From: Gemmatimonadota bacterium
GTDB lineage: Bacteria; Gemmatimonadota; Gemmatimonadetes; Longimicrobiales; Gaopeijiaceae
Length of the DNA: 64,000 nucleotides
Reading direction: 5' to 3'
NCBI GenBank assembly: GCA_027623325.1
Contig: JAQBXY010000001.1
Coordinates: 131,511-195,510 of the forward strand
Numbering within the stretch: position 1 is the stretch's first letter; each line of letters starts with the position of its first letter. Below, one piece after another: positions 1-64,000 of the stretch. Both the position numbers and the translations under genes were made by a program. The notes under the pieces are model-generated. The model did not search any database. It was not told the origin of the DNA and saw only the letters and a list, made by a program, of their open reading frames with translations.

Positions 1-140
1 TCGCACGCACCACAATCGATGCACTCGTCCGGATGGATGTAGTATTGGTCGTCTGCCTCATAGATACAGTCGACCGGACAAACCTCGACGCAACTCGCGT
101 CCTTTGTCTCGATACAAGGCTCGGTAATGATGTAGGTCAT
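1..140 (-). CDS. 4Fe-4S ferredoxin, C-terminal part cut by window edge
   Basis: Reading the minus strand from an ATG at 138-140 gives the first 46 residues of a bacterial ferredoxin. Visible are a [11 protein letters not shown] motif typical of the 3Fe-4S/4Fe-4S FdxA type and, just before the window edge, CIDCGAC, which begins the second cluster-binding motif. Such proteins carry electrons in the cytoplasm at low potential. The gene continues beyond position 1, so its length and cluster type cannot be decided. It is divergent from the gene at 308, with about 170 bp between them that must hold both promoters. The identification is secure; the electron-transfer partner is unknown. Confidence 0.9.
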
Positions 141-307
141 TTCCCAGATGTCCGTTGGAGTCGCGCCAGCGCCCGGAAGCTGTATCCATGCGACGGGCGA
201 GGCAAGCGTTTCAGCCGGCCGCTGACACCTGTACGAAACGGCGGGGTCGAGCGTATGGTACTTAGCGCGACCCGGCTCGGAGGTCGCGGCACGACGTCGG
301 TGAGAGG

Positions 308-1633
308 ATGATGGGAAGGCACGTCACTATTGGGGTGAGAATCGCGATCGTGTGTGCCGCGATCGGTCCCGGAGCGTTGAACGCGCAAACGGGTTCCGTG
401 GTCGGAACCGTATACGACTCAATCGACAGCGGTCCACTCGTCGACGCCGCAGTATTCCTCTGGAGTACGCCATTCCGGGGTGTGACGGACGAGGAAGGTC
501 GGTATCAGATCGAGGGCGTACCGGTTGGGAGCTACGAGGTCCTGTTCTTTCACCCTCGGCTCGCCGAACTCGGTGTGTCCGTCGGCACTCAACCCGTCAC
601 AGTCGGCGAGGGGTTGCCCGCCGAAGTCCACCTCGCAACCCCCTCCCTCGCCACCATCGTGACTTCGCAGTGTCTCGTGGAGGAACGCCCTGCCCGGGCG
701 GGCTCTTTGGCCGGAAGGGTTATCGACGGGGAGTCGGGGATACCTCTCGGTGGCTCCTACGTCTCGTTCTCGTGGAATGTGCCGAATTCCCCACTCCCGG
801 AGGGCTTCACCCTTCGGACGGACTCGGACGGGCGGTTCCGGAGCTGCCGACTGCCAGCCGACACCCCAGTTCTGCTCTCCGCGGTCTATATCGGTCGGCA
901 GTTCGAACGCTATGAGATCGTCCTCGGCGAGAACGACTTCTCCGAGGCGGTCCTGCCGCTCGTCGAGATGTCGCCTGGACAGATTGCAGGGCGTCTTACC
1001 GACGCCACCTCGGCAGCCCCGGTGGAGGGCGCGGAGACGTGGTTACGCGGAACAGCCTTCCGGACGCTCAGCGGGCGAGACGGCTCCTTCACGTTCAGGG
1101 ACGTGCCGCCAGGCCGATACATGCTGGTAGCGGACCATCTCGCCTACGGCACCAGAATGGATACGCTCGCGGTGCCCGACGGACAGAGGCTCCTGGTCGA
1201 AATGAAGGTCGACTCTCGAGCCATCGCCATGGCCCCTCTTGACGTCACTGTGGAACCCGTCAGGGACATACTCGGTCGCGCGCGCGGCGGACTCATGATC
1301 AGCAGCGAACAGATCGACGAGGTGCGACAACGGAGTCGAGACGCGTCCGACGTGCTGCGATCTCTGCACATCCCGGGAGTCATCGTTCGCCACAATTCCA
1401 ACGGAACGATTTGTGTGGGCTACTCCACGGGCCAAGTAAAGATGTACCAGACCGGCTGCGTTGAGATGATGATCTACATCAACGATGTGAGGGCAACTGA
1501 TGCAGATCTCGCGCTCCGCCTGCCACCCGATGGCATCGAGCGGATGGTCTTATACAAACCGGTGGAAGCGGGGAATCTGTTTGGCTTGGGGGCGGGGAAC
1601 GGAGTCTGGATGATCTACACGCGCGGGAACTGA
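308..1633 (+). CDS. Secreted carboxypeptidase-regulatory-domain protein with TonB-plug-like tail
   Basis: A 441-residue exported protein. An N-terminal signal peptide ends near residue 26 (ALNAQT). Three successive carboxypeptidase-regulatory-like (CarboxypepD_reg) beta-sandwich units follow, each with the pattern G.V.D...G.PL..A.V and later G.Y.....P.G.Y.L (around residues 31-110, 132-215 and 225-300). The last 130 residues resemble a TonB-receptor plug: a serine/isoleucine stretch, then a conserved end with [11 protein letters not shown]. No beta-barrel follows, so it is not a normal TonB-dependent receptor. A paralogue with the same architecture lies at 14009-15382. The start could be ATG 308 or 311. 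Function unknown; probably periplasmic or outer-membrane associated. Confidence 0.75.
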
Positions 1634-1647
1634 CCCAGCGCGGCACC

Positions 1648-2199
1648 TCAGATACGCTTCCCGAAGGTCCGCGCCCAATGGGCGTACCGCGTCGCCAACT
1701 TCGAATCTGTCCGCTGGGCGAACGGGAGCCAGGCGCCGAGAACTTCTTGATGCGTGTCGGCCCAAGAGTCGATCAAGTCTTCGCGAAGGTGAAGGTGCCG
1801 AAGGTGGTCGAGCCGCTCCGCCAGGGTGGCGAGCGCCGCTCCTGGACCCAGCACAACGAGCCGTTCGATGAGTCGCTCATCCCCCGGCGCGGGAATCGCG
1901 CCGAGGGCGGCGAGTATGGCACCGTCCACCGCCGTTTCGAGCCGCTCATGCCCAACTCGAAGAGTCACATCGACCGACTCGAGAATCGCCGCGATGATCA
2001 GGGCCGCGAGGTCGACGTACCCAACGTCGTGTAGCAAGATCAGCACCGATCGACCCGGGTGCAGGTACGCCGGGTGGTGGTCGTCCTCCAGCGTTGCGAT
2101 CCTCGGCTTCATCGCGAGGTCGAACGCGCGCGAAACTGCGTTCACCTCTTCCGCACCGTACCCCACCGCGCGCGCGGCGGTGACCAATGACTTAGCCAT
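1648..2199 (-). CDS. HD-superfamily protein resembling the RelA/SpoT hydrolase domain
   Basis: A 183-residue soluble protein. The segment HPGRSVLILLHDVG followed by AAILES, and later AERLDHLRHLHL, matches the layout of the HD domain of (p)ppGpp hydrolases (second helix pair and the LADRLHNMR-like motif). The usual HD-ED catalytic pair is not clear: the second motif reads ILESVD. It may therefore be a divergent or inactive hydrolase. The end (RYAHWARTF) is also typical of small HD proteins of this kind. It is the last gene of a minus-strand run with the cobalamin adenosyltransferase, 36 bp downstream of it. The start ATG at 2199 was chosen because upstream residues are low-complexity frame extension. 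Confidence 0.5.
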   Translation of the reverse strand: MAKSLVTAARAVGYGAEEVNAVSRAFDLAMKPRIATLEDDHHPAYLHPGRSVLILLHDVGYVDLAALIIAAILESVDVTLRVGHERLETAVDGAILAALGAIPAPGDERLIERLVVLGPGAALATLAERLDHLRHLHLREDLIDSWADTHQEVLGAWLPFAQRTDSKLATRYAHWARTFGKRI

Positions 2200-2234
2200 T
2201 GAGTCCGCCCTCCCCGGGCGTGACCCTTCGGCGA

Positions 2235-2798
2235 TCACTTCGACTCCGGTTTCCGCCACTCCACGTCGGCAAGGCCGGCTCGGTGATTCTCCAATCGTGC
2301 GAAGGTGAAAAGGAGGTCGGAGAGTCGATTCAGATAGGCAATGGCTCCTTCCGTCACGCTCTGATCTCTCGCCAGCGTCACGACGGCACGCTCGGCTCGA
2401 CGGCACGCAGTCCGTGCGACGTGAAGGGCCGAGGCTCCGGGCGCGCCCCCGGGCAAGATGAACGCGCGAAGCGTCGGAAGCTCGAGGTCCGCCTCGTCGA
2501 TCCACGCCTCCATTTCCCCAATTCGGTCGAGTGGAAGCCTTGGCGTGTCCGGCTTCTTCCGGCCAGCGGTCGCTGGGGGGGTGGCAAGATCGGACCCGAT
2601 CGCAAAAAGATCGTGCTGCACTCTCTCGAGTCGAATCCGAATGTCGGAATCAGACACCTGCGTCAGAACCCAACCGATCGCGGAATTGAGTTCGTCCACA
2701 GACCCGTACGCGGCGACCCGCACATCGTCCTTCGCGACGCGACCCCCTCCGAACAGGGCCGTATCGCCATCGTCTCCCGAGCGTGTGTAGATCTTCAT
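2235..2798 (-). CDS. ATP:cob(I)alamin adenosyltransferase, PduO type
   Basis: A 187-residue protein of the PduO/MMAB family, which transfers the adenosyl group of ATP to cob(I)alamin to give coenzyme B12. The canonical N-terminal MKIYTRSGDDGDTALFGG motif binds ATP. The central GSVDELNSAIGW, the C-terminal ARTACRRAERAVV and the final LNRLSDLLFTFAR are family hallmarks. ATG 2798 gives the standard start; a TTG at 2807 overlapping the previous stop codon is an alternative. It lies within a minus-strand run whose spacings are very short, immediately after a small coiled-coil protein. No cobalamin riboswitch is evident upstream. Confidence 0.93.
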   Translation of the reverse strand: MKIYTRSGDDGDTALFGGGRVAKDDVRVAAYGSVDELNSAIGWVLTQVSDSDIRIRLERVQHDLFAIGSDLATPPATAGRKKPDTPRLPLDRIGEMEAWIDEADLELPTLRAFILPGGAPGASALHVARTACRRAERAVVTLARDQSVTEGAIAYLNRLSDLLFTFARLENHRAGLADVEWRKPESK

Positions 2799-2803
2799 CG
2801 GAC

Positions 2804-3046
2804 TCAACGCAGCCTCGTGAGCTTCCGAATGCTCTGCGCCTTCTCCAGCAAAGAGATCGTCTTGTCCTCGATCTCAGGCTTCAGGAGGTCTCGAATGTCG
2901 AGAAGCACCTCGAGTTGCAGCTGGTCCCTTTGGTAATCGAGATCGAGACGCGACATCCTCTCGGCGTCGCCTGCCGACTCGGCGGCGGCGAACGACTCCC
3001 GGTAGACGTTCTCGAGGCTCTGAATCACTCGGTCGCGGTTACGCAT
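2804..3046 (-). CDS. Small charged helical protein, function unknown
   Basis: An 80-residue, strongly charged protein predicted to be almost entirely helical, with heptad-like spacing through residues 20-75 (for example RMSRLDLDYQRDQLQLEVLL). I do not recognise a family with a known function. It sits between the alpha/beta hydrolase (12 bp upstream) and the cobalamin adenosyltransferase (overlapping or 5 bp downstream depending on start), so it is almost certainly co-transcribed and translationally coupled. A structural or adaptor role is only a guess. Confidence 0.65.
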   Translation of the reverse strand: MRNRDRVIQSLENVYRESFAAAESAGDAERMSRLDLDYQRDQLQLEVLLDIRDLLKPEIEDKTISLLEKAQSIRKLTRLR

Positions 3047-3058
3047 TCCACTCTCCTG

Positions 3059-3703
3059 TCAGACCATCGTCAGCAGCCGCGCTCCCGGCCCTGAGTCATA
3101 GTAGCCCCGGACGGCCGCCCGGAGTTCGTCGAGACGACCGGAGAAATAGTGGTCCGCGTCCGCGACACGCACGAGGGTCACATGCGAACCCAGTCGCGCC
3201 ACCGTTTCCGCCACCTGCTCTCCAGAGCCGAACTCATCGTCCTCACCTTGTACCACCAAAACGGGCTTCGTCGTACCGGCGAGGTATCCATAGTCGTACC
3301 GATCCTCCAGATCGACGGGTAGGCCAAGGCCCAGAAGCCCCACCACGCGGCCCTCTTCTGCCCCGACCGAGAGCGCCACCATCGACCCGAACGAGAAGCC
3401 ACCCGCGATCAAGGGCAGGTGTGGAAAACGGACCTCCAACCAATCGAGCGCGGCCCGCAGGTCGTCCTGCTCGCCCACTCCGTCGTCGTGACTTCCGGTA
3501 CTCGTCCCCACACCCCGGAAGTTGAAGCGGAGTGCCACCACCCCTGCATCGTTGAATGCCTGTGCGGCACGGTAGACCGCCTTGGTGTGCATCGTCCCAC
3601 CATGTAGTGGATGGGGATGACACACAACCGCCGCCGCTCGATGGGGGCCGACCGGTTCCTTGAGAACCGCTTCGAGATGACCATGCGATACCGGGATCCT
3701 CAT
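3059..3703 (-). CDS. Alpha/beta hydrolase (dienelactone-hydrolase-like)
   Basis: A 214-residue cytoplasmic hydrolase. It shows the oxyanion segment CHPHPLHGGTM, the nucleophile elbow GFSFGS (Ser in G-x-S-x-G, about residue 107), the acid VQGEDDEF and a C-terminal catalytic His in ADADHYFSGR. This resembles the YpfH/carboxylesterase group with the HPHP motif that is common next to lipid or polyketide genes. The substrate is unknown. I placed the start at ATG 3703 (MRIPVSHG), because the upstream in-frame residues look non-coding. It is the first gene of a minus-strand run and divergent from the gene at 3831, leaving about 127 bp for both promoters. Confidence 0.82.
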   Translation of the reverse strand: MRIPVSHGHLEAVLKEPVGPHRAAAVVCHPHPLHGGTMHTKAVYRAAQAFNDAGVVALRFNFRGVGTSTGSHDDGVGEQDDLRAALDWLEVRFPHLPLIAGGFSFGSMVALSVGAEEGRVVGLLGLGLPVDLEDRYDYGYLAGTTKPVLVVQGEDDEFGSGEQVAETVARLGSHVTLVRVADADHYFSGRLDELRAAVRGYYDSGPGARLLTMV

Positions 3704-3830
3704 TGGGTCGAACTCGGTGGTACGAGGGAAGCTCCCGTCAGACGCCAACTTACGCCGGTTCACCGCAGGGGAACGTACAGTTATCTTCAGCGGACGGTCG
3801 CGACCGGTCAAGACTCAAGGAGTAGCATCG

Positions 3831-4256
3831 ATGCACGCCTCCGAGGTGACCCCTGAAGCTGCCCGACGCGCAAACGAACTCTATTGGAGTTCCGAACGCA
3901 GCGTCAACCAGATCGCTGATGACCTCGACCTCTCGAAAGGGGCTCTGTACGGGGCTATCGAACCGCTCAGTGCCGAGGCCGATTGCCCCATGTGCGGAGA
4001 CGGGCTGGTCTGGCCGAACCGCACTGCGAAGGATCGCAATCGACTCGACTGCACCACGTGCGACTGGAGCGGAAGTGCGGACGAGACTACGGGTTACGTC
4101 TCTCTAGGAGTTTCGGAAGCGGACCTGGAGGGAGAGCTTCCGGCCCCTCCCCTGCCACCACGCAGCTTCGTAACCCGTCCAAACACGATCTTGGGAGGGG
4201 CGATCCTGGGTGCAGCAGTAGGATTGGCACTCGTCCTCTGGGCTCGGCGGAGATGA
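3831..4256 (+). CDS. HTH / zinc-ribbon protein with C-terminal membrane anchor
   Basis: A 141-residue protein with three recognisable parts. Residues about 5-45 form a homeodomain-like helix-turn-helix (ANELYWSSERSVNQIADDL, then LSKGALYGAIE). Residues about 50-82 hold a zinc ribbon with two Cys pairs (CPMC and CTTC). Residues about 118-138 form one membrane helix followed by RRR. A DNA-binding-like head tethered to the membrane is unusual, and I know no function for it. ATG 3831 is preceded by AGGAGTAGCATCG, a good ribosome binding site. The RDD-family gene follows 16 bp downstream, probably in the same transcript. Confidence 0.65.
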   Translation: MHASEVTPEAARRANELYWSSERSVNQIADDLDLSKGALYGAIEPLSAEADCPMCGDGLVWPNRTAKDRNRLDCTTCDWSGSADETTGYVSLGVSEADLEGELPAPPLPPRSFVTRPNTILGGAILGAAVGLALVLWARRR

Positions 4257-4272
4257 ACGGAGTCACCCGGTA

Positions 4273-5349
4273 ATGCCTCAAGGCACCCATCGTGACCCGC
4301 GGAGTATCGTCACGCCTGACGCGTTCGAGGTCTCGAGCGCCCTCATCGGAATGCCACTCGCGCCACCTCGACTCAGGTTCGTGGCTCTGATGATCGACGG
4401 CGTCGTGATCGGAGTCATCGCAGGGGTCACCAAGAGTTTTGCCCTCATCCTGGGGGTCGTCGCCGCTGTATGGTTCGTCCGAGCGGGGTTCAAGCGAACC
4501 CCCATTCGGGGGAGCGTCTTCAGTCGGGCGATGCGCCTCTCCGTGGGATGTCTAGGGGTGGTGATCGCTCTGATTACCGCGGCGACTTGGTCCGCTGTAG
4601 GCTTTGACTTCAGGGGCGGAGACGACGGGCCGTCCGATGACGAGATTCGGGTCGCGACCGGGGGTGCGGCCCAAGTCATCGAGGCCGTAGCGAGCGCACG
4701 CGCCCTTTCGGACCTGCAAGGGTCCGCGCCGCCCGTGGTGAACCCTTTGCCGAGTGATGCGCGAGCCGAGATCGACGCCTACACGCCGGAAGAGGCCTTG
4801 AACGCCTATGCTCGGCTTCTGAGGGACGACCCCGGCGACAGCTCCCAGATTGTTCTACGTGCCGCTCTCGCGGATCGCTTGCTCCCGGTCATTGCGGGTG
4901 ATTCCCTCAAGACGCTCGGGTCCACCGTCCGGTCCCTCCAGTTGGACCTCGCGGCGACTCAGGAGGCTTTGGACGATGTGAGTCGCGAGTTGGAGTCGGC
5001 GAGCGAGAGAAGCCTAATCGATCGGTTGCTGGGGTTCGTCGATGAGTTGGGATTTGGTTTCGGTTGGGCTGCGGTGTATCTGACTCTCTGTCTCTCGGGC
5101 TGGAAAGGTCAGACGGTCGGTAAGAAGCTCATGGGAATTCGGGTCGTTCGGTTGGATGGGGGGGCGATCACCTGGTGGATCGCTTTCGAACGGTCCGGAG
5201 GCTACGCAGCCGGGCTCGCGACAGGGCTTCTCGGCTTTGCACAGGTCTGGTGGGACGCGAATCGACAGGGCATTCATGACCGTATTGTCGGAACCGTGGT
5301 CGTAATGGACGGGGCGGAGCCCGTCACGGACTGGGAGACGGCCTTGTGA
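4273..5349 (+). CDS. RDD-family membrane protein with a large soluble insertion
   Basis: A 358-residue protein. The N-terminal part (MPLAPPRLRFVALMIDGVVIGVIAGV) has the RDD pattern R-x-x-A-x-x-x-D and two membrane helices. The middle, about residues 115-250, is soluble, helical and partly coiled-coil. The C-terminal part resumes the RDD fold with a helix, GQTVGKKLMGIRVVR, another helix, and the closing RQGIHDRIVGTVVV. So one RDD domain appears split by an insertion of about 140 residues. RDD proteins are poorly understood; some are linked to ion transport. It probably shares a transcript with ccdA downstream. Confidence 0.75.
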   Translation: MPQGTHRDPRSIVTPDAFEVSSALIGMPLAPPRLRFVALMIDGVVIGVIAGVTKSFALILGVVAAVWFVRAGFKRTPIRGSVFSRAMRLSVGCLGVVIALITAATWSAVGFDFRGGDDGPSDDEIRVATGGAAQVIEAVASARALSDLQGSAPPVVNPLPSDARAEIDAYTPEEALNAYARLLRDDPGDSSQIVLRAALADRLLPVIAGDSLKTLGSTVRSLQLDLAATQEALDDVSRELESASERSLIDRLLGFVDELGFGFGWAAVYLTLCLSGWKGQTVGKKLMGIRVVRLDGGAITWWIAFERSGGYAAGLATGLLGFAQVWWDANRQGIHDRIVGTVVVMDGAEPVTDWETAL

Positions 5350-5429
5350 GAGACGGCATCGAGAGCCTCGAGATCAACACGCCCCTCGGGGAGGAAGAAC
5401 AGCGCCTCCTGACCGACTTCAGCCCCTAG
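5346..5429 (+). CDS. Possible 27-residue ORF between the RDD and ccdA genes
   Basis: A GTG at 5346 overlaps the RDD stop codon in the GTGA arrangement used by several other gene pairs in this window. It opens a 27-residue acidic frame (ending LLTDFSP) that stops 7 bp before the ccdA start. The ribosome binding site of ccdA (AGGCGAA) lies directly after its stop. It could couple translation of the two flanking genes or be chance. I see no homologue and no membrane segment. Confidence 0.3.
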   Translation: MRDGIESLEINTPLGEEEQRLLTDFSP

Positions 5430-5436
5430 AGGCGAA

Positions 5437-6171
5437 ATGGACGTGCAGGTCTCGTTTCCGCTCGCGTTCGCCGCGGGCATCGTCTCCTTCCTGTCGCCGT
5501 GCGTACTGCCGGTTGTACCGAGCTATCTCGCGTTCATCTCAGGCCTCACCCTTGGCGAACTGACGGACGGGTCGACACCTGGGGTGCGTCGTAGGGCGGT
5601 GTTTCACTCCATTCTGTTCGTAGTCGGCTTCAGTCTTGTCTTCTTGACCATGGGCCTGGTGGGTACCGCGGTGGGCCCGGCCATAGCTCAGGCCCTCCCG
5701 TGGATCAGTCGTGCCGGAGGTGGGGTCATGATCGTCTTCGGCCTCTTTGTCGCGGGGGTGTGGGAGATTCCGAGACTGTCTGGCGAACTACGCCTGCACC
5801 TTGAGTCCCGTCCGGCCGGGGCCGTTGGGTCGCTCGTGGTCGGGATCGCGTTCGGAGCTGGCTGGACGCCCTGCATTGGACCGATTCTCGGATCGATCTT
5901 ACTCTACGCGAGTCTCGAGACGAGCGCGGCTCAGGGAATGATGCTCCTCGGGACCTATGCCTTAGGCCTCGGGATTCCGTTCGTGGCCGCTTCGGTGGGG
6001 TTCAACTGGTTTCTGGCGGGAAGTACGCACGCCAGGGCATGGATCCTGCCGCTCCAGCGGGTAGCTGGAACACTATTGGTAATTATTGGTCTCTTGATGA
6101 TCACTGGGCGTTTCGTTGATTTGACCGCTTTCCTGGCCGGGCTGGGTCAGCTCATAAACCTGGATTTTTGA
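5437..6171 (+). CDS. ccdA: Cytochrome c biogenesis / thiol-disulfide transporter CcdA
   Basis: A 244-residue inner-membrane protein with six predicted helices. It moves reducing equivalents from cytoplasmic thioredoxin to periplasmic acceptors. The key cysteines are present: SFLSPCVLPVVPSY in helix 1 and GWTPCIGPILGS in helix 4. The pseudo-symmetric halves and length match the short CcdA family rather than full-length DsbD. The stop codon overlaps the start of a DsbA-like lipoprotein (TGATG), strongly suggesting translational coupling and that this neighbour is one of its electron acceptors or partners. Confidence 0.93.
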   Translation: MDVQVSFPLAFAAGIVSFLSPCVLPVVPSYLAFISGLTLGELTDGSTPGVRRRAVFHSILFVVGFSLVFLTMGLVGTAVGPAIAQALPWISRAGGGVMIVFGLFVAGVWEIPRLSGELRLHLESRPAGAVGSLVVGIAFGAGWTPCIGPILGSILLYASLETSAAQGMMLLGTYALGLGIPFVAASVGFNWFLAGSTHARAWILPLQRVAGTLLVIIGLLMITGRFVDLTAFLAGLGQLINLDF

Positions 6172-6917
6172 TGAACCCGAGATTCTCGACCTTTGCCGCG
6201 ATGTCGTGCCTGCTCGTCGCGGTCGCGTGTACGGCCGACGCCCCCGCCCCTGGCACGAGTGACCTGACTCGAAGCCTCCTCGCCCAGCCGGCGGGTGACG
6301 GGATGTCGACGCCGTTGGCTGCGATTCCGTCGGTAGGTGAGGCAGTGCCCGATGTCCCGGTGGAGGAGATCGGCTTCAATCGCGGCAGGATCGAAGCACC
6401 CGTGAAAGTGATCGAGATGTCGGACTACGGGTGCGGCTACTGCCGCCAGTTCCATCAGGAGACGTTCCCGACGCTTCTTACGCAGTTTATCGATGCCGGC
6501 TTGGTGGAGTGGAAGTTCGTTCCGTATATCACCGGCATGTTTGACAACTCACTCGCCGCGACCGAGGCCGCTGAGTGCACCTACGTACAGAGTGCAGCAG
6601 CCTTCGAGCGGCTCAACGCCCGGCTTTGGGACGATCAGTCCGTCTGGAAGGGTGCCGATGCGCCCGCGCCGGTGGTGCGTGCCTGGGCCGCAGAACTCGG
6701 GATCGACATGATGGCGTTCGATGCTTGTCTCGAGTCCGACAGTCAAATCAACCGTATCGCATCGTCCACGGCCCTTGCGAGGGAGATCGGAGTTCGCGGC
6801 ACGCCAACCTTCATCGTAATCGGATATCCGCCCCTTCAGGGTGCTCTGCCGTTGGCGGTCTTTCAGGACGTTCTCACGAGGGTCTACGCAGCAACGACGG
6901 GCGAGCCCGGGTTGTAG
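6171..6917 (+). CDS. DsbA-family thiol oxidoreductase lipoprotein
   Basis: A 248-residue predicted lipoprotein: the signal peptide ends at a lipobox (LVAVAC) near residue 20. The thioredoxin-fold active site CGYC (in SDYGCGYCRQFHQETFP) and the cis-proline loop RGTPTFIV are present. There is a DsbA-type helical insertion between them with a further Cys pair (AAECTY... DACLES). It would reduce, oxidise or isomerise disulfides on the periplasmic face of the membrane. ATG 6171 overlaps the ccdA stop; a TTG at 6168 is the alternative. Pairing with ccdA suggests it is kept reduced. Confidence 0.87.
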   Translation: MNPRFSTFAAMSCLLVAVACTADAPAPGTSDLTRSLLAQPAGDGMSTPLAAIPSVGEAVPDVPVEEIGFNRGRIEAPVKVIEMSDYGCGYCRQFHQETFPTLLTQFIDAGLVEWKFVPYITGMFDNSLAATEAAECTYVQSAAAFERLNARLWDDQSVWKGADAPAPVVRAWAAELGIDMMAFDACLESDSQINRIASSTALAREIGVRGTPTFIVIGYPPLQGALPLAVFQDVLTRVYAATTGEPGL

Positions 6918-6927
6918 GTGTGAGCGG

Positions 6928-7824
6928 ATGAGTTCAAGGTCGGTCCGGGTGTCGCGGCCGGTGAGAGGACTCTTCCTTGCAGGGGGTGCGGTGGTTCTCG
7001 CGTGCGCGCCTGTCGCGTTCGCTGGACCCGATTGTCGTAGCCTACCGCCGAGCATCGCCCTGCCGGCGGAACTCGATGAGTCGAGCGGACTGACCTTTGG
7101 CCTCCGCGAATCAGACGTCCTGTGGACGCACAACGACGACGGATCTCGCCTGTTCGCAATCGACGTGCGGGGTTCCGTCCTGGCGGCCTTCAATATCAGG
7201 CCCAGGCTCCAGGATTGGGAGGATATCGCGGCGGGATCCTGCCTGGAATCCGAGAGTTGCCTCTATTTGGCGGACACCGGCGACAATGGTGAGCGTCGTG
7301 CTGACGGCGACATTCGGCTGATTCGGATCACGGAACCGACGGTTGAAGAGGACGGAGGTACGATCGAGGGGCAAGTCTTCCCGATGCGTCTGCCCCAGGG
7401 CGCGCGTGATGTTGAGGCCGTGTTCGTGTTGCCCGGGGAACGCCTGCATCTCATTACGAAGGGACGAACTCATGCGATTACCGTGTACCGGTATCCGCCC
7501 CCTTTACGTGCGGACACCGTGGAGTTGGAGGAGGTCCAGCGTCTGAGCCTAGGCGCCGCGGGACTGGGCGACCAGGTGACGGGGGCTTCCTCGTCATCCG
7601 ACGGGCGTCGCGTCGCGGTGCGAACGTATCAGTCGCTCGAGTTTTTTGACGTTGTCGCGGACACGCTTGCCCGGGTCGAAGGCGGGGTCGTGAATCTCAG
7701 GACGCTTCGGGAAAGTCAGGGCGAGGCGGTCGCGATCGGCCCCGATGGGCTGGTCGTGTTGAGCTCGGAAGGGGGTCCCTTCGGCGGGGCGCCCGGTATG
7801 AACGTTCTCCGCTGCGGTATATAA
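6928..7824 (+). CDS. Secreted beta-propeller-like protein
   Basis: A 298-residue exported protein with a signal peptide (GLFLAGGAVVLACAPVAFA, cleavage near residue 32). The mature part has repeated beta-strand units resembling an esterase-like or phytase-like propeller: ESSGLTFGLRESDVLWTHNDDG, LYLADTGDNGERR, and RDVEAVFVLPGERLHLITKG. WTHNDDG and ADTGDN are motifs of a family often annotated as an esterase-like or integral-membrane-associated propeller without a proven reaction. A Cys pair (GSCLESESC) may form a disulfide, consistent with the CcdA/DsbA-like genes 10 bp upstream. Confidence 0.6.
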   Translation: MSSRSVRVSRPVRGLFLAGGAVVLACAPVAFAGPDCRSLPPSIALPAELDESSGLTFGLRESDVLWTHNDDGSRLFAIDVRGSVLAAFNIRPRLQDWEDIAAGSCLESESCLYLADTGDNGERRADGDIRLIRITEPTVEEDGGTIEGQVFPMRLPQGARDVEAVFVLPGERLHLITKGRTHAITVYRYPPPLRADTVELEEVQRLSLGAAGLGDQVTGASSSSDGRRVAVRTYQSLEFFDVVADTLARVEGGVVNLRTLRESQGEAVAIGPDGLVVLSSEGGPFGGAPGMNVLRCGI

Positions 7825-7925
7825 ACCACCGAAAACAGAACGGCAATTCTAGATCGAGTGGGGCCGGTCCTTCCACAGGCGTAACCAGCAATATGCAAAA
7901 TAAGGGTTAATGATGGAGGGTGGAC

Positions 7926-8396
7926 GTGAACTCTGATGGCCCGACGATCTATGTCGACGCGGACTCCTGTCCCGTCAAAGAGGAGACGTACCGCGTAGCA
8001 AAGCGATACGACCTCCGGGTGATCCTCGTCGCGGCACAGTGGCTTCGGATCCCGACGGAGCCCTGGCTCGAGATCCAGGTCGTCAAAGAGGACGGGCAGC
8101 TCGACGCTGCGGACGATTGGATTGCCGAACGGGCCGGCGAAGGCGACATCGTAATCACTCAGGACATCAGTCTTGCCTCCCGTTGCCTCGAGAGCTCCGC
8201 GAGGGTCATCGGTCCGCGCGGGGTACCCTTTACGCCTGAGTCGATCGGTGAGGCGCTCGCCGGACGCGAGTTGATGGCCAACCTCCGCGAGATGGGTGAG
8301 ATTTCGGGTGGCTCAGCACCTTTCGGGAAGCGCGACCGGTCCAACTTCCTACAGGCTCTGGACCAGGCGGTTCAAGCGATTCGGCGGGGACGCTAG
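7926..8396 (+). CDS. YaiI/YqxD family (DUF188) protein
   Basis: A 156-residue cytoplasmic protein. The family signature is clear: IYVDADSCPVKEE at the start, then a PIN-like core with VITQDISLASRCLE and GPRGVPFT. The C-terminal GKRDRSNFLQALD is also characteristic. The reaction is unknown; the fold suggests a nuclease-like NYN/PIN domain. I chose GTG 7926 because GGAGGG sits 5 bp upstream; GTG 7920 would overlap that site. About 100 bp separate it from the propeller gene, so it may have its own promoter. Confidence 0.9.
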   Translation: MNSDGPTIYVDADSCPVKEETYRVAKRYDLRVILVAAQWLRIPTEPWLEIQVVKEDGQLDAADDWIAERAGEGDIVITQDISLASRCLESSARVIGPRGVPFTPESIGEALAGRELMANLREMGEISGGSAPFGKRDRSNFLQALDQAVQAIRRGR

Positions 8397-8436
8397 CAGC
8401 CGCGGGCGCCTCGGGACCTCACTGGTGTGGCGGGGC

Positions 8437-9456
8437 CTACGCCAGGATTTCTCCCAGGCGACCCGCCGCGTCCTCCGGCAACTGCCGGTCTCGGAAATAC
8501 AGGCCGACCGTCCCTGTTGTGTCCTCTACGGTCGCGAGATCGAGGAAGCGCAACAAATAGCGGATGTCCGCCGTGGCATCGGGACCCCGATCAACATCGA
8601 GCGCCGCCACCTTCATGGCGAGGACGTATTCGGGCCGCGCTTCGTAGACCTTGAGATGCGTGGTGTCGAGGTAGGGGGCCGTGGCCGGCTGGCTCCGCCC
8701 AACGAGGAATTGCCGCACCGAGGCGTTGAGCCAGTCGGGCGCAGCCCCGAGCCGCGCAGCTACCGTCGCCGCCGCGTCAACGCACCTAGCGGAGCTGGCG
8801 AAGAGCGCACGGACGCGTCGGGTCTGGGCGTTTGCATTGAATGCGACAACCATCACGGCACCCCCGACCAAGCACAGTTCGACCTCGACGCCGCGTCTCG
8901 CGAGTTCGGCATTGAGCGCCCGGAACGTCTCGGGAACGTGCTCTTCCCCGGGGGTCGTGGCCGAGGGTCCCTCGGAAGGGGCAGTGGGAGCGACAAAGAT
9001 GTGGCGGCGCTTGAAGGCCACCGGGCTGACGCGCATCAAGTGGGGTCTGAGGCTTCGCAGTTCCCAGCCGAAGTAGGGACGGTCGAGGGTGGGGACCGTG
9101 GCTACCCAAGGGGGGACTGCTGCACCCAGGCCATAGGCAGCCCGCTCGACGGAGGCTGCCACGTGGTTCTGGACGAGTGGGGTCACTTCGTCGAAGGGTG
9201 CGTCGGCGACGGCTGTTGGAAAGTCGTCGGGGGACAGAACGGAAAGAAACGACTCCAACTGGATGAGGGCTGCACGCCGATCAAGCGCATCGGCCACAGC
9301 CGCGACACGGCGGTGAAATTCTAGGCGATGTGACGGTAGGACCGACGAGAGAACGAAGTCCGAAAGCGAACGGCCCGCCTGTTGGGCAAGGCGCTTTAGG
9401 GCCGCTTTTTGAGCCGAGGTAACACGGATCTGGAGTTGGCTTGTCTTGGCGCCCAT
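8437..9456 (-). CDS. Ribbon-helix-helix (DUF1778-like) domain fused to a degenerate nucleotidyltransferase
   Basis: A 339-residue protein of two parts. Residues about 5-45 (QLQIRVTSAQKAALKRLAQQ, then SLSDFVL) match the DNA-binding half of DUF1778/TacA-type antitoxins. Residues about 175-335 resemble DUF6036/AbiEii-like nucleotidyltransferases: VELCLVGGAVMVVAF, then KVYEARPEYVLAMKVAA and DIRYLL. In place of the usual metal-binding DxD after the GG motif the protein reads RRVRALF, so catalysis is doubtful. A perfect 10-bp inverted repeat lies 28-50 bp upstream of the start (9485-9506), a natural operator for the N-terminal domain. It may be an autoregulated remnant or derivative of a toxin-antitoxin module. 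Confidence 0.65.
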   Translation of the reverse strand: MGAKTSQLQIRVTSAQKAALKRLAQQAGRSLSDFVLSSVLPSHRLEFHRRVAAVADALDRRAALIQLESFLSVLSPDDFPTAVADAPFDEVTPLVQNHVAASVERAAYGLGAAVPPWVATVPTLDRPYFGWELRSLRPHLMRVSPVAFKRRHIFVAPTAPSEGPSATTPGEEHVPETFRALNAELARRGVEVELCLVGGAVMVVAFNANAQTRRVRALFASSARCVDAAATVAARLGAAPDWLNASVRQFLVGRSQPATAPYLDTTHLKVYEARPEYVLAMKVAALDVDRGPDATADIRYLLRFLDLATVEDTTGTVGLYFRDRQLPEDAAGRLGEILA

Positions 9457-9484
9457 CCTCAAGGGTGGCAACGAAATAGCAGAA

Positions 9485-9506
9485 CGTCAATACGGGCGTA
9501 TTGACG
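9485..9506 (-). promoter_or_regulatory. Perfect palindrome, candidate operator of the RHH fusion gene
   Basis: The sequence CGTCAATACG, two bases GG, then CGTATTGACG is a perfect 10-bp inverted repeat. Read on the minus strand, its second half supplies TTGACG, a good -35 element, so a bound repressor would block polymerase. It lies 28-50 bp before the ATG of the gene at 8437-9456, whose N-terminal ribbon-helix-helix domain would be expected to bind such a site. Confidence 0.6.
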
Positions 9507-9642
9507 GTACGCGGAGAGACTTGAGAAGGGAGGACCGGGCACTCAAGGCGCCTCGAGGGGGCGCGGCGAGGCATCTCGCGCCGTTGGGTCCAATCGTGCA
9601 TCTTCGCACCATGAGCACACAGCACTTCGTCGCCGAACGCCG

Positions 9643-10569
9643 GTGACCACATTCGTCAGGTTCGGCGGGCTTCTCTTCGGGCTCGGGGGGATCGCCTGGA
9701 TTCTGGCCCTTTCCTTCCAAGAAGACGTCTTGGAAGCCGCCGGGCCGCGGATATTCATGGAACCGGAGATCACCTGGAGCCCGGAGAGTCCTCACGAGGG
9801 AAGGCTCTTTCGGCTGCGGCTCACGGCTTCTTTTCACACGCCGATCATGGGGCTCCGGGGTGAGGTCGCGGGTGAGGAACTGCATTTCGAGGGGCTCAGC
9901 GAGGGCGTCTTTGAGAGCCTGGCCGCGATTCCTGTGGGGTCGGACAGCGTAGTAGCTGCCGTCGTTCGCGTCGCATACTCGGCCGGTGGCGAAGCGGTCG
10001 TCGAGGCCCGCATCCCCGTGACTCCGGGCACGTATAGCCATGAGCAGCTCACGGTGACACCTAGGTTCGGAGCGCCGCCCAATGCGGCGGATCAGGAACA
10101 ACTTCGGCAGGACCAGGAGAAGGCGCGCGCGGCCGCCCGGGTGGCTCATCGGACCCCCCGAATGTGGTCGGATGAGGTGGTCATGCCTCGAGCGAGCCGA
10201 GTTACGAGCGGATTCGGCGACGGGCGGGAGTTCAATGGACAGGTTTCGAGCCGACACTTGGGCCTGGACCTCCAGGGGGCGCAAGGCGATACCGTAGTGG
10301 CGGCCATGCGTGGGGTTGTGGTGCTGGTCGAGCCCTTTCTCCTGGCCGGCAACATCGTCTACGTGAATCACGGCGGGGGGGTGCTCAGTGCCTACTTCCA
10401 CCTGAGCCGGCAGCTGGTTCAGGTCGGGGACTCCGTAGATGCGGGCACGCCCGTTGGTCTGATCGGAGCTACGGGGCGCGTGACCGGCCCTCATTTGCAC
10501 TGGGTGGTGCGGTACGGAATGACTAGCGTCGATCCGCGAAGCCTCCTGGACGTCGTCGAGCCTCGCTGA
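9643..10569 (+). CDS. Membrane-anchored or exported M23 metallopeptidase
   Basis: A 308-residue protein with an N-terminal hydrophobic segment (GGLLFGLGGIAWILALSF). A beta-rich immunoglobulin-like region (about residues 35-135) and a short charged linker follow. The C-terminal LytM/M23 domain has the zinc ligands H-x3-D in SRHLGLDLQG and H-x-H in GPHLHW, plus a tyrosine-histidine motif AYFHLSR. It should cleave peptidoglycan cross-bridges in the periplasm. The start is GTG 9643, which overlaps the end of an 11-codon frame beginning at ATG 9611. That mini-frame could be a leader, but it may be chance. Confidence 0.85.
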   Translation: MTTFVRFGGLLFGLGGIAWILALSFQEDVLEAAGPRIFMEPEITWSPESPHEGRLFRLRLTASFHTPIMGLRGEVAGEELHFEGLSEGVFESLAAIPVGSDSVVAAVVRVAYSAGGEAVVEARIPVTPGTYSHEQLTVTPRFGAPPNAADQEQLRQDQEKARAAARVAHRTPRMWSDEVVMPRASRVTSGFGDGREFNGQVSSRHLGLDLQGAQGDTVVAAMRGVVVLVEPFLLAGNIVYVNHGGGVLSAYFHLSRQLVQVGDSVDAGTPVGLIGATGRVTGPHLHWVVRYGMTSVDPRSLLDVVEPR

Positions 10570-10580
10570 ACCAAAGGTGG

Positions 10581-10614
10581 TTGACAGAGCGGGAGGGTGA
10601 TGCTAGTAGTTGCA
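10581..10614 (+). promoter_or_regulatory. Promoter and operator-like motif of the MarR gene
   Basis: TTGACA at 10581-10586 is a consensus -35 box. After 17 bp comes TAGTAG (10604-10609), a weak -10. The 9-mer GTAGTTGCA at 10606-10614 overlaps the -10 and recurs upstream of arsM at 11143. No good ribosome binding site precedes the MarR start, and the predicted transcription start falls close to ATG 10616, so the transcript may be leaderless. Confidence 0.55.
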
Positions 10615-10615
10615 C

Positions 10616-11104
10616 ATGACAACTATGGCTGAGTCCACCTTGTTGGTCGATGCTCGGGCCCTCGCCGATGCCCTGTCGGAGCTGATTCGGGTCGTCCAGT
10701 TTCGCGACCGGGATCGCGCCTGCTGTTACGACATCAGCGTCAGCCAGTGTTATGCCCTCAAGGGCGTCGTCGATGCCGGGGCTCTCACGATCAACGACCT
10801 CGCCGCGCATCTGTACTTGGACAAGAGCACGGCGAGCAGAGTGGCGAATGCTCTGGTGGACAAGGCGCTCCTGGTGCGGCAGGCCGACGAGGCCGACGGG
10901 CGCGTCGTTCGACTGACCGCCACGGCCGCCGGTACGGCCGTGTGCACACGGATCGAGTCGGATCTGGCGGGCGAATACGCCGAGTTGCTCGGCGACTTCG
11001 AGCCGGAGGTCCGGGCCGCGATCACTCGGGTCGTCACCCGACTGGGTAGGTCGTTCGCGGCCCGGGTCGACGCGTCTGGAGGAAGTTGCTGTGTGGTGGG
11101 GTGA
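10616..11104 (+). CDS. MarR-family regulator with cysteine-rich motifs, probably arsenic-responsive
   Basis: A 162-residue winged-helix protein. LTINDLAAHLYLDKSTASRVANALVDKALLVR is the recognition region, and RQADEADGRVVRLTATAAG is the MarR wing. Two cysteine clusters stand out: DRACCYDISVSQC near residue 40 and GGSCCV at the very C terminus. Both are plausible thiol ligands for As(III), though this is inference. It lies 71 bp upstream of an arsenite methyltransferase, and both genes share the GTAGTTGCA motif in front. So it probably represses both, in place of the more usual ArsR. ATG 10625 is an alternative start. Confidence 0.82.
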   Translation: MTTMAESTLLVDARALADALSELIRVVQFRDRDRACCYDISVSQCYALKGVVDAGALTINDLAAHLYLDKSTASRVANALVDKALLVRQADEADGRVVRLTATAAGTAVCTRIESDLAGEYAELLGDFEPEVRAAITRVVTRLGRSFAARVDASGGSCCVVG

Positions 11105-11142
11105 CGAGCGTAGCGGCAACAGTCGCCCTTTTCGATGACTAT

Positions 11143-11156
11143 GTAGTTGCATCTAC
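11143..11156 (+). promoter_or_regulatory. Imperfect palindrome upstream of arsM, candidate MarR operator
   Basis: GTAGTTGCATCTAC is palindromic at 12 of 14 positions. Its left nine bases are identical to the sequence overlapping the MarR promoter at 10606-10614. It ends 19 bp before the arsM ATG, a position where binding would block transcription or elongation. Confidence 0.5.
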
Positions 11157-11175
11157 CAACCACGGAGAACGGAAA

Positions 11176-12006
11176 ATGACAATTCATGCCGCAGGTGAAG
11201 TGAAGAAGGCGGTCCGAGATCGGTACGCGCGGGCCGCGACGAAGGAGGCGAGCTACTGCGCTCCCTCCTGTTGCGGCTCGACGGATGCGACCGACGTCGA
11301 CGCCATCAGCCAGTCGATCGGCTATTCGGCAGGGGAGCTCGCCGACGTGCCTGAGGACGCCAACTTGGGATTGGGATGCGGTAACCCAACTGCGATCGCT
11401 TCCTTGACGCCTGGTCAGACGGTGCTCGACCTCGGTTCGGGGGCGGGCATCGACTGTTTCCTCGCGGCACGCCAGGTCGGGCCGTCCGGAAAGGTGATCG
11501 GGGTAGACATGACCCCTGAGATGCTCGAACGCGCACGACACAACGCCGAGAGCGGCGGATACACGAACGTGGAGTTCCGACTCGGCGAGATCGAAGCGCT
11601 TCCGGTCGCGGATCAATCGATCGACGTGATTATCTCGAACTGCGTCCTGAATCTGAGCACCGACAAGGCCAAGGTCCTGGCCGAAGCGCATCGTGTGCTT
11701 CGTCCCGGGGGTCGTATCGTCGTCTCGGACATGGTGTGCGACCACCCGATACCGTCCGTTCTGCTGGGGAATCTGGACGCCGTTGCGGGCTGCTTGCCAA
11801 CCCTGCGCGAGACCTATCTCCAGGAGTTTCGAGATGCAGGCTTCCCCGACGTCCGCATCGTCGATGAACGAGCCTATCCGGCCAGTTACATCCTCGACGA
11901 CGACGGGGTGAGAGAGTTCCGTGCGCTGAATCCGGCCGAGGAGGGGGAACTGGCAGGCTTTGCGGCGTCGATCGTCGGCGCCCACTTCGAGGCCACCAGG
12001 CGGTAA
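11176..12006 (+). CDS. arsM: Arsenite S-adenosylmethionine methyltransferase ArsM
   Basis: A 276-residue cytoplasmic enzyme that methylates As(III) using S-adenosylmethionine. The SAM-binding motif I is VLDLGSGAGIDCFLA. The conserved cysteines expected of ArsM are visible: the N-terminal YCAPSCCG cluster, GLGCGNP just before the SAM fold, SNCVLNL in the middle and GCLP in the C-terminal part. The last two correspond to the pair that binds As(III). ATG 11176 follows GGAGAACGG. The gene is separated from the MarR gene by 71 bp and has its own operator-like site. No arsenite pump or arsenate reductase is nearby. Confidence 0.93.
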   Translation: MTIHAAGEVKKAVRDRYARAATKEASYCAPSCCGSTDATDVDAISQSIGYSAGELADVPEDANLGLGCGNPTAIASLTPGQTVLDLGSGAGIDCFLAARQVGPSGKVIGVDMTPEMLERARHNAESGGYTNVEFRLGEIEALPVADQSIDVIISNCVLNLSTDKAKVLAEAHRVLRPGGRIVVSDMVCDHPIPSVLLGNLDAVAGCLPTLRETYLQEFRDAGFPDVRIVDERAYPASYILDDDGVREFRALNPAEEGELAGFAASIVGAHFEATRR

Positions 12007-12010
12007 GTCG

Positions 12011-12259
12011 TCACGTCTGTCCGCTCGATTCTGCTGGCCCCGGGGCCCTGTCCAAAGGGGGCCCGTCTAGGATCGAGCGGACAGCCCGGCCCAGCGCCTC
12101 ATACGTGAAGGGCTTGTCGACGATTGAGGCCTGACGCTCGTCGACTCTCGATTCGAGGACCTTCTCCCAACAGGACGGTGAGGATGTTGTTGAAGTCGTG
12201 CGCAACACCCCCAGCGAGTCTTCCGACGCCTGAACCAGGGACACGCTCACGTCCAGCCA
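12011..12259 (-). pseudogene. Remnant of a hybrid sensor histidine kinase
   Basis: On the minus strand, positions about 12225-12166 encode GRLAGGVAHDFNNILTVLLG, the phosphoacceptor (H-box) region of a PAS-type histidine kinase. In another frame, about 12147-12065 encodes VDKPFTYEALGRAVRSILDG, the C-terminal end of a receiver domain, and the frame stops at 12011. The kinase ATPase domain and most of the receiver, roughly 250-300 residues, are missing between them. The upstream sensor part is absent too. This is best read as a decayed gene with an internal deletion near 12150-12165. Confidence 0.7.
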
Positions 12260-12339
12260 GGCGCCAGAGTCGTCGCCGCGCCCGCAGAGTGAACGGATCG
12301 CGCTTGTCATGAATCCATGTCGAGGCCCATTTTGACGCC

Positions 12340-12597
12340 ATGACTGACCTGCCCGAACCGCCCAACGGTACGCCGGAGGCCGCCCAGAACGTGTTCGTTT
12401 TGCGCGTGGACTGCAGCGTCGCGAGTACCCGACAGGAGTTGCTCGCTCGCCTGAGACGGCCCGAAGGCGACGGCTTGCACACTCGTTTCTGGAGGTTCGA
12501 GGCTCTGAGAGGAGGAGCTGTGCTCGCCGAGCGACACGGCGGAGCGGTCATCATTGATCAGGAGGCGTGTCGGGAGATGCTTGGAGAGGACGTCTGA
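12340..12597 (+). CDS. Hypothetical 85-residue protein
   Basis: An open frame from ATG 12340 with codon use like its neighbours. The product is mixed-charge (FWRFEALRGGAVLAERHGG), with no signal peptide and no family I recognise. It overlaps the start of the next gene by 31 bp, which is longer than the usual overlaps here. It also lies next to the decayed kinase, so it could equally be residual sequence. No clear ribosome binding site precedes it. Confidence 0.35.
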   Translation: MTDLPEPPNGTPEAAQNVFVLRVDCSVASTRQELLARLRRPEGDGLHTRFWRFEALRGGAVLAERHGGAVIIDQEACREMLGEDV

Positions 12598-13523
12598 GGG
12601 TTCGCTGGGGCCGACGATTCTGCCTTGGGGCGATGATTCTCGGCCTCTCGGCGTGTGAGGTGGCGGAGCCCGGCTGGGAGGAGGAGTCCGTGCCCCACCC
12701 CGCGGTGTTCGCGCCCGGCGTCATTTCGACTGGGCTCCGGGAATACGGGATCGCGTTCACGCCGGACGGGACGGAGGCGTACTTCACCCGGCGAGGCGGG
12801 CGTGGTCCCTCTCAGATCCTTACATCACGCTTTCTCGGCGGCCAATGGACCGAGCCCGAGGTCGCGCCCTTTGCATTGGATCGTGACGAGGGCCCGTTCA
12901 TCACCACGGACGGAAGACGAATGCTCTTCTCATCGCGGCGTGCCGCGAGCGGCAGCGGGGACCGGAGTGACAACATTTGGACCGTGGAGCGAGGCACGGA
13001 CGGGTGGGAAGAGCCACGGCCACTGCCGGGCGTAGTGAACCAGCCGCAGTCAGGCGACGAGGATTTCCAGAGTGGAGCCGAGCTCGGACCGATTGAACTG
13101 CCCGACGGATCTTTGCTCTATTGGACTCGGGTCGACCCTGAATGGGGAAGCGACCTATACGTTGCTGATCGTGTCGAAGGGGAGGGGTATATGAGTCCTC
13201 GGCCACTTCGCATCAGCTCCTACGGCGACGAGACCAACCCCGCGATCTCACCCGACGGTCGATTTCTGGTGTTCCAAGGCTACAGGGACGGAAACGCCCA
13301 CGGCGAGCAGGATCTGTACGTTTCAGAACGAACCGAGTACGGGTGGAGCGACCCGTGGCTCCTTCCGGAGCCGATCAACTCGCCTAGCAATGAGGGATAC
13401 CCCAGTTTCTCGCCTAGCGGCAAACACTTCTTCTTCGCCAGTGACCGAGGAGGGCGGGGAGGGTTCTACGACATCTATTACGTCGACTACTCGGCCCTGA
13501 ACCTCGGTGCGGGGGAGCGCTAG
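12567..13523 (+). CDS. PD40/WD40-like beta-propeller lipoprotein
   Basis: A 318-residue predicted lipoprotein with an Arg-rich n-region and a lipobox (LGLSAC, Cys about residue 30). The mature chain holds TolB-type PD40 repeats, each with the pattern F.PDG...YF.S.R.....: YGIAFTPDGTEAYFTRR, GPFITTDGRRMLFSSRR, NPAISPDGRFLVFQGYR and YPSFSPSGKHFFFASDRGG. Such proteins bind partners at the outer membrane or periplasm; no catalytic residues are evident. The start GTG 12567 gives a well-formed signal peptide. A GC-rich hairpin overlaps its stop codon. Confidence 0.8.
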   Translation: MSGDAWRGRLRVRWGRRFCLGAMILGLSACEVAEPGWEEESVPHPAVFAPGVISTGLREYGIAFTPDGTEAYFTRRGGRGPSQILTSRFLGGQWTEPEVAPFALDRDEGPFITTDGRRMLFSSRRAASGSGDRSDNIWTVERGTDGWEEPRPLPGVVNQPQSGDEDFQSGAELGPIELPDGSLLYWTRVDPEWGSDLYVADRVEGEGYMSPRPLRISSYGDETNPAISPDGRFLVFQGYRDGNAHGEQDLYVSERTEYGWSDPWLLPEPINSPSNEGYPSFSPSGKHFFFASDRGGRGGFYDIYYVDYSALNLGAGER

Positions 13524-13530
13524 GCGCTCC
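13514..13530. terminator. Perfect short hairpin between convergent genes
   Basis: GGAGCGC, loop TAG (the stop codon of the propeller gene), then GCGCTCC forms a perfect 7-bp stem. It sits exactly between the convergent genes ending at 13523 and 13536, so it can act on both strands. It has no T-run, so it would be a weak or factor-assisted terminator. Confidence 0.4.
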
Positions 13531-13535
13531 ACCGG

Positions 13536-13994
13536 CTAGCGAATCAGGCCGGCCTCGATGAGTGCGTCCCGGAGTTGTTCGACCCGCTTCGCGTTGACGC
13601 CCAAGTCTCCGTTCCCGACGCGCGATGCGGAGCGAACGATCAGTTCACCATCCATGGCAATCAGGAGCTCCAGATCATCCACGAATCGGAACACCCGGCT
13701 CGTCACCTCCGCGTATATGTAGCGATCGGTGACCGTCACGATTCGCGTTCGCGGTATGGCCTCCACGACCGCCCGCAGCCGCGGCATCAGATCGTCCCGA
13801 TATATAGAACCGTCCAGGTACAATCCGACGGTCCCGCTCGGATGTCGAAGGCCCGTCTGTACGCAGTTAGGCGTCCCGGGGCACGGGCCGAGCGTGCCGT
13901 CACGCTCACCCAACGAGTCAGGGCGCGGCGCCCCGCAGGCGGCGAATCCAAGAATCCCCATGATGAGAATCATCCGCTGGTAGTGCTGTGACAC
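13536..13994 (-). CDS. DUF1499 family lipoprotein
   Basis: A 152-residue lipoprotein with lipobox LGFAAC. The DUF1499 signature is present: an early CPGTPNCV, then a central region about calculating a value from two residues (AVVEAIPRTRIVTVTDRYIYAEVTS), FRFVDDLE and the closing RSASRVGNGDLGVNAKRVEQLR. The function of the family is unknown. GTG 13994 has a GGGAG site upstream; ATG 13973 is an alternative start. It is followed 12 bp downstream by the hairpin shared with the convergent propeller gene. Confidence 0.87.
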   Translation of the reverse strand: MSQHYQRMILIMGILGFAACGAPRPDSLGERDGTLGPCPGTPNCVQTGLRHPSGTVGLYLDGSIYRDDLMPRLRAVVEAIPRTRIVTVTDRYIYAEVTSRVFRFVDDLELLIAMDGELIVRSASRVGNGDLGVNAKRVEQLRDALIEAGLIR

Positions 13995-14008
13995 GGCACC
14001 GTCTCCCG

Positions 14009-15382
14009 TCAGCGCGTGTAGATCGCGATCGCCCCGTTGCCCGCCTGCGTCCCGAACTGGAACTGAGCGTCGATCGGGCTCAGGATCTCAATGTGGTCGA
14101 TGATGTTGGGGTCGAGATCTCGGAGGAACTGGTCCGGATAGTTCACGATGACGTCATTGAGCGCCACGGCGGCGGGTCGACAACCCTCACCGCCCGACCG
14201 ACGACTGACCTCGACACAGAGACTCGGCACCATGACACCCGTGATCTCATCCACCTGATAGACATCTCGAATGCGAAGGCCGGGTGTGTTCATGCTACGC
14301 AGAAGGTCGGCGGTCGCGGTCACTCGGGGTAGAATGAGCTCAATTTCCTGCCGCGAGATGAAGTCCGCTCGCTTTGCGTCACCCGCGAGACTGGTGCGAC
14401 CAAAACGGGTTCGGGCGGTCACAAGCAGGCCTTCGACCTCCAGGGCCTCCGTCGCCATCCGAACCTCGATGTCCACGGTCTCCTCACTGAAGATCGTCAC
14501 GGAGTCAGTCCGGGCCTCAAACGCAAGGTGGTCCGTCGTCACGAGATGTCGTCCCGGCGGCAGGTCGCTCATCACAAAGCGTCCCGTCACGTCCGTCAAG
14601 GTCGCACTGCTCGTTCCAAGGACCGACACGACCGCTCCGAAAACGGGATCGTTGGTGGCGTAGTCACGGACGTACCCGGCGAGCGTCCCTTCAGCGGACA
14701 TAAGAAGCATGAGGTCCTGAACCTGCGCGCTACCCGGCCGCAAACGGACCTCGACGCTGCGACCGGAGCTCTGCCCGAAATGGGCCTGAAGCTTGATGTC
14801 CATATCCGCCCGCACAGAGCAAAACCTGAAATACCCCCCGTCGTCCGTTCGAACCTCGAGAGGCTGGATTCCGGCGATCCGGGAAATGGTGCTTGCCGTG
14901 ACCACAGCCCCCGGCATAGAAACGCCCGTCAGGGAGTCCGTCACCGTACCCGCGATCGCCGCGAATCCGGGAAGGGGCTGCTCGGCGAGGCACCATCCTA
15001 GTAATAGGGTCTCTTCCGACGGTACGGCCAGCTCGATGCTCGCGCTCTTACCGGCCTCGAAGGACACCTGTCGCGACGGCGGACTCACGCCGAGTTCCTG
15101 GAGTCGATCGTGAAAGAACGACACCCAATACGATCCGGCAGGAACATCCCGCAGCGTGAAACGACCCGAAGCATCGCTCTCACCCATCGCACTCGTCCCC
15201 ATCACCGCTACCCGGGCACCCTCGAGCGTCGTCATGGTCGTGCTGTCGAACACCACACCACTGAGGACCGCCGTGCCCGAGCTCTGCGCCTTCGCGTCGG
15301 TGGCCAGCGCTATCCCCAACCCGACGGCCACCGCCGCAAGGCTCAGAACGCCCCAACCTCGATTCACAGTTCTTCTAGTCAT
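14009..15382 (-). CDS. Secreted carboxypeptidase-regulatory-domain protein with TonB-plug-like tail (paralogue)
   Basis: A 457-residue exported protein with the same plan as the gene at 308-1633. After a signal peptide (cleaved near ATDAKAQ), three CarboxypepD_reg units follow: GVVFDSTTMTTLEGARVAV, GTVTDSLTGVSMPGAVV and GYVRDYATNDPVFGAVV. A plug-like C-terminal domain ends GNGAIAIYTR. No outer-membrane barrel follows. Pair-wise, the repeats carry matching GRF/GYF and LPPGRHLV motifs. ATG 15382 is preferred for its short n-region; in-frame ATGs at 15403 and 15442 are possible. It is 15 bp upstream of the DUF1499 gene on the same strand and may be co-transcribed with it. Confidence 0.75.
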   Translation of the reverse strand: MTRRTVNRGWGVLSLAAVAVGLGIALATDAKAQSSGTAVLSGVVFDSTTMTTLEGARVAVMGTSAMGESDASGRFTLRDVPAGSYWVSFFHDRLQELGVSPPSRQVSFEAGKSASIELAVPSEETLLLGWCLAEQPLPGFAAIAGTVTDSLTGVSMPGAVVTASTISRIAGIQPLEVRTDDGGYFRFCSVRADMDIKLQAHFGQSSGRSVEVRLRPGSAQVQDLMLLMSAEGTLAGYVRDYATNDPVFGAVVSVLGTSSATLTDVTGRFVMSDLPPGRHLVTTDHLAFEARTDSVTIFSEETVDIEVRMATEALEVEGLLVTARTRFGRTSLAGDAKRADFISRQEIELILPRVTATADLLRSMNTPGLRIRDVYQVDEITGVMVPSLCVEVSRRSGGEGCRPAAVALNDVIVNYPDQFLRDLDPNIIDHIEILSPIDAQFQFGTQAGNGAIAIYTR

Positions 15383-15574
15383 CCTGACACCGGTACGGAA
15401 CATCAGACTTTTCGTGGATTGCTCTCTAGACACTTGAGTCATACGGCACTCGACGGAAGTAATTGCCGGATGCGTCGGCCAGCGTTGACGACTCACCCCC
15501 TCGGCGGCCGAGTAGACAGCCGAGAAAGATAGGGAAGTCAAGAAACCGGGAAAGGCCGTCGGCGCGGACCCGGC

Positions 15575-16246
15575 CTATCCCCAGACGTCGAAATACTCAA
15601 CGCCGTCAGTTGGGGAACGAGGCCCGTCGCGGCTCATTAGATACCCGAGAAGAAGCGTACGGCACTCCCCTACCAACGCTTCGCGAGACAGCCTGTCCTC
15701 AACCGCTCGAGACTCCGCGTCAATAACCCCGAGAACGGCCCTAAGTCCTAGTCGGACTGCTAATTGAGGGTCGTGATGGTCAATCGAAGCGGCATGAACC
15801 AGAAGAATCTCACTCAGTCCGGTCAGCAGCTCAGAACGAAACGTCTCGTACGCGTCCGTTTGTCTTCCGGTCGCCCAGTCCAACGCCTTGAGGTAAGCCG
15901 AGCGGGACCGTTGCGCATCGATGAGGAGGACGACGGATCCCTCTACGATCTGGGGCAGTGTGAGCGCGCCCCAATCCCGAGAGACGAGCGCCTCGTTCCA
16001 CCGGGCTGCGGCATCGGCCCAGACACGCTCCCCGAGGTAGTCGAGCAGATCATCCTTCCCATTGAATCGGGCATAGAACGATCCCACTGAGGATTCAGCT
16101 TTCTCAACCACCGCGTGCACCGTAAGACCGGCGGGTCCCTCGGTCGCCAATAGCTCGAGCGACGCCGCGACGATCCGCTCGAGCGTTCGCTGAGAGCGGC
16201 CTTGCTTCGGCGGATTGAGGTGTGCTGGCTTCGGAGTTGTCGGCAT
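15575..16246 (-). CDS. TetR-family transcriptional repressor
   Basis: A 223-residue regulator. The N-terminal helix-turn-helix is typical: RSQRTLERIVAASLELLATEG, then LTVHAVVEKAESSVGSFYARFNGKDDLLDYL. The rest is a helical ligand-binding domain of unknown specificity. The start ATG 16246 was chosen because it leaves a short basic leader (MPTTPKPAHLNPPKQGR). The region just upstream is unusually AT-rich, with repeats that could be its own operator. It is divergent from the AraC-like gene at 16530 and is the likeliest local regulator of it. Confidence 0.85.
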   Translation of the reverse strand: MPTTPKPAHLNPPKQGRSQRTLERIVAASLELLATEGPAGLTVHAVVEKAESSVGSFYARFNGKDDLLDYLGERVWADAAARWNEALVSRDWGALTLPQIVEGSVVLLIDAQRSRSAYLKALDWATGRQTDAYETFRSELLTGLSEILLVHAASIDHHDPQLAVRLGLRAVLGVIDAESRAVEDRLSREALVGECRTLLLGYLMSRDGPRSPTDGVEYFDVWG

Positions 16247-16247
16247 A

Positions 16248-16279
16248 GATAATAGAATAGAATTCTGATTCGATAATAG
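16248..16279. promoter_or_regulatory. AT-rich repeat block, candidate TetR operator
   Basis: Two direct copies of GATAATAG (16248-16255 and 16272-16279) flank a near-palindrome: GAAT, AGAATTCT, G, ATTC (16255-16271). The block starts 2 bp upstream of the TetR ATG and lies in the space between divergent TetR and AraC-like genes. In a GC-rich genome such an AT-rich, repeat-bearing block is likely a promoter/operator. Confidence 0.4.
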
Positions 16280-16529
16280 GCCCGATTCGTTGCTCTTACA
16301 AGGGATCGGATGTCGGGTCGCTTCCTCCCCTCCCGAGAAGTCGGCCATCCGGGGGATCACGCGCCGGCAGAGAGAGACGTCACCGTCTCAAGCAGTATCG
16401 CCGAGAGCAGCCGTCAGCGATGATGATCTGGGTCAGTGGCTTGCCGGATTGGGCGATGACGGGCCGATGACACCCGAGAGGATATTGTCGAGTGTGGTCA
16501 ATCGGCTCCCCCCAGAACCGGAGGTGAAC

Positions 16530-17399
16530 ATGGCACAGATCGCACCCCTCAGTCTGCTCGCACACCCCTACCAGGATCTCGTACCGGTCACCGGAGGAAG
16601 GTGCGAACTCAAGTCCGCCGCACGCATCCCAGGTTCCGCGCTCGTATGGACGATGGGCGCATCGAGTTATGAGAAGAGTCAGTCATTCGTCGAGGAACGA
16701 CCCGGGGGCCTGGCCTTGATCGCCATCCTTCCCCCGGCGGTTGACGTCACGGCGGACCCGGAGGTGGTCCACGCCGTTCAGCGGTGTCGACCCCACGGGT
16801 TGCTCCCGCATCACGCGGGGCCGGTCGCGCGTGATATCGCCCAAGTGCTGCGCCGCCCGCCGCTGGATCTGGCGGTCGAGGTAACAGACTACCTCTCGTG
16901 GCGTGGGCTGGTGGTGGATCGCGAGACCATCCAGCTCCTCCGTCGAATCGTCGAGTTGTCGGCCGACCTCCGATCCATCACCGCACTCTCGAGGGGGATG
17001 TATCTGAGCCGCCGCGCCCTGGGCCGCCGGCTGTTGACCCGTGGGTTGCCGGTTCCCTCCCACTGGCTCCAATTGGGAAGAATGCTCAGGATGGCGTCTC
17101 GCCTTCAAAACAGTGACACCAGCGTGTTCTCCATCGCATACGAGTCTGGATATCCCGACGGTTTCTCCGTGAGCAATCAAATGCAGCGCCTCATCGGCTA
17201 CCGACCGAGTCAAATTCGTGAGTACCTCGGCTGGGAATGGATCCTGGAAGCCTGGCTTCGCCGGGAGGCCGAAGAGGGAGGTTTGGCGCCGGGTCCTGCC
17301 AGAGAGATCCGCGAGGGAGTCAAGTCGAGCGCGGCGCCTCCGCCTACTTTTCCCGGCCCGGGTGCCGGCCGGCCGCGCCGGAGACGCTCCGTCGCGTGA
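16530..17399 (+). CDS. AraC-type helix-turn-helix regulator
   Basis: A 289-residue protein. The C-terminal half shows a divergent AraC DNA-binding domain: SITALSRGMYLSRRALGRRL for the first helix-turn-helix, and TSVFSIAYESGYPDGFSVSNQM, then LIGYRPSQIREYL for the second. The N-terminal half (about residues 1-140) has no recognised ligand fold. ATG 16530 has an excellent ribosome binding site (GGAGGTGAAC). The stop overlaps the GTG of the next gene (GTGA), so the two regulators are translationally coupled and probably act in one circuit. Confidence 0.78.
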   Translation: MAQIAPLSLLAHPYQDLVPVTGGRCELKSAARIPGSALVWTMGASSYEKSQSFVEERPGGLALIAILPPAVDVTADPEVVHAVQRCRPHGLLPHHAGPVARDIAQVLRRPPLDLAVEVTDYLSWRGLVVDRETIQLLRRIVELSADLRSITALSRGMYLSRRALGRRLLTRGLPVPSHWLQLGRMLRMASRLQNSDTSVFSIAYESGYPDGFSVSNQMQRLIGYRPSQIREYLGWEWILEAWLRREAEEGGLAPGPAREIREGVKSSAAPPPTFPGPGAGRPRRRRSVA

Positions 17400-20300
17400 A
17401 TGAGGCAACGACGTTTCGGGTTCAGCTCTTCGGAGGACCCAAGCTCTTCGGACCGCTTGGCGAGCAGGCCCTATCCCCGTTTCAACTGGCCCTCGTCACG
17501 CTCGTCTACGCCGGGGGGTCGATGTCCCGCCCCACGATCGCCCGGCTTCTTTGGCGCATGGACGCCAATCCCAAGACCCGCCAGAGGATTCGGCAGCTCC
17601 GACACGGGATAGGTCGCCGCGTCGGGGAGTCGATTCTCGACTCCAAGGGAGACGTCCTCGCAGCGGCTGGGGCGATCTCCTGTGACATGAACGCCTTCCA
17701 CGTGGCGCTCGGTCAAGGGAAGCTTCTTGAGGCGGCGAAGTATCTTTCCCAGGGATTCGCGTCATCGGTCCGCATCGATGTCGGGGGCGAGTTCGACGAT
17801 TGGTTGCAGTCGTTCGAGGCCGATCTCCTGCGGAGGATTTCGCTCTCCGCAGGCCCAATGTGGGAGTCGAGCGTGACCGCAGGGAATTGGGTCGTTGCTC
17901 GCGATGCGGCGGAGGCGATGTACCTGCTCGCCGGGAAAGGTGATGAAGCGGCCACGGGACGCGTCATCGAGGCCCGGGCGCGCCTCGGCAAGCTCCACGC
18001 CGCCGAAGCGGCCTACGCGGAGTACCGGGATGCCAACGGCCCGCGTCAACCGGCCTCGGAGCTCATAGAGGAGCTGATCGCCCGCGTCCGAAGTATCCAG
18101 AGCGATAGTGCTCCGCCCGAGGTCCCTTTCGTGGGTCGCCGTGACATTCTGGCGGAACTAACACCCGTACTCCAGCGCGTCCACGCGGGCTCGTTTCCGT
18201 TCGTGTTAGTCACTGGTGAGGCAGGGATCGGCAAGACTCGGCTTCTGGGCGAACTCCGGAAGACCGCCCATCTGGATGGCATCCGTTGCCTCTGGGCCCA
18301 ACCCGTCGAGTTGGAGCAGCGCATATCGCTGAATCCGATTCTTGATGCCCTGCGTGCCATCGACCTCGAGGCGCACCTCGCAGCCCTAGGTGAGCCGTGG
18401 CGGACGGTCATCGGCTACATGTTGCCGCCCGGCCAACTCATTGAGCCCGTGGGCCAGTTACCCCCCATCGACGAAAGCAGCCTGCCGAGACGTCTGCTGG
18501 ATGCCTTCTCCTTGTTGTTCCAGAGTGTCGCGGAAGAACAACCAACCGTGCTCTTCGTAGACGACCTTCACTGGGCGGACGCGACGACCATTGCTGCGCT
18601 TCAGTTCTTCCGGAGACGCTGGGGGAACGCGCGGTTCGGCGTCATCGCGACCGTTCGCCCTGAGCTCGTGCAGCGTCGCGACCCGCTCGCCCAATATCTA
18701 GCGGACGACACCAAGAGCGATCTTCGAAGGTTGTCGCTTGGCGAGTTGAGCAAAGACGAAGCTCGGCAGTTGATTGACTTGGTCGGCGACCATCGGATCG
18801 GAGAGATAGCGGCCGCCAAGCTGACTACCCTGGCCGGGTTGCACCCGCTCTACCTCACTGAACTCGCAAAGGACTACCTCGCCGATCGACTCCGCCTTCC
18901 CGAACAACCCGCCGAGGCGATCGACCTCCCCATCTCTCTTCAGCAGATCCTGACGGCACGCACCGACGGACTCTCTCAGAGCACGATGAAGGTCGCCCGC
19001 TTGCTGGCCGTGGCGACGAAGGCGATGCGCTTGAACGACGTCGCGATCCTCTCGGAGCAATCCATCGACGAGGCTGCCGAGGCCGTCGAACAACTGGTAG
19101 ACACGAGACTCGCTGAGGTCGATCGCGACCGGACTTGGATCGCGCACGACCTGTTTCGGAGTGCCATCTACAAACAAATGAGTGAAGCGCGTCGTGCGCT
19201 CATTCACCGCAACCTCGCAGATCACATTCAGGCCGAGGGAAGCGACGAGTCTTCTGGAGAACTGTCGATCCATTTCGATCGGGCAGGTGAGCCAGCGCTC
19301 TCAGCCCAGTACGGATGGATTGCAGCTGATCGTGCCCTCGAGAGGGGCGCGGTTGCTGAGGCTGCGCACTTCTACGAGTTCGTCACGAGAAACGAGGCTG
19401 ATGAGCCTCGCAGGGCCGAAGCAACTGCTCGGCTGGCTACAGCATTTCACCTGAACCGGGACATCAGTAGAGCGAATCCCGCACTGGAGCTGGCGTCGTC
19501 CCGGCTGCGCGCCGTCGGCAACTTCGCCCGAGCGCGAAGAATGGACATCCGTCGGGTCGAGGGACTTGCCGAAGCCCGTGACACCCCGGTCGATAAGCTT
19601 GTGGAGCGACTAGCGGCCATCAAGCAAGAAGCGAGGGAAGGCGAAGACTGGGAGGCGGTCGCGTTGGCCCTGGATGTTGAGCTGCAGTTGCTGCAGCTCG
19701 ACGACAACATTGATCATGTGCGAGATCTCTATCCCGAGTTCCTTGAGATAATAGCGACTGGGACGGAGGACGCGGCCGCCATTGCTCACAGGGGGTTCGC
19801 CCTCGGAATACTACAAGACGATCCGGCCCAGGCCCTACGCTCTGCAACCGAAGCCGTTCGACTCACTATTTCGGCAACGCCCGACCAGCGTTTGAAGACG
19901 TTAAATCGACTTCTCATCGTGCTCTTTCATCGAGGTTTGATTCATCACGCGGAGAACCAATCGGTGGTGGTTGAGGCCGGGCGTCTCGCGCTGAGGAGCG
20001 GCGACCTCCTTCAACGGTTCAGCTTTGAAAGCAACATGGGCGCCGCTTTCCTCGACGCAGGCGATCTTGACCGTGCCGAGGTGCTCTTGGCGAAGGCGGG
20101 CAAATTGCTGGGGGCAGCGGACATGACGTTTCCTCGAATCAACCTCGCGTGCAACCTCGGGGAGTTGGCGCTAGCCAGAGGGGATTTCGGCGCCGCTGCA
20201 GTCGCGTTCGAGGAGGCCGGTAGCCATCTCGGACCCACGATTCCCAAATACACCGGCGACTTCGTCAACGCGGGTCTCGGGTTGTGCGCTCTTGAGGCGG

Positions 20301-20647
20301 GGGCGCTGACCGAGGCGCGGAGGCGAGAAGAGAGCCTCGGACCGCCGCCAGCTCTCTGGCACTACGACCCCACTGTGATTCTGGCCTTTAGAGCCCGGCT
20401 GTTAGAGCGCCGAGGTGCTCGCGATGAGGCGGTTCATTTACTCACGGAGGCTCTGGAGGATCTCGAGGGCCGCCTAGTAATGGCGTGGATCAAGGTAAGG
20501 GCGCTGCAAGTACGCCTAATGATTCGAGCCCGCCTTCCCGGTTGCCGGGCCCTGGCCGAAGAGGCTCACGCAATTGCGCGAAACCTTGGGCTCCATCATC
20601 GAGCCGAAGAGTTCGCTCACCTTCGGCAGAGGGCGCCACGTTCCTAG
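17396..20647 (+). CDS. SARP/BTAD-type regulator with AAA ATPase and TPR region
   Basis: A 1083-residue cytoplasmic regulator. Residues 5-90 are a winged-helix of the SARP type (FRVQLFGGPKLFG... MSRPTIARLLW). Residues about 95-235 are a bacterial transcriptional activator (BTAD) TPR-like domain. Residues about 245-500 are an AAA/STAND ATPase with Walker A GEAGIGKT (274-281) and Walker B TVLFVDDLHWAD (about 384-395). The remaining 550 residues are TPR-like helical repeats. Proteins of this design (AfsR/LAL-like) integrate a signal and activate transcription after ATP binding. The GTG start overlaps the stop of the AraC-like gene. Its stop overlaps the convergent HD-GYP gene by 4 bp. Target genes are unknown. 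Confidence 0.83.
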   Translation: MNEATTFRVQLFGGPKLFGPLGEQALSPFQLALVTLVYAGGSMSRPTIARLLWRMDANPKTRQRIRQLRHGIGRRVGESILDSKGDVLAAAGAISCDMNAFHVALGQGKLLEAAKYLSQGFASSVRIDVGGEFDDWLQSFEADLLRRISLSAGPMWESSVTAGNWVVARDAAEAMYLLAGKGDEAATGRVIEARARLGKLHAAEAAYAEYRDANGPRQPASELIEELIARVRSIQSDSAPPEVPFVGRRDILAELTPVLQRVHAGSFPFVLVTGEAGIGKTRLLGELRKTAHLDGIRCLWAQPVELEQRISLNPILDALRAIDLEAHLAALGEPWRTVIGYMLPPGQLIEPVGQLPPIDESSLPRRLLDAFSLLFQSVAEEQPTVLFVDDLHWADATTIAALQFFRRRWGNARFGVIATVRPELVQRRDPLAQYLADDTKSDLRRLSLGELSKDEARQLIDLVGDHRIGEIAAAKLTTLAGLHPLYLTELAKDYLADRLRLPEQPAEAIDLPISLQQILTARTDGLSQSTMKVARLLAVATKAMRLNDVAILSEQSIDEAAEAVEQLVDTRLAEVDRDRTWIAHDLFRSAIYKQMSEARRALIHRNLADHIQAEGSDESSGELSIHFDRAGEPALSAQYGWIAADRALERGAVAEAAHFYEFVTRNEADEPRRAEATARLATAFHLNRDISRANPALELASSRLRAVGNFARARRMDIRRVEGLAEARDTPVDKLVERLAAIKQEAREGEDWEAVALALDVELQLLQLDDNIDHVRDLYPEFLEIIATGTEDAAAIAHRGFALGILQDDPAQALRSATEAVRLTISATPDQRLKTLNRLLIVLFHRGLIHHAENQSVVVEAGRLALRSGDLLQRFSFESNMGAAFLDAGDLDRAEVLLAKAGKLLGAADMTFPRINLACNLGELALARGDFGAAAVAFEEAGSHLGPTIPKYTGDFVNAGLGLCALEAGALTEARRREESLGPPPALWHYDPTVILAFRARLLERRGARDEAVHLLTEALEDLEGRLVMAWIKVRALQVRLMIRARLPGCRALAEEAHAIARNLGLHHRAEEFAHLRQRAPRS

Positions 20648-22053
20648 TGGTGAGCGCGCCGCTCGGGCCGAGATCGTCTCGATCGCACCAACGACAGGGG
20701 CGGTGGACGAATATCTGAAGTTTGGTTGCTCGACACTGACTCGGCTCGACTTAAGCGCATCAACTCGGCGAATTCGACGAGAATGTCTGATCGAACCAAG
20801 GCCTGCACGACCCGATGATCGAACTGTTGACCTCGGTGGAATTCAAGCTGCTCCAGAACGATGCGCAACGGAAGGGCACGTCGGTATGGACGGTCCGAAA
20901 ACATCGCGTCTACGGAATCGCAAACAATGATGATCTTTGCGCCGATCGGGATTTCATCGCTCAAGAGACCGTCTGGGTAACCCTTCCCGTCTTCCCTTTC
21001 GTGGTGATGCCGCACCGCGCGAACGACCTCTTCATGCACCGATGACAGGTCGCGAAGAAGCTGCTCTCCGCGAATCACGTGCGACTCAATGATGGATCGT
21101 TCTTCCTGAGTCAATGAGTCTGGCTTGCGGAGGATGTCCGTATAGACTGCCTCGATCTTGCCTATGTCGTGCAGGAGCGCGGCGTCCCTTACACGCTCGA
21201 CGGTAAGCCGATTTAGGCCCATCTCCTCAGCGATCTGCTGAGCCAATCTAGACACCCGAAGAGAGTGACCGGATGTGTAGGGATCTCGGGTCTCGATCGC
21301 CTTGACCAAGGCAGTTAGGAGATCGGCGTTTGCGTCTCTGAGTTTTGAAGTCGTGAGATACGAGTATCGAATGAACAGCATTGGGAGAAGGACCACGAGG
21401 ATGCCGCCGATACCGAACTGGACATAGAGAAACGCGACCGCCAGGGCTATCGGAGCGACCAGAATGTCGTTGAGGCTGGCTCCTGAGTTGCTGAGCACGA
21501 GACCCCAAACTCGTCGGAACGGCAGCCCCTGGCTCAGCGTGATCGCCATCGCGACGGCTGCGTGGTTGACCGCTAGGAACACAAGGCCAAAAACGATGAA
21601 AGGCCCCAACTGTTGCGTAATCGTCGGCGTCGCGCCTGGGAGTCCGGACTGAAGCGGAACGCCCCCAACGAGGAGAAAGAGCGATGCTGCCAGGACCGTT
21701 CCGACGACCGCCTGTGCGACGTTGAATAGCGCCCGAGACCACGGTTTTCGCCTAACGACGAGTTCGCCGAATACCTGGGTCGCGCACACCAACACAACAG
21801 CGGGTGCGGGCCCGAACAACTGCACTGCCGCGAGGAGGGGGAGAAAAGTAATGGATGACGTGCTTGCTGCCGCGCCAACGCTCAGACCGATGGCCAAGCC
21901 TTCGGACAAGACACCGATCAAGATCAGGCCAAGCCAACCGAGGACCGCTGGTCGCGGCAAGCTGGTCAGCCCACTCCAGTCGACCACGAGGATCCCAACA
22001 ATCGCGGCGACGTACATCGAGCCAATGTAGACGTTTAAACGGCGGTCGGTCAT
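20644..22053 (-). CDS. Membrane-bound HD-GYP domain phosphodiesterase
   Basis: A 469-residue protein. The N-terminal 220 residues form about seven or eight membrane helices resembling a MASE-type sensor. The C-terminal HD-GYP domain has HSLRVSRLAQQIAEEMG, the catalytic ALLHDIGK, then AVRHHHEREDGKGYP carrying the GYP motif, and SDRPYRRALP. It should hydrolyse cyclic di-GMP (or a related dinucleotide) in response to a membrane or external signal. ATG 22053 begins MTDRRLNVY. A tiny ORF with a near-perfect ribosome binding site lies in its leader (22080-22151). The gene is convergent with the SARP-type regulator. Confidence 0.88.
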   Translation of the reverse strand: MTDRRLNVYIGSMYVAAIVGILVVDWSGLTSLPRPAVLGWLGLILIGVLSEGLAIGLSVGAAASTSSITFLPLLAAVQLFGPAPAVVLVCATQVFGELVVRRKPWSRALFNVAQAVVGTVLAASLFLLVGGVPLQSGLPGATPTITQQLGPFIVFGLVFLAVNHAAVAMAITLSQGLPFRRVWGLVLSNSGASLNDILVAPIALAVAFLYVQFGIGGILVVLLPMLFIRYSYLTTSKLRDANADLLTALVKAIETRDPYTSGHSLRVSRLAQQIAEEMGLNRLTVERVRDAALLHDIGKIEAVYTDILRKPDSLTQEERSIIESHVIRGEQLLRDLSSVHEEVVRAVRHHHEREDGKGYPDGLLSDEIPIGAKIIIVCDSVDAMFSDRPYRRALPLRIVLEQLEFHRGQQFDHRVVQALVRSDILVEFAELMRLSRAESVSSNQTSDIRPPPLSLVRSRRSRPERRAHH

Positions 22054-22079
22054 GAAAGAAGAAACCCCCTCGGCCTCCC

Positions 22080-22151
22080 TTACCAATTCACTAGGCCATT
22101 GCCCAGTAGGGACAGCACTGATCCGAAAAGATCGAATAGAGAGCTGAACAT
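22080..22151 (-). CDS. Tiny 23-residue hydrophobic ORF in the HD-GYP leader
   Basis: ATG 22151 is preceded by AAAGGAGGTCGCGC, a near-perfect Shine-Dalgarno sequence, the best in this part of the window. The frame encodes MFSSLFDLFGSVLSLLGNGL followed by VNW and stop. Hydrophobic residues recur with a period that would make an amphipathic helix. It ends 26 bp before the start of the membrane HD-GYP gene, in the same orientation. A TTATAAA element sits just ahead. It could be a real small protein, a signal peptide-like ligand for the sensor, or a translation leader. Confidence 0.45.
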   Translation of the reverse strand: MFSSLFDLFGSVLSLLGNGLVNW

Positions 22152-22295
22152 GCGCGACCTCCTTTATAAAGGTGTCAGCGTCCCGAATTCCGCTGTGGGA
22201 GCTGCAAGCGCTTCGCTCTATCGCTCTTCTTCGCTTCGGCAGACCGAGGGGGCCCGTTTTCCTCCTTGCTCGAGACTCGTGGGGGCGCGGAGCCC

Positions 22296-23028
22296 CTAGT
22301 CGACGTTGCCGCGGACCCAGCGGTCCGTGGCTTGTAGCGTAGCCAGGATCGCGGCGCGATCCTTTGATTCATCAGTCACTGTAGTACCAGCGAGACGCGC
22401 TACGTCCCGGCCGGACATCGCGTGCACGGCGACGAGGACGAACTTCCTGTCGAAGGCGTCCACGACCTTCACGCCATCCAGCGAGAGCGTCACGGAACGA
22501 CGACCGTCCTCGAGTTTCTCTTGCAGTGCTTTTTCAACCGCTTCGAGCGTCGCAGTCGCTACCGCCTCCAACTTGGGGCGAGGGAGGTCGGCCGCGGTCG
22601 CCTCTCCCACGTAACACGTGCCATTCCACTCGATCTCGACGCGGTGCTTGACCTGATTGGACCGTTCGGTCTCGACCTGATGACTATAGAAGAGCAGACG
22701 GCTTTGGTTGGCCGTAGGCTCAATATCGGGCACGATATGGACCGGGATAACGGGGTCCCGGGAGCGACCCTGGGCCGTTCTCGGTGGTCTGGGCCACCGA
22801 GATCTTCCGGTGGTCAACACTCAAGTCGAGGTGGGCCAACAGAGCTGACTCGACGTTGCGAACTGTCTGCTTGGGTCGAACCTCGGCCGTCGTCAGCATA
22901 TGTACTTCTTCGACGTCGCCACCGGGTCGTGCAACGATCCGAGCAGATACGACGCCTTGGAGAGACATGAGCAGTCGCTCCGCCTCCTGGATGGTCCACC
23001 GGTTTCTTTCTTCTCGTGGCGCGGTCAT
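22296..23028 (-). pseudogene. Conserved protein of unknown function, disrupted by a +1 frameshift
   Basis: Two minus-strand frames join into one protein. The first, from ATG 23028, reads RWTIQEAERLLMSLQGVVSA... up to VDHRKISVAQT. The second reads IPVHIVPDIEP... through VEIEWNGTCYVGEA to LATLQATDRWVRGNVD at 22296. Both halves are co-linear, and the second has no start codon or ribosome binding site of its own near the join. A one-base change between about 22730 and 22770 (a GC-rich run) explains the break. I do not know the function. It lies directly upstream of the HD-GYP locus. It may be a true pseudogene or a sequencing error. Confidence 0.6.
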
Positions 23029-23207
23029 TTGGTGCCTCTGGGCCTCACGTGGCCCGGAATGCCAACCTCGTCATCAGGGTCTGGGGGGATTTGCCATCGC
23101 AGCGTCCCCTCGACTCACCGGTAGACTCGTCCTGCCGACGGGTTGGCGCCGGTCCGGGGAGAGCCTGTAGAGAGTTCGAGTACATATGTTTACAAGTGCC
23201 GTGAACC

Positions 23208-23236
23208 TAGTAATGCGTCGTCGACTACAATGTCAA
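23208..23236 (-). promoter_or_regulatory. Candidate promoter for the frameshifted gene
   Basis: On the minus strand TTGACA (23236-23231) is a consensus -35 box. About 17-18 bp further lies TTACTAG, a weak -10. It is about 180 bp upstream of ATG 23028, and the surrounding 300 bp hold no other gene. Weak evidence overall. Confidence 0.3.
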
Positions 23237-23251
23237 GATTCAAGTAATGGC

Positions 23252-23289
23252 AACAGAAAACGCCCCTCCACCTTACTGCGGGGGGGCGT
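23252..23289 (-). terminator. Rho-independent terminator of the PafA-like gene
   Basis: On the minus strand ACGCCCC, a 16-base GC-rich loop, then GGGGCGT is followed by TTTTCTGTT. The stem is perfect over 7 bp and can extend through a further C-run/G-run. It lies 37 bp past the stop codon of the alkaline phosphatase-like gene, exactly where a terminator is expected. Confidence 0.8.
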
Positions 23290-23325
23290 ACCAATACGAT
23301 AGTACTTTTGCAAATAATTCGCTAG

Positions 23326-24942
23326 CTAATATATCCGGCGGCCATCGAGATCATCGGGAGTCGGGATGCCGGCGAGTGCGGCCAGCGTGGGTGCAAAGTC
23401 GACCGTGTAGACCGGCTCATGAGAGACTCCCGACTGGATCGCCGAACCGAGGAAAATCATGGGCACGTGTCGATCGTACCAGTAGGGAGTCTCATGGTTT
23501 GTGCCTGTTGGAAAGCCGACATAGTCGCCCTCTCCATAGCGCACGTCGACCCCGAATCGGGACAGGTCGTCCCATGCGCGTCCCGGGTAGTAGGAATTTC
23601 TGTACTGGGTGGCGAACGAGTCCGGGAGTTCTCCGCGGGTCAGATCGTGGTGGGTGTAGGCGCGGTCCACGAGGCCTCTTCGTTCCACTTCCGCCGCGAG
23701 CCGTATCTCGAGCTCCCTTGGACTCCCACCTTCGCGGACAGCGTCGTTGAGCGCGTTTGAGAGCTGCACTAGCATGTCGTCGCGTGAAATCCGCTCGGCC
23801 TGTGTGTCACCCATAGCCTGTGCCTCCTCCGGTGCGAGCACGACCCCGTGGTCCGAGGAGAAGCCCACGATCCAAGCTCCAACACCTACCGCCTCATCCA
23901 GGTACTCAAAGAAGTCACCGAGGAGACGATCGACAGTGAGAAGGGTCGAGAGCACCTCTTGGCTAAGAGGGGCGTATTGATGGCCGACGCGGTCCATAGC
24001 CGACAACGAAATCGCCAGGTAGTCGACTTCGTCGCGCTGGCCCAGTTCGAGTTCGTCGATCACCGTGTGCGCGAGCGCCATCACCGCGATATCGGCCGGT
24101 GGCCGATCCATACCCCAGACGTTGTGCTGTTGGGGGCTGTCGCTTGGGCTTTCGTCCACACTCCGATGAGGGAATACGGTGTGAACACCATCGCCCTCGT
24201 ATGCCGCCGAGTCAGCACGCGCCAGGCCGCGGTAAGCCTCCGGCACCTCGGTATCCCATACCGTCGGTTCCATGATGCCTGGCATGACCCACTCATTGAA
24301 TCGGTCTAGCCAGCGGGGATACCGACTCATGTAGTGGGTGGAGGTGATGAACCGGCCGAGCTCAGGGAGAATCCAATAGACGTGCTCGGTATTGCGACCA
24401 CCCATCGGGATGGCCGCCCGGTCTTTCCTCGAGATCGAAACGCGTCTCGAGTCGGGGTCGGCTTCACCAAACCAGTCCGGAAGGCCGTCACGAATCATGG
24501 TGCGCGGCGAGCGACCCTCGAGCAGCGGCTCATTCTCAAACCCGAGAATCGGGCTGTCGGGATCGCCCACGGCATACATGGTTTCCCATCGGACCCCGCG
24601 GCGCAGCTGCCAGGAGTTGGCAACCACCCCATGCCGTGACGGAAAGACCCCCGTCGACAGGGTCGCATGGCCAGGAGCAGTGCTGGTGCGGGCGTGCGCG
24701 TGAGAAGCTTCAGTAAAGCGGTATCCCTGGTCGAGAAGACGTCGAAGTCCGCCGGTGAAGGCCGACTCGTACCGGTCCATGAGATCATCGCGCAGCTGAT
24801 CGACAATGACACTCACAACCAACTTGGTGGGTTGGACGGCCTGTTGAGCATCAATCCGGACGGCGCTAGTCGCCTGGGCAGCGATCGTTGCGACCGTCGT
24901 CGCTAGAACGAAGCGTGTTCGTCTTGAGATCAGGATCTTCAT
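23326..24942 (-). CDS. Secreted alkaline phosphatase/phosphodiesterase, PafA-like
   Basis: A 538-residue exported enzyme of the alkaline phosphatase superfamily. A signal peptide (cleaved near RIDAQQ) precedes KLVVSVIVDQLRDDLMDRY, which carries the first metal-binding Asp. The nucleophile region is HARTSTAPGHATLSTG, with Thr as likely nucleophile, as in PafA and nucleotide pyrophosphatases. Further metal ligands appear in SAMDRVGHQY and FSSDHGV, and the C-terminal TNHETPYWYDRHVPMIFLG contains the last His. It should release phosphate from phosphomonoesters in the periplasm. ATG 24942 gives a standard signal peptide. A strong terminator follows the gene. Confidence 0.88.
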   Translation of the reverse strand: MKILISRRTRFVLATTVATIAAQATSAVRIDAQQAVQPTKLVVSVIVDQLRDDLMDRYESAFTGGLRRLLDQGYRFTEASHAHARTSTAPGHATLSTGVFPSRHGVVANSWQLRRGVRWETMYAVGDPDSPILGFENEPLLEGRSPRTMIRDGLPDWFGEADPDSRRVSISRKDRAAIPMGGRNTEHVYWILPELGRFITSTHYMSRYPRWLDRFNEWVMPGIMEPTVWDTEVPEAYRGLARADSAAYEGDGVHTVFPHRSVDESPSDSPQQHNVWGMDRPPADIAVMALAHTVIDELELGQRDEVDYLAISLSAMDRVGHQYAPLSQEVLSTLLTVDRLLGDFFEYLDEAVGVGAWIVGFSSDHGVVLAPEEAQAMGDTQAERISRDDMLVQLSNALNDAVREGGSPRELEIRLAAEVERRGLVDRAYTHHDLTRGELPDSFATQYRNSYYPGRAWDDLSRFGVDVRYGEGDYVGFPTGTNHETPYWYDRHVPMIFLGSAIQSGVSHEPVYTVDFAPTLAALAGIPTPDDLDGRRIY

Positions 24943-25092
24943 GGCTGGTTCGTTCGGTGGTCCGTGGTGGCAAGGCCGTGCAGGCCCGCGTAAACTAGGC
25001 CGGTGAGCCACTTCCGCCACACTGCGGCTCCCTTCCTGACCCGACGAATGCGGTTCAGGTTCCCGAGTTCCATCGACGGACAAAAGCGCGCC

Positions 25093-25743
25093 ATGCTAAA
25101 CGGAGCCGAACAGGGGTGGGTCGAGGTCATATCGGGGGTGATGTTCAGCGGAAAGTCTGAGGAGCTCCTCCGACGCGTACGTCGAGCGATGATCGCCCGA
25201 AAACGCATACAGGTCTTCAAGTCGCACCTCGACAGTCGCTACGCAGGGGTCTTCCGTCTGAGTTCACACGACGGCTCGGAGGTCGATGCCGAACCGGTCT
25301 CGTCGGCCAGCCAAATTCGGGATCTCGTGAATCCGGAAACAGACGTGGTCGGGATCGACGAAGTCCAGTTCCTCGATGATCGCATCGTTTCCGTCGTTCA
25401 GTGGCTGGCCGATCGTCGTGTGCGTGTCATCGTGGCGGGAACCGACCTCGACTTTCGAGGCGAACCCTTCGGCTCGATGGGGAACCTCATGGCGATCGCG
25501 GAAATCGTGGATAAGCTGCATGCGATCTGCGTGAAATGCGGACGCCCTGCCACCCGCAATCAGAGACTCATCGGCGGCCGTCCGGCGCCAGCCGAGGGTC
25601 CCATCATCACGATCGGTGGAGCCGACCGTTATGAAGCCCGTTGCCGGCGATGCCATGAGGTGCCGAGACCCAGTCGCCACCAAACGGAGCTGAATATCGC
25701 GACCGAGGCAGACGCCTGGGCGAGTCGCACCCGGTACTGGTAG
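25093..25743 (+). CDS. tdk: Thymidine kinase
   Basis: A 216-residue type II thymidine kinase that phosphorylates thymidine with ATP. The P-loop is VISGVMFSGKSEELLRR (GxMFSGKS). The catalytic segment VGIDEVQFLDD (DE-x-QF) is present, followed by VAGTDLDFRGEPFG, the lasso loop. The zinc-binding cysteines are in ICVKCGRPA and CRRCHE. It ends beyond the usual C terminus by only a few residues. No strong ribosome binding site is visible at ATG 25093; ATG 25048 is an alternative start. It is divergent from the PafA-like gene. Confidence 0.92.
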   Translation: MLNGAEQGWVEVISGVMFSGKSEELLRRVRRAMIARKRIQVFKSHLDSRYAGVFRLSSHDGSEVDAEPVSSASQIRDLVNPETDVVGIDEVQFLDDRIVSVVQWLADRRVRVIVAGTDLDFRGEPFGSMGNLMAIAEIVDKLHAICVKCGRPATRNQRLIGGRPAPAEGPIITIGGADRYEARCRRCHEVPRPSRHQTELNIATEADAWASRTRYW

Positions 25744-25835
25744 CCTGGTCGAACAGCCGGTGGTCCCATCGGACCATCCCCGAGGCCCGCCAACCGGCGC
25801 AGTTTTCCGGCAACGCTCCCCGACATGGGTATCCC

Positions 25836-26429
25836 GTGGATCCGCTGCTACCAGGCTTGTCTTCAAACCCCGCCGTCCTGATGGACGAACGCGGTCGGCC
25901 CGATTTTCGCGATGTCTTCGGTGCGCTCGCTCGCCGATCGACGGACGTCGCAACCGCAGTGACGCGAGTGAGGTTGAGCACGCTCGACCTCGACGCGGCG
26001 GAAGTGGAGCGCGTGGAGAGCTTTCGCGTTCTCGTCACCGAGCTCAATGCGCTGACGCTCGACGCCGAGGCTCGGCTGATTCAAGCGGATCCGCGGAGGG
26101 CGCCGCGGGTCGAGCTCCTTCGCGGGATGCTCGAGTCGGGGCGCCTGGAGGTACGTTCGGCGCCTCTGGGAGGTTGGTCCCCTGACTTCACCGTCTTCTC
26201 CGGAACCCTCGGACCAGACGCCGTCCTTCTGGGCTTCCATTGGTTCGAACGCCCCTACCCACACCGGGGCCCCGCTCTGACAGGCCTACATTTCGGGGAT
26301 TCCGCCCGACTGGCGGCTCGCCGACACCGAGAGCTCTGGGAGCGGGCTCATGACGTGGGTCCCGCGGTCTGGAGCATCCTGTCGAAGGCGGAGCGCGGCG
26401 CCCGACTCTCCCGGCCGTCTACTGGTTGA
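25836..26429 (+). CDS. Hypothetical protein, no recognised family
   Basis: A 197-residue soluble protein. The N-terminal half is helical (DVFGALARRSTDVATAVTRVR, then LDAAEVERVESFRVLV). The C-terminal half has LLGFHWFERPYPHRGPALTGLHF, followed by a helix with AARRHRELWERAHDV. That end resembles the tail of phospholipase-D-like or TrmB-type regulators, where such a His/Arg pattern binds phosphate, but the match is weak. GTG 25836 is the longest start; ATG 25881 (MDERGRPDF) is also possible. It ends about 60 bp before the tRNA gene. Confidence 0.6.
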   Translation: MDPLLPGLSSNPAVLMDERGRPDFRDVFGALARRSTDVATAVTRVRLSTLDLDAAEVERVESFRVLVTELNALTLDAEARLIQADPRRAPRVELLRGMLESGRLEVRSAPLGGWSPDFTVFSGTLGPDAVLLGFHWFERPYPHRGPALTGLHFGDSARLAARRHRELWERAHDVGPAVWSILSKAERGARLSRPSTG

Positions 26430-26487
26430 CACCCCCCGACGACCAGAGCTTATTTATGCCCGCCGTGTGCCGGCCGCGCGGCGAAGA

Positions 26488-26560
26488 TCCGGCGTAGCTC
26501 AGTTGGTAGAGCAGCTGACTGTTAATCAGCGGGTCACAGGTTCGAGTCCTGTCGCCGGAG
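26488..26560 (+). tRNA. tRNA-Asn (anticodon GTT)
   Basis: A complete 73-nt cloverleaf without CCA: acceptor TCCGGCG/CGCCGGA with discriminator G; D arm GCTC/GAGC; anticodon stem GCTGA/TCAGC with loop CTGTTAA, giving anticodon GTT (Asn); T arm ACAGG/CCTGT around TTCGAGT. All stems are fully paired. A strong terminator hairpin begins 13 bp downstream. Confidence 0.97.
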
Positions 26561-26572
26561 TGATGTTGCACG

Positions 26573-26622
26573 AAACCGGCCCCAGCGCCCTCTGGTGAAG
26601 AGGGCTCCCGGGGCCGGTTTTG
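26573..26622. terminator. Strong GC-rich terminator, likely bidirectional
   Basis: AAACCGGCCCC (26573-26583) pairs perfectly with GGGGCCGGTTT (26610-26620), and an inner stem AGCGCCCTCT/AGAGGGCT extends it. The plus strand ends in TTTTGT, terminating the tRNA transcript. On the minus strand the hairpin ends TTTCG, so it can also terminate the secreted-protein gene that ends at 26643. Confidence 0.85.
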
Positions 26623-26642
26623 TCACATCGGGGAGAGAGTGC

Positions 26643-27026
26643 CTAGCTGTCGGCTCTCTTGGCCGTAAAGGGCATGGACTGCCCCATCTCTGCCACATAC
26701 GTCTCTCCCGACATCTCGTCGCCGTCTACGTCAGCCTCCATCTCAACGGTGAACCACTGGCCTTCCATGCCGACGTGGAGGAGGAAGGAGAGCACCCCGT
26801 CTTCGAAAAGGCCGTCCGTAATCTCGGACTCTTCGACGATCACGAGGTCAGCGGTCCCCGTGACTTCCGTACCGTCCTGCTCAAAGATGAACGTTGATTC
26901 CATGGTGCCTTGAGGCGTTTCCATGGTGAAGATCCACTTGCCGGCGACGCTCTGGCCGGCTGCCGGTAGTGCGATGAACGCGAGGGCTACAAACGCAAGG
27001 AGGAGGCCCTTGAATTTTCGTGACAT
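26643..27026 (-). CDS. Small secreted beta-barrel-like protein
   Basis: A 127-residue exported protein. The signal peptide (LLLAFVALAFIALPAAGQ) is cleaved near residue 25. The mature part has alternating beta strands and two GKWIFTMETPQGTMEST / DGTEVTGTAD type turns, a lipocalin-like pattern common in small Gemmatimonadota and Acidobacteria secreted proteins. It is rich in acidic residues (EMEADVDGDEM). Function unknown. A ribosome binding site (AGAGGTTTCC) lies just before ATG 27026. The downstream hairpin at 26573-26622 would end the transcript. Confidence 0.65.
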   Translation of the reverse strand: MSRKFKGLLLAFVALAFIALPAAGQSVAGKWIFTMETPQGTMESTFIFEQDGTEVTGTADLVIVEESEITDGLFEDGVLSFLLHVGMEGQWFTVEMEADVDGDEMSGETYVAEMGQSMPFTAKRADS

Positions 27027-27142
27027 GGAAACCTCTAGGGAGGATGGTGCGGGTGGATCAGGCGTGCGCTGAGGCCACGTTAGCTGAGGAGCGCCCACGC
27101 AACAACGGGCAGGGCCGACGCGCACGTCGGCCGAGGGGCACC

Positions 27143-27874
27143 CTACGACAACCTTCGAGCAATCCAGATCGTTCGATAGATGGCCGTCCCCACCGTGCCC
27201 ACGGCCACGATCGCCAGGAGCGCGATCAACACCGTGCCGGCGTCCCAACCTCGCCATGCCGTTACCGCGGGATCGAGAATGCCTCCAAACCCCACGAGCA
27301 ACAGACGTTCGGCGCGCTGCATAACTCCCACCTTGCACACGACGCCCAGGCTCTCCCCCCGGGCCCGAGCGTAGCTCACGAGAAGCGATCCCCCCAACGC
27401 CGTGACAACGAGCACGAGGTGGAACGACGACTCGCGAAATAACACCGCGAGCCCCACGAACGCCCCGACCTCTGCAAACCGGTCCAACGTCGAATCGAGG
27501 AAGGCGCCCATCTGATTGGCCTGGCCGCGGGCCCGTGCCACCCTTCCGTCGAGGATGTCCGCGACGCCACCCATGAGTACGCACCATCCGCCCAGGTTCA
27601 CATGTCCGCTGGCGAAGAGGACACCTCCCGCGATCCCGAAGGCCACACCGAGAAGATTGAAGGCGGTGGGGGATATCCCCATGGCCAACGCCGCTCGTTC
27701 CACGGGCCAGATGAACCAGTAGAACCAACCTCGGACGAACGCGCCGAGGACGAAGGTTCCTCGATCTGTGATCTCGTTGGCATCGTGCCGGGAACGCGCA
27801 ACGCCTCCGTACACGGGCATGGATATCAGCGCGACCGCGAGGATCCCCATCAGAACTGTCATATCCGTTCTCAT
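27143..27874 (-). CDS. CDP-alcohol phosphatidyltransferase
   Basis: A 243-residue integral membrane enzyme. The signature D-x2-D-G-x2-A-R-x8-G-x3-D-x3-D is complete in ADILDGRVARARGQANQMGA followed by FLDSTLDR. Several membrane helices flank it. It swaps the CMP of a CDP-linked lipid (usually CDP-diacylglycerol) for an alcohol, making a phospholipid such as phosphatidylglycerophosphate or phosphatidylinositol-phosphate; the alcohol cannot be told from sequence. ATG 27874 overlaps the stop of the Tam41-like gene by 4 bp. Together with the upstream acyltransferase this makes a compact phospholipid operon. Confidence 0.9.
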   Translation of the reverse strand: MRTDMTVLMGILAVALISMPVYGGVARSRHDANEITDRGTFVLGAFVRGWFYWFIWPVERAALAMGISPTAFNLLGVAFGIAGGVLFASGHVNLGGWCVLMGGVADILDGRVARARGQANQMGAFLDSTLDRFAEVGAFVGLAVLFRESSFHLVLVVTALGGSLLVSYARARGESLGVVCKVGVMQRAERLLLVGFGGILDPAVTAWRGWDAGTVLIALLAIVAVGTVGTAIYRTIWIARRLS

Positions 27875-28848
27875 GAGTCGATCTCCCGTCGGGGTCGACT
27901 GAGAAGCACGTGGATCACGCGAGGCCAGAGGAAGATTAGCGGGATGCTTCTTTCGAGAGGCGTAAGTTCGATGGTCCGCCCAGTATGACGCTCGACTTTC
28001 CGCACCACGTAGGGCAGCCAGTTGGCGAAGGTGATCATGTGCTTGAACCATCGAGTGGTCGTTCGGGCCTTCGATCGCCGAAAATGTCGTGCCCATCGCC
28101 TCCGTTGAGTCGGGGGAACCGGACCACGAAGCGAATAGAGCGGTCCCTGGCGGGTCATTGCTCCCGATTCGACCGCCGCCTCGAGCGCAGGTGCGAGGGC
28201 TACCGCAAAGTGGTCGGCTTGCGCCTCGAAGACTCGACCTGCCCGGTCACGCGACTCCGGACGAATCTCCCCTTGGTAACAAACCTCGAGGAGCCGACGC
28301 CCAAGGCCTTCCGCATCCACAGGCCCCTGGAGATAAGGGGCCATCCATTCCAGGACTCGCCGATGCGCTCCGGACACTTGCTCCTCCAACCAAGCCTCCA
28401 CGGATGCGTCGGCGATCCACACGATGCCGAGTTTCTGCACCATGCGGCCGAGTAGGAAATGATCGGGCGGGTGCGAACCCAGGCCGCGCTCGAAGTCACC
28501 TTCACTAACTACGAGGCACTTGGCGACCCCGTCGCGCCCATCGTTCGGGGCGAATGCCAGAACATTCGGGGCGAGCGTGCGGGACAGCGCCACCAACAGG
28601 CCTAAGGGTCGGTGAAGTTCGCCGGCTGCGCTAAGCGCCGAGAGGAACCGACGATTGTCATTCACGATGACAACGAGGTCGAAGGCGCTATGGGAGTCGG
28701 GATTGGTGGCCAGCAGGCGAGATCCGTACAACAGGATCGCACGGATGCTCCCTCCACCGCCTTCGACGAGACGCTCGGCCAGCGAGCTGGCCCCGGGCCA
28801 CTCCCGAGTCCTGGAAACCGTCAAGCGAGGTCCGTCCCGGCGCGGCAC
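27871..28848 (-). CDS. Tam41-like nucleotidyltransferase, candidate CDP-diacylglycerol synthase
   Basis: A 325-residue soluble or peripheral protein. An N-terminal nucleotidyltransferase core is suggested by AILLYGSRLLA, then SAFDLVVIVND. About 65 residues on come LAPNVLAFAPNDG, KCLVVSEGDFERGL and HFLLGRMVQKLGIVW. This order resembles the mitochondrial CDP-DAG synthase Tam41 (YGSG...DF.F.V, then a KYGV.S region and the GRLQKPV motif). The metal-binding pair is not certain: only one Asp (FDLVV) is obvious. It lies between PlsC (28-bp overlap) and the CDP-alcohol phosphatidyltransferase (4-bp overlap), just where a CDP-DAG synthase is needed. The assignment is an inference from motif and context. 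Confidence 0.6.
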   Translation of the reverse strand: MPRRDGPRLTVSRTREWPGASSLAERLVEGGGGSIRAILLYGSRLLATNPDSHSAFDLVVIVNDNRRFLSALSAAGELHRPLGLLVALSRTLAPNVLAFAPNDGRDGVAKCLVVSEGDFERGLGSHPPDHFLLGRMVQKLGIVWIADASVEAWLEEQVSGAHRRVLEWMAPYLQGPVDAEGLGRRLLEVCYQGEIRPESRDRAGRVFEAQADHFAVALAPALEAAVESGAMTRQGPLYSLRGPVPPTQRRRWARHFRRSKARTTTRWFKHMITFANWLPYVVRKVERHTGRTIELTPLERSIPLIFLWPRVIHVLLSRPRREIDS

Positions 28849-29609
28849 GCCGCGAGGCCGGCGATCATCATCTCACGGGCCTCCTCGATGAACGCCCTCG
28901 GATCGTCTCCAGGGCTTGTCCATTCAAGCGTGCCGACATGAGCGACGCGTCCTTCCACGTGTTCCATACCGTTCAAGAAGTCCTTGAACTTCGCCACCTG
29001 CCAGAAGCCATCGGCCACAAAGACGTAGACGGTCCACCTTCGCTCGGCGAGCAGGCGTCGGATTCCCGCCGATTTGAACCGGCCGATCCTACCGTCCTTC
29101 GTCCGAGTGCCCTCAGGAAAGAGGGCTAAAGGGACGTCCGAGTCACGGCCCGCAGCGCCCAACGAATCGATGCTCTCCCGAAGCTCCTCGGGGTTTGCAG
29201 TGGGATCGACCACCGGGTATTGATAGAGCCTGACCATGTGCGAGATTAGCGGGATGAAGCGACTATAGCGCGCACGAGTGACGATGCGTGGGTAGCCGTC
29301 CGCAACAGTTTGAACGACCAGTGGGATATCAAAAACCGACTGGTGGTTCATGAGGATGAGGACACCGGGTCGCGTGGGCACCACCGGCCGGGGCAAGGGA
29401 ATCGAGGCCCCTCCGATTCGAACGAGGGGTCTGGTGGTGATCCACGCCATGAACTTGATCCACCGGGCGAGCACCGGGATGCGCCGATTGGGTCTAAATC
29501 TCACCCAGGGCGCGATCACGATTCGCTGGACGATATCGCATACGATCAGCGCAATGAATACCGTGATGAGGGCCAGGGATCCTCGGAGCTTCAACGCGTG
29601 CCTCTCCAC
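28821..29609 (-). CDS. 1-acyl-sn-glycerol-3-phosphate acyltransferase (PlsC family)
   Basis: A 262-residue membrane-associated acyltransferase that converts lysophosphatidic acid to phosphatidic acid. Motif I, NHQSVFDIP (H-x4-D), and motif III, LFPEGTRTKDGR, are both intact, with an N-terminal hydrophobic helix (SLALITVFIALIVCDIV) and a likely acyl-binding region between. It is the first gene of a three-gene minus-strand operon with the Tam41-like protein and the CDP-alcohol phosphatidyltransferase. Its product, phosphatidic acid, is the substrate a CDP-DAG synthase would use. The promoter lies in the 89-bp gap shared with the divergent gene at 29699. Confidence 0.9.
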   Translation of the reverse strand: MERHALKLRGSLALITVFIALIVCDIVQRIVIAPWVRFRPNRRIPVLARWIKFMAWITTRPLVRIGGASIPLPRPVVPTRPGVLILMNHQSVFDIPLVVQTVADGYPRIVTRARYSRFIPLISHMVRLYQYPVVDPTANPEELRESIDSLGAAGRDSDVPLALFPEGTRTKDGRIGRFKSAGIRRLLAERRWTVYVFVADGFWQVAKFKDFLNGMEHVEGRVAHVGTLEWTSPGDDPRAFIEEAREMMIAGLAACRAGTDLA

Positions 29610-29698
29610 CGTTCCAAGTTACGACACATCCAATCAATGATAGTACGGGGACGGGAAGGCTAACCCGACCCGCCGACAATCACCACGACAAGTTGACC

Positions 29699-30370
29699 AT
29701 GAGCTCTTCCGACTACACCTACTACGGCTACGATCTCTGCATCGGTGGCTACTTCGAAATGCCGACCTCGGACGCGCGAAAGCTGCTTCCGAGCCATCTC
29801 GAGCCTCTCGAGGTGCAGCACGAGCGGAGCATTCTCGCGATTACCGCCTTCCATTTTTCGGAGAGTATGGTCGGGGAGTACGACGAAGTCGTGCTTGCCG
29901 TGGTCGTGCCACCGATCGTCGAGCCAGGAAAGGCACTCCCGAAGGCCGCGTTCTTCCCGTTCATGGTGGGAACCTCTACTCCGGAATCGCGGGCCCATGC
30001 GATTGAGCGTTGGCGGCTGCCGCACTACATGAAGGACGTCGACATCGACTTCGCGGAGGAGGATGGCCAAGTCACGGTCACGGTTACGGACGCCGGCGCT
30101 CCGGTACTCGAATTGGTCGTTACTGAGTTCGAGCGGAAGGCCGCCGCCAACAACTACACATGCTTCACAGTGGATCCCGAGGCTCGGTACAAGGTCAATA
30201 TTCTCATGGAGGCTAGCCACACCGAGCATGAGGAGGAGTCCGGTTCGCTCACGCTACACGAGCATGCGATGACGGCAGGTCTCACGATTGATGAGGTGAA
30301 CAGCTACCCCTTTCGTGAGGAGTGGTACCAGAAGGGCCTCCAGACCTTCGATCCGATGGAATCGTTCTGA
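29699..30370 (+). CDS. Acetoacetate-decarboxylase-fold protein, function unknown
   Basis: A 223-residue soluble protein. The N-terminal layout (YDLCIGGYFEMPTSDARKLLP, then SILAITAFHF and a hydrophobic strand VVLAVVVPPIV) resembles the cone-shaped fold of acetoacetate decarboxylase-like proteins. No catalytic lysine can be assigned, so the true reaction is unknown. ATG 29699 begins MSSSDYTYYGYDL; a TTG at 29693 is the alternative. Its 3' end overlaps the longest reading of the lipid kinase downstream, so the two are probably coupled. Confidence 0.5.
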   Translation: MSSSDYTYYGYDLCIGGYFEMPTSDARKLLPSHLEPLEVQHERSILAITAFHFSESMVGEYDEVVLAVVVPPIVEPGKALPKAAFFPFMVGTSTPESRAHAIERWRLPHYMKDVDIDFAEEDGQVTVTVTDAGAPVLELVVTEFERKAAANNYTCFTVDPEARYKVNILMEASHTEHEEESGSLTLHEHAMTAGLTIDEVNSYPFREEWYQKGLQTFDPMESF

Positions 30371-31308
30371 CCCCGCGGCATTTCGTCGTATTTAACCCCG
30401 CCTCGGGTCGAGGTCGGGGAGCACGCCGGATCGCGCTCTACACGCGACTACTCCGCCAGGCCATCGAAGACGTCACCTTCGGAGTCACCACCGGACCGGG
30501 TGAGGAGGCGCAGTTGGCCGACCGGGCCATTGCCGAGGGATACGACGTCATCGTAGCGGTCGGCGGCGATGGAACCTGGAGCAATGTGGCCGACCGGATC
30601 GTCGCAAGTGGGCGACGGGAGATCGCGCTAGCCATCCTGCCGAGTGGCACGGGCAACGACTTCGGGCGGAATTTCGGTTTCGACCCCAAGAGCCCGGAGG
30701 AGGTGGTGGGGGTGCTCGCGGACGGACACACACAGTTCGTCGACGTGGGCTTCGTGGAGACGCCCAGCGCGTCGGAGCACACTCCCGAGCGCATGGAGAC
30801 GCGGCACTTCCTCAACCTCATCGGTTTCGGCTTTGACATCGCGGTTATCGACGCAGCGGCCAGCGCGCGATTCTTGAGGGGCGAACTTTTATACAAGGTC
30901 ACCGCACTTCAACAGCTCTTTCGGTTCCCGGGGATCGGGGTCGACCTCGCATCCGGCATGGGAGAGAAGCGGCGCTCACACCAGTTGATGCTGACCGTGT
31001 CGAACGGGCGGTACTTCGGTGGAGGGTTCCCGATTGCGCCGGCGGCCACCGTGGAGGACGGGCAGTTGCACGCATGCATGATTGCCGATGCCTCGCCACT
31101 GACCCGATTGAAGCTTTTTAATCTGGCGGAGCGTGGGCGACACGTATCCTCGGACCGGGTCGAGATCATCAATGACTCGAGCTTTCGCCTGACTTTCGCC
31201 GAACCACCCCGCTTCGAGGTAGATGGTGACGTCCGCCGATCGTCCGACGCCACGATTGATGTCCGAGTCCTTCCCGAGGCTCTGCGCGTGGTGGCCCCGC
31301 GCCCTTGA
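30322..31308 (+). CDS. Diacylglycerol/lipid kinase, DagK/YegS family
   Basis: A lipid kinase of about 312-328 residues. The nucleotide-binding motifs are classical: VFNPASGRG near the start, VAVGGDGTWSNVA (GGDGT), and LPSGTGNDFGRN. The C-terminal beta-sandwich includes NGRYFGGGFPIAP and the final FEVDGD. It would phosphorylate diacylglycerol or a related lipid to phosphatidic acid at the membrane. The start is unclear: GTG 30322 lies inside the previous gene by 49 bp, and a CTG at 30367 overlapping the previous stop (CTGA) is a plausible alternative. Confidence 0.88.
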   Translation: MVPEGPPDLRSDGIVLTPRHFVVFNPASGRGRGARRIALYTRLLRQAIEDVTFGVTTGPGEEAQLADRAIAEGYDVIVAVGGDGTWSNVADRIVASGRREIALAILPSGTGNDFGRNFGFDPKSPEEVVGVLADGHTQFVDVGFVETPSASEHTPERMETRHFLNLIGFGFDIAVIDAAASARFLRGELLYKVTALQQLFRFPGIGVDLASGMGEKRRSHQLMLTVSNGRYFGGGFPIAPAATVEDGQLHACMIADASPLTRLKLFNLAERGRHVSSDRVEIINDSSFRLTFAEPPRFEVDGDVRRSSDATIDVRVLPEALRVVAPRP

Positions 31309-31356
31309 GCGGCCCGAGGGTCCACCGGCCGTAGCTTCTCGTCGGGAAGATAGGTG

Positions 31357-31398
31357 TTGTCGGAGTGACCCTCCGGCACGTACTTTGCGTCGCAAAGT
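31357..31398 (+). promoter_or_regulatory. Promoter with 17-bp perfect palindrome over the -10 region
   Basis: TTGTCG (31357-31362), 18 bp, then TACTTT (31381-31386) forms a plausible promoter. The -10 lies inside ACTTTGCG T CGCAAAGT (31382-31398), a perfect 8-bp inverted repeat around one base. It precedes a three-gene unit ending in uppS that encodes its own winged-helix regulator (32063-32473), the natural candidate to bind it. Confidence 0.5.
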
Positions 31399-31455
31399 GC
31401 GCTACCGGCCTGACGTACGATGGGCCCATCTGTTTTCACCCCGGCATACGAAGCC

Positions 31456-32073
31456 ATGAACCTGCCAGCGAGAGAGCTCTCACCAGGTGGACCGGCGCCC
31501 ATAGCGCTTCATGACCGCGCCATGGACAACCTTCGATACATCCGGGAAACCATGGAGAAGTCAGCGTCGTTCACGCACGTGTCCGGAATCGGTGGCGTCG
31601 GCATGGGCCTCGTCGCGCTTATCGCCTCTGGGGTGGCATCCCAGTCCGAGTCGGCGGCTACGTGGCTCGGTACATGGTTTGCCGCCGCGGTCATCTCAGC
31701 GACCATCGCCATCTACACGATGGCGAGGAAATCCCGGGCGCAGGGCGCTTCCTTGCTCACAGGTCCGGGACGCAAATTCACCTGGAGCGTGATTCCGCCG
31801 CTCGCTGCAGGCGCGGCGTTGACATTGGCGCTCGTCCAGATCGAGTCGTACGACCTCCTGCCGGGAATGTGGCTACTCCTCTACGGGACGAGCGTCGTCA
31901 CAGGCGGCTCGCACTCGGTTCGGCCCATCCCTGTCATGGGCGGGACATTCATGCTCTCCGGTGTGGCGGCTCTGCTGGCACCGTCGGTCTGGGGTGACGC
32001 ATTCATGGCGCTTGGCTTCGGAGGCTTGCACATCGTCTTCGGTATCCTGATTTGGAGAAAACATGGCGGGTAA
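31456..32073 (+). CDS. Predicted multi-pass membrane protein
   Basis: A 205-residue protein. A polar leader (about residues 1-35, with DNLRYIRETMEKSASFTHVSG) is followed by about five or six membrane helices and short loops, ending with RKHGG. I do not recognise a functional family; similar proteins occur next to winged-helix regulators in Gemmatimonadota and Acidobacteria, to the best of my knowledge. ATG 31456 is one of three possible starts (31420 and 31522 also open the frame). Its end overlaps the start of the winged-helix gene by 11 bp, so they are translationally coupled. Confidence 0.6.
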   Translation: MNLPARELSPGGPAPIALHDRAMDNLRYIRETMEKSASFTHVSGIGGVGMGLVALIASGVASQSESAATWLGTWFAAAVISATIAIYTMARKSRAQGASLLTGPGRKFTWSVIPPLAAGAALTLALVQIESYDLLPGMWLLLYGTSVVTGGSHSVRPIPVMGGTFMLSGVAALLAPSVWGDAFMALGFGGLHIVFGILIWRKHGG

Positions 32074-32473
32074 ACAGAGCGCGCTGCGACGCGAAGTGAA
32101 TTCTGAGGCGAAAGCGCGCCCTTCGCTCGACACCGTCACCGGTCGGCTGCCCGAGCCCGACGCACTGGAACTCGATCGCCTGATTCACGAGCGCGTCCGG
32201 CTCGGCATCGTAAGCTCGCTCGCCGTTAATGGGTCTCTCTCGTTCACCGACCTGCGGGACCTGCTGGGAATCACCGACGGAAACTTGAGCGCACACGCTC
32301 GACGCCTAGAGCAAGCCGGATACGTCGTGTGTACAAAGCTGTATGAGGGCCGCACACAAAAGACCGAATACGGACTGACCCCAAGGGGTCGAACCGAGCT
32401 CAACGCGTACCTTGATCACATGGAAGCGATCATCCAGGCGACGCGCCCCGAGGGTGGTCCGTCAACGTCATGA
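32063..32473 (+). CDS. Winged-helix transcriptional regulator (HTH_27 / ArsR-MarR-like)
   Basis: A 136-residue regulator. IVSSLAVNGSLSFTDLRDLL is the start of the DNA-binding domain, ITDGNLSAHARRLEQAGYV is the recognition helix, and TEYGLTPRGRTELNAYLDHM is the wing and dimer helix. There are no obvious metal-binding Cys clusters. It lies between a membrane protein and uppS, with 11-bp and 4-bp overlaps, so all three are one operon. The perfect palindrome in the promoter at 31382-31398 is a good candidate for its binding site. The signal is unknown. Confidence 0.82.
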   Translation: MAGKQSALRREVNSEAKARPSLDTVTGRLPEPDALELDRLIHERVRLGIVSSLAVNGSLSFTDLRDLLGITDGNLSAHARRLEQAGYVVCTKLYEGRTQKTEYGLTPRGRTELNAYLDHMEAIIQATRPEGGPSTS

Positions 32474-33168
32474 CGGGAATCCACGTGGCCGTCATCATGG
32501 ACGGCAATGGGCGCTGGGCCACGGCGCGAAGCCGGCCACGCGAGTGGGGCCACCGACGTGGTGCGGAGGCGGTACGTAGAATCGTCACCGCGGCACCGGA
32601 CCTGGGTATCCGCACGCTCACCCTGTACGCGTTCTCCTCCGACAATTGGCAGCGGCCGGCGACCGAGGTGTCCGTCCTCATGCGACTGTTCAGCCGCTAC
32701 CTGCGCTCCGAGGCAGCGGAACTGAAGGAGAGCGGAGTACGACTCCAGGTGGTCGGCCGCCGTGATCGTCTGGCCCCGGGCCTGGTCCGAGATGTCGAAC
32801 GGGCAGAGAGGGAGACCGTCGGTGGCGAGCGACTCCTGCTTCGGTTAGCGGTCGACTATTCGAGTCGAGACTTGCTCTTGAGGGCAGTTCAGGCGGCGGC
32901 CGGGGCCTCAGATTTGGAGCGGCAGGACATGGCGTCACTTCTGGGTCGAGCCATGCACGGCGAAGGACCTGCTCCGGACGTGGATCTCTTGATCCGTACG
33001 GGTGGGGAGCGACGCTTGAGCGACTTCCTCCTTTGGGAATGCGCCTATGCTGAACTGCTATTCACGCCCGTCATGTGGCCGGACTACTCTGCCGAGCATC
33101 TGGCCGATGCGATCCGAGATTTCCGATCGCGCGATCGACGCTTCGGGAACGTCGCAGCGGCGTCCTAG
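32470..33168 (+). CDS. uppS: Isoprenyl (undecaprenyl) diphosphate synthase
   Basis: A 232-residue cis-prenyltransferase. The hallmark motifs are intact: VAVIMDGNGRWA at the start, LTLYAFSSDNWQRP, and DLLIRTGGERRLSDFLLWECAYAELLFTPVMWPDY, in which the metal/phosphate and isopentenyl-binding residues are conserved. It elongates farnesyl diphosphate to the undecaprenyl carrier used for peptidoglycan and other envelope polymers. The start overlaps the upstream regulator stop (ATGA). It is unusual for uppS to share an operon with a winged-helix regulator rather than with cdsA or rseP. Its last 4 bp overlap the convergent ada gene. Confidence 0.92.
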   Translation: MTGIHVAVIMDGNGRWATARSRPREWGHRRGAEAVRRIVTAAPDLGIRTLTLYAFSSDNWQRPATEVSVLMRLFSRYLRSEAAELKESGVRLQVVGRRDRLAPGLVRDVERAERETVGGERLLLRLAVDYSSRDLLLRAVQAAAGASDLERQDMASLLGRAMHGEGPAPDVDLLIRTGGERRLSDFLLWECAYAELLFTPVMWPDYSAEHLADAIRDFRSRDRRFGNVAAAS

Positions 33169-34223
33169 ATTCCGGCGACTTCCCTTTCGAGGTCGAGGAG
33201 CCGCTGCTTACGCCAGAGGCCTCCACCATAGCCGACCAACTTCCCGTCGGCCCCCACGACCCGATGACAGGGCACGATCACAGCGATCGCATTCATGCCA
33301 TTGGCGCTTCCTACGGCGCGGACCGCAGCCGGTCGGCCAACCGATCGAGCCACGTCCGCGTAACTCCGGGTTTCGCCATAGGGTATCTGACCGAGGGATT
33401 CCCAAACACTGACCTGAAAGTCCGTTCCACACGGCTCGAGAGGAGAGTCGAACGCCCGGAGGCTGCCCGCGAAATAGGCCGCTACCTCCTGCTCGACACC
33501 ACGAACGATGGTATTCGTGTCCGGAACAAAGACTGCTCGCAGTCGAGACCGAATGCGCTTGATCTGGGCGGGGAGCATTCGTCGGTCGACGAACTCCAGA
33601 AGACAGAGAGCATCGTCCGTGGCCCCGACGAGCATGGGGCCAAGAGGAGTCGTGATTCGACTCACACATACAACCGTCGTGTCGTCGAGATGAGTCGGAC
33701 TATCTCCGAAGTACCTTCGGAAGGCCTCCTGGAACCCGGATAGGGAGTCGTATCCCGCCTCGAAAGCTGCACGGCTGACCGATCTTCCAGTCTTAACCTG
33801 TCCGAGCGCGGCGCCCAGACGGCGCGCCCGGTGGAACGCTTGGAAGGTCATTCCGTGGTGGGCCTTGAACCACCGCCGGACGCGCTCGGGACTGAGCCCT
33901 TTCGAGCGAACGTCCTCGTCGGTCCACCGGCGGCTGGGGTCGACCTCAACCTCAGCAAGCAGCGGACGTAGCCACTGCGGGGGAGTTCCACTCGACTCGA
34001 GCGGTCGACACCGCTGACATGGACGGTAGCCCGAGTGCAAAGCATCCCGCGGCGTACTGAAGAAGGAGAGGTTCTCGGGAAGGGCCTTCTTCGCGGGACA
34101 CGTCGGCCGACAAAAGATACCCGTCGTGTGAACTCCGGCGACGAACACCCCGTCGAACGTGACGTCACGCCGAAGAAATGCCTCGACCATGACGATTTCC
34201 GGTGGCAAGTCTCGTGTAATCAT
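33165..34223 (-). CDS. ada: Ada: DNA methylphosphotriester/O6-methylguanine repair and AraC-type regulator
   Basis: A 352-residue bifunctional protein. Residues about 15-75 are the zinc domain with TTGIFCRPTCPAKKALPEN and YRPCQRCRP, carrying the self-methylating Cys. Residues about 90-175 are the AraC helix-turn-helix (SRAAFEAGYDSLSGFQEAFR). Residues about 185-350 are O6-alkylguanine transferase with the active site IAVIVPCHRVVG. It repairs alkylated DNA and, once methylated, activates the adaptive response. All four zinc cysteines are visible. The C-terminal domain is complete. It is convergent with uppS and divergent from the LuxR-type gene. Confidence 0.95.
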   Translation of the reverse strand: MITRDLPPEIVMVEAFLRRDVTFDGVFVAGVHTTGIFCRPTCPAKKALPENLSFFSTPRDALHSGYRPCQRCRPLESSGTPPQWLRPLLAEVEVDPSRRWTDEDVRSKGLSPERVRRWFKAHHGMTFQAFHRARRLGAALGQVKTGRSVSRAAFEAGYDSLSGFQEAFRRYFGDSPTHLDDTTVVCVSRITTPLGPMLVGATDDALCLLEFVDRRMLPAQIKRIRSRLRAVFVPDTNTIVRGVEQEVAAYFAGSLRAFDSPLEPCGTDFQVSVWESLGQIPYGETRSYADVARSVGRPAAVRAVGSANGMNAIAVIVPCHRVVGADGKLVGYGGGLWRKQRLLDLEREVAGI

Positions 34224-34541
34224 GGCCGCAATTTGTCCCGTCGCTAGGCAGCGTTCTACCGAAAAGTACGCACCGAATTCAGCCCGTCTACGTCATTTGA
34301 TGTAGATGCGCCTCGGACGAGGTGATCCAGATTGCGTGGACAACTCGAGACCGTCCGGGAGTACCCTATGCCACCGACACAGTCGCCCGCCGAGCACGTC
34401 CTCCGCCAACTTCGGTCCAATCGCAGTCCGAGCGGGGCGGTCGTGGAAGTAACGAAACCAAAGGCGAACGGTCGCACCTCTCGCATTCTATCCGTAGCTT
34501 TAGGCTCGTCTCGACAGGGAGAGATCATCTCGGTGGGATCG
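34224..34541. other. 318-bp regulatory spacer between ada and the LuxR-type gene
   Basis: No gene is supported here. It holds a near-palindrome at 34287-34306 (TCTACGTCA, TT, TGATGTAGA; one mismatch), which may be an operator. The reading frame of the downstream gene stays open back to 34332 but its residues are low-complexity, so I treat it as leader. Confidence 0.5.
34287..34306. promoter_or_regulatory. Near-perfect inverted repeat, candidate operator
   Basis: Two 9-bp arms, TCTACGTCA and TGATGTAGA, with one mismatch and a TT spacer. The repeat is 236 bp upstream of the LuxR-type ATG and 64 bp upstream of the divergent ada start, so it could serve either gene. Confidence 0.4.
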
Positions 34542-37500
34542 ATGAGTTCAAGAAGCCGCGCCTCGCACACTCCGACCGGCCGGTCCCTTCCGGACCCCTT
34601 GCCGCTGGTCGGGAGGGCACAAGAGCTTGGATTCCTCGAGGCTCTGATGGAAGACGGACGGGGCGGTCCTTCCGTCGTCTTCGTTCGCGGTGAAGGAGGG
34701 ACGGGGAAGACTCGCCTGGTAACGGAATTCGCCGAGAGAGCGCTCCGACGCAACTGGGAGGTTGCGAAGGGGAAGGCCTATCCGGTCGAGGCCGGTACGC
34801 CCTACGCGGTCTTCGCAGACGCGTGGCTCCCAGTCTTGAAGAGTTTGGACCCGAACACACTGACCGTTCTCAGTCGCGGGGGTGAAGCAGAGCTGCGGTA
34901 TCTCTTCCCAGCCCTCGCGGCGGGAAGGGAAGAACGCAGTGAGTCGGGGTCGGATCCTCAGGAGTTCCGCACCCGACTGATGTGGAACTTCGCCGAGTTC
35001 GTGAAACGGTACGCAGTGAGAGCGCCGCTGCTGTTGATCCTTGAGGACCTGCAATGGGCGGATGAGTCATCGCTTCGACTCATACATTTCCTCGCTCGTC
35101 AGGTCCGTGATCACCCGGTGCTCATTGTGTGCACGTACAACGACCAGGAGCGAGACCGCAATCCTCGTCTCGTGTCGACTGAACGCTCGCTCGAAGCCGA
35201 GGGGGTGAGCGAGGTAGTCGAACTCAAGCCCCTGTCTCTCGACGTCGTCACGGAACTCGTCTGTGTCAGCTTCGGGGTAGACGCTCGTGTCGTGCGAGAG
35301 TTCGCGGCGATTCTCTACGGGTGGACCCGTGGAAACGCGTTCTTCGTCGGGGAGATCATCAAATCGCAGGTGTCCTCCGGCCGCCTCCGTAACGAGAACG
35401 GTGTGTGGATGGGGTGGGAGGCCAGGGAGTTCGGAATGCCGGGCTCTATTCGCGACGCGATCATGGGACTGGCCCACGGCTTCACCCCCGCAGCTCACAC
35501 CGTGGCCGAACTCACTGCGATCGTCGGAGCGCGAGCTGGGTACGGACTCGTTGAGTCGATCTGTGGCCTGGAGCCGATCGAGGTGGTATCTGCGCTTGAA
35601 GAGTTGTGTGCTCACGGCATTCTCGAGGAGCACTCAGACGGCGGTGAGATCGTATACGACTTCAGACACCCACTCGTTCGACAGACTCTCTACGACGAGT
35701 TCGGCCTACAACGCGCTCGGGTTCTGCATGGGGTCGTCGCGGAGGCAATGGAGCAGTATTACGGCGCCAAAGCGGATGATCACGCCGATGAACTGGCTTT
35801 CCACTTCGCCCGCACGGATGGTGGCAGGCTTCGAGCGAAGGCGGCGCGATACCTCGGGGCAGCGGGACGACGAGCACTCGAACGTCGAGCCGATCGGGAG
35901 GCGATCAACTATCTGGAAGCGGCCCTGGCAAGGCTGGATAGCACCGATCCACAGGTCGTCGAGTTCTTGCCGCTGCTCGCCCGGGCAAATACTCACCTAG
36001 GCCAGTTCGACGCCGCCGATCAACTTTGGACCTCGGCACTTGAACACGTGGGCCCCGAACGTCCGGAATATGTAACGATTCGTCGCGCCCTGGGCATGAC
36101 GAACATCTGGCGAGGGCGCCACGAGGAGGCCAGCCGTCATTTCACCGCGGGCCTGGCAGCTCCGGCGGCCGCAGCCCACCCGAACGAGAAGGTCCGGATG
36201 CTCGTGGCTCGGGCGCACGGGCTGCACGAAATCGGCAGGGGCACCGAGGCACTCGATACCCTGGCTGAAGCGCTTCCCCTCGCAGAGAAGATTGGTGACC
36301 CGAGACTGCTCGCCCGTGTCCATCGGGCGCTGGTTCTCCTCCATATCTGGGTCGGGCCACCTGAGAAGGCGATCGAGCACGGCGCACGCGCGATCGAATT
36401 GGCCCAACAGGTCGGGGACCTATCGATCGAGTTCTGGGCGCGCTGGGGGCTCGCAGTGCTCCAAGGGATGAGGGGCGACACCGCCGGCATGGCGAGATCG
36501 ATCGATGAAGTCAATTCGATTGCTGATAGACTCCGCTCTCCGGTCTTGAGACTCTGGACGGCGGATATGTCCGTCGAGCTTGCGTTCGCCCAGGGTGACT
36601 GGGATACGGGCATCGCGCTGGGTCACGAGGCGATCAACCTCGCCCGCTCGCTGAGCCAACGCACACTGCTTCCACGGCTCCTCGTTTGGGTCTCCCAGTT
36701 CCACGTTGCGCGGGATGAGTTGGATCAGGCGGAAGCACTCGTAAATGAGGCCTTGCAGGTGTCGGGGCTCGCCAACGAGGTCGGTGCGATCGACGTGCAT
36801 CAGGTAGTGCCGACCTACATCGGGCTCGCCCACTATCTCGTCGCGCTGGGCGACTACGAAGATGCGATCGATGCAGCCGAGAAAGGTTTGCAGATCGCCG
36901 AAGGAACAGGGTATACGCTGTGGGCGATCCATCAGTTGCTTCCGATCCTGGCAGAGGCCTGTCTCTGGTCTGGACACATAGAGCGGGCCGAGCTGGTGGG
37001 TCGGCGTATGCGAGCGCATGCCGAGCGGATCGACCACAAGATCGGTCGGGCCTGGGCCGACGCCTGTGATTCTCTCGTTCAGTGGAAACGCGGAGACCCT
37101 GCAGGAGCGGTCGATCTCATGAAGGCCTCCGCGGACGACCTGGAGGCGATTCCGATGATTTGGTCGGCGACCCGGCTGCGGAGGCAGCTTGCCGGTCGAC
37201 TCTTCGACATCGGCCGCCGCGACGAGGCACACGCGGAACTGGACCGTGTCCATGAGGTGTGCGTTCGACTTCAGGCTCGCCTCGAATTGGAGAAGACGCG
37301 GCAGATGTACCGCGAGATGGGCCTCCGTCCTCCTGTGATTCCCGATCGAGACGGGCCGCTCGGACTCACGGCTTCCGAGGTCAAGGTGGCCAGATTGGTC
37401 GCCGAAGGACTCAGCAACAAGGCGATCGCGGCCGAGCTACGGTGTGCGACCAGGACCATCAGCACACACCTCTCGAATATCTACAAGAAGCTCGAGACGG

Positions 37501-37562
37501 GCGGCCCGGGCGCGCGGGTCAGGTTGGGGAATCTGATCCGCGAGGCTGGTGCGACGGACTGA
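34542..37562 (+). CDS. LAL-type LuxR-family regulator with AAA ATPase
   Basis: A 1006-residue regulator. Residues about 20-300 form a STAND ATPase with Walker A RGEGGTGKTRLV (about 49-60) and Walker B LLLILEDLQWADE. The middle 600 residues are TPR-like repeats. The C-terminal 65 residues are a LuxR/GerE helix-turn-helix (LTASEVKVARLVAEGLSNKAIA, then TRTISTHLSNIYKKL). It would sense a small molecule or protein and activate transcription. ATG 34542 is preferred because it sits 4 bp after GGTGGGA; ATG 34368 is also in frame. Its 3' end overlaps convergent modC by 44 bp. It resembles the SARP-type regulator at 17396 but has a different DNA-binding domain. Confidence 0.85.
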   Translation: MSSRSRASHTPTGRSLPDPLPLVGRAQELGFLEALMEDGRGGPSVVFVRGEGGTGKTRLVTEFAERALRRNWEVAKGKAYPVEAGTPYAVFADAWLPVLKSLDPNTLTVLSRGGEAELRYLFPALAAGREERSESGSDPQEFRTRLMWNFAEFVKRYAVRAPLLLILEDLQWADESSLRLIHFLARQVRDHPVLIVCTYNDQERDRNPRLVSTERSLEAEGVSEVVELKPLSLDVVTELVCVSFGVDARVVREFAAILYGWTRGNAFFVGEIIKSQVSSGRLRNENGVWMGWEAREFGMPGSIRDAIMGLAHGFTPAAHTVAELTAIVGARAGYGLVESICGLEPIEVVSALEELCAHGILEEHSDGGEIVYDFRHPLVRQTLYDEFGLQRARVLHGVVAEAMEQYYGAKADDHADELAFHFARTDGGRLRAKAARYLGAAGRRALERRADREAINYLEAALARLDSTDPQVVEFLPLLARANTHLGQFDAADQLWTSALEHVGPERPEYVTIRRALGMTNIWRGRHEEASRHFTAGLAAPAAAAHPNEKVRMLVARAHGLHEIGRGTEALDTLAEALPLAEKIGDPRLLARVHRALVLLHIWVGPPEKAIEHGARAIELAQQVGDLSIEFWARWGLAVLQGMRGDTAGMARSIDEVNSIADRLRSPVLRLWTADMSVELAFAQGDWDTGIALGHEAINLARSLSQRTLLPRLLVWVSQFHVARDELDQAEALVNEALQVSGLANEVGAIDVHQVVPTYIGLAHYLVALGDYEDAIDAAEKGLQIAEGTGYTLWAIHQLLPILAEACLWSGHIERAELVGRRMRAHAERIDHKIGRAWADACDSLVQWKRGDPAGAVDLMKASADDLEAIPMIWSATRLRRQLAGRLFDIGRRDEAHAELDRVHEVCVRLQARLELEKTRQMYREMGLRPPVIPDRDGPLGLTASEVKVARLVAEGLSNKAIAAELRCATRTISTHLSNIYKKLETGGPGARVRLGNLIREAGATD

Positions 37563-38205
37563 GCTCCAAGACGCCTTCTACGAGGTGCCAGCGTTCATCG
37601 GCCAAATTTTCGGTGTCCTCCTCGTCGTGGCTGACCAGAACGAGCGGAACCTCATGCTCGGTCGACCACGAGCGCACCTCACGCGCGAGTTTGACTCGGA
37701 GAGGGCGGTCCAGGGCCGAGAACGGTTCGTCGAGAAGAAGAAGGCGAGGTGCGGATAGGAGCGCTCTTCCGAGCGCAACCCTCTGACGCTCCCCGCCGGA
37801 GAGCCGTCGCGGACGGCGATCGAGAAGGACTTCGACTTCAAGGCGAGCAGCTACCTCACGTACCCGATCGAGAGGAGAGCCTGAATAGGCGAGGTTCTCC
37901 AGCACAGTCAGGTGGGGGAATAGCGACGGCTCCTGTGGTACCCACCCGACCTTCCTCTCCCAAGGAGGGAGCGAGATCCCAGCCTCCGAGTCCAGCCAAA
38001 CCTCGGAGTCGACGACGAGCCGCCCGAGCGCGCGCCGTTCGACCCCGGCGAGCACACGCAGCAGGGTACTCTTTCCGGCTCCGGACGGCCCTACGATCCC
38101 TACCCTACTACTTCCGGTCCGAAGCGTGAGGCGAAGGTCGCGTGCCGAAAGAGGCAACGTGACGTCCATGGTCCAGCCCCCGAATCTGTCACCGACCACG
38201 ATCAT
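37519..38205 (-). CDS. ABC transporter ATP-binding protein, probably molybdate (ModC-like)
   Basis: A 228-residue ABC ATPase. Walker A is GIVGPSGAGKSTLLRVLAG; the Q-loop region is WVPQEPSLFPHLTV; the signature is RRLSGGERQRVALGRAL; Walker B is LLLLDEPFSALD; the H-loop is VLVSHDEED. It ends without the C-terminal Mop/TOBE domain of full-length ModC, so it is a short form. It lies directly after the fused ModA-ModB gene with a 17-bp overlap. The choice of molybdate over tungstate or sulfate rests on that neighbour. ATG 38205 is used because MIVVGDRF extends the first strand. Confidence 0.85.
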   Translation of the reverse strand: MIVVGDRFGGWTMDVTLPLSARDLRLTLRTGSSRVGIVGPSGAGKSTLLRVLAGVERRALGRLVVDSEVWLDSEAGISLPPWERKVGWVPQEPSLFPHLTVLENLAYSGSPLDRVREVAARLEVEVLLDRRPRRLSGGERQRVALGRALLSAPRLLLLDEPFSALDRPLRVKLAREVRSWSTEHEVPLVLVSHDEEDTENLADERWHLVEGVLELSPSHQPRGSDSPT

Positions 38206-39700
38206 CCTCCATCCGACGTCGTTGTCGACGAGACAGCATTTCGAAGCCCAGGAGCGCACCCAGTGACAGGGCCACGCTAGCTCCTACGAGTACCCACGTC
38301 GTCTCACGGCCCGACGGGGACTCGAGAAGCGTATATACGGCCAGGGCGATCGTCCGCGTGCTGCCCTCAATGTTTCCTGCCACCACGACCGTGGCACCGA
38401 ATTCACCGAGGGCGCGCGCGAACGCGAGGATCGCACCAGCAGCGACCCCTGGGAGGGCCAGCGGCAGCGAAATCCTGAAGAAGGTTTGCCGCGGCGGAAC
38501 GCCGAGAGTCCAGGAAAGCTCCTCATACAGGGGATCGACTGCCTCGAAGGCGCCGCGAGCGGAGAGGACGTACAAGGGAAGTCCGACGATGAGCGCTGCG
38601 ATCGTGGCGCCGAGGATCGTGAACGGGACAGGGAGGCCGAGTGAGGAGAGAACCCTGCCCAACGGGGCTTGGGTGCCCAGGACACTCAGGAGCAGAAAAC
38701 CAGTGACCACGGGAGGCATCACCAGCGGAGCAAGCACCGCCGTTGATACCAGCGCTTTGCCTCGAAAGTCACGTCGCGCCAGCAGCCAACCGAGCCCTAC
38801 GGCCGGTACCAGCCCGATCAACGTGGCCGCAAAGGCGATCAGCAAGGAAAGGCGAACTGCAGACCCCACGGAGGGGAGGGTGGCCTCGGGCACCTCGGCA
38901 CGAGCCGACATAGTCTGGAGGGTCGGGGCGGCGGGCAGCGAGAAGCGCGCCGCAAGGAACAGACGGGCGGCCTCCGACCCGGTCATGAAGTTCACAAACG
39001 CGCGAGCCGCTTCCGCATCGGGCGAGGCTGCGAGCGGAACCGCCCAGTAGTCGATAGGCGGATGGGTGTCTTCGTCGAAGGCAAAGGCGACCGTGACCGC
39101 CGGCTCCGCGACCGCATCGGTCCTGTAGACTACTCCCACCGGCACTTCTCCCCTGGCCACCCACTCCAGGACGCTCCTCACGGACCCGCCTGAAATGACC
39201 CGGTCGCGAAGGTTGTCCCATACCCCCGAACTGGCCAGCGCCGCCCGAGCGTAGCGACCTGCTGGAACGTTCTCTCCGGCTAATGCCACACGCCCGAAAC
39301 GTTCGAGGTCGCCTGCCTGAGACGGACCCGTTGAGCCTCGGGGAACCACCACAACCAACTCGTTCTTCGCGACCGCGCGCGCCGCGCCGCGTGTGGCGGC
39401 ACGGTCTTCGAGCCAGTGGACCCACTGCGCGTCCGCAGATACAAAGACATCCGCCTGCGCCCCTGCTACGGCCTGCGGTGCGAGGCGCGACGTGGCATCG
39501 AACGAGAAGCGCACCGGCCGCCCCCCCTGACCCTCCCAGGCCGATGCGATCGCAGGCAGAACATCTGACAGGCTCGACGCAGCCAGCACCAGCAACTCGC
39601 GGGACTCGGAAGCGGGCGGGGCCTGCGCGGTGAGAGAAGCACCAGGCCCCAACACCAAGCCCATCAGGAGCATGAGCGGGCCCAGACCAAGGGCCGGCAT
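38189..39700 (-). CDS. Fused molybdate-binding protein and permease (ModA-ModB)
   Basis: A 503-residue membrane protein. A signal/anchor (LGLGPLMLLMGLVLG) precedes a ModA-type binding domain (about residues 33-255): LLVLAASSLSDVLPAIA, VFVSADAQWV and the oxyanion-contact region SGGSVRSVLEWV, then VGVVYRTDA. After a short link, residues about 268-490 are a ModB permease with five or six helices and the cytoplasmic EAA loop (EELSWTLGVPPRQTFFRISLP). In most bacteria these are two genes. The fusion would tether one binding domain to each permease subunit. The ATPase gene follows with an overlap. Confidence 0.88.
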   Translation of the reverse strand: MPALGLGPLMLLMGLVLGPGASLTAQAPPASESRELLVLAASSLSDVLPAIASAWEGQGGRPVRFSFDATSRLAPQAVAGAQADVFVSADAQWVHWLEDRAATRGAARAVAKNELVVVVPRGSTGPSQAGDLERFGRVALAGENVPAGRYARAALASSGVWDNLRDRVISGGSVRSVLEWVARGEVPVGVVYRTDAVAEPAVTVAFAFDEDTHPPIDYWAVPLAASPDAEAARAFVNFMTGSEAARLFLAARFSLPAAPTLQTMSARAEVPEATLPSVGSAVRLSLLIAFAATLIGLVPAVGLGWLLARRDFRGKALVSTAVLAPLVMPPVVTGFLLLSVLGTQAPLGRVLSSLGLPVPFTILGATIAALIVGLPLYVLSARGAFEAVDPLYEELSWTLGVPPRQTFFRISLPLALPGVAAGAILAFARALGEFGATVVVAGNIEGSTRTIALAVYTLLESPSGRETTWVLVGASVALSLGALLGFEMLSRRQRRRMEDDRGR

Positions 39701-39808
39701 GGTACCCCGTGAGCGGGTCAGAAGACGAGTTGGGCGAGTGTGGACACGGCCGGCAGGTTACCGAACCGGCGGTTGGCTGACAACGACCCGCAGGCCATCT
39801 TCCCTCGC

Positions 39809-40234
39809 ATGACCCCAGCCCCGCCAGGTAGTGCTGTTGTGGAGACGCCGATCGGCGTGCGCATGCCGGAGCTTGACTCGTTCGGGCACGTCAATCACGC
39901 AGTGTTTCTCAACTACCTCGAACACGCCCGATTTGATGCGCTCCGACAGGCGGGGTTCTCCTGGGAGGTCCTGGCGGATCGGAACTGGGCGATCTTCGTC
40001 GTGCGCGTCGAGATCGACTATCTGAGCGAGGCCCGACGAGAGGACGAGCTGATCGTTCGCACTTGGGCCGACTCATTTCGACGAACCAGCATGATCTTCG
40101 CTCAGGAGATCGTGCGCGCCGACAACCCCGCCGTCGCGGTCGCTAAGGCACGGGTCACTGCTGTCTGGATAGGGCCAGACCGGAAGCCGATGCGAGCGCC
40201 AGACGAAATCAGGAAGCGTCTCGCCGACGCATGA
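39809..40234 (+). CDS. Acyl-CoA thioesterase, 4-hydroxybenzoyl-CoA thioesterase family
   Basis: A 141-residue hot-dog-fold enzyme. The catalytic motif is DSFGHVNHAVFLNYLEHARFDAL (D-x-x-G-H-V-N), followed by NWAIFVVRVEIDYLSEARRED, a strand-rich core. It hydrolyses acyl-CoA thioesters, probably of short or aromatic acyl groups; the substrate cannot be told. ATG 39809 was chosen because upstream in-frame residues are not conserved-looking. It precedes pyrE by 79 bp, in the same direction. It is divergent from the ModA-ModB gene. Confidence 0.9.
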   Translation: MTPAPPGSAVVETPIGVRMPELDSFGHVNHAVFLNYLEHARFDALRQAGFSWEVLADRNWAIFVVRVEIDYLSEARREDELIVRTWADSFRRTSMIFAQEIVRADNPAVAVAKARVTAVWIGPDRKPMRAPDEIRKRLADA

Positions 40235-40313
40235 CGTCGCGGTTGATGTGGATACCTTCCGGTTAAGTTGTGTACTCGGACCGACCATACTTCGAAATCG
40301 CTCGGACGCACTC

Positions 40314-40877
40314 ATGAATCATCGCGAACGTCTCAAGGCCCTTCTGGTGGAACGCTCGCTCCGGCTCGGTGACTTCACCTTGGCGAGCGGCGCCAAGTCG
40401 GATTACTACATCGACGCGAGACTGACGACGATGAGCGCAGAGGGACAGGTGCTGGTCGGGCACGTCGGCTATGCCGCGATCATGGAGAGTGGCCTCCGTC
40501 CCACTCACGTCGGGGGGCTCACCATGGGCGCGGATCCGGTCGCATACGCAATCGCTCACCGCAGTTTCCTGGAGGGCGCTCCGATCAACGCATTCTCGGT
40601 TCGGAAGCGCGCGAAAGAGCACGGGACCGGTCAACGCATTGAAGGCGGGCTGACCCGAGTCGACCGAGTAGTGATGGTGGAAGACACGATGTCGACCGGT
40701 CACAGCACCCTACAGGCTGTCGAGGCCGTGCGAACGCACGGAGCCTCGATCGTGGGTGTACTGACCCTAGTGAACCGGTCGGAAAGCGCCGCGGCGTTCT
40801 ATGAGCAACAGGGACTTCCGCTCATCTCGGTCTTTACGGGGACCGAACTGTTAGAGGCCGCGAAGGGCGACGTGTAG
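40314..40877 (+). CDS. pyrE: Orotate phosphoribosyltransferase
   Basis: A 187-residue enzyme of pyrimidine synthesis that joins orotate to PRPP. The N-terminal LGDFTLASGAKSDYYIDAR is the orotate-binding region, HVGGLTMGADPVAYAIA is the hood region, and VVMVEDTMSTGHSTLQAV is the PRPP-binding motif, with STG in place of the more common TTG. FSVRKRAKEHGTGQRIEGG supplies the catalytic Lys loop. The start at ATG 40314 fits the usual family length. It is convergent with dnaN. Confidence 0.93.
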   Translation: MNHRERLKALLVERSLRLGDFTLASGAKSDYYIDARLTTMSAEGQVLVGHVGYAAIMESGLRPTHVGGLTMGADPVAYAIAHRSFLEGAPINAFSVRKRAKEHGTGQRIEGGLTRVDRVVMVEDTMSTGHSTLQAVEAVRTHGASIVGVLTLVNRSESAAAFYEQQGLPLISVFTGTELLEAAKGDV

Positions 40878-40887
40878 TCCGGCCACT

Positions 40888-41994
40888 TTAGTCGAGCAGC
40901 CGCAGCGGCATGACCAAGCACAGATAGTCTGCGGCACCCTCACCCGCAGGCTCGATTGTGGCCGCCCGTTCCGGCGCCTTGAACGCCACCTTCACTTCGT
41001 CGGATGGCATGTAGCGGAGTACCTCGAGGAGGTAATTCGCATTGAACCCGATCTCGAGCTCCTCTCCGTCGTACCCAACTTCGAGTTCGTCGTGGCCCTC
41101 GCCCAGATCGGGCGTGAGAACGTTCAGATGCACGCGGCCGGACTCGAACTTCATGCGGATCCGGTGGGTCTGGTCCGACGCGACGACCGCCATCCGACGA
41201 ACAGCAGACTCAAGCAACTTCTTGTCGATCGTGGCCACCTTGTCGTTATCCCGAGGGATCACCTGACCATAGTTGGGATACGTGCCTTCGATGAGGCGCG
41301 TATAGACCTCGGTGGTGTCGGCCCGAAACCCGAGATGATTGCCGCTCTTCGCTACCTCGAGACTTTCCGTGTCCTTGAAGAGTCGTTGGACCTGGGTGAG
41401 TGCCGCGGGTGGAACGATGAAGTCAGCAGACGCGGTCCCGGTCGCTTCCACTTTGACACTCATGCGAGCGAGGCGATGACCGTTGGTGGCCACCATCTTC
41501 ATTTCCCCATCACGAAGTTCCCACAAGACACCATTCAGGATGGGGCGGCTCTCTTCGGTTGAGACCGCGAACGAAGTGTGGTGAATCAGCGCGTTCAGTG
41601 CCTTGCCCGTGACGGTGATGCCATCGGAAAAATCGACCGAAGCAAGAGTCGGAAACTCGTCCGCCGGAAGTCCGTTCAGTTTGAAATGGCTCCGCCCGCA
41701 CTTGAGCTCGATTTGCTCTCCCCGAGTGGCAACCTCGACGGGTTGGTCGGGAAGCTCTCGCGTAATCTCTTGAAGCTTCTTTCCTGGGGCAGTCAGGCTC
41801 CCGGGTTCTTTGACATCTGCCAATACCTTCACGCGAACGGCGACATCAAGATCGGTACCGCTCATCCACACGCCATCCGCTGCTGCTTCGAACAGGATGT
41901 TGGAGAGCACGGGAAGTGTCGTCTTGGACGGAATGCTCGCCGACACGGCGGCGAGTCCGGTGTGAAGGTTCTGCCGCGTGATCGTAAAATTCAT
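40888..41994 (-). CDS. dnaN: DNA polymerase III beta subunit (sliding clamp)
   Basis: A 368-residue clamp, the normal length, with the three-domain fold: FTITRQNLHTGLAAVSASIP at the start, FAVSTEESRPILNGVLWEL in the second domain, and a C-terminal ADYLCLVMPLRLLD matching the family ending (MPMRL). It encircles DNA and tethers polymerase. ATG 41994 is clear. dnaA lies upstream on the same strand, with a 295-bp gap that I take to be the replication origin. No recF follows; the next gene downstream is convergent pyrE. Confidence 0.97.
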   Translation of the reverse strand: MNFTITRQNLHTGLAAVSASIPSKTTLPVLSNILFEAAADGVWMSGTDLDVAVRVKVLADVKEPGSLTAPGKKLQEITRELPDQPVEVATRGEQIELKCGRSHFKLNGLPADEFPTLASVDFSDGITVTGKALNALIHHTSFAVSTEESRPILNGVLWELRDGEMKMVATNGHRLARMSVKVEATGTASADFIVPPAALTQVQRLFKDTESLEVAKSGNHLGFRADTTEVYTRLIEGTYPNYGQVIPRDNDKVATIDKKLLESAVRRMAVVASDQTHRIRMKFESGRVHLNVLTPDLGEGHDELEVGYDGEELEIGFNANYLLEVLRYMPSDEVKVAFKAPERAATIEPAGEGAADYLCLVMPLRLLD

Positions 41995-42052
41995 CGGGGT
42001 CGTGCTCCTGGCGTCCGTGCTGCGTGCCGGGTGGAATGCTCGGCTCGCGGGG

Positions 42053-42279
42053 TTATTCACAGGCCTGAGATACTATCTCTCTTCTTTATTAAAAAACATA
42101 GTAGCAGTAGAGCCTGTTAGTCTGTGGAAAGCGGGGTGGTCTGTTCAGCTTTCAGGTAGAGCAGGCAACAATGTTTCGGGGTCTCGATGCCTGCGGAGAA
42201 TGTGTGGAGATCCACCGGCGTCGGTTGGTGACGCTGAGCTTCGCTGGGGATTGGTGTGGAGAAGTGACAACTTTCCACA
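42053..42279. other. Candidate chromosomal origin (oriC) with DnaA boxes
   Basis: Between dnaN and dnaA lies one perfect DnaA box, TTATTCACA (42053-42061). Four more sites share a CCACA core: 42123-42131 (minus strand CTTTCCACA), 42203-42211 (minus strand ATCTCCACA), 42255-42263 (minus strand TTCTCCACA) and 42271-42279 (plus strand CTTTCCACA). An AT-rich stretch, 42069-42105 (CTTCTTTATTAAAAAACATA core), could be the unwinding element. The dnaA-dnaN gap is a common oriC location. No comparable cluster is present upstream of dnaA. Confidence 0.65.
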
Positions 42280-42289
42280 CGTTCCCACG

Positions 42290-43705
42290 TCACCGGTGAA
42301 GATCGCCCTGGGAGGAGTCGATGAGCTCCTTGCGAGCGGCTTCGACGAGGCTCCGAAAGGCTGGGTCTCGCTCCATGTCCTCCTCCACCTTGCGGATCGA
42401 ATGGATGACCGTGGAATGATCCCGCCCACCAAACGTCTCGCCGATACGTGCCAGCGACATGCCCAATGTTTCCTTGATGAGGTACATCGCGACCTGCCGT
42501 GGTACAGTCAAATCCTTCGTGCGACGCTTGGAAGAAAGTGCGTCAGGGCGAACTCTCCAGCGACGCGCGACCGTCTCGCGAATCCGCTCGGGCGACATTA
42601 CCGGGCCATCAAGCTGAGCCTGTCGTCGGAGCACGCCCTGCAGCAGTGTCTGAGCCAGACCGGGGGTGATCTCCTGGTGCGTTAGCGACGAATAGGCCAG
42701 CAGTTTGATGACGGCCCCTTCCAATTCCCGCACGGACGCGGTGCAGGAGTGCGCGATGAACTCGATGACATCGTCGTCGAGCGATAGCCCATCATCCTCC
42801 GCCTTCTTTCGGAGAATGGCGATTCGGGTCTCGAAGTCCGGAGGCCGCAAATCGACGACGAGTCCCCACTCGAATCGGGACACGAGGCGTTCCTCGAGGC
42901 GCGCCATTTCCTTCGGCGGTCGGTCGCTGGTCAGAACGATCTGGCGTTGAGCGTCGTAAAGAGCATTGAAGGTGTGAAAGAACTCCTCTTGAGTGCTTTC
43001 CTTCCCTTCGAGGAAGTGAACGTCGTCCACCAGCAGCAGGTCCATCGCGCGATAACGGGCGCGGAAGGCGGCAGTCGTGCCTTGACGAATCGCGGTTACC
43101 AATTCGTTCATGAATTGTTCGGAAGACACGTAGGCAACTCTTCGAGTCGTGTCGGTTCCGATCAGTTGATGGGCGATCGCGTGCATGAGGTGCGTTTTGC
43201 CCAACCCGACGCCCCCGTAAAGGAACAGCGGGTTGTACATCTTGGCTGGCTGGTCGGCTACCGCTCGGCACGCGGCTACCGCCAGCTGGTTGTTCGTCCC
43301 GACCACGAATCGGTCGAAGGTGTAGCGTTCGTTCAGCAACGGCCGTGGCGCGTCGGCGGTCGGGAGGGGTGTCTCGTCTCGTTCTACGGTTCGCGAGGTC
43401 GAGTCACCGCCCGACGTATCGAAATGGATCGAGGGCACCGACGCACTGTCGTAGGAAGCCGAGCACGACACCGCGATCCGAAACGGCCGCCCCAGGATTT
43501 GCTCACCCGCAGACGCGAGGAGGGGGCCGAACTTGTCCTCGAGCCATTCCACATGGAAAGGGTTCTGCGCCTCGAGCATCAACTCGTCCGACGTGGAAGC
43601 GACAGCCTTGGCGCTGGAGATCCAAGTGTGGAACGCGTGCTGAGGAACCGAGTTCCGGACGATCGCCTGAATGCGCGTCCAGAGTTCCTCTGCGGTCAGC
43701 TCCAC
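42290..43705 (-). CDS. dnaA: Chromosomal replication initiator DnaA
   Basis: A 471-residue initiator. Domain I begins ELTAEELWTRIQAIVRNSVPQ. Domain III is the AAA ATPase with Walker A YGGVGLGKTHLMHAIAH and Walker B LLLVDDVHFLEG. Domain IV has the signature MSLARIGETFGGRDHSTVIHS. The start is GTG 43705, with GGAGGTGCG as ribosome binding site. It binds the origin boxes and opens DNA. It is upstream of dnaN on the same strand and divergent from rpmH, the classical arrangement. A plausible promoter lies at 43848-43876. Confidence 0.97.
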   Translation of the reverse strand: MELTAEELWTRIQAIVRNSVPQHAFHTWISSAKAVASTSDELMLEAQNPFHVEWLEDKFGPLLASAGEQILGRPFRIAVSCSASYDSASVPSIHFDTSGGDSTSRTVERDETPLPTADAPRPLLNERYTFDRFVVGTNNQLAVAACRAVADQPAKMYNPLFLYGGVGLGKTHLMHAIAHQLIGTDTTRRVAYVSSEQFMNELVTAIRQGTTAAFRARYRAMDLLLVDDVHFLEGKESTQEEFFHTFNALYDAQRQIVLTSDRPPKEMARLEERLVSRFEWGLVVDLRPPDFETRIAILRKKAEDDGLSLDDDVIEFIAHSCTASVRELEGAVIKLLAYSSLTHQEITPGLAQTLLQGVLRRQAQLDGPVMSPERIRETVARRWRVRPDALSSKRRTKDLTVPRQVAMYLIKETLGMSLARIGETFGGRDHSTVIHSIRKVEEDMERDPAFRSLVEAARKELIDSSQGDLHR

Positions 43706-43847
43706 CGCACCTCCGTTGCCCCGTTTTTGCTGCCGCCCTGTGGCTCGCGGATGGATTTGACTAGGGGGCGGGCTGAGGGCATCGACGGATGCTTGAGGGC
43801 GTCTTCGAGGGGTGAGCGACCAGCGGTCGGATTTGGTGGGGGCGTCG

Positions 43848-43876
43848 AACCTACCGAGGGGTCGGGGAAAAGTCAA
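43848..43876 (-). promoter_or_regulatory. Candidate dnaA promoter
   Basis: On the minus strand TTGACT (43876-43871), 17 bp, then TAGGTT (43853-43848). It is about 140 bp upstream of the dnaA GTG, leaving a long leader. Confidence 0.45.
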
Positions 43877-43933
43877 AGAAGCCCGCGCGGGGCCGATCCT
43901 GGGCCTATTTTGGTGCTGCGCCGAGAGGTCCCG

Positions 43934-43963
43934 TTGACCGTCTCCAACCCGTGTAGCTATCTT
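43934..43963 (+). promoter_or_regulatory. Candidate rpmH-rnpA promoter
   Basis: TTGACC (43934-43939), 18 bp, then TATCTT (43958-43963). It lies 50 bp upstream of the rpmH ATG, an ordinary leader length. Confidence 0.5.
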
Positions 43964-44012
43964 CCCAAGCTCGTCTCTAAGCGTTGTACAACCATGAATT
44001 GGGCTGGTAGTC

Positions 44013-44162
44013 ATGAAGCCGACATACAAGCCGCGCAATCGCAAGCGTGTGAACAAGCACGGGTTCCGGGCTCGCATGAAGACCGCGGGCGGGCGCAAGA
44101 CACTGAGTCGTCGCAGAAGTCGCGGCCGTGCGCTCCTCGTGGTGCAGGTCGGCGGCAAGTAG
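44013..44162 (+). CDS. rpmH: 50S ribosomal protein L34
   Basis: A 49-residue, highly basic protein. [18 protein letters not shown] and [20 protein letters not shown] are the L34 signature; the C-terminal tail LLVVQVGGK is a few residues longer than usual. It is a structural protein of the large ribosomal subunit. It is the first gene of the conserved rpmH-rnpA-yidD-yidC-mnmE-mnmG run and is divergent from dnaA. Confidence 0.97.
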
Positions 44163-44173
44163 CCACGGGGGGC

Positions 44174-44542
44174 GTGGAGCGGGTCGAGGGACTCCCTCGT
44201 GAGACCCGAATACGACTCGGTTCCGAGATCCGCGAGTTGCTGGAGCGGGGGAAGCGGAAGAGGACGAAGAACGTCGACGTCTTCTTTGCAGCTTCCCCCG
44301 CTTCGCGTTCCCGGCTTGGGCTTATCATCCCGAAGCACGGGCACAAGATCGTGCAGAGGAACCTCCTCAAGAGGCGCCTTCGGGAAATCTGTCGGCGGCG
44401 GGTACTGCCCGGCCTCGATGTGGCAGGAGTGAGTTACGATGTGCTCATTCGGGCAAAGCGGTCGGCGTACGAGACGGACTTCGCCGGACTCGAGTCCGAA
44501 GTAATCAAAGCTGTGGAGGACTTGTGTTCGGCAAGCTCCTGA
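44174..44542 (+). CDS. rnpA: Ribonuclease P protein component
   Basis: A 122-residue basic protein that assists the RNase P RNA in trimming the 5' end of tRNAs. [31 protein letters not shown] contains the RNR motif region (here [10 protein letters not shown]), and [17 protein letters not shown] is the family's C-terminal part. GTG 44174 follows ACGGGGGG. It overlaps yidD by 19 bp. Confidence 0.93.
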
Positions 44543-44811
44543 TTGGCGCGGTGCGCCTCTATCAGATCACGATTTCGTCGTGGACGCCGCCGACGTGTCG
44601 GTTCACTCCGACGTGTTCGGCGTATGCCATCACGGCGATCCGCGAGCATGGGTCCATGAGGGGTGGGTGGCTGGCGCTGAGGAGAATCGGACGATGCCAC
44701 CCTTGGGGAGGACATGGATTCGATCCTGTGCCCCCGCTGAATACCGACCAGCAGAGGCTCACGGATCGTCCGGAGGCTCCCGCTCGTGCCGATAGATTGA
44801 TTGCCGGATGA
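44524..44811 (+). CDS. yidD: Membrane protein insertion efficiency factor YidD
   Basis: A 95-residue protein. The YidD signature is clear: [35 protein letters not shown], then [17 protein letters not shown]. It sits at the inner membrane surface and helps YidC/Sec insert proteins. GTG 44524 overlaps the end of rnpA, and its stop overlaps yidC (ATGA). The three genes are translationally coupled. Confidence 0.95.
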
Positions 44812-46574
44812 AGACTGAAGCCCGTTTTCTGCTCGCCGCGTTCCTGATGTTGGCAATCCTCATCGGGACGAATCGCTTGTTTCCGCCGATTGTGCCGGAG
44901 GCACCACTAGTAGGTGACAGCCTCGGTTCGGTGGACCCCACGACCCCTGCGGCGGGAGGGCCCGAAGCGGCTCAACCGAGTGGGCGGGACACCCCGACGA
45001 TTCCAGGTGCGGTTAGTCGTAATGGCGGCGGGGACGCTCCACGCGGGACGGAGCCAGCCGGAGGTGGTGTTGCCGTTCCGCCGCCGCCCGTGGAAGGTGC
45101 CCCGGAGGTGGTGGTCGCGGTCACTTCGCCGATGTACCGATACGAGTTCTCGACGGTGGGGGCTCAGATGTTGGTCGCCGAGCTCAGTCGCTTCGAGGCA
45201 TTGAACCGCCCGGGTCTCGTCGATCTCATCCCGGAGGGTGCGGGTGGGTACCTCGGGCACCGGCTGATCGTCGCTTCGGACACCATCGATCTCAGCGAGA
45301 TCGTGTTCAACGTTGAACCGGCCGCCGGTCTTGAGCTGCTCGAAGGAGGGGCGCCGGAGTCACTGCGGTTCTTCTACGAACATCCGACGAGTGACTTTGG
45401 GGTCGAGATCGAGTACACGTTTGATCCTGCGGACTACACGGTCGGCGTTCGAGGCGGAGTCAGGGGGGTGGAACGGGCCCTTCTCGTAACGGATCTGGGT
45501 GAGGGCCTCGCGTATACGGAGGCGGACTCGGCGCTCGAAGCTCGAATGATGGCCCAGGTGCACAATCACCTTGGGGAGGGCGTTCGCTCGGTGATCTTGA
45601 GCAAGGCGGAGCCGACCGTGGTCGAGGGACCACTCCTGTGGGCTGCGTTTCGGAACAAGTTCTTCGTGTTGGCGCTTCTCGCTGGCGAGGCGGACGAGAC
45701 GACCGCGGAGGCGCACTATCTCGGTGGTTTGATTGTGCGAGACGGATTGCTTCCGGAGAGGGTTCGTGTGGGGGCGGCTCAAAGTCTCGGAAGCGAGGGA
45801 ACGTTCGCCTATCGGGTCTTCATTGGGCCTCAGGAATACGCGCTTCTTTCGTCGCTGGGCCAAGGGATGGAGGAGGTGAATCCGTATGGTTGGAGGATCT
45901 TCCGGCCGATAATCCGCCCGATCGTCTCGATCATCATGACGGTGCTGGTCTTTCTCCATACCCAACTGAGCCTGGGCTATGGTTGGGTCTTGATCGTGTT
46001 CGGGTTCGCCATGCGGATCGTGCTCTTCCCGCTGAACCACAAGGCGATGAAGGCTCAGTTGAAAAACATGTCCGTTCAGCCGCTCGTGAAGGAGGCCCAG
46101 GACAAGTACAAGGACAATCCGGAGAAGCTGCAGAAGGAGATGATGAAGCTGTACAAGGAGCACGGCTTCAATCCGCTTGCCGGGTGTTTGCCGATGCTCC
46201 TTCCCTGGCCGGTCTTGATCGCCTTGTTCTTCGTCTTCCAGAACACGATCGAGCTGAGGGGGGTGGAGTTCCTGTGGCTTCCCGACCTGTCCGCGAAGGA
46301 TCCCCTCTACGTCCTTCCCATTCTCTTGGCGCTGTCGATGTTCGTGATGCAGTGGGTCAGCTTGCGATCGCTGGAGCAGGACAATCCACAGATGAAGATG
46401 ATGATGTACATCATGCCGCCCATGATGTTGTTCATCTTCATGAACCTCGCGAGTGGCCTGAACCTGTACTATGTGGCCACAAACATTGCGACGATCCCGC
46501 AGCAGGTTTGGATCGCGCGTGAGCGGCAGAAGATGCAGGGGCGGCCGCCGTTGACGATATCCGCGCGCGAATAG
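44808..46574 (+). CDS. yidC: Membrane protein insertase YidC
   Basis: A 588-residue inner-membrane insertase of the Gram-negative type. An N-terminal helix ([19 protein letters not shown]) is followed by a low-complexity linker and a large periplasmic domain (about residues 100-370). The conserved core follows with its helices: [20 protein letters not shown], then [19 protein letters not shown]-like cytoplasmic loop, and [22 protein letters not shown]. It ends with helices rich in MMM. It inserts and folds membrane proteins with or without Sec. It overlaps yidD by 4 bp. Confidence 0.96.
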
Positions 46575-46584
46575 GCTGCACGCG

Positions 46585-47958
46585 GTGGACGTCGACACGA
46601 TCGTAGCTCTGTCGACAGCGCCCGGCGTTGGAGCCATCGCAGTCGTTCGGATCTCCGGGCCGGACGCCGACCGAGTTCTGATGTCGTTGGGCCAGTACGG
46701 TGGCCCGCTCCCCGAGTTCCGCCGCGCGACGCTCGCCGAACTTCGCGATCCGCTAGACGGAAGTCTTCTCGATCGGGCGATCGTGACTCGGTATGGCGGA
46801 CCAGCGAGTTACACCGGCGAGGATCTCGTCGAGTTTGCGTGCCACGGCGGTTGGCTGATTTCGGAGCTCATCGTCCAGGCATGTGTTGCGCTCGGCGCTC
46901 GTAGAGCCGACCCGGGTGAGTTCACCCAGAGAGCGTACCTCAGGGGTAAGGTCGATCTGGTGCAGGCCGAGGCGGTTTCGGACCTGATCGAGGCCAAGAG
47001 TCGGGCTTCCCATCGCGTGGCGCTGGCTCAGATGGAGAGGGGACTTTCGCGGCGGGTGGACGCACTCCGTGAGGGCTTGGTGCGGATGGAAGCACTGCTC
47101 GTTCATCATTTGGACTTCCCGGAGGAGGACGATCCGCCGGTGCCGGTCGCTGAGATCATCGCGGCCGCGGAGGGACTCCTGGCTGACTTCGACCTCATGC
47201 TGTCGACGGCCCCTGAGGGTGAGTTGCTTCGTGAGGGCGCGTTAGCCGTGCTTGCCGGGCGCCCGAACGCGGGGAAGTCGTCGCTCTACAACGCGTTGTT
47301 GGGAGAGGAACGGGCGATCGTGACCGAGGAGGCCGGCACGACCCGCGATGCTTTGGAGGCGGTCGTCCAATTTGGGGGTTTTCCGTTTCGGCTTGTCGAC
47401 ACTGCCGGACTGCGAGAGAGCGAGGGCCGAATAGAGCGCATGGGTATCGAGGTGGCTCGTCGCTATATCGATCGGGCGGATGTGATCCTTTTTTGTTGCC
47501 CCGCGGACGAGCCCCTGACGGAGGCGGATCGGACGTTTCTCGAGGCGTTTCGAGAGACCCCGGTGGTTCTCATTGAGACGAAGAGTGACCTGTCAGGGGC
47601 GTCGATGTCGATGGGCGTCCGTGGTACAAAGACGGCCTCGGACCGACTAAGACTCTCCGTAGAGAGTGGAGAAGGATTGGACGATCTCCGACAGCTGCTT
47701 CCGCAGATGGTGTACGCGTCTTTGGTATCGGCGTCTCCGGAGCGCCCGGTGGTCACACGACAGAGGCACGTCCGCGCGCTTGAGACCGCCCGATCTGAGA
47801 TCGCCTCGTTTCGAGCAGCGTTGGTGGATGGCCTGCCGGCGGAGATCGCGGCAACGCACCTTCGTCCGGCGGAAACGGCACTCGAAGAGCTCTTGGGGGT
47901 CGTGTCGGTGGAGGATGTTCTCGACGTCGTGTTCCGCGACTTCTGCGTGGGAAAGTGA
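46585..47958 (+). CDS. mnmE: tRNA modification GTPase MnmE
   Basis: A 457-residue enzyme that with MnmG adds the carboxymethylaminomethyl group to uridine 34 of some tRNAs. The N-terminal folate-binding domain starts IVALSTAPGVGAIAVVRISG. The G domain has GRPNAGKSSLYN (G1), EEAGTTRD (G2), VDTAGLRE (G3) and IETKSDL (G4). The C-terminal motif CVGK matches the family CIGK ending. GTG 46585 begins 10 bp after the yidC stop. Confidence 0.96.
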   Translation: MDVDTIVALSTAPGVGAIAVVRISGPDADRVLMSLGQYGGPLPEFRRATLAELRDPLDGSLLDRAIVTRYGGPASYTGEDLVEFACHGGWLISELIVQACVALGARRADPGEFTQRAYLRGKVDLVQAEAVSDLIEAKSRASHRVALAQMERGLSRRVDALREGLVRMEALLVHHLDFPEEDDPPVPVAEIIAAAEGLLADFDLMLSTAPEGELLREGALAVLAGRPNAGKSSLYNALLGEERAIVTEEAGTTRDALEAVVQFGGFPFRLVDTAGLRESEGRIERMGIEVARRYIDRADVILFCCPADEPLTEADRTFLEAFRETPVVLIETKSDLSGASMSMGVRGTKTASDRLRLSVESGEGLDDLRQLLPQMVYASLVSASPERPVVTRQRHVRALETARSEIASFRAALVDGLPAEIAATHLRPAETALEELLGVVSVEDVLDVVFRDFCVGK

Positions 47959-48002
47959 CATCGCGCAGCGTCCTTCGATGTCTGTGACGGAGATGTGCCG
48001 GA

Positions 48003-49934
48003 GTGCGTAGCTCGTATGATGTGATTGTTGTTGGTGGCGGACACGCCGGCGTAGAGGCAGCCGCGGCCTCCGCTCGGGCAGGTGTCTCGACCCTCCTTCT
48101 GACTCCAGATCTTTCCCGGATCGGGCAGATGAGCTGCAATCCTGCGATCGGGGGTGTTGCCAAGGGGGTCGTCGCCCGGGAGGTCGACGCTCTGGGGGGC
48201 GTCATGGGTGAGGCGACCGATGCCTCGCGCATCCAGTTTCGGATGCTGAACCGTTCGAAGGGTCCGGCGGTGTGGGGTCCGAGGGCGCAGTGCGATCGGG
48301 TGATGTACCCTGTGGCAGTGCGGCGCGTGCTCGATGGCCTCCCCATGCTGGACCTGTTTCAGGAAATGGTCTCGGATCTTCTTGTCGAGTCTGGCCGGGT
48401 CCACGGTGTGCGTACCCGCGGGGGGCTGACGTTCGAAGCGAAGTGCGTGGTCATCACGGCCGGCACCTTTCTGCGTGGACGAATTCACATTGGCGGGGCC
48501 GCCGGCGTGGAGGCCGGCCGCGACGGCGAGGGACCGTCTGTTGCGTTGGCCGAGGGGCTAGAAGGACTCGGGCTCGAGGTAGCTCGGTTCAAGACAGGAA
48601 CCCCTCCGCGCGTGGATGGCCGCTCAGTGGACTTCTCGCGCCTCGAACGGCAGGACGGCGATAACGAGCCCTACAGGTTCGCAGCGTACGCGCGAGTAGA
48701 CGTGCCCGAGCAGCTCCCCTGTTGGATCACGTACTCGGATGACGGACTGAAAGAGGTCGTCACCAGAAATCTGCAGAGAAGTGCACTCTACGGTGGCGAG
48801 ATCGCGGGCCGAGGCCCCCGGTATTGTCCGTCCATCGAAGACAAGATCGTTCGATTTCCGAATGCGCAGCGTCATCAGATCTTTCTCGAGCCCGAGGGGC
48901 TGCATACGACCGAGCTCTACGTGAACGGACTCTCGACGTCCCTTCCTGCTGAGGTCCAACTCGAGTTTCTGCGCACCATTCGGGGCATGGAAGACGTCGT
49001 GATGACGAAAGTCGGATACGCCATCGAGTACGACTACTTCCCGCCGCATCAGCTCCGTCACACACTCGAACTCCAGCGAGTCGCGGGGCTGTTCTTTGCC
49101 GGACAGATCAACGGGACGACGGGGTATGAGGAGGCCGCGGGGCAGGGTATTGTCGCCGGGATCAACGCCGCCTTGAGTGTGAGGAGGGAGGCGCCGTTCG
49201 TTCTGGAGCGGGACGAGGCGTATATCGGCGTGCTGATCGACGACTTGGTGACCAGAGGAGTTGATGAGCCGTATCGGCTATTCACGTCACGGGCGGAGTT
49301 TCGGCTGTTGCTACGCCAGGACAATGCGCCGCGGCGACTCGGACCGCTGGCCCGCGCGCGTGGCCTGCTCACCTCCCTGCAGGAGGAAGCCCTCGCGAAC
49401 CGAATCGCCGAAGAGGATCGAGTGTTGGTCTGGTTTCGGGACACGAACGTCACTCCCGCCGAGACCGACTCCATGCTCCGCGAGGTTGGTTCCGCGCCCT
49501 TGACGCAACCGACGCGTGCGATCGATCTCCTGAAGCGGCCGAGAGTTCGAGCGCGGGACCTTTTGGCGCTTTCCGATGCTTCGCCGCGGGCGGAAATCGC
49601 GATGGAGGTTCTCGGGGCGGTGGAGGTCGAGCTGAAATACTCCGGATACGTCGTGCGCGAGCGGGAACGGGCCGAACGGCTGCGAAAACAGTCTAACTTT
49701 ATGTTAGACAAGGACTTGCCATACCGCGACTTCGAAACGATCTCTTTTGAGGGGCGCGAAAAATTGTCCAGGGTGCGTCCTGGCACCCTTGCTCAGGCCG
49801 GACGCATTCCTGGCGTCTCACCCTCGGACCTACAAAACCTCATTCTCGAGGTCCGTCGGTATCGCGCTTCCCTGGTAGGGACCCTTCCTGACGCCGAGCC
49901 ATCGGTGTTTCACGTGAAACGCCTCGAGACTTGA
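48003..49934 (+). CDS. mnmG: tRNA uridine-34 modification enzyme MnmG (GidA)
   Basis: A 643-residue FAD-dependent partner of MnmE. The N-terminal GGGHAGVEAAAASARAG is the FAD-binding motif, and SCNPAIGGVAKGVVAREVDALGG is the family signature. The C-terminal helical region is complete. The GTG start at 48003 reads VRSSYDVIVVGGG. The gene's final codons, VFHVKR, overlap one parS-like site (49906-49921). A hairpin with the perfect 7-bp arms GTCTAAC/GTTAGAC lies inside the coding region at 49691-49709; its significance is unknown. Confidence 0.97.
   Translation: MRSSYDVIVVGGGHAGVEAAAASARAGVSTLLLTPDLSRIGQMSCNPAIGGVAKGVVAREVDALGGVMGEATDASRIQFRMLNRSKGPAVWGPRAQCDRVMYPVAVRRVLDGLPMLDLFQEMVSDLLVESGRVHGVRTRGGLTFEAKCVVITAGTFLRGRIHIGGAAGVEAGRDGEGPSVALAEGLEGLGLEVARFKTGTPPRVDGRSVDFSRLERQDGDNEPYRFAAYARVDVPEQLPCWITYSDDGLKEVVTRNLQRSALYGGEIAGRGPRYCPSIEDKIVRFPNAQRHQIFLEPEGLHTTELYVNGLSTSLPAEVQLEFLRTIRGMEDVVMTKVGYAIEYDYFPPHQLRHTLELQRVAGLFFAGQINGTTGYEEAAGQGIVAGINAALSVRREAPFVLERDEAYIGVLIDDLVTRGVDEPYRLFTSRAEFRLLLRQDNAPRRLGPLARARGLLTSLQEEALANRIAEEDRVLVWFRDTNVTPAETDSMLREVGSAPLTQPTRAIDLLKRPRVRARDLLALSDASPRAEIAMEVLGAVEVELKYSGYVVRERERAERLRKQSNFMLDKDLPYRDFETISFEGREKLSRVRPGTLAQAGRIPGVSPSDLQNLILEVRRYRASLVGTLPDAEPSVFHVKRLET
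49906..49921. promoter_or_regulatory. parS-like site inside the end of mnmG
   Basis: TGTTTCACGTGAAACG matches the parS consensus TGTTTCACGTGAAACA at 15 of 16 positions and is coding: it supplies VFHVKR in MnmG. It would be bound by the ParB encoded at 51443. Confidence 0.88.
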
Positions 49935-49942
49935 CCCCTCGC

Positions 49943-49958
49943 TGTTTCACGTGAAACA
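49943..49958. promoter_or_regulatory. Perfect parS site
   Basis: TGTTTCACGTGAAACA is the exact parS palindrome, 9 bp past the mnmG stop codon and 21 bp from the first site. With parA-parB 700 bp downstream, this marks a centromere-like nucleation point near the origin. Confidence 0.95.
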
Positions 49959-49987
49959 GCTATCGAGGTCCGTTCGGAGAAAGGCTC

Positions 49988-50448
49988 CTAACGGCGCTGA
50001 AGCTCGATGTGTGCTTCGGCGGGATCGAGAAGCTGGTCGAGGTTGAAGTCGAAGTCGGTGGGCCCGATCAATCTCAGGTAGTCCGGCTGGACGAAGACGA
50101 ATGAAGATGTCGCAGGGCTGGCTCCCGCCTGATTTGGTCGCAGCGTGACGAACCCCGTCGTCACAGACAGCTGGCCGATCTCTACCAAGGGATTCCACCG
50201 AATACCAGCGTGGCGGTATAGAGCCCGCTCTCCTGCACGTTCAGATTGAACGTCCCATTCACCATCAGATCCGCGACGATGGACGGATCTGCATCACTCG
50301 TGACCGTGAAGACTTCAGCGTCCCAGGTACCCACGAACGGCTGCACGAGAGGGTCCACCTCAACGACAGTTGTTCCGCCGTCCCCACAGGCGGTAAGAGT
50401 CGCGATCATCACCACTGTCGCCAACCAACTATTCCACCGTCTCCCCAT
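49988..50448 (-). pseudogene. Lipoprotein gene broken by a one-base deletion
   Basis: From ATG 50448 a lipoprotein signal (lipobox LTACGDGG) leads into FVGTWDAEVFTVTSDAD and then GLYTATLVFGGIPW, where the frame stops at 50182. The minus strand continues in another frame as LVEIGQLSVTTGFVTLRPNQ, GPTDFDFNLDQLL and stop at 49988. Adding one base after ATCCC near 50190 restores a single continuous frame (GIP then LVEIGQ). The product resembles small lipocalin-like secreted proteins. It may be a real mutation or a read error. Confidence 0.6.
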
Positions 50449-50642
50449 CACGAAACACCCCCGAAACCCGAGCTGAAGGCAAAAAAAACGAGGAATCAAA
50501 GGCGCATTCTAGCAGCCTGAGCCTCGTCGATGGGCAAAGCTCAGTACCAGCTTGGACCGGGTCAAGCCTTTTCTGGTTTCCTGCGAACGAGGAACGTGGA
50601 TATATTGGCCGCCCGCTCCGTTGATTCTCTCACTCACCGCGC

Positions 50643-51446
50643 ATGGCCCACGTAATTGCGATCGCGAATCAGAAGGGTGGGGTCGGCAAAACGACCACCG
50701 CTATCAACCTCGGCGCGTCACTCGCGGTCGCGGAAAAGCGCACCCTGGTGCTCGATATCGACCCACAAGGGAACGCTTCTAGCGGCCTCGGAATCGCAGA
50801 TCGCTCGTCGCGGCCCACGGTCTATGACGTCCTCATTGGCCAGAGTGATGTTTCGGAGGCGATCGTCGAGAACGTTCATTTCCCGTTCCTCGACGTCGTT
50901 CCCTCCACCCGGGATCTCGTCGGTGCGGAGATCGAGCTCGTGTCGGCGTTCAGTAGGGAAACAATCCTGCGGAAGGCGTTGACGACGATACAGGATCGCT
51001 ACGAATACATCCTGGTCGATTGCCCTCCCTCGCTTGGCCTTCTCACCGTGAACACGTTGACGGCCGCAGACTCGGTTCTGATCCCCATACAGTGTGAGTT
51101 CTATGCGCTCGAGGGGCTGAGTCAGCTTCTCAACACGGTTCGGCTGGTCCAGCGGGGGCTGAATCCGGGGCTGGATATTGAGGGCGTGCTTCTTACGATG
51201 TTCGACAAGCGACTCAATCTCTCCCGGCAGGTGGCCGAGGAAGCACGCGAGTACTTCGGGCCGAAAGTGTATCGCTCCATTATCCCCCGGAACGTCCGAC
51301 TCGCGGAGGCACCGAGCTTCGGGCAGCCGATCGTGCTCTATGACGTCCTGTCCGCCGGTGCGCAGGCCTATCTATCATTGGCCCACGAGGTGATCGATCG
51401 GAAGGCGCGGGAGGATGCGGCAGCTCCCACGAAGGCGGGTCAATGA
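50643..51446 (+). CDS. parA: Chromosome partitioning ATPase ParA (Soj)
   Basis: A 267-residue Walker-type ATPase. The deviant Walker A is IANQKGGVGKTTTAINL (K-G-G-x-G-K-T), the A' motif VLDIDPQGNASSGLG, and Walker B EYILVDCPPSLGLLT. It forms ATP-dependent dimers on DNA that move ParB-parS complexes apart. ATG 50643 is the clear start. The stop overlaps the parB start (ATGA). Confidence 0.96.
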   Translation: MAHVIAIANQKGGVGKTTTAINLGASLAVAEKRTLVLDIDPQGNASSGLGIADRSSRPTVYDVLIGQSDVSEAIVENVHFPFLDVVPSTRDLVGAEIELVSAFSRETILRKALTTIQDRYEYILVDCPPSLGLLTVNTLTAADSVLIPIQCEFYALEGLSQLLNTVRLVQRGLNPGLDIEGVLLTMFDKRLNLSRQVAEEAREYFGPKVYRSIIPRNVRLAEAPSFGQPIVLYDVLSAGAQAYLSLAHEVIDRKAREDAAAPTKAGQ

Positions 51447-52321
51447 GTCGTGACCGGTTGGGGAAGGGTCTAGGGGCGCTGCTCGGGGAGTATCTGGATC
51501 CTGAAGTGCAGGCCAGCGAGGTGAAGAGAGTCCAACTCTCGGCCATCGTACCGAATCCTCTCCAGCCCCGACGGATGTTCGCGGATGCCGAGCTCGAGGA
51601 CCTCACGGCCTCGATCCGGGAAAACGGCCTCCTGCAGCCCCTGGTGGTGCGCCCGTCCAAGGGATCCGCCGATCGATTCGAACTGGTGGCCGGCGAGCGG
51701 CGCTTCCGAGCGATCTCGAAGCTCGCTTGGAGCGACGTGCCTGTTGTCGTTCGCGAAGCCACGGATGAGACGCTCCTTGTACTGGCATTGGTCGAGAATC
51801 TCCAGAGGGAAGCGCTCAACCCGCTCGAGGAAGCCGAGGGGTATCACGCCCTGACCGAACGATTCGGAATGAAGCAGGCCGAGATCGCGACGGCTGTAGG
51901 CAAGGATCGATCGACCGTCGCAAACCTCGTCCGGCTCCTCAAGCTTCCGGTCTCCATTCGCAAGCTCGTCGAAAGCGGGGCGCTTTCCCAAGGCCACGCT
52001 CGGTCGCTTCTCACCGTCGAGGATCCGGCGCGCGCGGCCGACCTCGCTCGCCGAGCTGCGAGTGAGGGTTGGTCTGTACGCGAGATCGAGAGACGGGCTT
52101 CTGGAGCGGCTGCCCAGACGAAGCCCCGGGCGTCACGCCCCAAGGACCCTGTGGTCCGCGCCCTCGAAGAGGCGATTCAAGATCATCTTCAGACCCGCGT
52201 GGAGGTTCGTCAGGGCCGAGGTGGGAAGGGATCGATCGAGATCAAATTCCACGGTGCGGATGACTTCGAGAGGTTGTTCGAGATCATCACAGGTCGGCCA
52301 ATTTCCGAGTTCGCTGAGTGA
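51443..52321 (+). CDS. parB: Chromosome partitioning protein ParB (Spo0J)
   Basis: A 292-residue CTPase/DNA clamp. The N-terminal GLGALLG motif contacts ParA; PNPLQPRRMF leads into the CTP-binding region, with ENGLLQPLVVRP and GERRFRA; the helix-turn-helix is MKQAEIATAVGKDRSTVANLVRLL; the C-terminal dimerisation domain ends GKGSIEIKFHGADDFERL. It loads at the two parS sites upstream. It overlaps parA and the M23 peptidase gene by 4 bp each. Confidence 0.96.
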   Translation: MSRDRLGKGLGALLGEYLDPEVQASEVKRVQLSAIVPNPLQPRRMFADAELEDLTASIRENGLLQPLVVRPSKGSADRFELVAGERRFRAISKLAWSDVPVVVREATDETLLVLALVENLQREALNPLEEAEGYHALTERFGMKQAEIATAVGKDRSTVANLVRLLKLPVSIRKLVESGALSQGHARSLLTVEDPARAADLARRAASEGWSVREIERRASGAAAQTKPRASRPKDPVVRALEEAIQDHLQTRVEVRQGRGGKGSIEIKFHGADDFERLFEIITGRPISEFAE

Positions 52322-53103
52322 GTCATTCGGGGGGGCCTCGGAAGCTCACCGTCATGCTGGTTCCCGATGGCGGTCGAGAGACGAGGACCGTCGCGGTGAC
52401 CTATCGGACGCTGCGCGTGTTGGCTGCGGCCTGCTCCGTCGGTGCGTTGGCGTTGACCATCATGGCAGGGAGTTGGTGGTATCTCGCGGCGCGGGCTTCG
52501 AGGGCCGGTGAGCTTCAGCGTGAGGTTCAGGTCATGACCCGTGACCGGGCCCGTGTTCAAGCGCTGGTCCAACGCCTCGAAACGATTGAGCAACAGTATG
52601 GCCAAATTCGGTATTTGTTCGGTCAAGCTGAAACCGACCAATTGTCGGGTGTTTGGCTGCCACCCTCGTCGGCGCCCCGTCGTCGAGACGCAACCGAAGC
52701 GCAACCCCGCGTAGGGCCGACTCGGCCATCCGTGTGGCCTTTGACCGAGCAGGGCTTCGTCACCCAGGGACTACATGCGGGGACAGAGGGTGACCACCCG
52801 GGATTGGACGTCGCGGTCGCGTCCGATTCGTACATTCGAGCCGCCGGCGGAGGCACCGTAGTCGATGTCGGCGAAGATGTCGTGTATGGACGGTTCGTGG
52901 TGATTGATCATGGCGGCGGATACGCGACACTCTACGGTCACGCTTCGAGCAATCTCGTTACGCTGGGTCAGGTGGTGCGGGAACGGCAAGTCATTGCGTT
53001 GAGTGGCTCGACGGGCCGGTCAACGGCGCCCCACCTCCACTTCGAGGTTTTGGTCGACGGCGAGCCTGTCGATCCCTTGACCTTCGTGGCTCAGCCCGGC
53101 TAA
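52318..53103 (+). CDS. Membrane-anchored M23 metallopeptidase
   Basis: A 261-residue protein. One membrane helix (about residues 32-58) is followed by a coiled coil (AGELQREVQVMTRDRARVQAL, then VQRLETIEQQY). The C-terminal M23 domain has HPGLDVAVAS (H-x3-D), LYGHASS and APHLHFEV (H-x-H), all zinc ligands. It should cut peptidoglycan. Its start GTG 52318 overlaps the parB stop. In other bacteria a bactofilin gene follows such peptidases near parAB; here it is broken. Confidence 0.9.
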   Translation: MSHSGGPRKLTVMLVPDGGRETRTVAVTYRTLRVLAAACSVGALALTIMAGSWWYLAARASRAGELQREVQVMTRDRARVQALVQRLETIEQQYGQIRYLFGQAETDQLSGVWLPPSSAPRRRDATEAQPRVGPTRPSVWPLTEQGFVTQGLHAGTEGDHPGLDVAVASDSYIRAAGGGTVVDVGEDVVYGRFVVIDHGGGYATLYGHASSNLVTLGQVVRERQVIALSGSTGRSTAPHLHFEVLVDGEPVDPLTFVAQPG

Positions 53104-53191
53104 CGGGCACGGGATTTGCGACTGGTCCCAGAGCGTTCAACCAACGTAGATCCCATCCCCAAATTGAAATTCAAGCAGTCTAGAGGTGAAG

Positions 53192-53504
53192 ATGGCCCGC
53201 GACAGAGAAAACAGCGTAGCTGCCCCCGAGTCCGTCATTTCCATTATCGGACCCGGGATGACGATCGTCGGAACCTGTGAAACGGATGGCACAGTGCGCG
53301 TCGAAGGCTCGGTCGAAGGTCCCCGGATTGCCCACCGCCGACCCCGAGGAACTCTTCGCGCCATTCGTGTCGCAAAAGAAAGACGGGCTCGGCATGGGCC
53401 TCACGATCACCCGAACCATCGTCGAGGCGCACGACGGCAAGGTGTGGGGCGAGGTTAATGTCCCCCTCGGCGCCACCTTCATCGTTCGCATCCCCGCTGC
53501 TTAA
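53192..53504 (+). pseudogene. Chimeric remnant: bactofilin 5' end joined to histidine kinase 3' end
   Basis: A ribosome binding site (GAGGTGAAG) and ATG 53192 start a bactofilin: after a short tail comes SVISIIGPGMTIVGTCETDG and TVRVEGSVEG, the first strands of the polymer-forming domain. About residue 44 the similarity stops. From about 53325, another frame encodes PEELFAPFVSQKKDGLGMGL, then TITRTIVEAHDG and a beta strand ending RIPAA, which is the end of a histidine kinase ATPase domain (G1/G2 boxes), stopping at 53504. So about 80-100 bactofilin residues and most of a kinase are missing. Real deletion or assembly join are both possible. Confidence 0.65.
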
Positions 53505-53696
53505 CCGAAGGGGCTACCCCCGCCCCGCAGGGTGAACCGCCGGCCTTCCGCAAGGCCACAGCTGGCGGGCACGGCCGTCCCGCGTCCCGGGTCAACGATT
53601 CCGTTGCAGCGGTTGGTTGGCTCAACTACCATCCGGGTCCATTTCACACGTCGGCGACACCGCGCAAGCGTTGCCGACCGAACGGAGGCCACCTTC

Positions 53697-55991
53697 TTGA
53701 TTCGCCGGTTCCCCGCGGCACTTCTGGCCGCATTGTTCACCGCCATCCCTTTGTTGGCGCAAGACGTCACCACGCCACGTGAGCACTTCGGATTCGATAT
53801 TGGCGCCGACCGAACCCTCGCCGATTGGGGTGCCCTTACGTCATACTTTGAGCGACTCGCGCGGGAGAGCGACCGAGTCGTGGTGGACACTCTGGGGCCG
53901 TCGACGGCGGGGAATCCGTTCGTGATGCTGATCATTACGAGCCCCGCGAATCATGCCCGGCTCGATGAGCTGCACGCCATCCAGATGAAGCTCGCCGACC
54001 CACGTCTCGTTGCCGACGCGGCCGAACTGGACCGTCTGTTCAGTGAGGGCAAGACAGTGGTCCTGATCACGCAGGGCATCCATGCGACAGAGGTCGGCGC
54101 GAGTCAGATGTCAGCGAACCTCGCCTACGAGCTCGCCACCTCGAACAGTGACAAGATCCGGGAGATTCTGGACAACGTCATTCTTCTTCAGATTCCATCC
54201 CTCAATCCGGACGGCCTGCAGTGGGTCGCGGATTGGTACATGCAGAACGTGGGCACCGAGTTCGAGGCCGCCCCCCTCCCCTGGCTCTACCACTACTACA
54301 CCGGCCACGACAACAATCGAGATTGGTACGCCTTCACGCAGGTGGAGACGGTCCTCACCGTGGAGAAGGCCCACAATGCGTGGCACCCACAGATCGTTCA
54401 CGACGTTCATCAGATGGGCGGCAATGGGGCACGGATCTTTTTCCCGCCGTATATCGAGCCGTGGGAGCCGAACGTCGATCCCGCGCTGACTACGGCGGTC
54501 AACCAGCTCGGGACCTACATGGCCGCTGAGCTCACTGCGCAGGGGAAGAAGGGAGTCGTGGTCAACGCTCAATACGATGCATTCTCCCCCGCGCGAGCTT
54601 ACATGCACTACCACGGCGCTGCGCGTATCCTGTCGGAGACTGCGTCGGCTACTATGGCGACGCCCGTAGTGATTCCGCCGGAGCGTTTGGGGCCTGGCCG
54701 CAACTTCGACGCAGGCGAGCGGTCCTGGAACTTCCCGAACCCCTGGGAGGGTGGCGCCTGGGGCCTGCCCGACATTGTCGAGTACCAGAAATCGGGAGCT
54801 CTCGCGCTCCTGACCAACGCAGCCAAGAATCGTCGGTACTGGCTCGAGAACTTCTACGGCATCAACAAGCGGGCAGTGGACAAGTGGGAGGCATGGCCGG
54901 ATGCGTGGGTCATCCCGGCGGGCCAGGACAATGAGTCGGGCATCACCTACGCCCTGCGTATGCTAACGATGGCCGATGTGGAGGTTCACCGTGTCGACCA
55001 AGATTTCGACATCGATGGTGTGACCTTTCCGGCGGGAAGTTGGGTGGTGCCGATGAACCAACCGTATGCCAGCTTTGCCAACACGATGTTTGAGGTCCAA
55101 CACTACCCCGATCTTCGAGAGTACCCGGGCGGCCCACCCCAGCGACCGTACGACGTGACCGCTCATACGCTCGGATACCTGCTGGATTTTGACGCCGTCG
55201 CTGTGGACGGGAGCTTGAGCGTCGAGATGTCTCAGCCCATCGACGTACCGGAGTTCGCGTTTACGCTGCCGGAGCACCTCACGGGCCCGGATGTTCCTCG
55301 GGTCGCCCTGTACAAGTCCTGGGATGAACCCATGCCCGAAGGGTGGCAACGATGGGTCTTCGACCAGTTCGAAATGCAGTACGATACCCTGCATGACGCA
55401 GACATTCGCTCCGGTGCACTCGCTGACTATGACGTTCTGATCTTCCAGGCTCAGTCCGCAGCGTCGATCACGAATGGCTTCGCGGCAGGTGTGGTGCCTC
55501 CCGCGTACGCCGGCGGTCTCGGCTCGGCTGGCACGGCCGCCGTGCGGGCGTTCGTAGAACGTGGCGGCCGAGCCATCGCTATCGAGGGTGCCACGGATTT
55601 CCTCAAGGACCTGTTCGACCTGGGCATCCGCGATGTCACGACGGACCTTTCGCTCACGGAATTCTACATTCCGGGGTCGATCTTGCGACTGCAGTTGGAC
55701 GACTCCTCCGAACTCACACGCGGTATGCGTGACGAGACTGCGGCTTGGTACTGGCAGTCGAGCATGGCCTTCGAGGTGAATGACGCGCGTGTGCGCGTTG
55801 CAGCGCGGTACGGCTCAGGCGACCCTCTGTTGTCCGGCTGGGTCCTCGGAGGCGAGTATGTTGCTGGACGGCCCGCTCTCCTGGAGGCCGATATCGGCGA
55901 GGGATCGGTCGTCCTGTTCGGATTCCAACCCAACTATCGGGCACAGACGCTTGCGACTTGGCCTCTGCTCTTCAACTCGATTCGAAAATGA
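53697..55991 (+). CDS. Secreted M14-family metallocarboxypeptidase
   Basis: A 764-residue exported enzyme. TTG 53697 follows GGAGG by 9 bp and gives a clean signal peptide (RRFPAALLAALFTAIPLLAQ). The catalytic zinc site of M14 is visible: QGIHATEVGA (H-x-x-E), then NPDGLQW, HDNNRDW (substrate Arg) and VHDVHQMG (third zinc His). A long C-terminal part ending in LFGFQPNYRAQ is a glutamine-amidotransferase-like region seen in related proteins. It should remove C-terminal residues from peptides outside the cell or in the periplasm. The stop overlaps the next gene by 4 bp. Confidence 0.87.
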   Translation: MIRRFPAALLAALFTAIPLLAQDVTTPREHFGFDIGADRTLADWGALTSYFERLARESDRVVVDTLGPSTAGNPFVMLIITSPANHARLDELHAIQMKLADPRLVADAAELDRLFSEGKTVVLITQGIHATEVGASQMSANLAYELATSNSDKIREILDNVILLQIPSLNPDGLQWVADWYMQNVGTEFEAAPLPWLYHYYTGHDNNRDWYAFTQVETVLTVEKAHNAWHPQIVHDVHQMGGNGARIFFPPYIEPWEPNVDPALTTAVNQLGTYMAAELTAQGKKGVVVNAQYDAFSPARAYMHYHGAARILSETASATMATPVVIPPERLGPGRNFDAGERSWNFPNPWEGGAWGLPDIVEYQKSGALALLTNAAKNRRYWLENFYGINKRAVDKWEAWPDAWVIPAGQDNESGITYALRMLTMADVEVHRVDQDFDIDGVTFPAGSWVVPMNQPYASFANTMFEVQHYPDLREYPGGPPQRPYDVTAHTLGYLLDFDAVAVDGSLSVEMSQPIDVPEFAFTLPEHLTGPDVPRVALYKSWDEPMPEGWQRWVFDQFEMQYDTLHDADIRSGALADYDVLIFQAQSAASITNGFAAGVVPPAYAGGLGSAGTAAVRAFVERGGRAIAIEGATDFLKDLFDLGIRDVTTDLSLTEFYIPGSILRLQLDDSSELTRGMRDETAAWYWQSSMAFEVNDARVRVAARYGSGDPLLSGWVLGGEYVAGRPALLEADIGEGSVVLFGFQPNYRAQTLATWPLLFNSIRK

Positions 55992-56794
55992 CTCCAGGAA
56001 AGAAGGATCTGGCTTGCCCACTGTGTGGCAAGTCCGCGACCGGCAACTTTTGCCAGCACTGCGGCGGCAATCTGGGGGGTCGCTTCTGCAATAAGTGCGG
56101 GGGTAAGGTGGCGGCCGGTGCATCGTTTTGTAACGAGTGCGGAGAAAAGGTCGGGGGTGGTGGCGGTCGCAACAAAGGGGACCACCGTGTCGCCGCAGCG
56201 GCGACCGTCGGCGGTCAGAATCTTCCGTGGTGGATCGCGGGCGCGGCGATGTTCGCGATGATCGTCGTGCTCGGTGTGTCCATGGTGCAGCCGGGAGGTC
56301 CAGTCGCGCCTGCGGGATCATCGACGACTTCCGCCGCGGGCGCGGGTACGCCGCCGGACATCTCTCAGATGACCCCGCTCGAAGCGGCCGAGCGGCTCTT
56401 CAACCGTGTGATGCAGTCCGTGTCCGACGGCGACTCCGCTCAGGCCCAGGCCTTCTTGCCGATGGCGATCGCAGCGTACCAGCGAGCTCGCCCCCTGAAC
56501 CTGGATGGCCTGTTCCATCTATCCATGTTGAACCGGACGGCCGCGAACCTCGAGGCGGCTCTCGACAACGCGTTGGAGATCGTCGAACAGGATCCGAACC
56601 ATTTGCTCGGACTGGCCGCCGCGGCGGAGGCCGCGATCGAACTCGGGCTGCTGGATGAAGCGGAGACGCACTATCGCCGGATTCTTACGGTGTACGACGC
56701 AGAGGCTCAGCGCCCGTTGGAGGAGTACGAGATGCATTCGGCGATCGTGGTCGTTCTGAAGGACGATGCGGAGGCGTTCCTGGCTGGGCGGTGA
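55988..56794 (+). CDS. Zinc-ribbon membrane protein with TPR-like C-terminal domain
   Basis: A 268-residue protein. Residues about 8-55 form two or three zinc-ribbon knuckles with CPLC, CQHC, CNKC and CNEC pairs. After a Gly/basic linker, a membrane helix (WWIAGAAMFAMIVVLGVSMV) follows, then a short proline/alanine linker and a TPR-like helical region (about residues 115-255) with repeats such as HLSMLNRTAANLEAAL and AAIELGLLDEAETHY. Cytoplasmic zinc head and periplasmic TPR tail is the predicted topology. No function known. ATG 55988 overlaps the M14 stop. Confidence 0.72.
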   Translation: MTPGKKDLACPLCGKSATGNFCQHCGGNLGGRFCNKCGGKVAAGASFCNECGEKVGGGGGRNKGDHRVAAAATVGGQNLPWWIAGAAMFAMIVVLGVSMVQPGGPVAPAGSSTTSAAGAGTPPDISQMTPLEAAERLFNRVMQSVSDGDSAQAQAFLPMAIAAYQRARPLNLDGLFHLSMLNRTAANLEAALDNALEIVEQDPNHLLGLAAAAEAAIELGLLDEAETHYRRILTVYDAEAQRPLEEYEMHSAIVVVLKDDAEAFLAGR

Positions 56795-56809
56795 GCCTGC
56801 ATCACCTGA

Positions 56810-57796
56810 ATGAGGGTATTTCTAACAGGCGGAACGGGCCTCCTGGGCTCCCACCTCGCTGAGGAGCTTAGGCGGCTCGACCGCGAAGTGGTCGCCCTCC
56901 ACCGACGGGGCGCCGATACGTCGTTCCTCGAGGAACACGGGTGCTCACTGGTGGAGGGCGATGTGCGCGACGAGCCCGCATCCCTCGCGGTCGGAATGGC
57001 CCGCTGCACCCATGTGGTACACAGTGCGGCTCTCGTCTACGCGGGCGGCGCCTGGCCGAAGGTCCGTGCGGTGAATGTCGATGGAACCAGAAACGTCCTG
57101 TCGGCGGCGGCGATGGCCGGGATCGGGCACGCGTTGCACGTCTCGTCGGTCGCCGTCTATGGGTCACAGCCTGGACCCGTCGACGAGACTTCACCGGTGG
57201 ACACCGATGTCCCACCCAACGACCTCTATGCTCGCTCGAAGCGCGAAGCCGAGGAGGTGGCGCGCGGAATCGAGGCCAAGCGGTCGCTACCCGTGACGAT
57301 CCTCAGGCCCGCAGCCGTGTACGGGGAGAGGGACCGCCTCATGGCACCGGCGATCGCTGGCATGTTGGGCTTCCCGATCGCGCCGCTGTTTGGACCGGCC
57401 GACAACTCCCTCCCCGTGGTCTATGCCGGCAACGTCGCGTCGGCGATGAGGCTCACGTTGGAGGCGGGTCGCGGCGGAACGACTTTCGATGTCGGCCTCG
57501 ATCACCCTTTGACCCAGCGGGACTTCCTCTCCCACCTTGCCGAAGGTATGGGTCGTTCCCCGCGTTTCGTATCGATACCGGCGGGTCTGATCCGCGGCAG
57601 TGCAGCGCTCTTCTCTCGTATGGGAGTGAGCACCCCCGGTGCGAAGCATGTTCCGCTCGATCGAGTGGTGCGGCTGGCGCTGGGTGAAAATCCGTTTCGG
57701 TCGACACATATTCGCACGGAGCTCGGGTGGGACCCGCCACATGCGCATGCGGACGCGCTCCAGCGTACCGGCAGGTGGCTCGTTACCCAGCAATGA
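56810..57796 (+). CDS. NAD-dependent epimerase/dehydratase (extended SDR)
   Basis: A 328-residue enzyme. The Rossmann motif is FLTGGTGLLGSHLA; the catalytic tyrosine/lysine pair is YARSK (Y-x3-K); HVSSVAVYGSQ supplies the catalytic Ser region. It resembles 3-beta-hydroxysteroid dehydrogenase/isomerase-like and nucleoside-sugar epimerase-like SDRs; the substrate is unknown. ATG 56810 is 16 bp after the zinc-ribbon gene. The stop overlaps an ATG of the LOG-family frame. Confidence 0.87.
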   Translation: MRVFLTGGTGLLGSHLAEELRRLDREVVALHRRGADTSFLEEHGCSLVEGDVRDEPASLAVGMARCTHVVHSAALVYAGGAWPKVRAVNVDGTRNVLSAAAMAGIGHALHVSSVAVYGSQPGPVDETSPVDTDVPPNDLYARSKREAEEVARGIEAKRSLPVTILRPAAVYGERDRLMAPAIAGMLGFPIAPLFGPADNSLPVVYAGNVASAMRLTLEAGRGGTTFDVGLDHPLTQRDFLSHLAEGMGRSPRFVSIPAGLIRGSAALFSRMGVSTPGAKHVPLDRVVRLALGENPFRSTHIRTELGWDPPHAHADALQRTGRWLVTQQ

Positions 57797-57813
57797 ACTT
57801 TCTGGAGATCATC

Positions 57814-58536
57814 ATGGACGACGCTTACGACCCAACACTTCACCCGACCGAGCCCTTTCCTCACGACCGCGAGACGGAAGACGAGCGACTTCTGCAGCTT
57901 GAATCTGTCGGGAAGGACTCGTGGCGGGTCTTTCGAATCATGGGAGAGTTCGTAGAGGGCTTCGAAGAGATGAGCTCAATTGGAACGGCCGTTTCAATTT
58001 TCGGCTCGGCCCGCACCAGTGCTGATGATCCGATGTATAAGGTCTGCGTCGAGACCGCTCGTACCCTGGGCGAGGCTGGCTTCAGTATCATCACGGGAGG
58101 GGGTCCGGGGATGATGGAAGCGGCGAACAAGGGTGCACGTCTGGCGGGTGTTCCGTCCGTCGGATGCAATATCGAACTGCCTTTCGAACAGAAGAGCAAC
58201 GACTACATCGACGTTTCGATCGACTTCCGGTATTTCTTTGTGCGCAAGATGATGTTCATGAAATATGCGAGCGCCTTCGTCATCTTCCCGGGGGGTTACG
58301 GGACAATGGATGAGCTCTTCGAGGCCCTGACCCTCATCCAGACGAACAAGGTTCGGGATTTCCCGATCGTCATGGTGGGCTCGAAGTATTGGAAGGGCCT
58401 GCTGGACTGGATCAAGGATACGATGGCGCTGGAGGGCAAGATTGCCGCCTCCGACATCGACATGATGTGTGTCACCGATGATCCTGCGGTGGTCCGGGAC
58501 CACATTCTCGGCCGCCTCAAGGGGATGTCGCCCTGA
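57814..58536 (+). CDS. LOG-family Rossmann protein (nucleotide 5'-monophosphate phosphoribohydrolase-like)
   Basis: A 240-residue protein. The nucleotide-binding signatures are GGGPGMMEAANKGA and the LOG motif FPGGYGTMDELFE (P-G-G-x-G-T-x-x-E). IFGSART and VSIDFRYFFVRKMMF are also family features. LOG proteins release free base from nucleotide 5'-monophosphates, or act as cytokinin-type hydrolases. ATG 57814 has GGAG 7 bp upstream; an in-frame ATG at 57793 overlapping the epimerase stop is an alternative. Confidence 0.9.
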   Translation: MDDAYDPTLHPTEPFPHDRETEDERLLQLESVGKDSWRVFRIMGEFVEGFEEMSSIGTAVSIFGSARTSADDPMYKVCVETARTLGEAGFSIITGGGPGMMEAANKGARLAGVPSVGCNIELPFEQKSNDYIDVSIDFRYFFVRKMMFMKYASAFVIFPGGYGTMDELFEALTLIQTNKVRDFPIVMVGSKYWKGLLDWIKDTMALEGKIAASDIDMMCVTDDPAVVRDHILGRLKGMSP

Positions 58537-58562
58537 CCCCCTTGCGAGGCGGGGCCGCCAGA

Positions 58563-58597
58563 CGGGGTTGTGACCCCTGCCACCAAGGGCTTTTTTT
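58563..58597 (+). terminator. Possible terminator after the LOG gene
   Basis: GGGGT, loop TGTG, then ACCCC (58564-58577) forms a small stem, and a run of seven T's follows at 58591-58597. The stem-to-T spacing is longer than ideal, so efficiency is uncertain. It precedes lipA. Confidence 0.4.
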
Positions 58598-58650
58598 CAT
58601 TGCTCTGCAGCGGACGAAGCAGACCTTCGCACACGCGACTCGGTGAGATC

Positions 58651-59748
58651 GTGAGCACAGACCTGGACACACCCCGCGGGTACGCGCCGACCGGTAAGGA
58701 CACCGGGCTCGTCAAGCCGAAGGGGACATCGAAGATCAAGGCCCATGAGGGGCTCGATACGATCGACATTCGGTCGAGAAAACCATCGTGGCTGAAAGTT
58801 CGATCGCCCGGAGGGCCGAACTACCTCCGTCTCAAGAAAATGATGCGGTCCGAAGGGCTCCACACCGTATGTGAGGAAGCGGGCTGTCCGAACATTGGAG
58901 AGTGCTGGGAGGCCGGCACGGCCACGTTCATGATCCTCGGAGACGTCTGCACGCGCGCATGCAAGTATTGTGGGGTCGCGCACGGCATGCCGACGGAGTT
59001 GGACTTGGATGAGCCACGGCGCGTCGCACAGACCGTTGCGGAGATGGCTCTGGAGCACGTGGTCATCACGAGCGTCAATCGCGATGAGCTGCCGGATGGG
59101 GGAGCGGAGATTTACGCTGATACCATTCGGCGGATCCACGACGCCGTGCCCGGATGCTCGGTCGAAGTCCTCATCCCGGACTTCAAGGGTGACGAGGATG
59201 CGCTTCAGGTCGTCGTGGTTGCGAAACCAGCGATCCTGGGGCATAACCTCGAGACAGTGCTCCGACTACACCCGGATGTCCGCCCCGGGGGGCGATATTG
59301 GAGGTCGATATCGTACTTAGGTGCGGTAAAGCGCTTCGATGCGAATATGCTCACCAAGACTGGGATCATTCTCGGCATGGGTGAGCGTGACGATGAAATC
59401 CGGCAGGCTATGAGCGATTTGCGCGAGGCCGCAGTGGATATTCTTACCCTGGGTCAGTATCTGCGTCCGTCCCCAATGCACATTCCGGTGGCTCGCTGGG
59501 TAACGCCCGACGAGTTCGCGATGTGGAAGGATGTCGGTGAACGGGAGTTCGGCTTCCGGCACGTCGAATCGGGGCCACTCGTGCGCTCCAGCTATCACGC
59601 GAAGGAACAGGCGCGAGATCTCGAGGCTGGAGGTCCCGGAGCGATCCGCAATGTCATGGAGGCGGACTTGCTCGCGCCTGCCGAGCTTCGTCTGGACCTC
59701 GTACAACTGGAACTCGGCCGGCCTGGCCGCACAGCGAAGGGGGCCTGA
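58651..59748 (+). CDS. lipA: Lipoyl synthase
   Basis: A 365-residue radical-SAM enzyme that inserts two sulfurs into protein-bound octanoyl groups to give lipoyl groups. The auxiliary-cluster Cys motif is CEEAGCPNIGEC (C-x4-C-x5-C), and the radical-SAM motif is CTRACKYC (C-x3-C-x2-C). Near the C terminus RSSYHA contains the conserved Ser. The GTG start gives an N-terminal extension of about 45 residues. It ends 1 bp before the pyruvate dehydrogenase E1 alpha gene, so they are co-transcribed; its product modifies the E2 protein encoded at 61848. Confidence 0.95.
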   Translation: MSTDLDTPRGYAPTGKDTGLVKPKGTSKIKAHEGLDTIDIRSRKPSWLKVRSPGGPNYLRLKKMMRSEGLHTVCEEAGCPNIGECWEAGTATFMILGDVCTRACKYCGVAHGMPTELDLDEPRRVAQTVAEMALEHVVITSVNRDELPDGGAEIYADTIRRIHDAVPGCSVEVLIPDFKGDEDALQVVVVAKPAILGHNLETVLRLHPDVRPGGRYWRSISYLGAVKRFDANMLTKTGIILGMGERDDEIRQAMSDLREAAVDILTLGQYLRPSPMHIPVARWVTPDEFAMWKDVGEREFGFRHVESGPLVRSSYHAKEQARDLEAGGPGAIRNVMEADLLAPAELRLDLVQLELGRPGRTAKGA

Positions 59749-59749
59749 C

Positions 59750-60823
59750 GTGGCCGAAACCAAGACGAAGGTCAGCAAGAATGCCAAGAAGCTCGATGCG
59801 CTGCAGAAGCACGATATCGGGGAGGAACTCGCCCTCGAGCTGATGCGCGACATGCTTCTTTACCGACGCTTCGAAGAGAAGGTCGAAGAGGCTTACGCGA
59901 TCGGAAAGATCGGTGGCTTCTGCCACCTGCATATCGGTCAGGAAGGCGCGGCAGCCGGCACCATCAGGCCGCTTCGCGAAGACGACTATGTCATGAGTGC
60001 GTATCGAGAGCACACCCAGGCGATCGCCAAAGGGGTCACGCCCAACGCGGTTATGGCCGAGCTCTTCGGTCGCGCGACCGGCGCGTCGGGGGGTAAGGGA
60101 GGCTCCATGCACGTCTTCGATGCGAAGACCCGCTTCATGGGCGGTCATGGAATCGTTGGGGGTCAGGTACCGCTTGCGACCGGAATCGCGTGGAAGATCA
60201 AATACCGCGGCGAGGATTCGGTCATCGTGGTCTATATGGGTGACGCTGCGGTGAACCAGGGTGGATTCCACGAGGCCCTCAACATGGCCGCGGTGTGGCA
60301 GCTGCCGATCATCTACGTAGTCGAAAACAACGCCTATGGGATGGGTACTGCGTTCTCTCGGGTATCCCTCACGGACATGATGACGAAGTCCGCCCCGTAC
60401 GGGATTCCCGCCCACTCGGTGAACGGACAGGACGTCCTCGAAACGTATGCCTTCTTCCGGGACCTCGTCGCGGACATCCGCGCCGGTGCAGGGCCTCAAT
60501 TCATCGATCTCCAGACCTATCGGTTTCGTGGTCACTCGATGTCCGATCCCGTCTCGGGGACATACCGATCGGTGGAGGAGGTCGAGAAAGCCAAGATCGA
60601 GGAAGACCCGATCGCGCTCTTGAGAGATGAGCTCTTCCGTATGGACATCCTCGACCAAGACGCGCTGAACCAGATGGACGAGGTGGCTCGGCGCATTTCG
60701 GCGGAATCGGTGGAATTCGCAGAGGCGTCTCCCCTACCGGATCCGTCCGCGCTGTACGAACACGTCTGGGCCGAAGTGAACCCGAACGGGAGGCTCTTCT
60801 TCGACGGAAGGGATCGCGGATAA
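59750..60823 (+). CDS. pdhA: Pyruvate dehydrogenase E1 component, alpha subunit
   Basis: A 357-residue thiamine-diphosphate enzyme subunit. It carries CHLHIGQEGAAAG, GGKGGSMHVFD, HGIVGGQVPLATG, and the thiamine-diphosphate binding motif MGDAAVNQGGFHEALNMAAVW (G-D-x-A... N). The phosphorylation-loop equivalent YRFRGHSMSDP is present. It decarboxylates pyruvate and passes the hydroxyethyl group to E2 lipoyl. GTG 59750 starts 1 bp after lipA. The stop overlaps the E1 beta start (TAATG). Confidence 0.94.
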   Translation: MAETKTKVSKNAKKLDALQKHDIGEELALELMRDMLLYRRFEEKVEEAYAIGKIGGFCHLHIGQEGAAAGTIRPLREDDYVMSAYREHTQAIAKGVTPNAVMAELFGRATGASGGKGGSMHVFDAKTRFMGGHGIVGGQVPLATGIAWKIKYRGEDSVIVVYMGDAAVNQGGFHEALNMAAVWQLPIIYVVENNAYGMGTAFSRVSLTDMMTKSAPYGIPAHSVNGQDVLETYAFFRDLVADIRAGAGPQFIDLQTYRFRGHSMSDPVSGTYRSVEEVEKAKIEEDPIALLRDELFRMDILDQDALNQMDEVARRISAESVEFAEASPLPDPSALYEHVWAEVNPNGRLFFDGRDRG

Positions 60824-61803
60824 TGGCGGTCATGACGTATCGCGAGGCCCTCAACGAAGCGCTTCGCGAAGAGATGCAGAGAGATCCCGACGTCTTCCTC
60901 ATGGGCGAGGAGGTCGCGGAGTACGATGGCGCGTATAAGGTGTCGAAGGGTCTGCTCAAGGAGTTTGGCCCGCAGCGCATTGTTGACTCGCCGATCAGTG
61001 AACTCGGATTCACAGGATTGGGCGTTGGAGCCGCGATGGCAGGGCTCCGTCCCGTGATCGAGTTCATGACCTTCAATTTCGCATTTCTTGCGATCGATCA
61101 GGTCATCAACAGCGCTGCGAAGATGCACTACATGTCGGACGGACAATTCACGATGCCGATCGTGTTTCGGGGACCGACCGGCGCCGCGCTTCAGCTGTCG
61201 GCCCAACACTCGCAGGCGTGCGAGACGTACTATTCGCACGCCCCTGGGTGTAAGGTCGTGACACCGGGAACGCCCGCCGACGCCAAGGGGCTGTTGAAGG
61301 CCGCGATTCGAGATAACGATCCGGTCGCGTTCATGGAGGGGGAACTCCTGTACAACCTCAAAGGTGAGGTTCCGGACGACGACGACTTCGTGATCCCCCT
61401 CGGTGTGGCGGATTTAAAGCGAGAGGGCTCCGACGTATCGATCATCACACACGGCAAGATGATCCACGTAGCGCTTCAGGCCGCGACCAAACTCGAGAAG
61501 GACGGAATCGAGGCCGACGTGCTCGACTTGCGGACCATCCGTCCCCTCGACATGGACGCGATCCTCGCCACAGTCGCGAAGACCAACCGGGTCGTGTATG
61601 TCGAAGAAGGTTGGCCGTACGCCGGCACGGGAGCGCAGATCGTTTCGATGATCCAAGAGGAAGCGTTCGATCATCTCGATGCGCCGATTCTCCGCGTGAC
61701 TCAGGCGGACATCCCGATGCCTTACGCGAAGAACCTCGAGATCTTGGCGAAGCCGTCGGCCAATCACGTCATCGAAGCGGTGAAGAAAGTCCTGTACCGA
61801 TGA
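60823..61803 (+). CDS. pdhB: Pyruvate dehydrogenase E1 component, beta subunit
   Basis: A 326-residue partner of E1 alpha. TYREALNEALREEMQRDPDVF, FLMGEEVAEYDGAYKVSKGL, RIVDSPISELGFTGLGVGAAM and RGPTGAALQLSAQHSQA are family motifs; the E59-type Glu in the first part and the last His region of the domain are present. ATG 60823 overlaps the E1 alpha stop. It is followed by E2 after 44 bp. Confidence 0.95.
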   Translation: MAVMTYREALNEALREEMQRDPDVFLMGEEVAEYDGAYKVSKGLLKEFGPQRIVDSPISELGFTGLGVGAAMAGLRPVIEFMTFNFAFLAIDQVINSAAKMHYMSDGQFTMPIVFRGPTGAALQLSAQHSQACETYYSHAPGCKVVTPGTPADAKGLLKAAIRDNDPVAFMEGELLYNLKGEVPDDDDFVIPLGVADLKREGSDVSIITHGKMIHVALQAATKLEKDGIEADVLDLRTIRPLDMDAILATVAKTNRVVYVEEGWPYAGTGAQIVSMIQEEAFDHLDAPILRVTQADIPMPYAKNLEILAKPSANHVIEAVKKVLYR

Positions 61804-61847
61804 GAACTACGAGAGAGCCGGCCCGCGCGCGCCGCAGGAGTCGATAG

Positions 61848-63095
61848 ATGGTTACGAAAGTCCATATGGAAGCCCTTTCCCCCACCATGGAAGAGGGCCA
61901 GCTGGTGCGGTGGCTCAAGTCGGAAGGGGATGCGATCACCAACGGAGACATTCTCGCGGAGATCGAGACCGACAAGGCGACGATGGAGCTCGTCGCACGC
62001 GGCGACGGCTTTCTGCAGAAGATCTTTCTCCCTGCTGGTGGAACAGCGGAGGTCGGTGCCGTAATTGGAGTGATCGCGCCGGCGGGTGAGGACATTTCCG
62101 GCGTCTCAGGTGTGGCAGGAGGCGTCGCGTCGGCTAAAGCGGCGAGCGACGCGCCCGATCCAACGCCTTCCGCACCGACAGCTGAGGCGATTCCGACGCC
62201 GGTTCCGGCTGCCGTCGGAACGATCTCGAACGGCGGTCGCGTCAAAGCGTCACCGCTGGCGAGGCGGCTGGCCGAGGAGATGGGAGTGGACCTGGCGATC
62301 GTTTCCGGGTCGGGCCCGGGCGGTCGGGTCGTGAAGCGAGATGTCGAGTCGGCGAAGGCCCAAGGGGTCACCGCCCCATCGGTCACCGCCTGGACTTCGG
62401 ACGAAGCCGAGTACGCCGATATGCCGACATCGCAGATGAGAAAGGCCATCGCCAAGCGGCTCATCACTTCGATCGGACCTGTGCCGACGTTCTATCTGAC
62501 GATGGACGTGGACATGGGGCGGGTCATCGAGGCGCGGAAGAGCATCAACGTCATGCTCGAACGAGAGGGTGGCAAAGTCTCCATCAACGACATCGTCCTA
62601 AAGGCGGTAGCCGCCGCCCTTCGTCAACATCCGAACTGTAATGCTCAGTGGCACGACAGCTATGTAAGGCGCTTCAACGCGGTACACATCGGAGTGGCGG
62701 TAGCGATCGAAGATGGGCTCATCACCCCCGTAGTGCGGAACGCACACGCCAAGGGCATCGGTCAGATTGGCGCCGAGGTCAAAGAGCTCGCGGGTAGGGC
62801 GCGGGAAAAGAAGCTGATGCCCGACGAGTACACGGGCGCGACCTTCTCTGTCTCGAACCTCGGGATGTTCGGCATCCACAACTTCACGGCGATCATCAAT
62901 CCGCCCGAGGCCGGAATTCTAGCCGTCGGCGGTATCGAGGATACGCCGGTCGTCGTCGACGGCGCCGTGGTCGTGCGCCCGCGAATGCGCATCACGATGA
63001 GCTGCGACCATCGCGTGATCGATGGCGCGCAGGGATCGCGCTTTCTACAGACGCTCAAGGGGATGCTCGAGGAGCCGACGGCGATTCTGCTCTAG
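61848..63095 (+). CDS. pdhC: Dihydrolipoamide acetyltransferase E2 of pyruvate dehydrogenase
   Basis: A 415-residue E2 protein. Residues about 1-75 are one lipoyl domain with lysine in EIETDKATMELVAR. An Ala/Pro-rich linker, an E3-binding domain (VKASPLARRLAEEMGVDL, then SGSGPGGRVVKRDV) and a linker lead to the catalytic acetyltransferase domain (about residues 190-415) with the active-site motif SCDHRVIDGAQGSRF. It transfers the acetyl group from lipoyl to CoA and builds the complex core. No E3 gene is present here. LipA upstream would supply the lipoyl group. Confidence 0.95.
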   Translation: MVTKVHMEALSPTMEEGQLVRWLKSEGDAITNGDILAEIETDKATMELVARGDGFLQKIFLPAGGTAEVGAVIGVIAPAGEDISGVSGVAGGVASAKAASDAPDPTPSAPTAEAIPTPVPAAVGTISNGGRVKASPLARRLAEEMGVDLAIVSGSGPGGRVVKRDVESAKAQGVTAPSVTAWTSDEAEYADMPTSQMRKAIAKRLITSIGPVPTFYLTMDVDMGRVIEARKSINVMLEREGGKVSINDIVLKAVAAALRQHPNCNAQWHDSYVRRFNAVHIGVAVAIEDGLITPVVRNAHAKGIGQIGAEVKELAGRAREKKLMPDEYTGATFSVSNLGMFGIHNFTAIINPPEAGILAVGGIEDTPVVVDGAVVVRPRMRITMSCDHRVIDGAQGSRFLQTLKGMLEEPTAILL

Positions 63096-63104
63096 GGCCG
63101 CGTC

Positions 63105-63662
63105 CTAGTCGTTCCCCGCACTCCACGGTGGCACGACGTGGTTGGCTCGGGCGTACGCGATTAGCTGGCCGAGGTGCTCGTGCATGTCGGCCATCGCGGT
63201 CGCGACGCTCGCGTGCACCGGCATCGCCCGACCGAAGTACGAACCATCGGAGAGGCGTTTCTCCTCGGACATGGTCGACACCACACCGCTCAGAAAGCGG
63301 AACGAGGTCTCGAGCTCCACGACCATCGCGGCTTTCGAAAGGGCCCCCGCACGTTCCAGTTCAGGACCGAAACCGCGAGCGGCACCGGGCGCTGCCTCAT
63401 AGCCCCACCCCGTCGGGAACAGGTGCGCCTCGGCGATCGCGAGTCCGAGCACTTCGCGGACCGATCGTACGCCTTCCATCGGACGCCAATTGTACTGCGA
63501 CTCACCGAACGCCTCGGCGAGCTGCATGAACTTGCTTCCCATATCCTCGATGTCCGCAACCTGGACGTCTTGCCAGGACGCGAGCTGAGCCTCCGTCATG
63601 TTGGGCACGCCCACGATCATCAACAGGGTCGCTGCGAGACATGTTGCTGCTTTCCTACCCAT
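63105..63662 (-). CDS. Secreted DinB-like four-helix protein
   Basis: A 185-residue exported protein: signal peptide (cleaved after MTEA, near residue 25), then a four-helix DinB-like bundle with YNWRPMEGVRSVREVLGL (near the first metal-ligand region), EAHLFPTGW and a C-terminal DMHEHLGQLIAYARANHVVPPW motif, in which His residues could bind a metal. DinB proteins are stress-linked metalloproteins of mostly unknown function. ATG 63662 was chosen because it starts the signal peptide. It is convergent with the E2 gene, 9 bp apart, and divergent from the amidohydrolase gene. Confidence 0.8.
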   Translation of the reverse strand: MGRKAATCLAATLLMIVGVPNMTEAQLASWQDVQVADIEDMGSKFMQLAEAFGESQYNWRPMEGVRSVREVLGLAIAEAHLFPTGWGYEAAPGAARGFGPELERAGALSKAAMVVELETSFRFLSGVVSTMSEEKRLSDGSYFGRAMPVHASVATAMADMHEHLGQLIAYARANHVVPPWSAGND

Positions 63663-63720
63663 GGTTTCCCGCCTATTACATGACTGACACGGTACGCTTG
63701 ACCATCTACGAGTCTGGCCA

Positions 63721-64000
63721 ATGAACATGACATCTGCAACCGGCCGTCACGGCTCTTCGGGTATCACATGTTGGGGCGCGCTCGTCCTGACCGGATTCGC
63801 TTTCGTCGGCTGCAGTCCACCGTTCGAACCGGCCGATATCGTTCTGGTTGGAGGGCCGGTCGTGACCCTTGCGGAAGCGGGCGTCGTCGGTGGCATTGCC
63901 GTGACCGGCTCACGTATCGTGGCCGTTGGCGCCGAGACGGAGATCCGGCGCTACATCGGGGAAGACACCCGGGTGATTGACCTCGCGGGCCGTTCGGTGA
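63721..64000 (+). CDS. Amidohydrolase-family lipoprotein, 5' part only
   Basis: From ATG 63721 the frame is open to the window edge (93 residues). A signal with lipobox FVGC (near residue 31) leads into ADIVLVGGPVVTLAEAG, GGIAVTGSRIVAVGAE and TRVIDLAGRSV, the N-terminal beta-sandwich of YtcJ-type metal-dependent amidohydrolases. The metal-binding residues would lie beyond the window. The substrate is unknown. The start is ATG AAC ATG ACA; the second ATG (63727) is possible. Confidence 0.85.
   Translation, partial: MNMTSATGRHGSSGITCWGALVLTGFAFVGCSPPFEPADIVLVGGPVVTLAEAGVVGGIAVTGSRIVAVGAETEIRRYIGEDTRVIDLAGRSV

Follow-up and report, generated by a model that had tools for sequence, protein, structure and literature searches.

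We found that the middle gene of a compact lipid operon in a member of Gemmatimonadota encodes a divergent protein of the Tam41 type, which is nearly always paired with a predicted inositol-phosphate (PIPS)-type CDP-alcohol phosphatidyltransferase and is co-inherited with a gene for an SPT-like enzyme. The reading that we favor, tentatively and with somewhat less than even confidence, is that the Tam41-like enzyme makes a private CDP-lipid, from which its PIPS-type partner makes an inositol-phosphate lipid, most plausibly on a sphingoid backbone. In the 64,000-nucleotide stretch of DNA that was analyzed (here, the window), the operon consists of three genes on the minus strand (29609 to 27143) that overlap one another, as originally predicted, and is flanked by two divergently oriented genes.

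28821..29609, minus strand: PlsC-like acyltransferase, 262 aa, first gene of the operon (Pfam Acyltransferase, PF01553, 3.1e-12)
27871..28824, minus strand: Tam41-like nucleotidyltransferase, 317 aa from a TTG at 28824 (Foldseek, Pfam match of the homolog L035, active-site columns, TTGA overlap)
27143..27874, minus strand: CDP-alcohol phosphatidyltransferase, predicted inositol-phosphate (PIPS/AIPS) type, 243 aa from an ATG at 27874 (NCBIfam, PDB matches, motif)
29693..30370, plus strand: acetoacetate-decarboxylase-like (ADC-like) protein, divergent from the operon (PF06314, 2e-05, below the cut-off)
30322..31308, plus strand: YegS/DAGK-family lipid kinase, overlapping the ADC-like gene (PF00781, 2.4e-27; YegS_C, 8.4e-26)

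The translation of the first gene displays the motifs NHQSVFD (HX4D) and FPEGTR, and it is one of four places in the genome at which PF01553 is found. The open reading frame of the middle gene reaches to a GTG at 28848 (325 aa); the TTG at 28824, which overlaps the PlsC stop codon as TTGA, is the more likely start. The start of the CDP-alcohol gene is the ATG at 27874, which overlaps the stop codon of the Tam41-like gene as ATGA, and not the limit of its open reading frame at 28096. Such 4-nt overlaps are seen in most relatives. Promoter and terminator scans recovered nothing above chance. Downstream of the lipid kinase (window positions 31420 to 33168) lie genes for a 217-aa protein without a Pfam match, a small HTH-like regulator, and undecaprenyl diphosphate synthase, in an order conserved in many relatives.

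The original prediction likened the middle protein to Tam41 on the basis of a series of motifs, all of which are present in the 325-aa translation (YGSR, residues 41 to 44; FDLVVIV, 56 to 62; KCLVVSEGDF, 110 to 119; GRMVQKL, 134 to 140). Sequence profile searches bear out this relationship at the level of the family and not for the window protein by itself. Searched alone against Pfam, the window protein has no match to Tam41 (PF09139) at E ≤ 1 and recovers Polbeta and Adenyl_transf with weak E values; no NCBIfam model matched it, and a PF09139 search of its own genome gave 0 matches, the search controls containing no known Tam41. Among the 40 homologs used to build a family profile and alignment, 15 match Pfam Tam41_Mmp37 at E ≤ 1, and one member, L035 (41% identical to the window protein), exceeds the curated cut-off (27.6 bits against 24) with a match spanning residues 23 to 220. 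The family profile likewise recovered SpTam41 of S. pombe from the PDB (profile positions 14 to 220), with a marginal E value of 0.05.

An AlphaFold model of the protein (pLDDT 87; pTM 0.86) has a predicted nucleotidyltransferase fold, and the top five PDB matches recovered with it in Foldseek are all Tam41 structures, including 6ig2/6ig4. The best of these is the bacterial FbTam41-CTP-Mg complex (7ecd; E = 3e-07; TM 0.57/0.67, the latter by target). Nine alignment columns are common to the family, SpTam41, and FbTam41, namely, G42, S43, D57, K110, R135, E/D194, R196, E198, and R/K202. Position 55, where the usual D-x-D pair has its first Asp, is Ala in 40/40 members and is also nonacidic in SpTam41 and FbTam41; a single characteristic acidic residue is a trait of Tam41, according to PMC11646218. 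The protein has neither a PF01148 match nor a transmembrane-like window, and the net charge of its last 86 residues is +15, as would be expected for contact with a membrane. That it is instead some generic Pol-beta nucleotidyltransferase that modifies aminoglycosides or proteins and lies in a lipid operon by chance would accord with the Polbeta and Adenyl_transf matches of the single-sequence search. We disfavor this reading as very improbable: the Tam41 structures score TM 0.55 to 0.67 by target and the next matches, aminoglycoside nucleotidyltransferases, 0.35 or less, and the gene order with the lipid genes is conserved across families in the phylum. Thus, the homology is distant, but profile, fold, and active-site residues together lead us to conclude that the middle gene encodes a divergent Tam41-type protein.

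The same prediction placed this protein at the step where CdsA would normally act and proposed a search of the genome for another cdsA. That search recovered a CdsA encoded elsewhere in the genome, and CdsA was found in 53/53 good-quality genomes of the family; the idea that the Tam41-like protein stands in for a missing CdsA was accordingly rejected. As PgsA and PssA are also encoded, the operon is accessory to the housekeeping phospholipid route, and the Tam41-like enzyme, rather than taking the place of CdsA, probably supplies an activated lipid dedicated to a special membrane lipid.

The third gene contains the motif DX2DGX2AR-X8-GX3DX3D, and its NCBIfam matches are to archaetidylinositol-phosphate synthase (3e-36) and PIP synthase (5e-29), both below the curated cut-offs; the pgsA and pssA profiles score ~4e-05, more than 75 bits under the AIPS/PIPS profiles. 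Its closest solved relatives are PIP synthases (best PDB match, 6h53 PIPS, 1.5e-17). By its sequence, therefore, it is predicted to be a CDP-alcohol enzyme of the inositol-phosphate type, with profile scores below curated cut-offs. We distinguish this window-type gene (class A) from a second PIPS-type enzyme of the phylum (class B). The Tam41-like gene was recovered in 49/298 genomes of the phylum as full-length matches of 34 to 63% identity (3 further matches are short and weak). Class A also occurs in 49/298 genomes, 48 of them shared with the Tam41-like gene, with one genome having each alone, both at contig edges; wherever the contig continues, the class A gene always adjoins the Tam41-like gene. 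In contrast, most other genomes have class B without any Tam41-like gene. This difference suggests that class A needs a different CDP-lipid donor. In 34 of the 49 Tam41-like-positive genomes, including that of the window, class A is the sole PIPS-type match (at E 1e-12), yet these genomes retain MIPS. On the simplest reading, class A is the inositol-phosphate lipid synthase of these genomes and receives its CDP-lipid from the Tam41-like protein. MIPS itself is found in 278/298 genomes, so its co-occurrence with the Tam41-like gene is uninformative by itself. A MIPS gene adjoins the class B gene at several loci (G117:C311, G100:C18, G275:C138, and G224:C85). Together with the wide occurrence of MIPS, this linkage suggests that inositol lipids may be widespread in the phylum.

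The Tam41-like protein would thus act as a soluble, peripherally membrane-bound CTP:lipid-phosphate cytidylyltransferase, and the adjacent PIPS-type transferase would attach inositol-1-phosphate to its private CDP-lipid, yielding an inositol-phosphate lipid distinct from the PG and PE made via CdsA. We infer CTP as the donor, a lipid phosphate as the acceptor, and inositol-1-phosphate as the head group from the families to which the two proteins belong. An arrangement in which the nucleotidyltransferase activates a soluble head group (e.g., as CDP-inositol) that the CDP-alcohol enzyme transfers to DAG or ceramide has parallels in the proposal made for an alternative inositol cluster of B. vulgatus (PMC9246714) and in Caulobacter CpgD, which forms CDP-glycerate for a phosphosphingolipid and has IMPCT as its top structural match (PMC12275187). 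However, these precedent enzymes resemble sugar-phosphate or phosphocholine cytidylyltransferases and not Tam41, the fold and active site of the protein studied here are Tam41-like, its basic C terminus fits membrane contact, and a PIPS-type partner uses a CDP-lipid. We therefore regard this arrangement as improbable.

A closer rival, somewhat less probable in our estimate than the favored reading, is that the Tam41-like protein serves as an additional synthase of CDP-DAG. In that case, PlsC would make PA, from which CDP-DAG and, by the PIPS-type enzyme, phosphatidylinositol phosphate would follow, the SPT module using PI as a head-group donor or being merely co-inherited. PMC11646218 describes the characterized Tam41s, the bacterial one included, as producing CDP-DAG; the operon begins with PlsC; and in Bacteroides PI-DAG precedes inositol ceramide (PMC9246714). 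The first two of these points keep a PA backbone in play. On the other side, every good-quality genome of the family already has CdsA as a source of CDP-DAG, and class B enzymes manage without a Tam41-like partner, which class A enzymes do not.

A sphingoid backbone is suggested by the genomic context. In sister genera, a DAGK-ADC-SPT set is divergent from PlsC-Tam41-PIPS, with the SPT-like gene (encoding an alpha-oxoamine synthase) flanked by PlsC and the ADC-like gene. The window's genome carries its SPT-like gene on a different contig (C26), followed by an ADC-like paralog 39% identical to that of the window. The best PDB matches of the SPT-like protein are SPTs (3a2b, 3e-86), and in NCBIfam it scores 368.3 bits with bioF and 368.1 bits with SPT, both below cut-off. 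Among the 298 genomes, 46 have both the Tam41-like gene and an SPT-like gene (counted above 500 bits), 3 the former alone, 11 the latter alone, and 238 neither; the Fisher statistics for this co-occurrence ignore phylogeny, and adjacent genes can go in one deletion. The association also holds where the two genes are unlinked, as in about half of the positive genomes, the window's included. In one genus of 18 genomes, both genes are patchy, with 5 genomes having both and 1 having SPT alone. The case for a sphingoid backbone is thus a genomic one, drawn from adjacency and co-inheritance, and the genomes with one gene alone indicate that the two are not strictly interdependent. The SPT-ADC-DAGK trio stays together in genomes that have no Tam41-like gene. 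At one such locus (L127 of G027, 3285 to 10695), it is flanked by genes for a UDP-sugar dehydrogenase, a DegT aminotransferase, a GFO/IDH oxidoreductase, and a hexapeptide transferase, suggestive of a head-group module of another kind (sugar). The ADC-like protein (L083:8498-9163; window:29693-30370) consistently accompanies the SPT-like gene and the lipid kinase, in a gene order conserved in relatives. The lipid operon of the original prediction is upheld; the SPT-like link had gone unnoticed there, as had the fact that the third gene is of the inositol-phosphate type.

In its most specific form, the favored reading would run as follows: an SPT-like enzyme provides a long-chain base; a YegS/DAGK-type kinase phosphorylates it; PlsC acylates the phosphorylated base, in parallel to the conversion of LPA to PA; the Tam41-like enzyme cytidylylates the resulting ceramide-1-phosphate, possibly giving CDP-ceramide; and the head group is then added by the PIPS-type enzyme. 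It is conjecture on our part that the acceptor is ceramide-1-phosphate, that PlsC serves as its acyltransferase, and that a YegS-type kinase is its source. For the lipid kinase there is a precedent in Caulobacter CpgB, which acts on ceramide (PMC12275187). A ceramide synthase and a ketosphinganine reductase were not identified. That a Tam41-family enzyme converts ceramide-1-phosphate to CDP-ceramide, which a PIPS-type transferase turns into inositol-phosphate ceramide, we offer only as a possibility toward the speculative end. A literature search, with subscription papers outside its scope, found no paper for the term CDP-ceramide.

The original prediction also held a Tam41-type synthase to be rare or undescribed in bacteria. 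This is too strong for Tam41 itself, as a bacterial Tam41 from a Firmicutes bacterium was already known and solved as 7ecd (Kimura et al. 2022, cited by PMC11646218). We found no description of this divergent branch, of its almost obligatory association with a PIPS-type enzyme, of its inheritance together with SPT-like genes, or of its restriction to Gemmatimonadota in these searches, which comprised a scan of genome contigs and a search of the phylum, with other phyla sampled only by two peptide patterns. The contig scan, made with a narrower alignment, gave 36 loci, all titled as Gemmatimonadota or its lower groups. The family adds a clearly separate bacterial branch of Tam41, with ties to sphingolipid-type genes and to one specific partner enzyme. 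Should a sphingoid phosphate prove to be the substrate, bacterial sphingolipids would have a new means of head-group attachment, and a fold familiar from the synthesis of cardiolipin in mitochondria would have a new specificity; with CDP-ceramide as the intermediate, a bacterial sphingolipid route would copy the PA, CDP-DAG, and PIP logic of glycerolipids. If it is PA, this bacterium would be one of the rare cases in which two unrelated CDP-DAG synthases coexist, each for a separate lipid.

Compared with known systems, the family shares with Tam41/Mmp37 the overall fold, including the C-terminal domain, the one-Asp active site with its K/R/D-E/R/E residues, the motif order, and the lack of a transmembrane segment. 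It differs in that structural alignments give 11 to 16% identity, H/R/Q takes the place of the third Gly of GSG, an invariant D129-H130 is new, GRxxQ is found and AGRxxKP is not, and the C terminus is longer and strongly basic; moreover, it is tied to PIPS-type and SPT-like genes and was found here only in Gemmatimonadota. CdsA (PF01148) would yield a CDP-lipid of the same kind but has an unrelated multipass membrane fold and is a separate gene in the same genome. The third gene resembles PIP synthases (mycobacterial and Renibacterium PIPS; Bacteroides BT_1523) in type and in its CDP-alcohol motif, but it falls below the NCBIfam cut-offs and, unlike the class B enzymes of the phylum, is tied to a Tam41-like partner. 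The Bacteroides inositol-sphingolipid cluster BT_1522-1526 likewise combines an inositol-type CDP-alcohol enzyme, MIPS, and SPT in one organism; there, a Tam41-like gene is not described, and ceramide receives its head group from PI-DAG (PIP-DAG to PI-DAG to PI-dihydroceramide; PMC9246714). Finally, the Caulobacter ceramide phosphoglycerate system (CpgA-D) also links a lipid kinase and a cytidylyltransferase to sphingolipid genes, but its cytidylyltransferase, CpgD, has an IMPCT-like fold and activates soluble phosphoglycerate.
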